Origin: a virus
DNA: 21,309 bases
Reading direction: 5' to 3' (one strand)
Virus record (IMG/VR): IMGVR_UViG_3300042446_001866
Location: 1-21,309 of that record
The stretch's first letter is position 1, and the number at the start of each line of letters is the position of its first letter. The notes under the pieces were generated by a model. It was not told the origin of the DNA and did no database searches. It saw nothing but the letters and a program-made list of their open reading frames with translations. The position numbers and the translations under genes are program-made. Below, one piece after another: positions 1-21,309 of the stretch.

Positions 1-420
1 TTTGGCCGCTTTTTCTTTTTGCGCGGCCTCTTGCGCCTCCTCTGGCAAGTCCTCGCCAGCGTAAATGTACAAACCAAGGCCGAACATTGCGAGGTTTTTA
101 ACTAAGCATCGCATGATTGTCTTGTTAACGTCAAAAGCGTTAAAAGCTCCGACTTTTAAAGCTTTGTTTGAATGGTTCATGACTGGTAGCCACATTTCAT
201 GTGTAAGACTTTCTACTGTAACTTCGGTATAAACAAACGCGCCTGATTCGTCAGCAAAATATGGCATTCCGTTTTGATTTTTAATCACTTTATAAGTTGC
301 TGTCGGATAAACTTTTACAAATTCTGCCCACGCCCACGCCCAGCTTAAATAAGAAAGTCCTGCTTTCTTTTCTACCTTTGCAGAAACATCAATATTTACA
401 ACCTTGTTAAAATCTAACAT
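1..420 (-). CDS. Sak/DUF1071-family single-strand annealing protein (3' end outside window)
   Basis: This leftward gene starts at 420 behind a strong Shine-Dalgarno (AAGGAG, about 428-434) and runs off the window edge after 140 codons. The N-terminal part has the family hallmark SYLSWAWAWAEF at residues 23-34, followed by the block HEMWLPVMNHSNKA and the block NKTIMRCLVKNLAMFGLGLY near the end. These match the DUF1071/Sak group of phage single-strand annealing proteins (Rad52/RecT-like function), which anneal complementary ssDNA during phage recombination and replication. It is the third gene of a leftward operon with the SSB-tip peptide and the 140-aa protein. The missing C-terminus is usually variable and charged; the visible tail (EEAQEAAQKEKAAK) fits that. 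The family call is strong; the exact biochemical role is inferred from the family. Confidence 0.88.
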   Translation of the reverse strand, partial: MLDFNKVVNIDVSAKVEKKAGLSYLSWAWAWAEFVKVYPTATYKVIKNQNGMPYFADESGAFVYTEVTVESLTHEMWLPVMNHSNKALKVGAFNAFDVNKTIMRCLVKNLAMFGLGLYIYAGEDLPEEAQEAAQKEKAAK

Positions 421-432
421 AAAAACTCCTTT

Positions 433-543
433 TTAAAATGGCAAATCATCGCCTGATTGTTGTTGCGGCTCGTTATCGCCAAAACTTGGCTCACCAGCCC
501 AATTAAACCAGTACTGCGGCCAACCTTGTTGTGGTTCAATCAT
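433..543 (-). CDS. 36-aa peptide ending in an SSB-like acidic C-terminal tip
   Basis: This is a short ORF with credible translation signals: a GGGGAG Shine-Dalgarno just upstream, a start overlapping the stop of the upstream gene (ATGA at 540-543), and a stop 12 nt before the annealing-protein start. The protein is aromatic and Gln/Pro-rich (MIEPQQGWPQYWFNW...) and ends SGDDLPF. That ending closely resembles the DDIPF tip with which bacterial SSB proteins recruit repair and replication partners. There is no room for an OB fold, so it is not a complete SSB. It could present the tip on its own, or be a remnant of a phage SSB. No family is recognised; translation is supported by operon geometry only. 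Confidence 0.6.
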   Translation of the reverse strand: MIEPQQGWPQYWFNWAGEPSFGDNEPQQQSGDDLPF

Positions 544-962
544 GCGAACTCCCCCCAAAAGTCAGATTCAACCCATGCGCGATAATGCGCATTGGCCGCT
601 AACAACTCTTTCATTTTTGCCATCAAAATCCAGCCCTTGGCTTGGCCGTTAACTACTTGCGATTTTGGCAACCAAACCGTCTTAACAAGTGATTGCGCCG
701 AATTGGCCATGTACACGTCAAAAGCAAGTGCTTTTTCTGTTTCTTTGATTGGCGTTGGCAAAGTGAACAAAGCGTTTTTAACATCTGCCACCGCTTTGTT
801 GTCGGCGGCTTTTTCTTTAACCCATGCCCACGCTTTTTTAAGACCCGCAGAAATGTAATCAACTGCTTTACCGCCCTTGCCAGCTTTTTTGCGTGTACCA
901 AATGCAATGTCGCCAGCGATTTTCCAAGCTAAAGACATAACTGTTTTTTGTGGGTTTTTCAT
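540..962 (-). CDS. Early phage protein of unknown function, first gene of the leftward operon
   Basis: The 140-aa protein starts at 962, where GGAGA lies 7 nt upstream; an in-frame ATG 12 codons earlier (998) has no comparable ribosome site. It is basic at the N-terminus. The segment around residues 1-55 (SLAWKIA..., then KAVDYISAGLKKAWAWVKEKA) resembles a small helical domain common at the start of phage early proteins. It is followed by a segment containing TVWLPKSQVVNGQAKGWILMAKM, like the FWLPKSQ modules of other phage early proteins. I do not recognise a biochemical function. It is translationally coupled to the SSB-tip peptide by ATGA overlap, and its co-transcription with an annealing protein suggests a recombination or ssDNA-related role. 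Confidence 0.7.
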   Translation of the reverse strand: MKNPQKTVMSLAWKIAGDIAFGTRKKAGKGGKAVDYISAGLKKAWAWVKEKAADNKAVADVKNALFTLPTPIKETEKALAFDVYMANSAQSLVKTVWLPKSQVVNGQAKGWILMAKMKELLAANAHYRAWVESDFWGEFA

Positions 963-1006
963 ATCGATTCTCCGTTTAGTTGCTGGTTTGCTTAACAAGT
1001 GAGAGC

Positions 1007-1035
1007 ATTATGCCATAGCTGAACCAACCACGCAA
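1007..1035 (-). promoter_or_regulatory. Predicted sigma70 promoter for the leftward recombination operon
   Basis: On the minus strand, TTGCGT (complement of 1030-1035) and CATAAT (complement of 1007-1012) are separated by 17 bp. A TG lies one base before the -10, making it an extended -10. The predicted start is about 40 nt upstream of the first leftward gene. The adjacent stretch 1037-1095 has several TGCAAAAAA-type words on both strands (TTTTTGCAAAAA near 1040-1052, AAATGCAAAAAAA near 1062-1074, TTGCTTTTTTTTG near 1083-1095). These could be operator sites shared with the divergent promoter. Confidence 0.5.
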
Positions 1036-1082
1036 GCTATTTTTGCAAAAAAGTACAGAAAAATGCAAAAAAACAAAGAATG

Positions 1083-1111
1083 TTGCTTTTTTTTGAAAAA
1101 CAGTCTATAGT
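1083..1111 (+). promoter_or_regulatory. Predicted sigma70 promoter for the rightward early operon
   Basis: TTGCTT (1083-1088) and TATAGT (1106-1111) are spaced by 17 bp, with a predicted start about 23 nt before the first rightward gene. It is back to back with the leftward promoter, the usual layout of a lambdoid-type early switch. The -35 overlaps one of the TGCAA-type words, so a Cro-like protein could plausibly act here. Confidence 0.5.
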
Positions 1112-1140
1112 CTTATTTTTTAAACTTTGAGGGGTAAAAA

Positions 1141-1311
1141 ATGGTAACAATTGAAAAACTAGAGGCAGCTAGGGCAGCTTTGCTTCAGATAAATGTACGC
1201 CAATTCGCTTTATTGGCGACGGCGGACTACAGAAAAGTTAGAGGCTTTATGAACGGCAAAAAAACCGACATAGAAACGATTAAACTTATTTTAAAAGCGC
1301 TTGAAATTTAA
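1141..1311 (+). CDS. Small Cro-like (XRE-type) DNA-binding protein candidate
   Basis: The 56-aa product starts behind GAGGGG. It has a helix-rich N-terminus, then QFALLATADYRKVRGFMNGKKTDIETIKLILKAL; the stretch FMNGKKTDIETIKLILKAL matches the end of many XRE-family helix-turn-helix domains (pattern F.NGK....ETI..I.KAL). It is short for a full XRE domain, so it may be a minimal Cro. It is the first gene of the rightward early operon and lies next to the divergent promoters, the normal position of cro. No cI-like repressor is visible here. DNA binding is inferred from pattern and position. Confidence 0.6.
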   Translation: MVTIEKLEAARAALLQINVRQFALLATADYRKVRGFMNGKKTDIETIKLILKALEI

Positions 1312-1323
1312 TTTTGTCGAAAG

Positions 1324-1600
1324 TAGAAAGGATTTGACATGATTGATTTGATAAAAATATTGGAGGATAGAAATCTATCAAACCAAGCCAAGGTTCTTTA
1401 TTGTTATCTGAAATCTACAATGAAAGAAGATGATACGCATATTTATTGCGTGACTTTTTCAATAAAACTAGGGTGGAAAATTTGGCAGGTAAAAGGTGCG
1501 CTCGAAGAGCTTCAAAAAAGAAACATTTTGACTTTTTCAGAAGAAAAAGGCGATTTTAAACAATGGAAATTTAGCTGGAATAGAAAGGATTTGACATGAT
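1324..1600 (+). repeat. Exact 20-bp direct repeat carrying ribosome site and start codon
   Basis: TAGAAAGGATTTGACATGAT occurs at 1324-1343 and 1581-1600, in both cases spanning the Shine-Dalgarno (AAAGGA) and the ATG of a gene. In the second copy the same bases also encode the end of the first gene (its TGA overlaps the next ATG). This looks like a copied translation-initiation cassette and suggests gene insertion or duplication here. Confidence 0.8.
1339..1599 (+). CDS. Small winged-helix protein related to the phage initiator N-terminus
   Basis: This 86-aa protein shares the core pattern LS-x-x-A-(K/R)-x-(L/I)-(Y/F)-CY with two proteins downstream (2345 and 2560). Here it is NLSNQAKVLYCYL at residues 12-24, followed by a putative recognition region (IKLGWKIWQVKGALEELQKRNIL) and a wing-like ending (TFSEEKGDFKQWKF). 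The arrangement resembles the winged-helix domain at the N-terminus of phage replication initiators. It is a stand-alone DNA-binding domain, so it may be a transcription or replication regulator. Its ribosome site is one copy of the 20-bp repeat, and its stop overlaps the next start. Function is inferred. Confidence 0.6.
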   Translation: MIDLIKILEDRNLSNQAKVLYCYLKSTMKEDDTHIYCVTFSIKLGWKIWQVKGALEELQKRNILTFSEEKGDFKQWKFSWNRKDLT

Positions 1601-2195
1601 GCACAATCACCCACCTGTCTATCTATCAAAGCAGTATTGGTTGGATAGAATAAATAACTACGAGGAACCATATACTAACGTTTACAATCCGTTTGAAATT
1701 ATAGAGAGGCTTATAAGTCGAGCTAGCCCATATGATTACGAGGGAGCCAATTGGTACAGAACGCTCCGTGGGTGGGATGGCAAAGTAAGTCAGTCTTGTA
1801 GAGAAAAACAGCAAACGATGTATAATTGGCTTATTTCTGATGAAGAAATAATCGCCGCTTTAATCAAAAAAGACGGTTACCTAATATGCAAACTGTATTC
1901 ATTAAGCAAAACGAATAACTGGATACAAAATAACCTAGAATTATTTGAGCTTGCTATTGAAAATTGTAGAGAAGAAGAGTGGCAGGTTAAATACATTCTT
2001 GAAATTTCTGGTTCTATTGTGCGTGAAAATAAAGATTTTATGAGAAAAGTCATTGATAAAGACGGGCGTTATATTCAATACGCGTCAGATGCAATTAGAA
2101 GAAATAAATATTTTGTAAAATTAGCAATGAAAACAAGGGGAAATAGAGTTTTTAACCATCTTTCAGAGCAAGATATATTGGCTTTGCTGGAGTAA
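1596..2195 (+). CDS. DUF4116-like repeat protein
   Basis: The 199-aa protein uses the second copy of the 20-bp repeat as its ribosome site; ATGATG gives two possible starts one codon apart. The C-terminal two thirds contain helical repeats of the type N(K/R)xFxxKxVxKDGxxxxYASxxxRxNKxFVxxA. The clearest is IVRENKDFMRKVIDKDGRYI, followed by QYASDAIRRNKYFVKLAMK, about residues 141-180. This is the DUF4116 pattern (a leucine- and charge-rich helical repeat often expanded in bacterial and giant-virus proteins). Its role in phage is unknown; protein-protein interaction is a reasonable guess. The N-terminal ~70 residues, rich in Tyr and Asn, I do not recognise. A promoter begins within its 3' end. 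Confidence 0.55.
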   Translation: MMHNHPPVYLSKQYWLDRINNYEEPYTNVYNPFEIIERLISRASPYDYEGANWYRTLRGWDGKVSQSCREKQQTMYNWLISDEEIIAALIKKDGYLICKLYSLSKTNNWIQNNLELFELAIENCREEEWQVKYILEISGSIVRENKDFMRKVIDKDGRYIQYASDAIRRNKYFVKLAMKTRGNRVFNHLSEQDILALLE

Positions 2196-2206
2196 TTTGT
2201 TATAAT
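2178..2206 (+). promoter_or_regulatory. Strong predicted promoter ahead of structured RNA and replication genes
   Basis: TTGGCT (2178-2183) and a consensus TATAAT (2201-2206) are separated by 17 bp. The -35 lies inside the end of the upstream coding sequence. The predicted start is near 2213, at the 5' edge of the structured RNA. Confidence 0.6.
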
Positions 2207-2212
2207 AGCCGT

Positions 2213-2320
2213 GTTGTGATTCAACCCCACGACAGAGACCGTTTTGATTTACGAATAAGGGCTATGCTTAGTGCATAGGGTTGAACCTTGCTCGTAAACC
2301 AAAGCGGTTTTTGTCTTTTA
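2213..2320 (+). ncRNA. Pseudoknotted structured RNA or leader, about 105 nt
   Basis: This non-coding interval between 2195 and 2345 forms an unusually long stem. Bases 2231-2254 pair with 2292-2315, 24 pairs with one A.C mismatch and three G.U wobbles. The 37-nt apical region contains an inner hairpin (CTATGC 2262-2267, loop TTAGT, GCATAG 2273-2278) and an AAGG/CCTT pairing (2257-2260 with 2286-2289). The 5' end, TTCAACCC at 2220-2227, is exactly complementary to GGGTTGAA at 2278-2285 inside that apical region, so a pseudoknot is possible. The stem ends in GGTTTTTGTCTTTT, which could terminate transcription. It is either an independent small RNA from the promoter at 2178-2206 or an attenuating leader for the replication genes. 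I do not recognise an Rfam family; it is not a tRNA. Confidence 0.6.
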
Positions 2321-2344
2321 TAGACATTTATTAAGGATTAAATA

Positions 2345-2563
2345 ATGATAAGCAAAGAAAAACTTAAAGAATGTATGAATGGTAAAAGATTGAGCGATAG
2401 CGCTAGATTATTGTTTTGCTACATACTATTAGTAGACCATGAAAAACTTGATAGAAATGAGCTTGTTTTAAATTTAAGTTGGACTAGACGAAAAGTTGAC
2501 AAAAATTTAGATGAGCTATGCAAAGCAGGTCTGCTATTGATAGAAATGGGATTAAAAAAATGA
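2345..2563 (+). CDS. Small winged-helix protein, second copy
   Basis: This 72-aa protein carries the motif RLSDSARLLFCYIL (residues 15-28) and LSWTRRKVDKNLDELCKAGLL, aligning with the first domain of the initiator downstream and with the product at 1339-1599. It consists of little more than the winged-helix core. Its stop overlaps the start of the initiator gene by ATGA, so the two are probably co-translated. It may modulate initiator binding at the iterons or regulate the operon. It has no informative extra domains. Confidence 0.6.
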   Translation: MISKEKLKECMNGKRLSDSARLLFCYILLVDHEKLDRNELVLNLSWTRRKVDKNLDELCKAGLLLIEMGLKK

Positions 2564-3489
2564 ATAATCTAAAAAACCAACTAAAAAGTAACTTTACAAT
2601 GATTTCAAATGAGGTGGTTCAAGACAGTAATTTGAGCGACAGGGCGAGGTTTATTTATTGCTACATGTCATCAATGCCTGACAATTGGGTGTTTTATCAA
2701 GCCAACCTTGCTAAGTCACTTGGATACTCAAGGGATACACTTCAAAAGTACATGAACGAGCTTTTAGATGCAGGCGTTTTAACTCGTAAGCAAGAAAAAA
2801 ACGGTACAAAGTTTGCAAATTATACTTATGAGTTAATGGATTATAAAAAACAAGCGCCTAAATTTTCCGCAACGGAAAAAAGCCGTAACGGAAATTTTCC
2901 GCAACGGGAATTTTCCGCAACGGAAAAAGTCGACACTAACAAAGAAACACTTAAACAAAGAAACATTAAAGACAAAGAAATAGTAAAAACAAATACAGCA
3001 CAATCGCAAGCGATTGATGCTAGCCAAGCGCAAGCGCTTGATGATACTCGTGAACAAGAACCTGTTAAGCCTGCCAAAAAAACACTGGCAAAAAAAGAGG
3101 ATTGGTCAAAACGGATAATCGAGTTATTCAACGTGCCAGAACAAGTCGCGCAAGACTTTATCGCAATGCGCAAGGCAAAACGTGCTGTTATCACAGAAAC
3201 GGCTTTAAGCAACATCTTGCGTGAAGTCCAGAAAGTCAACCAATCAGGCATGACTTACTACCCGTTCGAGGCAATAACGGAAATGATTTTGCGAAACTGG
3301 TCAGGATTTAAAGCGGATTGGATCATTGAAAGACAAGCGCAAAAAACAACTTTCTCAAACAAAAAAGGAGCAATCGATGGATTTTTGGCAAGAACGGCCA
3401 CAAAAACAGATACGCCCGTGGAATTAGACGTAACACCCTCACAAAATTGGCCGCAGGTTGATTTTTTGGACGATAATCCGTTTGCCTGA
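2560..3489 (+). CDS. Phage replication initiator (lambda O-type role) with winged-helix N-terminus
   Basis: The start at 2560 is chosen because it overlaps the upstream stop (ATGA) and leaves the conserved N-terminus intact (309 aa). Residues about 10-80 form a winged-helix domain (NLSDRARFIYCYMSSM, then LAKSLGYSRDTLQKYMNELLDAGVL). Residues about 95-190 are a low-complexity, charged linker encoded by the iteron block and a second tandem repeat. The C-terminal ~110 residues (WSKRIIELFNVPEQVAQDFIAMRKAKRAVITETALS, and AITEMILRNWSGFKADWI) resemble the C-terminal region of phage replication proteins that contact the helicase loader. Architecture (DNA-binding domain, linker with origin repeats, C-terminal interaction domain) and the neighbouring loader candidate support an initiator. 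The exact family is not certain. Confidence 0.72.
   Translation: MNNLKNQLKSNFTMISNEVVQDSNLSDRARFIYCYMSSMPDNWVFYQANLAKSLGYSRDTLQKYMNELLDAGVLTRKQEKNGTKFANYTYELMDYKKQAPKFSATEKSRNGNFPQREFSATEKVDTNKETLKQRNIKDKEIVKTNTAQSQAIDASQAQALDDTREQEPVKPAKKTLAKKEDWSKRIIELFNVPEQVAQDFIAMRKAKRAVITETALSNILREVQKVNQSGMTYYPFEAITEMILRNWSGFKADWIIERQAQKTTFSNKKGAIDGFLARTATKTDTPVELDVTPSQNWPQVDFLDDNPFA
2861..2926 (+). repeat. Four iterons of 16-bp period, probable replication origin
   Basis: The core CCG(C/T)AACGG recurs at 2867-2875, 2883-2891, 2899-2907 and 2915-2923, exactly every 16 bp. Three copies sit in the near-palindrome TTTTCCGCAACGGAAAA or a close variant. The repeats lie inside the initiator gene, in the segment coding for the linker, and are followed by a strongly A-rich stretch (about 2927-3000) suitable as an unwinding element. 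This copies the layout of lambda ori within gene O. A second tandem repeat of 24 bp (3001-3024 and 3025-3048) contains the inverted repeats AATCGC-AA-GCGATT and AAGCGC-AA-GCGCTT. Confidence 0.75.
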
Positions 3490-3562
3490 TGCGTTGGCAT
3501 AGCCTTTAAAAAAATAACGCCTAAAAACGGCTTTAAAATCGATTTTAACAATGGAGAGAAAA

Positions 3563-4093
3563 ATGCAAGATAGACGCGAAAAAATTAAACAGCTTATGGC
3601 CGTGATTTTTACGAAATACAACAAAGATTTATCAACGATTAGCGACATAACAGTTGATATCTGGACGAATTGTTTGTCGAATGTTAGCGACAGAGGCCTT
3701 GAAGTGGCAATGCGTCACAGGTTTGGTACTTTTATGCCATCGATTGATCAAGTCGAAATCGTTGGCTTGCGTCTTGATAATCATATGCTTAGCGAAAGAA
3801 TTAAAAGGGCGCTTGATTTGTATCAAAATGGCAAGCTGGAAAAATTGAAAAACAAGTATTTTTACCGTGCTTTTTTACGCAATTACACCATGATACAAAA
3901 CGAAAAAAATAACGATGTCATGTGTGAAAAAATGAGGCAAACAATTTTTATTTTGATGGAACATGGGTGTGCTGAAATACCAGCAGCACTAATCACACAA
4001 GACGCAGGCGAGCCAATCTCAAAAGAAAAAGCCGCAGAAAATTTACGTAAGCTAAAAGAGGCCTTGCCTCACGTTTTTGGGAGAATGTCATGA
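3563..4093 (+). CDS. Replication-associated protein, possible helicase loader
   Basis: The start at 3563 is preferred over an ATG at 3551 because GGAGAG sits 5 nt before it; that gives 176 aa. The N-terminal ~80 residues (REKIKQLMAVIFTKYNKDLSTISDITVDIWTNCL...) are helical, and the segment RHRFGTFMPSIDQV resembles the helical domain seen in lambda P-like and DnaB-interacting phage proteins. No Walker A motif is present, so it is not a DnaC-type AAA+ ATPase. Its place immediately after the initiator is the usual site of a helicase loader. The call rests on position and general shape; the protein could equally be an unrelated replication accessory factor. Confidence 0.45.
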   Translation: MQDRREKIKQLMAVIFTKYNKDLSTISDITVDIWTNCLSNVSDRGLEVAMRHRFGTFMPSIDQVEIVGLRLDNHMLSERIKRALDLYQNGKLEKLKNKYFYRAFLRNYTMIQNEKNNDVMCEKMRQTIFILMEHGCAEIPAALITQDAGEPISKEKAAENLRKLKEALPHVFGRMS

Positions 4094-4308
4094 TTGATGC
4101 GGTTAAAATGGCTCAGGAGTGGCTTGAATTTAAGCGTTGCTGGTATGAGTATTATCAGCGGCATTTGGCGCTTGAAAAACAAAAAGAACGGCCAAATTCT
4201 TTCATCATTGAAAGTTTAAATATAAGGCTTGATAGATTGAAAAAAGAGGGTGAAGAGGCTGCGGCCAACCTTACGCGCGAACAGAATTTACAATTTTTGA
4301 GGGGGTGA
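4090..4308 (+). CDS. Small helical protein of unknown function
   Basis: This 72-aa protein overlaps the preceding gene by ATGA at 4090-4093, so it is coupled to the possible loader. It is charged and predicted helical throughout (FKRCWYEYYQRHLALEKQ, then LNIRLDRLKKEGEEAAANL), which could form a short coiled coil. No family is recognised. It is probably a small replication-operon accessory protein. Confidence 0.6.
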   Translation: MIDAVKMAQEWLEFKRCWYEYYQRHLALEKQKERPNSFIIESLNIRLDRLKKEGEEAAANLTREQNLQFLRG

Positions 4309-4312
4309 GTAA

Positions 4313-4459
4313 ATGCAAAAACTTCCAACACAAATAGAAACAGTAAAGATTTATATGGAAAAGCTTTGCAAAAAACGCGAAGAACTCGCTTCGATCGCAG
4401 AGAGCCTTTTGCTGGAAAGTAGAGTAATTTTGGCACGTAAACAACGTAATATTAAGTAA
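4313..4459 (+). CDS. 48-aa helical peptide, last gene of the replication operon
   Basis: The ORF starts four bases after the upstream stop, behind GAGGGGGTGAG, and encodes 48 residues (MQKLPTQIETVKIYMEKLCK... ending RKQRNIK). It is charged, with a likely single helix and a basic C-terminus. Start spacing and ribosome site support translation. No homologue is recognised. Beyond it the protein-free RNA region begins. Confidence 0.5.
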   Translation: MQKLPTQIETVKIYMEKLCKKREELASIAESLLLESRVILARKQRNIK

Positions 4460-4810
4460 AATGGATTTTTAATTTGTATTTTAGAGGCTAACCCAATAGC
4501 AACAAACAAGCTTGTTGCTGATGGAATCGATTCCATGCGCAACAAGACTGACAAACCGCAAGGAAAGTATTAAAATCCAAACCGTCGCCACTATCTTTTA
4601 CTTTCTACTCAATCAAATGTTTTGTTTGTGTTGAATGTTAACCGATTTCAGGGTGGCGACAAAGATTTTGAGGCTAGCATGGTTGCGCCACGATTAATCG
4701 CAAGACTTAATTACTCTCGCGACATCAATATTGTTTTGTTTCGGCCTAATTACCCAGAGTCAAAATAGTACGGTTTCAGGTTCGTTTCCTGTTTAGTTTC
4801 ACCAATTTTT
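4460..4810 (+). other. Non-coding interval with multiple RNA stems, no promoter seen
   Basis: No credible protein gene is present. Possible structures are: AGCAACAA/TTGTTGCT (4499-4506 with 4512-4519); a perfect 16-bp palindrome at 4521-4536 (ATGGAATCGATTCCAT); a composite long-range helix, GTCGCCAC (4584-4591) with GTGGCGAC (4653-4660), extended outward by AAAATC (4572-4577) with GATTTT (4664-4669); and TTGCG/CGCAA (4683-4687 with 4699-4703). GAGGCTA is repeated directly at 4484-4490 and 4670-4676, bracketing the main fold. It may be a structured 3' UTR of the replication operon or a separate RNA. I could not identify its promoter. Confidence 0.45.
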
Positions 4811-4838
4811 ACCATATCGAGGCATTGCTCGATATGGT
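4811..4838. promoter_or_regulatory. Perfect 10-bp inverted repeat abutting a -35 box (operator candidate)
   Basis: ACCATATCGA (4811-4820) and TCGATATGGT (4829-4838) are perfectly inverted with an 8-bp centre (GGCATTGC). The right arm runs into the -35 box (4838-4843) of the next promoter. There is no T-tract on the plus side, so it does not look like a terminator. A dimeric regulator bound here would block that promoter. Confidence 0.5.
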
Positions 4839-4865
4839 TGACGCAATACTTAAATGCTGTATAAT
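4838..4865 (+). promoter_or_regulatory. Strong predicted promoter of a small RNA
   Basis: TTGACG (4838-4843) and consensus TATAAT (4860-4865) are spaced by 16 bp. The start is predicted near 4872, at the base of the first RNA hairpin. Confidence 0.68.
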
Positions 4866-4871
4866 TCAGCT

Positions 4872-4966
4872 GTCAATTGAAGTGAAGAGCAATTGATAAA
4901 CCTTTGAAAGTGGTTGAGAAAATAGCGGCAAGAGCCACGGTTAATAGCCGTGGTTCTTTCTTTTTT
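4872..4966 (+). ncRNA. Candidate phage small RNA with own promoter and terminator
   Basis: Immediately after the promoter the sequence folds into a first hairpin (4871-4879 with 4890-4898, 9 pairs, loop AAGTGAAGAG). A second small hairpin follows (AACC 4899-4902 with GGTT 4912-4915), then an A/G-rich single-stranded linker (GAGAAAATAGCGGCAAG), then a rho-independent terminator. The unit is about 95 nt and contains no ORF of note. The self-contained promoter-to-terminator arrangement strongly suggests an independent transcript rather than an mRNA leader. The target is unknown; the unpaired linker or first loop are the likely pairing regions. No known small RNA family is recognised. Confidence 0.65.
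4932..4966 (+). terminator. Rho-independent terminator
   Basis: GAGCCACGG (4932-4940) pairs with CCGTGGTTC (4948-4956), nine pairs with one G.U, closing a 7-nt loop (TTAATAG). It is followed by TTTCTTTTTT (4957-4966). This is a textbook intrinsic terminator for the small RNA and for any read-through from the replication operon. Confidence 0.85.
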
Positions 4967-5022
4967 GACTTGTTATAAATCAATGACTTACGAAAAAGTT
5001 TAAAGAATATTGCAAAAAACGC

Positions 5023-5051
5023 TTGTCACGGCGCAAAGTTTTAAATATAAT
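5023..5051 (+). promoter_or_regulatory. Strong predicted promoter for the accessory operon
   Basis: TTGTCA (5023-5028) and consensus TATAAT (5046-5051) have 17-bp spacing. The predicted start near 5058 leaves a leader of about 310 nt before the first start codon at 5369. It lies just downstream of a strong terminator, so it begins a new transcription unit. Confidence 0.68.
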
Positions 5052-5057
5052 TCGTCC

Positions 5058-5279
5058 TGTTGGTAGCGAGAGTTTTAAAAATTATGTAGCCTTGGCGTGA
5101 GCGAAGTAACTGCTGTGATTGCCAACACCAAATTTAGGCAGTGATTTAATTGATGTTGCGGCGTGGATAGACACGCGGAGGTAAAACGGTGAGGTAAGCG
5201 CGAATAGGCTCACAACTCTACTATGTAGCTGGTATCAAGCCCAGCCCACATCAATTAAATCACTGTCAGCAACAAATTA
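5058..5279 (+). ncRNA. Multibranched structured domain of a long 5' leader
   Basis: The central element is a near-perfect 20-bp closing helix: 5137-5156 pairs with 5248-5267 (one G.U at its base). It encloses a junction with at least three hairpins: GCGTG/CACGC (5161-5165 with 5172-5176), GTGAG/CTCAC (5189-5193 with 5209-5213) and GCTGG/CCAGC (5228-5232 with 5241-5245). The last competes with CTAC/GTAG (5218-5221 with 5225-5228). Upstream, TTGGC (5092-5096) can pair with GCCAA (5121-5125), in competition with TGTTGG (5058-5063). No ORF with a ribosome site is present. It could be a separate RNA or the sensing domain of a large leader. No known riboswitch, ribozyme or RNA family was recognised. 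Confidence 0.6.
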
Positions 5280-5361
5280 TTAACATTCAACGTGCAGGTT
5301 GAATGTATAAGCCTCTTTAAACGTTGGTTTGCCCTGCACGGCGAACCAATTTTTAAGGAGG
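5280..5361 (+). promoter_or_regulatory. Kissing-loop pair with sequestered Shine-Dalgarno
   Basis: Hairpin A has a 9-bp stem (5283-5291 with 5298-5306, extended by TTA/TAA past a one-base bulge) and loop GTGCAG (5292-5297). Hairpin B has a 10-bp stem (5324-5333 with 5340-5349) and loop CTGCAC (5334-5339). The two 6-nt loops are exactly complementary. In addition CCTCTTTAAA (5312-5321) pairs with TTTAAGGAGG (5352-5361), ten pairs with one G.U, extending hairpin B and burying the ribosome site of the gene at 5369. This is the expected design of a translational switch. Hairpin B followed by T residues is less convincing as a terminator. Confidence 0.65.
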
Positions 5362-5368
5362 TTTTTTC

Positions 5369-5572
5369 ATGGAAGAAATAAAAGCTTGTAAAAATTGCGA
5401 GTACTGGTATAAATTACCAGTAGACTTGGAAGGCAAACTAGACGTAGATACTTGTACAAAAATTAAAATTTATGATGACGACCCAGATGAGGACTACCCA
5501 CGGCTCGCAATCACTGAGCCCGACTTCTATTGTGCTTATTTTGAACCTAAAACGGGAGATTTAAATGACTAA
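5369..5572 (+). CDS. Small four-cysteine (zinc-knuckle-like) protein
   Basis: This 67-aa acidic protein has CKNC at residues 7-10 (CEYWY follows), CTK near residue 31 and FYCAYFEPK near the C-terminus. The pattern C-x2-C ... C ... C is common in small phage proteins likely to bind zinc. Its excellent Shine-Dalgarno (AAGGAGG, 7 nt from ATG) is the one buried in the leader hairpin, so it is the probable target of that control. It overlaps the next gene by 8 bp. Function is unknown. Confidence 0.7.
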   Translation: MEEIKACKNCEYWYKLPVDLEGKLDVDTCTKIKIYDDDPDEDYPRLAITEPDFYCAYFEPKTGDLND

Positions 5573-5966
5573 ACCCACACTAGCAGACGAAGTAAAAAAA
5601 TTGGCCGAGCTGAAAAAGGCTTATGACGATGCGGTTCTGGGTTTTGCCTTAATAAACCTCGAGTTACAGCCAGACGAGGAAGATCTTTTATCTGTACTGA
5701 AACGTAATATTTTAGCAAACGTAGAAGACAATGGCGAAAAACCACTTTATTTTTTAGATTGGGATTCTTTTGATGGAGACGACACAGACTACTTACACCA
5801 CGTGAGTTGGTTTTCTGCCCAATATGTCACGAAAGAAGAGATGGAAAAAGTCGCTAAACAAAATGGCTTTAAAGTTGAAACTGTCGATTTAGAATACGAC
5901 TATGAGCCAGAAGAAGGCGAAAAAGCTCATACAGTCAAAGCCCTTAAAATAACTTGGGGAGAATGA
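5565..5966 (+). CDS. Acidic protein, first of two tandem paralogues
   Basis: The 133-aa product is very acidic and shares a layout with the next protein: an N-terminal helix (LADEVKKLAELKKAYDDA), an aromatic/acidic middle (PLYFLDWDSFDGDDTDYLHHVSWFSAQY), then KVAKQNGFKVETVDLE and the ending VKALKITWGE. Acidic proteins of this size in phage accessory regions are often DNA mimics or inhibitors of host enzymes, but nothing here proves that. Its start overlaps the upstream stop, and the next gene starts one base after its stop, so the three are co-translated. Confidence 0.65.
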   Translation: MTKPTLADEVKKLAELKKAYDDAVLGFALINLELQPDEEDLLSVLKRNILANVEDNGEKPLYFLDWDSFDGDDTDYLHHVSWFSAQYVTKEEMEKVAKQNGFKVETVDLEYDYEPEEGEKAHTVKALKITWGE

Positions 5967-5967
5967 A

Positions 5968-6336
5968 ATGAATTTAGCAGAACAAGTGAGGCAAGTGCAT
6001 GAGTTGAAAAAACCCTACGAGCTGGCATTAAAAGAACTAAGCAAGCCTTACAGTGGGTTTGCTATGACTTGCGATGACTTTGACGGTTATTTTAAGTGCT
6101 TCATAACTCAAACAAAGCATGACGAAGTCTATTTTTTAGGCTATGACGATTACAATGACGAGTTCTACCGATTCGATAATTTAAGACACCTTAGTTGGTT
6201 TACATTTAGATGTAAAAACCACTCTGACGCAGAAAAACTCGCACATCAACACGGGTTCAAAACGGAAATGGTTATGCTTGAATCTTTTTGCGGGGTTACG
6301 GAAATAAAAGCACTTAAAATTAGTTGGGGAGAGTGA
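5968..6336 (+). CDS. Acidic protein, second tandem paralogue
   Basis: The 122-aa product aligns with the preceding protein: LAEQVRQVHELKKPYELA at the start, a Tyr/Asp-rich centre (VYFLGYDDYNDEFYRFDNLRHLSWFTF), KLAHQHGFKTEMVMLE, and the ending IKALKISWGE. The two share the SWF and GFK-(V/T)-E motifs and an almost identical C-terminus, but the middles have diverged. That suggests an old duplication with different targets. Function unknown. Confidence 0.65.
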   Translation: MNLAEQVRQVHELKKPYELALKELSKPYSGFAMTCDDFDGYFKCFITQTKHDEVYFLGYDDYNDEFYRFDNLRHLSWFTFRCKNHSDAEKLAHQHGFKTEMVMLESFCGVTEIKALKISWGE

Positions 6337-6340
6337 AATA

Positions 6341-6527
6341 ATGGTTCAAACAGATAAAACTTGCGATAATTGCGCCAACTTAATTAAACCCAAACAATTC
6401 AAAAAATGCTTTTGTTTTAGTTAGAGAGCAACTCGAAGAAGCATCTAAACTTGGCACCCACGCATCACACAACGAGAAGCGCAACGGCTATCATGTAGCT
6501 TTTGTTGAGAAATGGAGAATAAAATGA
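6341..6527 (+). pseudogene. Frameshifted small gene (A6 tract)
   Basis: The ORF starting at 6341 (after a GGGGAG upstream) encodes TCDNCANLIKPKQFKK and stops at 6424 after 27 residues. A second frame, open from about 6384, encodes NAFVLVREQLEEASKLGTHA, then SHNEKRNGYHVAFVEKWRIK. It ends at 6525-6527, overlapping the next ATG. Removing one A from the A6 run at 6401-6406 would join the two frames into a sensible protein of about 61 residues starting with a CxxC motif. The ATGA overlap with the next gene shows that the second frame was the translated one. It may be a recent mutation, a slippage-controlled gene or a sequencing error. Confidence 0.65.
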
Positions 6528-6790
6528 TTGATTATTTACCGCCAGCATATTTAGTCGGGGTTATTGTTGCTTTTGATATTCAAATTCTTATTGCCAATCA
6601 AAAAAATGGCCAAGTAACGGAACAAAAAATATCTAACTTGATACGCTTTTTGGCAAGTAAATTTGAAGTTTTACTAGGAAAAAACCTATCTTTTATCGTT
6701 ACTGTTTTTTTAATGCTATTTGCCATGCTTGCTGTGTTGTTAGTTCATGCGTTGGTACTTATAAAGCTAATTACTTTGATTATCCCATGA
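6524..6790 (+). CDS. Small two-helix membrane protein
   Basis: The start at 6524 follows GGAGAATAAA and overlaps the stop of the upstream frameshifted frame; an ATG at 6512 lies within that ribosome site. The 88-aa product has hydrophobic segments at about residues 8-28 (AYLVGVIVAFDIQILIA) and 58-86 (FIVTVFLMLFAMLAVLLVHA and beyond), separated by a polar stretch. It is probably an inner-membrane protein with two spans. It is not holin-like enough in context to be called one, and no lysis genes are nearby. Confidence 0.6.
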   Translation: MIDYLPPAYLVGVIVAFDIQILIANQKNGQVTEQKISNLIRFLASKFEVLLGKNLSFIVTVFLMLFAMLAVLLVHALVLIKLITLIIP

Positions 6791-6841
6791 CCGCAAGTTG
6801 GCCTATTATTTGAGATTATTTAACTTTTTAAGGGGCGATAA

Positions 6842-7168
6842 ATGAACGAAAAATACACTGCAAAGCAAGAAAAACACGCAAAACGATGGCGCAAAGAAAA
6901 TGAAATTTACCGACGAATGGAAGCACTCCATACAAAAGTCCCAATCGCAATCCTTAAAGAAGTTGAGAGTGGCTTGTTGGAGTATAAACAAATAGACGGT
7001 TGCGATGATTTTTACTTTATGTTTACGCTAGACAGAAGATGTCATCTTTGTTACAGCGTTAGCCAAGATTATTTTTGGTATCTTGCTGATAGCCCAGATG
7101 TACAGATTGATAAACTTTGGGGTGAGTTATGCGAAAGAATCCTATTAGGGTTTAAAAAGGGGAGATAA
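6842..7168 (+). CDS. Hypothetical protein, 108 aa
   Basis: Preceded by AAGGGG, this gene encodes a protein with a very basic N-terminal helix (MNEKYTAKQEKHAKRWRKEN), then a region rich in aromatic residues and cysteines (CDDFYFMFTLDRRCHLCYSV). No family is recognised. The next gene starts directly after its stop, so it is probably translated together with the HD hydrolase. Confidence 0.6.
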   Translation: MNEKYTAKQEKHAKRWRKENEIYRRMEALHTKVPIAILKEVESGLLEYKQIDGCDDFYFMFTLDRRCHLCYSVSQDYFWYLADSPDVQIDKLWGELCERILLGFKKGR

Positions 7169-7807
7169 ATGATTGAATTAAACGAGCTGTTAAAAAACGA
7201 GTTTGGCAATAAGAAGCCTTATGAATCAGCGAATCAGGTGGCGATTATAGAGGCACGTATAAAAGCTACCTACCACCACCGTGGTCAGCTAAGAAATTAC
7301 ACTGAAAAACAACTGTATGTGGCTCATTGCCAAGACGTTGTTACTATTTTGCAGTACGCTGACGGGGTGACTGACGAAGCTATTCAAGCCGCGTGGTTGC
7401 ACGATACAGTCGAAGATACAAATTACACACTTGACCAAGTACAACAAGAGTTTGGAGGTACGGTTGCGAAATACGTGTGGTATTTGACGAACGTACCAAG
7501 GTTTGTTGGAAGCAGAAAAGAACGTAAGTCTATTGACAACGATAGGCTTATAGACGCACCTAGGCTAGTCAAAGAGATTAAGTGCGCGGACATCATTTCT
7601 AACTGTTTAAATATCGCGGAGCTTGACCAAGATTTTGCAGAGACTTACTTACGCGAAAAAGAAGCGTTACTGTTGGGATTTACTAAGAACCAGCTGGATG
7701 TAAATTATGAATACGGCTATCAAGTTGACAACATTACGTTGCTACCATTGGCGAGAAATGTTGTTGATGATGGGCTTAATCTATTAAATAATGGAGGCAA
7801 TAAATGA
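7169..7807 (+). CDS. HD-domain phosphohydrolase, SpoT/MESH1-like (possible (p)ppGpp hydrolase)
   Basis: This 212-aa single-domain protein has the metal ligands expected of the HD superfamily: His53 (YVAHCQDVV), His78-Asp79 in AAWLHDTVEDT with Glu82-Asp83, and Asp141 in IKCADIISN. The HDTVEDT block and the KxAD-x-x-x-N motif are those of the RelA/SpoT hydrolase domain and of small alarmone hydrolases (MESH1). No synthetase or TGS/ACT regulatory domain is present. It would act in the cytoplasm on (p)ppGpp or another nucleotide. Phage carriage suggests dampening of the stringent response or countering of nucleotide-based defence. Domain identity is strong; substrate is inferred. Its stop overlaps the next start. 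Confidence 0.75.
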   Translation: MIELNELLKNEFGNKKPYESANQVAIIEARIKATYHHRGQLRNYTEKQLYVAHCQDVVTILQYADGVTDEAIQAAWLHDTVEDTNYTLDQVQQEFGGTVAKYVWYLTNVPRFVGSRKERKSIDNDRLIDAPRLVKEIKCADIISNCLNIAELDQDFAETYLREKEALLLGFTKNQLDVNYEYGYQVDNITLLPLARNVVDDGLNLLNNGGNK

Positions 7808-8067
7808 TTGAACGAGAACTTATTTTTTTGTTGGGATACACTGGTTTGATGTCTTTTTTAGTTTGGCTTACGTTTAAAGCTGCTTCTTATTTTAGAGTAA
7901 ATAATGACGAGGTAGGATTTGGAGCTATAAGTAGTTGTATAGCATTTTGGGTTTGTTATTTTTTCTTCTCTCTGCATCACTCGGGGGAATATCTACCGAC
8001 AACTCTTTGGTTGGATTGGTTTGAATCGAGGGGTATACTGTACAGTTCTGGCATTTTTAATAAGTAA
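7804..8067 (+). CDS. Small membrane protein
   Basis: This 87-aa product overlaps the hydrolase stop (ATGA) and has two hydrophobic segments, about residues 7-26 (IFLLGYTGLMSFLVWLTF) and 40-58 (AISSCIAFWVCYFFFSL), followed by a polar tail. It is a predicted inner-membrane protein of unknown function, translationally coupled to the HD hydrolase. Confidence 0.6.
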   Translation: MIERELIFLLGYTGLMSFLVWLTFKAASYFRVNNDEVGFGAISSCIAFWVCYFFFSLHHSGEYLPTTLWLDWFESRGILYSSGIFNK

Positions 8068-8105
8068 TTGACGGATGATAAGCGTTTTGTTAAAAGGAGA
8101 TTTAA

Positions 8106-8318
8106 ATGGGTAACGAAAGAAATAGACATTTTGCAATTGTTTTAGCGTGGGTCGGCGGATTTTTCGGCTTGCATCATTTTTACCTTGGCAACAACGGCGC
8201 TGGCATATTGTCGATTTTAATGTGCTGGACTTTTTTACCGTTGTGCGTATCATTGTTGAATGGCATTTCTTTGTTGTGCATGACTGGCAAAGAATTTGAT
8301 CGTAAGTATAATTTTTAA
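8106..8318 (+). CDS. TM2-domain membrane protein
   Basis: The 70-aa product behind AAAAGGAG has the TM2 signature: a first hydrophobic helix beginning FAIVLAWVGGFFGLHHFYLG, then NNGAGILSILMCWTFLPLCVSLLNGISLL as the second. The G-x-x-G-x-H-x-F-Y-L-G motif between helices is typical of the family. TM2 proteins occur in many bacteria and phages; their function is unresolved. It ends 11 bp before the ParB-like gene. Confidence 0.75.
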   Translation: MGNERNRHFAIVLAWVGGFFGLHHFYLGNNGAGILSILMCWTFLPLCVSLLNGISLLCMTGKEFDRKYNF

Positions 8319-8328
8319 GGCGTAAAAA

Positions 8329-8886
8329 ATGGAAACAAAAATCGTTGGCGTAAATAAATTAAAAAACAACACGGGGCAGGTTGAAGGCCTGCCAAAAAAT
8401 CCTCGGTTTATTAAAGACGATAGGTACGAAAAATTAAAAAAAAGTATAAAAGAGTTTCCAGAAATGATGGAGATGCGCGAGGTTATTGCCTATGATAATA
8501 ACGGGGAGCTTGTTGTAATAGCTGGCAATATGCGCCTTAGGGCGTGTAAGGATTTAGGTATTAAAGAAATATTCTGTAAGGTGTTACCAGCAAACACACC
8601 TGTTGAACGCCTGAGAGAAATTACCGTGAAAGACAACGTATCTTTCGGCAGCGACGACATTGACCTATTGGCCAACGAGTGGGACATTGGCGAGCTTGGA
8701 GACTGGGGGCTAGACCTACAAGATGTCAGCGAGCCTGACGTGGATAGCAAACCTGATGAGCCGCCGCCTTTTGACTACCAAGAGGCGCATTGCGTTCTTG
8801 TAACGTGCGATGGCGAAGCCGATCAGGAGAGAATTTACGGTGAGCTTGTTGGTATGGGCTTTAATTGTAAAGTTTTAGTTAACTAA
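8329..8886 (+). CDS. ParB-like N-terminal domain protein lacking the methyltransferase domain
   Basis: This 185-aa protein has a ParB/Srx-type N-terminal domain: LPKNPRFIKDDRYEKLKKSI at residues 21-40, an VIAGNMRLRACKDLGI block at 64-78 (GNMRLRA replaces the ParB GERRxRA box), then a helix ending in the acidic region. The C-terminal ~35 residues (HCVLVTCDGEADQERIYGEL, then GFNCKVL) resemble the tail of phage ParB-methylase fusions. Those fusions normally carry a DNA methyltransferase in the middle; here a short acidic/proline linker (about 133-150) takes its place. It is the first gene of the modification-type cassette and is 13 bp from the next gene. It may provide DNA recognition or nucleotide binding. 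Confidence 0.75.
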   Translation: METKIVGVNKLKNNTGQVEGLPKNPRFIKDDRYEKLKKSIKEFPEMMEMREVIAYDNNGELVVIAGNMRLRACKDLGIKEIFCKVLPANTPVERLREITVKDNVSFGSDDIDLLANEWDIGELGDWGLDLQDVSEPDVDSKPDEPPPFDYQEAHCVLVTCDGEADQERIYGELVGMGFNCKVLVN

Positions 8887-8899
8887 GAAGGCCATTAAA

Positions 8900-10045
8900 A
8901 TGAAAGTAAAAGTCAGAAATAAATGCTCGGATTTTAATAGTTACAGGGCATCTAGGGTAAAGTCTTTGTTTAACTGCGAAAGCGGCGCGGACTTTTCTTT
9001 AGACGCCGACCTTCCATTAGAAGACGGCGCGTGGAAAATAGGCGTTATTGTTGGCGCGTCTGGAAGCGGCAAAACCTCAATAGGTAAAAATATTTGGCAA
9101 GACGTTGGAATTTATGACGGCGACAATGGCTGGCCAGATAATGCCCCGATTGTGGACGCAATTTCACCAGACGGTGGCTTTGATGACGTAACGGGGGCGC
9201 TTTCAGCCGTTGGCCTTGGTAGCGTGCCAGCGTGGCTTAGGCCTTTTCACGCTTTAAGTAACGGCGAGAAATTTAGGGCTGGGCTGGCGCGTATTGTCGC
9301 GGAAAAGCCAGACCGAGTTATTATCGACGAGTTTACAAGCGTTGTTGACAGACAAATCGCGAAGGTAGGCGCGTCGGCATTTAGCAAGGCGTGGAAAAGA
9401 GGCTCGGGGCAGGCCATACTTTTATCCTGCCATTACGACATCTTAGATTGGGTCGAGCCAGACTGGGTTTTTGACACCAGAACGGGCGAACTCCAACGGG
9501 GGTCGCTTTGGCGAAGGCCAAAGTTTGAGCTTGAAATTTTCCAGACGGACGGCTCGTACTGGCCTATGTTTGAGCCGCATCATTATTTAAAGCTCCCAAG
9601 AATGGTGGCGGCGAAGTATTACGTTGGCTTTGTTGACGGTGAGGCGGTTTGCCACATGGCGGTTAGCCCAAGGCTTGAAATTGGTGGAATGCGCGCCTGC
9701 AGAATGGTAGTTATGCCAGAGTGGCAGGGCGCTGGTGTCGGTATGAAGTTTTTAAACGAGGTTTGCAGGTTGCAGTTTACCGACGCAAATAAATTTTACG
9801 AAAGAACAAAAGCCGTTTATTTTCATACCAGCCACCCAGCATTATGCGCCGCGTTGCGGCGGGATAAAAAGTGGGTTCAAGTCTCACAAATGATGGGAGG
9901 CGGCCATAAAGGAAGGTCAGGCTCGACAATAAATAAAAGCGCACAAAAAAAATCTTCTGGACTCGTAATGTCAGGCGGTGGATACGGCGGCCACCAACGC
10001 GCCGTTCAAGGGTTTAAGATGACAAAAGAAAAGGCTGGGCTATGA
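8900..10045 (+). CDS. ABC-type ATPase fused to a GNAT acetyltransferase (COG2401-like)
   Basis: The 381-aa protein has a complete ABC ATPase half: Walker A GASGSGKTS (52-60), signature LSNGE (119-123), Walker B RVIIDE (139-144), D-loop SVVD (147-150) and switch His178. The helical subdomain is short, and there are no membrane spans, so it is not a transporter. The C-terminal half (about 205-345) is GNAT-like: VVMPEWQGAGVG at 270-281 is the acetyl-CoA motif A (Q-x-x-G-x-G), followed by FHTSHPALCAALRRDKKW. This is the ABC-ATPase/acetyltransferase fusion known as COG2401. The GNAT half also recalls Mom, the GNAT-fold DNA-modifying enzyme of phage Mu. A nucleic-acid modification role is inferred. 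Arg codons AGG/AGA seem preferred here. Stop overlaps the next start. Confidence 0.78.
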   Translation: MKVKVRNKCSDFNSYRASRVKSLFNCESGADFSLDADLPLEDGAWKIGVIVGASGSGKTSIGKNIWQDVGIYDGDNGWPDNAPIVDAISPDGGFDDVTGALSAVGLGSVPAWLRPFHALSNGEKFRAGLARIVAEKPDRVIIDEFTSVVDRQIAKVGASAFSKAWKRGSGQAILLSCHYDILDWVEPDWVFDTRTGELQRGSLWRRPKFELEIFQTDGSYWPMFEPHHYLKLPRMVAAKYYVGFVDGEAVCHMAVSPRLEIGGMRACRMVVMPEWQGAGVGMKFLNEVCRLQFTDANKFYERTKAVYFHTSHPALCAALRRDKKWVQVSQMMGGGHKGRSGSTINKSAQKKSSGLVMSGGGYGGHQRAVQGFKMTKEKAGL

Positions 10046-10671
10046 ACGTGCTTATAGCAGGACAAAAATGGTTCGGGGCGGAAACTTTTCGCGCTTTAAA
10101 AAATATTAGCGGAGTTAATATAGTTGCGGTATGCGCGCCAGTTGGTGTGGGGGACAGGCTGGCGGCGCAGGCAAATTTGCACGGCGTTAAAATAGTACCG
10201 TCTGGCGAGCTTAAGGCCGAAACGATGCCAGAGGGCATTGACCTAATAGTGGCCGCGCATTCCCACGACTTTATCGGGGAAAAAACGAGGCAAAGGGCAA
10301 GGTGGGGAGGAATAGGCTACCACCCTAGCCTGTTGCCGTTGCACAGGGGCAGAGATTCCGTAGAATGGGCGTTAAGAATGGGCGAAAAAGTTACTGGGGG
10401 GAGCGTTTACAGATTAAGCAACAAAATGGACGGTGGAGAAATTTTAGCGCAGGAACACGTATTTATAAGGCCAGACGATACGTCAAAGGAGCTTTGGGTT
10501 AGAGATTTAGCACCGCTCGGCGTTCGGCTACTTGCAAAGGTCGTTTTTGATTTTGCAAGTTACGGCTACCAGTACGGAGTGCCGCAGGATGAGGAGCTGT
10601 CTTCTTGGGAGCCATCAATAGGCAGGCCGCCAGCTTATCGGCCAGACCTTTTGATGCTGGAAAAAAAATAA
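10042..10671 (+). CDS. Formyltransferase-family protein with an altered active site
   Basis: The 209-aa protein has the N-terminal Rossmann half (MNVLIAGQKWFG...IVAVCAP) and the formyltransferase core: GYHPSLLPLHRGRDSVEWAL at residues 92-111 and GGSVYRLSNKMDGGEILAQE at 119-138. The catalytic His (94) and Asp (130) of the GART/Fmt family are present. The Asn usually two residues before the His (N-x-H-PSLLP) is Gly92. No C-terminal Fmt tRNA-binding domain is seen. It overlaps the ABC-GNAT gene by 4 bp, implying joint action. Transfer of a formyl or related one-carbon group to a product of the GNAT enzyme is possible but unproven. Confidence 0.75.
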   Translation: MNVLIAGQKWFGAETFRALKNISGVNIVAVCAPVGVGDRLAAQANLHGVKIVPSGELKAETMPEGIDLIVAAHSHDFIGEKTRQRARWGGIGYHPSLLPLHRGRDSVEWALRMGEKVTGGSVYRLSNKMDGGEILAQEHVFIRPDDTSKELWVRDLAPLGVRLLAKVVFDFASYGYQYGVPQDEELSSWEPSIGRPPAYRPDLLMLEKK

Positions 10672-10683
10672 AGGGGGTAAAAA

Positions 10684-11091
10684 ATGGCAAATTTAACACC
10701 AAAGCAAGAGGCATTTTGTCAAGCGATATGCGATGGGATGAGTCAATCTGACGCTTATCGCCACGCCTATAATGCCTCAAAAATGAAGTCAGAAACAATT
10801 CAAAATAGCGCTCACCAATTAATTCAGAACCGCGAGGTTACCGCGAGGATTCAAGAGTTAAGGGGTAAGCTTGAAGCAAAGCAAATTTGGACGCGTGAGC
10901 AGTCGGTTAAAACAGCAATAAGAGCCATTAAAATGGCTATTAATAATGGTAGGCCAAGCGATATGCTGAAAGGCGTTGAGGTGCTAAACAAAATGCACGG
11001 CTACGACGCGCCAATCAAGCATGACGTGAAAAGCACTGGCGGTTTTAACATTAACATCGTGACGACTAAAGAGGACTTAGAGAATGACTAA
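10684..11091 (+). CDS. Terminase small subunit
   Basis: The 135-aa protein begins LTPKQEAFCQAICDGMSQSD, then AYRHAYNASKM, the helix-turn-helix start typical of the Terminase_2 family. This is followed by a helical region (ARIQELRGKLEAKQIWTREQ) and a C-terminal tail that probably contacts the large subunit. It recognises the packaging site on phage DNA. The ribosome site is GGGGG just upstream. It overlaps the large-subunit gene by 8 bp. Confidence 0.9.
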   Translation: MANLTPKQEAFCQAICDGMSQSDAYRHAYNASKMKSETIQNSAHQLIQNREVTARIQELRGKLEAKQIWTREQSVKTAIRAIKMAINNGRPSDMLKGVEVLNKMHGYDAPIKHDVKSTGGFNINIVTTKEDLEND

Positions 11092-12334
11092 AGTCTTTAT
11101 GCCCGAAAAACTTGTGCCAGTTGCGCAAAATGTCCTATCAGAAATTTACAGCAAAGTAATACTTTACGGCGGCCGTGGTTCTGGTAAATCCCAAGCCTTG
11201 GCCGCTTATGGCGTTATGGAAAGTTACAAAAATGACGGGGTGATATTGTGCGCGCGCGAGATTCAAAAGAGCATCAACGATTCAATCTATGCCAGCATCG
11301 TGAGCGCAATTGAACATATGGGCTTGTTGGCAGACTTTTACATCACAAAAACGACAATCACAAACCTACAAACGGGGGCGGTGTTTTTGTTCAGTGGACT
11401 TAAAACTAACATCACCGCGATCAAGTCGATTAACAAGTTGCGCGTTGCGCTTGTGGACGAGGCGGAGAACGTGAGCGAAAACTCATGGAATATTTTAATG
11501 CCAACCTTGCGTTATTTAGACACGCGCGTTTATATTGTATTTAATCCGAGATTTGAGAAAGACCCGACTTATAAAATGTTCGTGAAAGACGCGGATTCTG
11601 ATACGTTGTGCATTAAAATTAACTACAATGACAACGTGATGTTTCCAGCGTCTCTTGAAAAACAAAGGTTGGCCATGTACGCAAAGTCAGAGCGAACAGG
11701 TGATTTTAATTTGTACAATTGGGTGTGGAACGGCGACTTCATGAAAGTAGCCAACGCGGCAATCCTCGGTAACCTGTTACAAGTGGAGCATTTTGAAGTT
11801 GACGATAGCTTTGGACGGCCTTACATTGGGATAGACTGGGGTTTTTCTATTGACCCAAACGTCGTTGTCGAGTGTTACGTGAAAGGGCGCAACCTTTACG
11901 TTAACCGCGTGGGCATGGCGCATAAGTTACCGCTAAACCGCACGGCGGCATGGCTAAAAGACCAAGTGCCACTGGTAGAGAGTTGGCCGTCATGGGCGGA
12001 TTGTGCGCGGCCTGAAACTGTTAACCAAATGAATTTGGACGGGCTTACTAAAGTAAAATCTTGCACCAAAACAAAGATAAACGACGGCGTGGCCGTGTTA
12101 CAATCTTTCGACAAAATCATCATCAACACCACCGCTGGCAAAACTCGTGACGTTCAAGAAATGGCAGTGAGTGAGTTGGCTGGATACAGCTACAAAACGT
12201 TAAACAAGGATACGCCGCAAGAGGTGGTTACGCCTGACATTGTTGACGCATCAAACAACGTGGCGGACGCGATTCGTTACGCGTTGCAAGACTTGATTAT
12301 TAAAGAAATCAAACAACCTTTTTTCATAGGATAA
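11084..12334 (+). CDS. Terminase large subunit (PBSX-type)
   Basis: This 416-aa packaging motor has the ATPase half with Walker A GGRGSGKS (29-36), Walker B VALVDEAE (121-128) and a coupling motif near FNPR (153-156). The nuclease half starts at YIGIDWG (247-253), where Asp251 is the likely first metal ligand. Length and motifs match the PBSX/Terminase_3 family. It cleaves concatemeric DNA and translocates it through the portal. The portal gene follows after 4 bp. Confidence 0.92.
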   Translation: MTKVFMPEKLVPVAQNVLSEIYSKVILYGGRGSGKSQALAAYGVMESYKNDGVILCAREIQKSINDSIYASIVSAIEHMGLLADFYITKTTITNLQTGAVFLFSGLKTNITAIKSINKLRVALVDEAENVSENSWNILMPTLRYLDTRVYIVFNPRFEKDPTYKMFVKDADSDTLCIKINYNDNVMFPASLEKQRLAMYAKSERTGDFNLYNWVWNGDFMKVANAAILGNLLQVEHFEVDDSFGRPYIGIDWGFSIDPNVVVECYVKGRNLYVNRVGMAHKLPLNRTAAWLKDQVPLVESWPSWADCARPETVNQMNLDGLTKVKSCTKTKINDGVAVLQSFDKIIINTTAGKTRDVQEMAVSELAGYSYKTLNKDTPQEVVTPDIVDASNNVADAIRYALQDLIIKEIKQPFFIG

Positions 12335-12338
12335 GACA

Positions 12339-13523
12339 ATGAATTTTTGGCAAAAGCTTTTTGGCCGCAACAAGACGGGCTTGCAGTCGACAGAATTTAC
12401 ATTTACACCAGTAGAGGTGAGCGCATTAAACAAGCGCCAGATAGGGTGTAGCGTGGCCACGTCAAGTGTGGATAAGCTATCAAAAGCTATCGCGTCAACG
12501 GTGCCAATCGCAGTCACAAAAGACAAAACGCTGGATAACGTGAAAAGCTTGGCTTTGCTTAATAATTTTTCGTTTAGATACGAAATCATGCAGCGTATTA
12601 ATGACGATTTGCACTGGGGCGGTCGCTCGTTTGTCATACTTGTTGGAAACGTGAAAGGCGTTCCTTCTAAAATCGTTCACATTGACGCAAGCAAAGTATC
12701 GTTCTTGAATGATGAGAATGATGAAATAAGTCAAGTCATGATCAACCGACACGCTTACGCGGGCACGTTTACGCGAGCGCCTGATACCGACAAAAAGAGA
12801 GCAGGCCGATTTATATCAAGCGACGATATAAAAGAAGTGGTTGTGATTGAAACGATTGACTGCTTGCCAATTCTTAAGGCCGTTGAGAATGAAATAACTG
12901 TGCTTAGCCAGTCAATTCAGCGAAACGGGGCGTTAGTCCAAAACGGTGGGCGATTAAGCATGTTAATCAGTTACAAAGATTCAGTGGACGCAGAAGAAAT
13001 GTCACGGCGCTCAACAGCTATCAATCAAGCCGTAAGAGGCAAAGGGTACGGCGGAATATTGGCCACGGGTGACGCAGATATAACAGAATTTGGACTGCGC
13101 CCACGCGATATGGATTTTGAAGTGTTGGCCACGGAATGTAGAAAGAATATTTACAGCGCCATTGGTATACCGTTGGCTTTGGTAGATGGCGCAAGCGCAA
13201 CATTTAGCAACGTTGCGTCAAGTCAAGCCACGTTCTATCTTGAAACAGTCATACCTGCGGCCAACTACATTTACAGCAAGATTGGCGCGGTATTGGCCGT
13301 AAGAGAAGGCCTTGTGTTTGATTTGATTGTGGACAGCGCAAGCATTGATTCAATCAAAATGAAACAATTTGAGACAGCCAAAGTCATGACTGAATCAAAA
13401 TCGGTAACAGTAAACGAGATAAGACGCGAACTAGGCTTTGATGAGATGGAGGGAGACGGCTACAATGAGGTTCTTGTTGAGGCGCGGTTGGTGCCAGCAG
13501 ATGCGCTGGGGGTGGTTAAATGA
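12339..13523 (+). CDS. Portal protein (HK97-type)
   Basis: The 394-aa protein has the features of phage portal proteins: an N-terminal MNFWQKLFGR start, a Gly/Asn-rich core (DDLHWGGRSFVILVGN), the segment ILKAVENEITVLSQSIQRNG, and the late motif RKNIYSAIGIPLALVDGASA. The region after it (TFYLETVIPAANYIYSKI) forms the stem and wing helices. The C-terminus (VNEIRRELGFDEMEGDGYNE) is a standard portal ending. It forms the dodecameric ring at the capsid vertex. It overlaps the next gene by 4 bp. Confidence 0.88.
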   Translation: MNFWQKLFGRNKTGLQSTEFTFTPVEVSALNKRQIGCSVATSSVDKLSKAIASTVPIAVTKDKTLDNVKSLALLNNFSFRYEIMQRINDDLHWGGRSFVILVGNVKGVPSKIVHIDASKVSFLNDENDEISQVMINRHAYAGTFTRAPDTDKKRAGRFISSDDIKEVVVIETIDCLPILKAVENEITVLSQSIQRNGALVQNGGRLSMLISYKDSVDAEEMSRRSTAINQAVRGKGYGGILATGDADITEFGLRPRDMDFEVLATECRKNIYSAIGIPLALVDGASATFSNVASSQATFYLETVIPAANYIYSKIGAVLAVREGLVFDLIVDSASIDSIKMKQFETAKVMTESKSVTVNEIRRELGFDEMEGDGYNEVLVEARLVPADALGVVK

Positions 13524-14209
13524 CGCTCGAAGAAGAAGCCAAACAGCGTGACGGCTTAGAAGAAGAAGCGGCGGCGGCGGTTATTTTGGCGTTGCTTTTG
13601 ATTGATAAGCAACTGGCCGCAACACTCGGGCAGACTGTCACGCAAGCGCAAGTGGTTAAAGCGCAAGAGTACTTGTTGGCCGCGAGACTGATTGGCTGGG
13701 AATGGGTTAAAAGCAACGCTTACGATGCAAAGGTTGGCCAAACTGTTTTTGATTCGAACGATGCGGCCACATGGGCGGCGGATAACGTGGCATACATGGC
13801 CGAAGGCAGTAGAAAAATAATAGAAGATGCGCTTGAAGGATTAGACGGAAAAACAAGCGATGCGGAAAAGAAAAAAATAGCCGAATCAGTGCTAAAATCA
13901 AGGCAAGACAATCGGGTCACAGCTTACGCTGACGATGCGGTCAATGGAGCGGTTGAATTGGGCAAGTACCTTGTTGTGGGCAGTTTTTTTTTAGCTAACA
14001 ATGAAAAAATAAATAAGACTTGGTATAACGTTGGCGACAACAAAGTGCGCCAAACTCACATTAAAGCTGACGGCCAAACTGTTGGTTTTTTAGAAAAATT
14101 CAAGGTTGGAGGTTACGAGATGCGGTTCCCTCGTGATAACATTGCGCCAGCCAAAGAGACGGCACGGTGCCGATGCTCGGCTGTTTACTCAAAGAAATGG
14201 AGCAAGTGA
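13520..14209 (+). CDS. Phage head morphogenesis protein (Mu F-like minor capsid)
   Basis: The 229-aa protein has a long, alanine- and charge-rich N-terminus (EEEAAAAVILALLLIDKQLA), a central helical part, and the conserved C-terminal SPP1 gp7/Mu F-type domain. That domain includes TWYNVGDNKVRQTHIKADGQ, FKVGGYEMRFPRDNIAPAKE and the final ARCRCSAVY. The cysteine pair CRC is typical. It works with the portal in head assembly. Its TGA overlaps the next ATG. Confidence 0.85.
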   Translation: MTLEEEAKQRDGLEEEAAAAVILALLLIDKQLAATLGQTVTQAQVVKAQEYLLAARLIGWEWVKSNAYDAKVGQTVFDSNDAATWAADNVAYMAEGSRKIIEDALEGLDGKTSDAEKKKIAESVLKSRQDNRVTAYADDAVNGAVELGKYLVVGSFFLANNEKINKTWYNVGDNKVRQTHIKADGQTVGFLEKFKVGGYEMRFPRDNIAPAKETARCRCSAVYSKKWSK

Positions 14210-15165
14210 TGGACGCAAAAGACATCAAAATAAACAATACTGAAGCGCTGGGAAACTTTCAAAGCGCTGACAATATGGAACGGTACGTCCAACAAATCGC
14301 GCAAAGCCTAACCGAAATCATAAACAATGGCGGTGGTGGTGGTGGTGGCGGGAGAAACGTTCAGGTTGGCGCAACGACAACGTTGCCAGCAGGCGCAAAT
14401 GCAACGGTGTCAGAAAGCCCACTATCGACTGAAAACACTTTGATTTTAGACTTTGGCATACCGCAAGGCATTCAAGGTATAAATGGCGATAAAGGCGACA
14501 CTGGCGCGACGGGTGCTGCTGGAGCGAACGCGGCCAATCCTATTTTTACAATAGGAACGGTAACGTTAGGCGCAACAGCAAGCGTGACGTTGACTGGCAC
14601 CTACCCAAATTTAACCTTAAATTTTGTTTTGGTTAAAGGCGACAAGGGCGATACTGGGGCGGCGGGCGAACCAACACCTCTGACGGCGGCACAGTTGACA
14701 GAGTTTGGCCACGGTCATTCTCGCTACGAGTGGACAGGGTCGCAAAACATAGCCAACAACACCACGTTGAATTTTGCAAGCCTCACTGGTTTTGCAAAAA
14801 ACAACACGGTTGGCGACACCATAAATTTTACGTTGACTGGCGGTGTATTTAAAACTCCAGCCTACGCAAAAAAAATCAATTTTACGGCCACTATTTCTTT
14901 GACTGGTACAATTGGCGGAAGCCCTGGCACACCGCGTGAGTTTCCAATTGAGCTTAGACGCGCCGACGGCGTAACTTTGCTTAGACGGCAAGCGGTTGTT
15001 AAAGTGGCAGACAACGATTTAGCAAGCCGCAACGTCGGGTTTTTGTCATTCGTAAACGGCGCGACCGACCCGTTCGTTGTCGATGGCTTTACATATTTTT
15101 TAAACAATAACAGTAGCCAATCAATTACACTAACAAATGTTCGTATTGATTTTTTTAAACAATAA
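14209..15165 (+). CDS. Collagen-like head fibre protein candidate
   Basis: The start at 14209 (GGAG 8 nt upstream, TGATG overlap with the previous stop) is preferred over an ATG 42 bp earlier; that gives 318 aa. Residues 1-40 are a helical anchor region, 41-48 are eight glycines encoded by GGT/GGC/GGG codons, and two beta-rich modules follow. Each module ends in a short collagen-like stretch: QGIQGINGDKGDTGATGAAG (about 85-105) and GDKGDTGAAGEP (about 144-155). The C-terminal ~150 residues look like a beta-structured trimerising head or receptor-binding domain. Its position between morphogenesis and protease genes points to a head-decoration fibre rather than a tail fibre. The exact role is inferred. 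Confidence 0.65.
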   Translation: MDAKDIKINNTEALGNFQSADNMERYVQQIAQSLTEIINNGGGGGGGGRNVQVGATTTLPAGANATVSESPLSTENTLILDFGIPQGIQGINGDKGDTGATGAAGANAANPIFTIGTVTLGATASVTLTGTYPNLTLNFVLVKGDKGDTGAAGEPTPLTAAQLTEFGHGHSRYEWTGSQNIANNTTLNFASLTGFAKNNTVGDTINFTLTGGVFKTPAYAKKINFTATISLTGTIGGSPGTPREFPIELRRADGVTLLRRQAVVKVADNDLASRNVGFLSFVNGATDPFVVDGFTYFLNNNSSQSITLTNVRIDFFKQ

Positions 15166-15174
15166 GGAGGCGGT

Positions 15175-15855
15175 ATGGATAAGATAACAAAATCTTTTGA
15201 CATTACTGTAAAAGATGGCGGCTCATCATTTGAATGGGAGGGCTATGCCAGCCAATACGGCAACATTGATTCTGCTGGTGACGTGATTGAAGCTGGCGCA
15301 TTCAGCGAGCAGGTTGGAAAGACGGTTGAAGCGTTTTTTGAGCATCAGGATTCAGTCGGTAAAATCCAATTGCTAAAAGAAGACGCGCACGGCCTTGTTG
15401 TTCGCGGTAAGTTGTTTGATGATGCGATTTTAGACGGCACCAAAAACGCACAGCTAAATAAACGTATGCGCGAGCTGATGAAGTCGGACGACGGCTTTGG
15501 GGCGGTTAGCTACTCGATGAGCGTGGGGTTTTACGTGAAACAATCAAGAGTTGGCAAACAAGACGGGCAAAGCGTGCGATTCATTGAAAAAGGTGATTTG
15601 GTAGAGGTTTCTCTTGTTAAACGGCCAGCCAACACAGGCGCGGTTATAACAAGCACAAAAGGCTTTGATTGCATTGACTTTAGTAACAAAGTCGATATAA
15701 TTAAAGGGCTTGCAGAGATTGGCTTAAGCGGTAATCAATTAAGCCAGCTTGAAGGCTTTTTAGCTAAAAATGAAAGTGATTTAAAAGAAGCAAAGGCTTT
15801 GATTGCATTGCAGCAAAGCATTATTAACTTAATCAAAGGAGGCTTAAATGTCTGA
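15175..15855 (+). CDS. HK97-type prohead protease (S78)
   Basis: The 226-aa protein has the prohead-protease layout: SFEWEGYASQYGNIDSAGDVI (18-38), the catalytic His57 in FFEHQDSVGKI, the serine in VSYSMSVGF (Ser114 the likely nucleophile) and Glu144 in GDLVEVSLVKRPAN. The ~60 residues after 165 are a C-terminal tail probably removed by self-cleavage. It processes the capsid scaffold during maturation. GGAGG lies just before the start. Its 3' end overlaps the capsid gene by 8 bp. Confidence 0.9.
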   Translation: MDKITKSFDITVKDGGSSFEWEGYASQYGNIDSAGDVIEAGAFSEQVGKTVEAFFEHQDSVGKIQLLKEDAHGLVVRGKLFDDAILDGTKNAQLNKRMRELMKSDDGFGAVSYSMSVGFYVKQSRVGKQDGQSVRFIEKGDLVEVSLVKRPANTGAVITSTKGFDCIDFSNKVDIIKGLAEIGLSGNQLSQLEGFLAKNESDLKEAKALIALQQSIINLIKGGLNV

Positions 15856-17041
15856 TATCAATAACGATTTAATCAATAAACTAACGGAAGTGGTTCAAAA
15901 GGCCGCTGAAGTTAGCCAAAGCCAAGGCGCTGAAACAAAAGCGCTTGTTACGAACGAACTCTCGGCCATTTTAAAGAGCCAAGACGCGCATGCCAAAGAA
16001 CTGGCGGCGCTTAAGGAATCAAACGAGCATTTAGAATCCCTTTTTGCCAAGAACGGCGCTGTAAATACGGCCGCCACCCTAGACAAAAAAGCGTTTTTTA
16101 AGCACGTTGACTCTCTGTTAGCCAAAGCTGACAAAAACGTTAACCTTGACATCGGCGAACTTGTATCTAAAACGCAGTCGGCCAGCGACAGCCACATGGG
16201 CGGTGCATTTTTGCCACAGGCCAACGCGAACGGCATTTTTGCAACTTACATGAAAGACTTCTCGCCTATCATGAATGAGTGCAATATCGTTACACTTGCG
16301 CGTGGTTCAAACGGTTCTAAATTTGCATTAAAAGAGGTGAAATTTGGCGCAAAATTTGCGGGCGAAAAAGAGGCTGGAGGTAAAACAGAAGTAAATACCC
16401 GTTCGATTGACATCAACGTTAATCGCATCACCACAGAAAACCAAACGACAATTGAGCTTTTGTTGGGTCAAAACCTAATCACTGAGCAGAGCTTGATTGC
16501 TGATTTGTATTCTGACTTGTCTTATGAGGCGCAATATCAAATCTTGCGCGGTGATGGAATTGGCAAGCCAGCTGGCTTATTGAACGAGAAGTTTTTAAGC
16601 GATACAGCGTGGGTGTCACAAGGTCAAACTGGTATTGCAAGTTCAGTTACTTGGACTGACTTAATCAATGTTAAGCGCCAGTTCGGTTATTCAAAATATC
16701 GCAACGGCGGCAAATATTACTTGTCTTATGACGTTTTAGCTGACTTATTGACGCAAGTTGATAATGAAGGCCGACCATTGTATAACGCTACGACTGACAC
16801 AATCATGGGCTCCAAATACGTCATTCTTGATGAAATGGACTCGTTGTTGTCACCAACTACTTTACCCGTGCTTTACGGTGACATGAAACGCGCGTATACC
16901 GTGGTTGTTGGAGCAGAATTGCCAGTATCAGTCGATACATTTACACAAGCGAACCGTGGCCTTGTTAACATGGTCGCGCACTTGATGGTTGGCGGCCATA
17001 CCGTTGACCAAGAAGCCATTCGCGCAATTAAAGGAGCTTGA
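15848..17041 (+). CDS. Major capsid protein (HK97 fold)
   Basis: The 397-aa protein starts with a helical, coiled-coil scaffold (delta-like) domain to about residue 115, removed by the protease. The capsid core begins near SHMGGAFLPQANANGIFATY, includes SFGxK-like beta segments, and has RGDGIGKPAGLLNEKFL (about 235-251) and YYLSYDVLADLLTQVDNEGR (about 295-314), all usual for HK97-type capsid proteins. It ends DQEAIRAIKGA. It is preceded by GGAGG, and a terminator-like hairpin lies beyond the next gene. Confidence 0.92.
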   Translation: MSDINNDLINKLTEVVQKAAEVSQSQGAETKALVTNELSAILKSQDAHAKELAALKESNEHLESLFAKNGAVNTAATLDKKAFFKHVDSLLAKADKNVNLDIGELVSKTQSASDSHMGGAFLPQANANGIFATYMKDFSPIMNECNIVTLARGSNGSKFALKEVKFGAKFAGEKEAGGKTEVNTRSIDINVNRITTENQTTIELLLGQNLITEQSLIADLYSDLSYEAQYQILRGDGIGKPAGLLNEKFLSDTAWVSQGQTGIASSVTWTDLINVKRQFGYSKYRNGGKYYLSYDVLADLLTQVDNEGRPLYNATTDTIMGSKYVILDEMDSLLSPTTLPVLYGDMKRAYTVVVGAELPVSVDTFTQANRGLVNMVAHLMVGGHTVDQEAIRAIKGA

Positions 17042-17042
17042 T

Positions 17043-17414
17043 ATGATTAAGAAAAACTTATGTAACCAGTTAAAAGCAACGTTTGTCGCCAAAGCAACGC
17101 CCCACGCGTTTGACGTAAACGAAACACTAGACGCGTTTTTAAATTTTAACGCCGTGACCGCCTTGACGGCGGTTACCGTCAGTGAAAAAAAAGGCGCTGG
17201 CGTTGCAACGGTCGTGCCAGTTGAGCGCTTAGTGTTTAACCCAGCCGACATTAAAGCTGGCCGCGTCGTTGTTAATTCTTTGCTGAATAACTTTACAGTA
17301 ACAATCGGTTCTTGCGTAAATGTTGGTTATTACACCAGCGCACAGCATGACCAAATCCAAGCAAGCGAGGATTTCACCTTGTTTGTTGACGGTTATCGTG
17401 ATTACAACCATTAA
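17043..17414 (+). CDS. Head protein after the capsid gene, function uncertain
   Basis: The start at 17043 follows AAAGGAG and lies right after the capsid stop; an in-frame ATG at 16989 falls inside the capsid gene. The 123-aa product is beta-rich, with VNETLDAFLNFNAVTALTAV and ADIKAGRVVVNSLLNNFTVT. No family is recognised, but a small protein here is often a head decoration or stabilising protein. It is followed by a hairpin and a short gap before the next gene. Confidence 0.55.
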   Translation: MIKKNLCNQLKATFVAKATPHAFDVNETLDAFLNFNAVTALTAVTVSEKKGAGVATVVPVERLVFNPADIKAGRVVVNSLLNNFTVTIGSCVNVGYYTSAQHDQIQASEDFTLFVDGYRDYNH

Positions 17415-17424
17415 CACTTAACAA

Positions 17425-17454
17425 AAACAGGCTGGCCGCAAGGTTGGCCTGTTT
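17425..17454. terminator. Hairpin with GCAA tetraloop between head genes
   Basis: Bases 17425-17437 pair with 17442-17454, 13 pairs including three G.U, around a GCAA (GNRA) tetraloop. The plus-strand tail after it (GATTGG) is a weak T-tract, while the minus strand has TTTTTGTT, a better terminator tail. It may attenuate transcription past the capsid gene or stabilise the mRNA end. Confidence 0.55.
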
Positions 17455-17467
17455 GATTGGGGCTAAA

Positions 17468-17647
17468 ATGAAATACAAAGTACTAAAATCGCATAACGCG
17501 AAGGTTGACGGCAAAATTGTTTGGCGCCAAGTCGGTGACATTTTTGAAGCTGAAAAAATCAACACCATTTTAATCAATTTAAAAGCGGTCGAGTTGGTTA
17601 CGGAAGCGTCAGAGGTTGCGCCAACCAAACCCAAAAAAGGGGGATAA
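17468..17647 (+). CDS. Small phage protein, 59 aa
   Basis: The start at 17468 follows GGGGC; a start at 17444 would begin inside the preceding hairpin. The product has a beta-type pattern (MKYKVLKSHNAKVDGKIVWR, then QVGDIFEAEKINTILINLKA) and a basic tail (TKPKKGG). Proteins of this size and pattern occur between capsid and connector genes in many phages; function is unknown. The connector gene follows after 1 bp. Confidence 0.6.
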   Translation: MKYKVLKSHNAKVDGKIVWRQVGDIFEAEKINTILINLKAVELVTEASEVAPTKPKKGG

Positions 17648-17648
17648 A

Positions 17649-18308
17649 ATGGCGCATCGTTTAAAAAGAGAAGGCGCTCACGATCATGATTACACGGCGC
17701 TCATTTTGCCGCTTGTTAAAGCCAAGTTGCGCATTTTGAGTACAAATGATGACGTGTACTTGACCAGCATCATCAAAACGTCAATTGCATTGTGTGAAAA
17801 ATGGAGCAACACTGTAATCGCTGGCCGTTCTTTCGTGTATGAATATTCGGCAATACAGCCTTCAGAAATAAACCACGAGAACATGGTTCTGCCAATCACA
17901 AAAACGCCAGTTGCCGAGGATTTCTCGGTATGTTCACTTAAGCTTAAAGACGGCGACGATTACGTTGTGACTGGTCGTTTAGAACGCTTGCAACAATTCG
18001 CTGAATACGTGTTGAGCAATGTTGAGCTTATTGATGCGAATGACGTGGCGGATTCAATTTATCCCGTCACGCTAGAGTACAAGGCAGGTTATTATTATGA
18101 CGCTGGAATTGAAGCGTGGACAGCGCCAATCTTAATCCAGCATGCGGTTGTCGATATGGCGGTTTATATGTATGAGAACCCGACAGACTGCGGCGCTTGC
18201 GGTTGTGGAAACGGGCAGAAAAGCTATGGCATAACCCTGCCGTCAAACGTGTCAAGCGCCATGGCGGCGTACAAAGTCGAGGTGTACAATGGCTCGATGT
18301 ACTTTTAA
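17649..18308 (+). CDS. Head-tail connector (gp6-like)
   Basis: The start at 17649 is chosen for the GGGGG ribosome site; an ATG 33 bp upstream is inside the previous gene. The 219-aa protein has an N-terminal helical part (LPLVKAKLRILSTNDDVYLT, then IIKTSIALCEKWSNT) and a C-terminal helical region with IQHAVVDMAVYMYENP, as in gp6-like connector adaptors. It has a CGACGCG cluster at about 189-195, unusual for the family and possibly metal-binding or redox-sensitive. It overlaps the next gene by 20 bp. Confidence 0.7.
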   Translation: MAHRLKREGAHDHDYTALILPLVKAKLRILSTNDDVYLTSIIKTSIALCEKWSNTVIAGRSFVYEYSAIQPSEINHENMVLPITKTPVAEDFSVCSLKLKDGDDYVVTGRLERLQQFAEYVLSNVELIDANDVADSIYPVTLEYKAGYYYDAGIEAWTAPILIQHAVVDMAVYMYENPTDCGACGCGNGQKSYGITLPSNVSSAMAAYKVEVYNGSMYF

Positions 18309-18693
18309 AGCAATAAAAAGAGAGAAGCTTTGCTTGGCCGATTTAAAGTTTATGGCTATGATTAAAGAGCGAATAATCACGCCAACGCACCCCGATATGG
18401 TTGGCATTAAGCCTGTTTATAATGCCGAGACTGTGCTTGAAACAGTGTATTGCTCCTTAGAGGCAAAGAAGCCAAGCTTAAATGCTGGCGACACGGTGAC
18501 AGCCGATGCAATCACGCACTTAATCCACTTCAAACGCAACTATATATCTGTTTCAATTGACATAAAGAAGCATTTAGTAGAGGTAAATGGCGATAATTAC
18601 AGGGTTTTTGGCGTGTTTGATGATGCTAATAATGATTTTCTGACCTTGCATTGTGGATTTGTTGGCAAGAAAGAAATAGGGGCGAACCAATGA
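18289..18693 (+). CDS. Head-tail adaptor / head-closure protein
   Basis: The 134-aa product has the head-closure protein pattern: CLADLKFMAMIKERIITPTH, a mid-segment with ETVYCSLEAKKPSLN, and ISVSIDIKKHLVEVNGDNYR near the C-terminus. GAGGTG lies before the start. It would close the capsid exit below the connector. Its stop overlaps the next start by ATGA. Identification rests on pattern and place in the neck cluster. Confidence 0.65.
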   Translation: MARCTFKAIKREKLCLADLKFMAMIKERIITPTHPDMVGIKPVYNAETVLETVYCSLEAKKPSLNAGDTVTADAITHLIHFKRNYISVSIDIKKHLVEVNGDNYRVFGVFDDANNDFLTLHCGFVGKKEIGANQ

Positions 18694-19085
18694 TAAAAAT
18701 CACACAATCAAAAAATAGCCTTGCCTCCGAACAGGTTGGCCGCATGATAAAAGCCGCCCACACCAACCACGGCAAGCACCTTGTCAATACAATAAAGCGT
18801 GACCTTACGACTGGCTCCCGTTCTGGGCGAATTTACCGCATCAATGGCCAAGACCACCAAGCGTCCGCCGCTGGTGAAGCGCCTGCTAAAATCACAGGCA
18901 CGTTGGCCGCAAGTGTGCACAGCATGCTAAACCAGCGAGCTTTAATAATTGGCGAAGGTGCAAGTTATGCGCGGTATTTAGAGCTTGGGACGCGTAAAAT
19001 GGCGGCACGGCCTCACATTTTGCCAGCAATTGAAAAGAGTTGGCCACACCTCGAGAAACAATACAGAAAGGTTGGCTTTAAATGA
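18690..19085 (+). CDS. HK97 gp10-like neck/tail-completion protein
   Basis: Starting at the ATGA overlap (18690), the 131-aa product has the gp10 signature: GRIYRINGQDHQASAAGEAP, TGTLAASVHSML, ASYARYLELGTRKMAARPHI and LPAIEKSW. These match the HK97 gp10 / tail-completion family. It joins head and tail. It overlaps the next gene by 4 bp. Confidence 0.85.
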   Translation: MIKITQSKNSLASEQVGRMIKAAHTNHGKHLVNTIKRDLTTGSRSGRIYRINGQDHQASAAGEAPAKITGTLAASVHSMLNQRALIIGEGASYARYLELGTRKMAARPHILPAIEKSWPHLEKQYRKVGFK

Positions 19086-20176
19086 TTACACCTTACGATT
19101 TACATAAACATTTAAACGTTTACTTGCCTTTTGTCAGTGATATTTTTGCGATAAAATCGGCTGTTACGGGTGGTATAATCAATAGCCAACGACAGGCCGT
19201 TTTAAGTGTTGCAAGTCCTGATTTGTTTGCGGTTGGGTATTCTTACCACCTGCCAAATGTAAGCCAAATAAACCCATGCTTATTATGCGAAAGTCTAGGC
19301 GGCGGCATGTATAATTTGACGTTTGAGAATGGTCATAATCTAATCACGCCCCAGCTGCAAAATGACGACAAAACGGTGATTTTGCAGGGTAACTGGTCAA
19401 GCGCTGAAATTGTCGAGGTTGTTAATCGTTACACGGTGACAGTCAAATCCACAAGCGGTGATTTGTTTGTTGGCAGCCAATTGTGGGCTTTAGATAGCGA
19501 AACCGCATGGTGTAATTGTTCGAGTATTGATGGCAGCGTGGTCACTTTTGACTTAGGCGACGGGTACGTTTACCCTTGCGAGTTGCAGATAAATGACGTG
19601 ATAGCTGGGCAAAACGTTTACATTGTCGATACACCCGAACGGGTGGCGCGTGTTTATCACGACAACGCGCTAAACAACAACCCCTACTCATTATTTATCG
19701 TCTTTGATAAGCGCGAGACAATCGCAAGTAAAGATTCGGAAGCTGGCACGATCACAGCAGCGCACGGCAAAAGCTACAAAGAAATGAAGGTGAAAACTGA
19801 CATTGATTTGTTTGTCGTTTGGCAGCAAAATAAAAGCGACGAAGCACATATAATCGCCGCGAACGAGGCTTCAGATATGGTTTATAATGTCTTAAACGCC
19901 TGCCTGTTTGGGTTAAATGTTGGCAATGACGCAATGCAAGTTGTGCCAACATCAAGCGGTTATGCGAAGTCGGCAGATTTTGATAATTATATTCACCAAT
20001 TTAGCTATCAAGCACTTGATACGATTGATATTGTTAGCGGTGGACTGTACAATGACAAGCGAGTTGCGGTTGAGCGGCTCATGACTTTAAATCTTAACAT
20101 CGACGCGAGAACAAGCTGGGCTGGCAACAAAGCGCCGAAACTTTTGGAGGTTCATCAAGATTATGGGAATATTTAA
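19082..20176 (+). CDS. Tail terminator-region protein with an inserted beta domain (candidate)
   Basis: The 364-aa product lies where the tail terminator is expected, between gp10 and the sheath. The N-terminal ~70 residues (YDLHKHLNVYLPFVSDIFAI) and the C-terminal ~180 (NPYSLFIVFDKRET, EAHIIAANEASDMVYNVLNA) resemble tail-terminator proteins. A beta-rich insert at about 75-170 contains NGHNLITPQLQNDDKTVILQ and NRYTVTVKSTSGDLFVGS, similar to modules found in virion proteins. Terminators are usually 130-200 aa, so this one is long. It overlaps the next gene. Confidence 0.5.
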   Translation: MITPYDLHKHLNVYLPFVSDIFAIKSAVTGGIINSQRQAVLSVASPDLFAVGYSYHLPNVSQINPCLLCESLGGGMYNLTFENGHNLITPQLQNDDKTVILQGNWSSAEIVEVVNRYTVTVKSTSGDLFVGSQLWALDSETAWCNCSSIDGSVVTFDLGDGYVYPCELQINDVIAGQNVYIVDTPERVARVYHDNALNNNPYSLFIVFDKRETIASKDSEAGTITAAHGKSYKEMKVKTDIDLFVVWQQNKSDEAHIIAANEASDMVYNVLNACLFGLNVGNDAMQVVPTSSGYAKSADFDNYIHQFSYQALDTIDIVSGGLYNDKRVAVERLMTLNLNIDARTSWAGNKAPKLLEVHQDYGNI

Positions 20177-20387
20177 GAATTTTTCGCCTGCTGTTAACTT
20201 AACTTGCGGCCTAAAAGGTTGTAAAATAAGCGTAAAAGTAGGCGATGACGAGCTACCAGTTGACGGCGATTTGCGACAGTTGGCAAAGCAGGGGTTGTTA
20301 GTTGCAGAGCAAAGAGCCGTTGAGCAAATGGTAGATTTTACAGTAGACAAACTTCAATCAAAAAGGAAAAAACATGGCAACGATTAA
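20163..20387 (+). CDS. Small protein between terminator and sheath genes
   Basis: The 74-aa product overlaps the previous gene by 14 bp; GGAGG is about 12 nt upstream of the ATG, a long but usable spacing. It has a beta-type start (NFSPAVNLTCGLKGCKISVK) and a helical, basic end (VDFTVDKLQSKRKKHGND). No family is recognised. Its stop overlaps the beginning of the sheath gene, so it is likely co-translated. Confidence 0.55.
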   Translation: MGIFKNFSPAVNLTCGLKGCKISVKVGDDELPVDGDLRQLAKQGLLVAEQRAVEQMVDFTVDKLQSKRKKHGND

Positions 20388-21309
20388 CGAGCCAGTTGTA
20401 AATGTAAGGCTAATCCCAGCGCCGACTGGCGTTAAGCTTTCACCACGTCGCGCCCTATTGGTGGCCACTTTGCCACCAACAAAGTCGGCATTATTCGGCG
20501 CTGCCAACTTTAAGTTTTTGCAAGATTCTCAAGCCTTGAGTTTTGAGCAAAAAACAAAAAAAGAATTGGCCGATTTGTTAGGCACAGGCCGCGCTTTTCA
20601 CACGATGCAACAAGCTATCGCAGGTTCTGCTAAGCAGTACCCAATCGATATTTTGTTGCTAAAAAATGAGGCGGCAACCGATACAACGACCATCACGTTT
20701 GGCGCAACGGCAGCGAATGATGGCACTTTGACTTTGTCGGTTTTTGATGCGTTTCAGTTTACGTTTAAAGTAGATTTTAAAGCAGGCGATACTAAAGCAT
20801 CTGTCGTGGCTAAAATCATAAATCAGCTTGCGTCAAAAGAGAACGCCCCGTTCTATTTCACATCAAGCGTGGGCGATTTAACCATCACTTGGCTGGACGG
20901 ATTTAACTCAAAATCCACGCCAATTCACATCAAATGTTTAGATTCTGGGCTTGCCCCGGTGATTGAGAACGTAAGCAACACAGCGCCAACACAACCAAGC
21001 GTGAGCTTTTTCGATGTTGTCGGTGACCAGCGATACACCACGATTTTGTGGCCTGATTATTACGCCGGTTCAATCCAAAACGTGTTATTGCCGTATTTGT
21101 CAGGCAGATTAAACGTTTACAACAACATTTTGGACGGAATTGGTTACTGTACTTTGACCGATACCGCCGTAAATATGTTGACTTTCACCGAAACGTTTAA
21201 CGGCGAAGGCGTTGTAATTTCTGCGCATAATTTGATTGACGGCTTGTTTGACGCATCAATTGGTGCAGCTGATACGCAATGCCCCGATATGTTGATGGCT
21301 TTTAGCGCT
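20374..21309 (+). CDS. Tail sheath protein (5' part; continues beyond window)
   Basis: The gene starts at 20374 behind AAAAGGAAAA and stays open to the window end (312 codons). Recognisable features are an N-terminus with SPRRALLVATLPPTKSALF, a beta-rich middle (TTTITFGATAANDGTLTLSV), then GDQRYTTILWPDYYAGSIQN, LLPYLSGRLNVYNN and FNGEGVVISAHNLIDGLFDA. These fit contractile-tail sheath proteins of the Mu gpL type. It indicates a myovirus. The 3' part, usually carrying the most conserved C-terminal domain, is outside the window. Confidence 0.8.
   Translation, partial: MATINEPVVNVRLIPAPTGVKLSPRRALLVATLPPTKSALFGAANFKFLQDSQALSFEQKTKKELADLLGTGRAFHTMQQAIAGSAKQYPIDILLLKNEAATDTTTITFGATAANDGTLTLSVFDAFQFTFKVDFKAGDTKASVVAKIINQLASKENAPFYFTSSVGDLTITWLDGFNSKSTPIHIKCLDSGLAPVIENVSNTAPTQPSVSFFDVVGDQRYTTILWPDYYAGSIQNVLLPYLSGRLNVYNNILDGIGYCTLTDTAVNMLTFTETFNGEGVVISAHNLIDGLFDASIGAADTQCPDMLMAFSA

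Follow-up and report, generated by a model that had tools for sequence, protein, structure and literature searches.

An earlier prediction assigned DNA base acylation to ABC-GNAT proteins, in which an ABC-type ATPase and a GNAT acyltransferase domain are joined in one polypeptide (Iyer et al. 2013, as cited in PMC7824862). Base acylation by these proteins is thus a prediction in the literature, as it is in the present study (PMC7824862). DNA-modifying enzymes are known to be encoded in loci that lead from a ParB gene to the terminase genes (ParB-TLS loci; PMC6536676), and Com is described as activating mom translation in PMC6483171. With respect to formyl transfer, the hydrolase domain of FDH has the residues His-x-Ser...Asp and delivers formyl to the thiol of pantetheine, and HypX has been proposed to pass formyl to CoA (PMC6802093). 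Here, we compared a three-gene viral cassette with these systems and found that it most likely attaches a small acyl group to the DNA of the phage itself, which would shield this DNA from host defences.

The window is the entire 21,309-base virus record, which includes no host genome and may represent only part of the phage. The open reading frames were uninterrupted for the ParB-like protein (8329-8886, 185 aa), the ABC-GNAT (8900-10045, 381 aa) and the formyltransferase-fold protein (FT; 10042-10671, 209 aa). A 13-nt gap separates the ParB-like gene from the ABC-GNAT gene, which overlaps the FT gene by 4 nt (ATGA), and 12 nt lie between FT and the start of TerS. These values bear out a sequence-only reading in which the three genes overlapped or nearly touched. 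The family assignments made in that reading (ParB-like, ABC ATPase plus GNAT, and formyltransferase fold) also hold on the basis of the PHROG and Pfam matches and the GNAT fold (Table 1); in the cassette, PHROG matches to ParB, nuclease and DNA-methyltransferase families reached 6e-16, and the match to phrog_17622 reached 5e-48. The order of ParB, modification genes, TerS and TerL in the window corresponds to the ParB-TLS arrangement.

Table 1. Features of the cassette and the adjoining terminase genes in the window.
Feature	Position	Strand	Evidence
ParB-like N-terminal domain, residues 1-140	8329..8748	+	PHROG ParB, nuclease and DNA-methyltransferase matches
C-terminal mini-domain of ParB, residues 148-185	8770..8883	+	phrog_28816 match, residues 148-183
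ABC-type ATPase domain, residues 1-205	8900..9514	+	ABC_tran 9.5e-07, motifs, fold
ABC ATPase motifs	Walker A 9053-9076; signature LSNGE 9254-9268; Walker B Asp-Glu 9326-9331; H-loop His 9431-9433	+	
GNAT acyltransferase domain, residues 207-381	9518..10042	+	domain-only AlphaFold model, fold matches
GNAT motifs	CoA loop QGAGVG 9725-9742; HHYL motif near 9578-9589	+	
Formyltransferase-fold protein FT	10042..10668	+	Formyl_trans_N 6e-20
FT active-site residues	His94 10321-10323; Ser96 10327-10329; Asp130 10429-10431; Gly92 10315-10317	+	active-site alignments
Terminase small subunit TerS, boundary of locus	10684..11091	+	Terminase_2 1e-08
Terminase large subunit TerL, downstream mark of ParB-terminase locus	11084..12334	+	Terminase_3 3.3e-35

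Several other genes of the window were also observed. A TM2-domain membrane protein (8106-8318, 4e-11) is encoded immediately 5' of the cassette, and an HD-domain protein with a match to the RelA/SpoT hydrolase region (7169-7807; spoT_relA 1.1e-11, HD_4 1.5e-09), possibly a phage alarmone hydrolase, is encoded just upstream. Two neighbouring small genes (5565-5966 and 5968-6336) are paralogues with 36% identity, apparently from a tandem duplication, and a protein encoded among the structural genes (14167-15165) contains a collagen-like Gly-X-Y stretch (GINGDKGDTGATGAAG...).

The AlphaFold model of the full-length ABC-GNAT, based on a 110-sequence alignment, had a pLDDT of 91; its ATPase part matched ABC ATPases with a Z-score of about 15, and its GNAT part (residues 207-380) matched GNAT acyltransferases. 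The Pfam match of the latter (Acetyltransf_7, 4.5e-04) lay under the Pfam cut-off, and the assignment was confirmed by fold. In particular, the GNAT domain modelled alone (pLDDT 89) matched 1y9k with a Z-score of 16.2 (139 aligned residues, 2.9 Å) and RimI (2cnm) with a Z-score of 15.0 (133 aligned residues, 2.5 Å), and SpeG was also matched. As modelled, the GNAT half is a canonical acetyl-CoA GNAT fold with a conserved CoA loop. The ABC motifs were invariant or almost so among 110 diverse homologues. Walker A, the signature, Walker B, the D-loop, the H-loop and the CoA loop were kept in both major ABC-GNAT clades, and G277 and G279 of the QGxGxG loop were at least 94% conserved in the clade linked to FT and at least 90% conserved in the other ABC-GNATs. 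Since the ATPase and CoA-loop residues are kept across both clades, both halves look active as judged by residue conservation. Clade-specific residues that distinguish the FT clade from the others numbered 22/176 in the GNAT domain and 16/205 in the ABC domain; because this difference is slight and a long stem leads to the clade, we gave it no weight. GNATs of the same fold, such as RimI and SpeG, also acetylate proteins and small amines, so the fold leaves the target unfixed.

The FT accompanies one ABC-GNAT clade as a dedicated and stable partner. Among the 117 ABC-GNATs placed in a tree, every FT-linked protein fell inside a single clade with 100% SH-aLRT support. An FT adjoined the ABC-GNAT in 82/89 testable loci of this clade, in contrast to 0/79 outside it (Fisher 3e-40, a value that is uncorrected for shared descent). 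Loci that had been fetched by FT were omitted from this count, and the loci were assigned to clades by a two-HMM split; a motif-based split misfiled 19 loci. The reverse search, starting from FT, revealed an ABC-GNAT in 78 of the best 80 FT loci, and the other 2 start at a contig edge. Co-occurrence of FT and the ABC-GNAT, two of the three genes for which the sequence-only reading had proposed such a check, was found from both directions, and the linkage recurs in unrelated phages. Seven clade members lack an adjacent FT (L018, L037, L296, L310, L314, L316 and L320), indicating that FT is not strictly needed locally. We also found two divergent FT subtypes, each forming its own clade; the rarer subtype requires 4 changes on the ABC-GNAT tree, and 0/200 bootstrap trees require only 1. 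As the subtypes replace one another on the ABC-GNAT tree, the slot persists while the gene that occupies it changes.

The names given to the FT in libraries and records differ: library matches include a cyanobacterial phosphoribosylglycinamide formyltransferase and phrog_9240, annotated as PurN-like, and Gordonia phage records label the cassette FT as a tRNA-methyltransferase. The first of these names would suit an auxiliary metabolic gene of purine or folate metabolism that merely adjoins an ABC-GNAT modification gene. We consider this very improbable, as the FT is confined to one ABC-GNAT clade and closely coupled to it in most loci, a second FT subtype repeatedly takes the same slot, and the active site is not that of PurN.

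The active site of the cassette FT differs from those of the amine formyltransferases. E. coli Fmt, ArnA and PurN carry an Asn two residues ahead of the catalytic His, whereas 59/59 non-redundant cassette FTs carry Gly or Ile at this position, which is Gly92 in the window. The catalytic Asn-x-His...Asp of Fmt, ArnA and PurN was accordingly absent from all 59 sequences, with the His and Asp kept, and His94, Ser96 and Asp130 were invariant in a 16-row FT alignment. The best solved relative was the hydrolase domain of FDH (ALDH1L1; E 2.7e-18), whose His-x-Ser...Asp triad is present in FT; this triad is common to other folate formyltransferases and therefore does not single out FDH on its own. The earlier description of a formyltransferase-fold enzyme stands for fold and family, and the alteration of the active site changes what chemistry is likely. 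From the alignments, the absent Asn does not prove thiol transfer by FT. The neighbouring GNAT should use an acyl-CoA, and the simplest reading is therefore that FT makes formyl-CoA for it; we infer that FT probably supplies formyl-CoA to the GNAT half.

FT could also be an ordinary N-formyltransferase within the same DNA-modification system, in which the GNAT half first attaches an amine-bearing acyl group (e.g., glycyl) to a base and FT then caps the amine with formyl, either on DNA or on the free donor. PurN formylates the amine of glycinamide, which provides a precedent together with the PurN-like annotation of phrog_9240, and the fold and the folate-type His and Asp are kept in FT. We consider this arrangement rather unlikely, given the replacement of the Asn in 59/59 sequences and a best solved relative that uses a thiol.

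We found that the ParB gene combines a swappable domain with a constant one. The mini-domain formed the C-terminus of ParB or stood alone as an ORF of 36-66 aa in 79/80 viral loci, and the exception is cut by a contig end. The ParB domain has been lost in 38 loci, where an independent ORF (phrog_28816), usually overlapping the start of the ABC-GNAT, encodes the mini-domain. The compared ParBs encoded ahead of methylases, Mom or other genes bore other tails, and we did not find the mini-domain on them. The ParB domain of the window shared 24-30% identity with the ParB domains of the closest ABC-GNAT relatives, and these ParB domains shared 49-69% with one another, whereas the mini-domain shared 42-60% identity with those same relatives. 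The nearest viral relatives of the window ParB domain (61-67% identity) were ParB-N6_N4_Mtase fusions that precede terminase genes, which agrees with the relationship to phage ParB-methylases proposed from the sequence. The ParB gene of the window thus arose by fusion of the mini-domain of this system with a ParB domain that derives from ParB-DNA methylase fusions of phages. Judged by these identities, the ParB domain resembles a module that is shared and exchanged, and the mini-domain resembles a specific adaptor of the ABC-GNAT.

A number of records were notable with regard to these genes. The 42-residue ORFs named 'acr candidate' in Porphyromonas phage records (L002, 5876-6004) are the ABC-GNAT mini-domain, which makes the anti-CRISPR label doubtful. 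Pseudoalteromonas phage SL25 (L088, 3959-5029) encodes ParB and ABC-GNAT where the record annotates no gene. In L339 (3018-3713), ParB adjoins an ORF that starts with TIGFSTGKDSVVGLDMM and has a PAPS-reductase-type look, with no Pfam match at E <= 0.001; the pair is perhaps another modification cassette. In L336 (4713-5579), an ORF resembling S-adenosylmethionine synthetase (PF00438 3e-07, just under the cut-off) lies beside ParB and a methylase-like ORF.

Comparison of the genomic contexts revealed two types of placement. Among 68 ParB-type loci, the long ORF that follows was nearly always TerL, and these TerLs belonged to four or more Pfam families; elsewhere, ParB precedes a Mom gene. In Mu-like phages, Com, the mini-domain and the ABC-GNAT occupied the mom site in 32 loci, mostly with FT. 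The Com homologue was PF10122, with E down to 1.9e-13 in the Mu-like loci, and L033 and L034 were left out of the count, as an HNH-like ORF had met the Com pattern there. The same Com-led order was present in bacterial genomes including Pseudomonas, Chromobacterium and Cardiobacterium. A matched pair of P. aeruginosa phages displays the exchange directly: GEC_PNG14 carries Com-Mom, whereas Komp_PAO1_1 carries Com-mini-ABC-GNAT-FT. No Com was found in the window, where ParB lies upstream of the ABC-GNAT instead. On the ABC-GNAT tree, the Com branch was nested within the ParB-type branch, so ParB was probably lost once the cassette came under Com control. In the Mu-like phages, the cassette follows the tail genes and lies apart from those for head and packaging. 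A position directly before the terminase is therefore real in the window and recurs as a ParB-terminase locus, but it is not essential.

The proposed comparison of the GNAT domain with Mu Mom was supported with regard to function but not to sequence family. The Mom profile PF25680 gave no match to the window protein at E <= 1 (2e-75 for the Mu Mom control), and a profile comparison of ABC-GNAT with Mom was not significant (1.6% probability); membership of the Mom family is thus not supported by sequence. The Mom structure 8bv8 was not among the 50 fold matches listed for the GNAT domain, an absence that excludes nothing. The comparison is functionally apt because, in Mu-like phages, related cassettes follow Com at the mom site.

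These contexts bear on the target of the cassette. The GNAT fold is closest, among the matches listed, to RimI, SpeG and N-terminal acetyltransferases, and Fmt-like enzymes formylate Met-tRNA, to which the tRNA-methyltransferase name in the Gordonia records may be added; the cassette could accordingly act on RNA or protein (e.g., tRNA, the host polymerase or the terminase) and not on DNA. Its site, however, is shared and exchanged with DNA methylases and Mom, and relatives are placed behind Com. Moreover, the location of the Mu-like cassettes after the tail genes, and not near those for head and packaging, makes the terminase an unlikely target. We regard a target in RNA or protein as improbable. 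We infer DNA as the target because of the ParB-TerL loci, the ParB domain nearest to DNA methylase fusions, the ParB that precedes Mom, and the Com and mom-site loci; on this context, DNA modification by the cassette is likely. A role in defence or superinfection exclusion, as opposed to self-protection, is the most improbable of the alternatives: the ABC part has weak PADLOC matches (mad3, AbiLi), but these span generic ABC motifs only, and neither a toxin nor a nuclease gene is linked to the cassette, whose neighbours are instead terminase, ParB and Com.

The sequence-only reading had taken arginine codon choice as a hint that the cassette was transferred as a unit. AGA and AGG accounted for 30/45 Arg codons in the cassette versus 23/108 in the structural genes (Fisher 2e-07), and the reported difference from the structural genes is thus present. 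The early genes, however, used them in 53/91 cases and did not differ from the cassette (p = 0.36), so codon choice is no mark that sets the cassette apart and does not support single-unit transfer. The GC content was highest in the ABC-GNAT and FT genes (0.50), with 0.37 in the early genes and 0.45 in the structural genes. Additionally, the history of the ParB domain differs from that of ABC-GNAT and FT, and the cassette was therefore not moved as a single unit here.

Taken together, the cassette is probably a phage DNA hypermodification system of the ABC-GNAT type, in which a DNA base is acylated and FT acts in the same pathway. In the mechanism that we propose, the ABC ATPase half would serve as an ATP-gated clamp on phage DNA, and ParB with its mini-domain tail would recruit and position the enzyme, the mini-domain as an obligatory adaptor and the ParB part as a swappable targeting module. 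FT would take formyl from 10-formyl-tetrahydrofolate and probably load the GNAT donor as formyl-CoA; the GNAT half would then move the acyl group from the CoA thioester to an exocyclic amine of the base before packaging. The resulting mark on the DNA would be an N-formyl or formyl-derived group, and the acylated base would block host restriction nucleases. In its most specific form, in which FT makes formyl-CoA from 10-formyl-tetrahydrofolate and the ABC-GNAT, placed by the ParB mini-domain, formylates exocyclic amines of DNA bases, the proposal is tentative. If true, it would mean a folate-derived N-formyl modification of DNA and a GNAT that depends on formyl-CoA, and the cassette would be interchangeable with mom and the phage methylases. 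DNA modification by ABC-GNATs has so far been a prediction without a chemical product, and a folate-borne formyl group now offers a chemical clue; an obligatory small partner and a direct exchange with mom and phage methylases are also added. Confirmation of the product would establish both a novel DNA modification and a novel route by which phages evade restriction. Cultured phages that carry the cassette include the Gordonia phages Axumite, Sisko and NHagos and the Pseudomonas phage Komp_PAO1_1.

We compared the cassette with the known systems. FT resembles the FDH (ALDH1L1) hydrolase domain, to which its top-scoring solved relatives belong, in keeping His-x-Ser...Asp and lacking the Asn; in contrast to FDH, it has no fused carrier or dehydrogenase domain and is encoded beside an acyltransferase. 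The N-terminal domain of HypX likewise lacks the Asn, but FT is without the enoyl-CoA hydratase-type domain of HypX. The similarity to Mu com-mom lies in the cassette relatives behind Com (PF10122) at the mom site, the GNAT acyltransferase fold and a likely anti-restriction role, whereas the window cassette has a fused ABC ATPase, a canonical CoA loop, FT and the mini-domain, and no Com. The window also resembles the ParB-TLS loci (PMC6536676) in its series of ParB, modification gene(s) and TerS/TerL, as in the methylase loci of Paracoccus phages; it differs in having ABC-GNAT and FT instead of a methylase, and in a ParB tail seen only with ABC-GNAT. In the open-licence literature, we found no paper that ties a formyltransferase or Com to ABC-GNAT, and we did not find the FT-coupled clade, the altered FT active site, the mini-domain or the exchange with mom described there. 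The ABC-GNATs predicted as acylases (PMC7824862) belong to the same family as the window protein and likewise join an ABC ATPase to a GNAT domain in a single polypeptide. The published example QAX98348.1, encoded at L091, shows homology to the ABC-GNAT of the window (tblastn E 7e-40, gene in AsFcp_2), which places the window protein within a kind already known by prediction. It differs from these predicted acylases in lying in a separate clade with an FT partner, a mini-domain link and Com-controlled members, an apparently unrecognised ABC-GNAT subtype in which a formyltransferase is the dedicated partner of the putative acylating enzyme.
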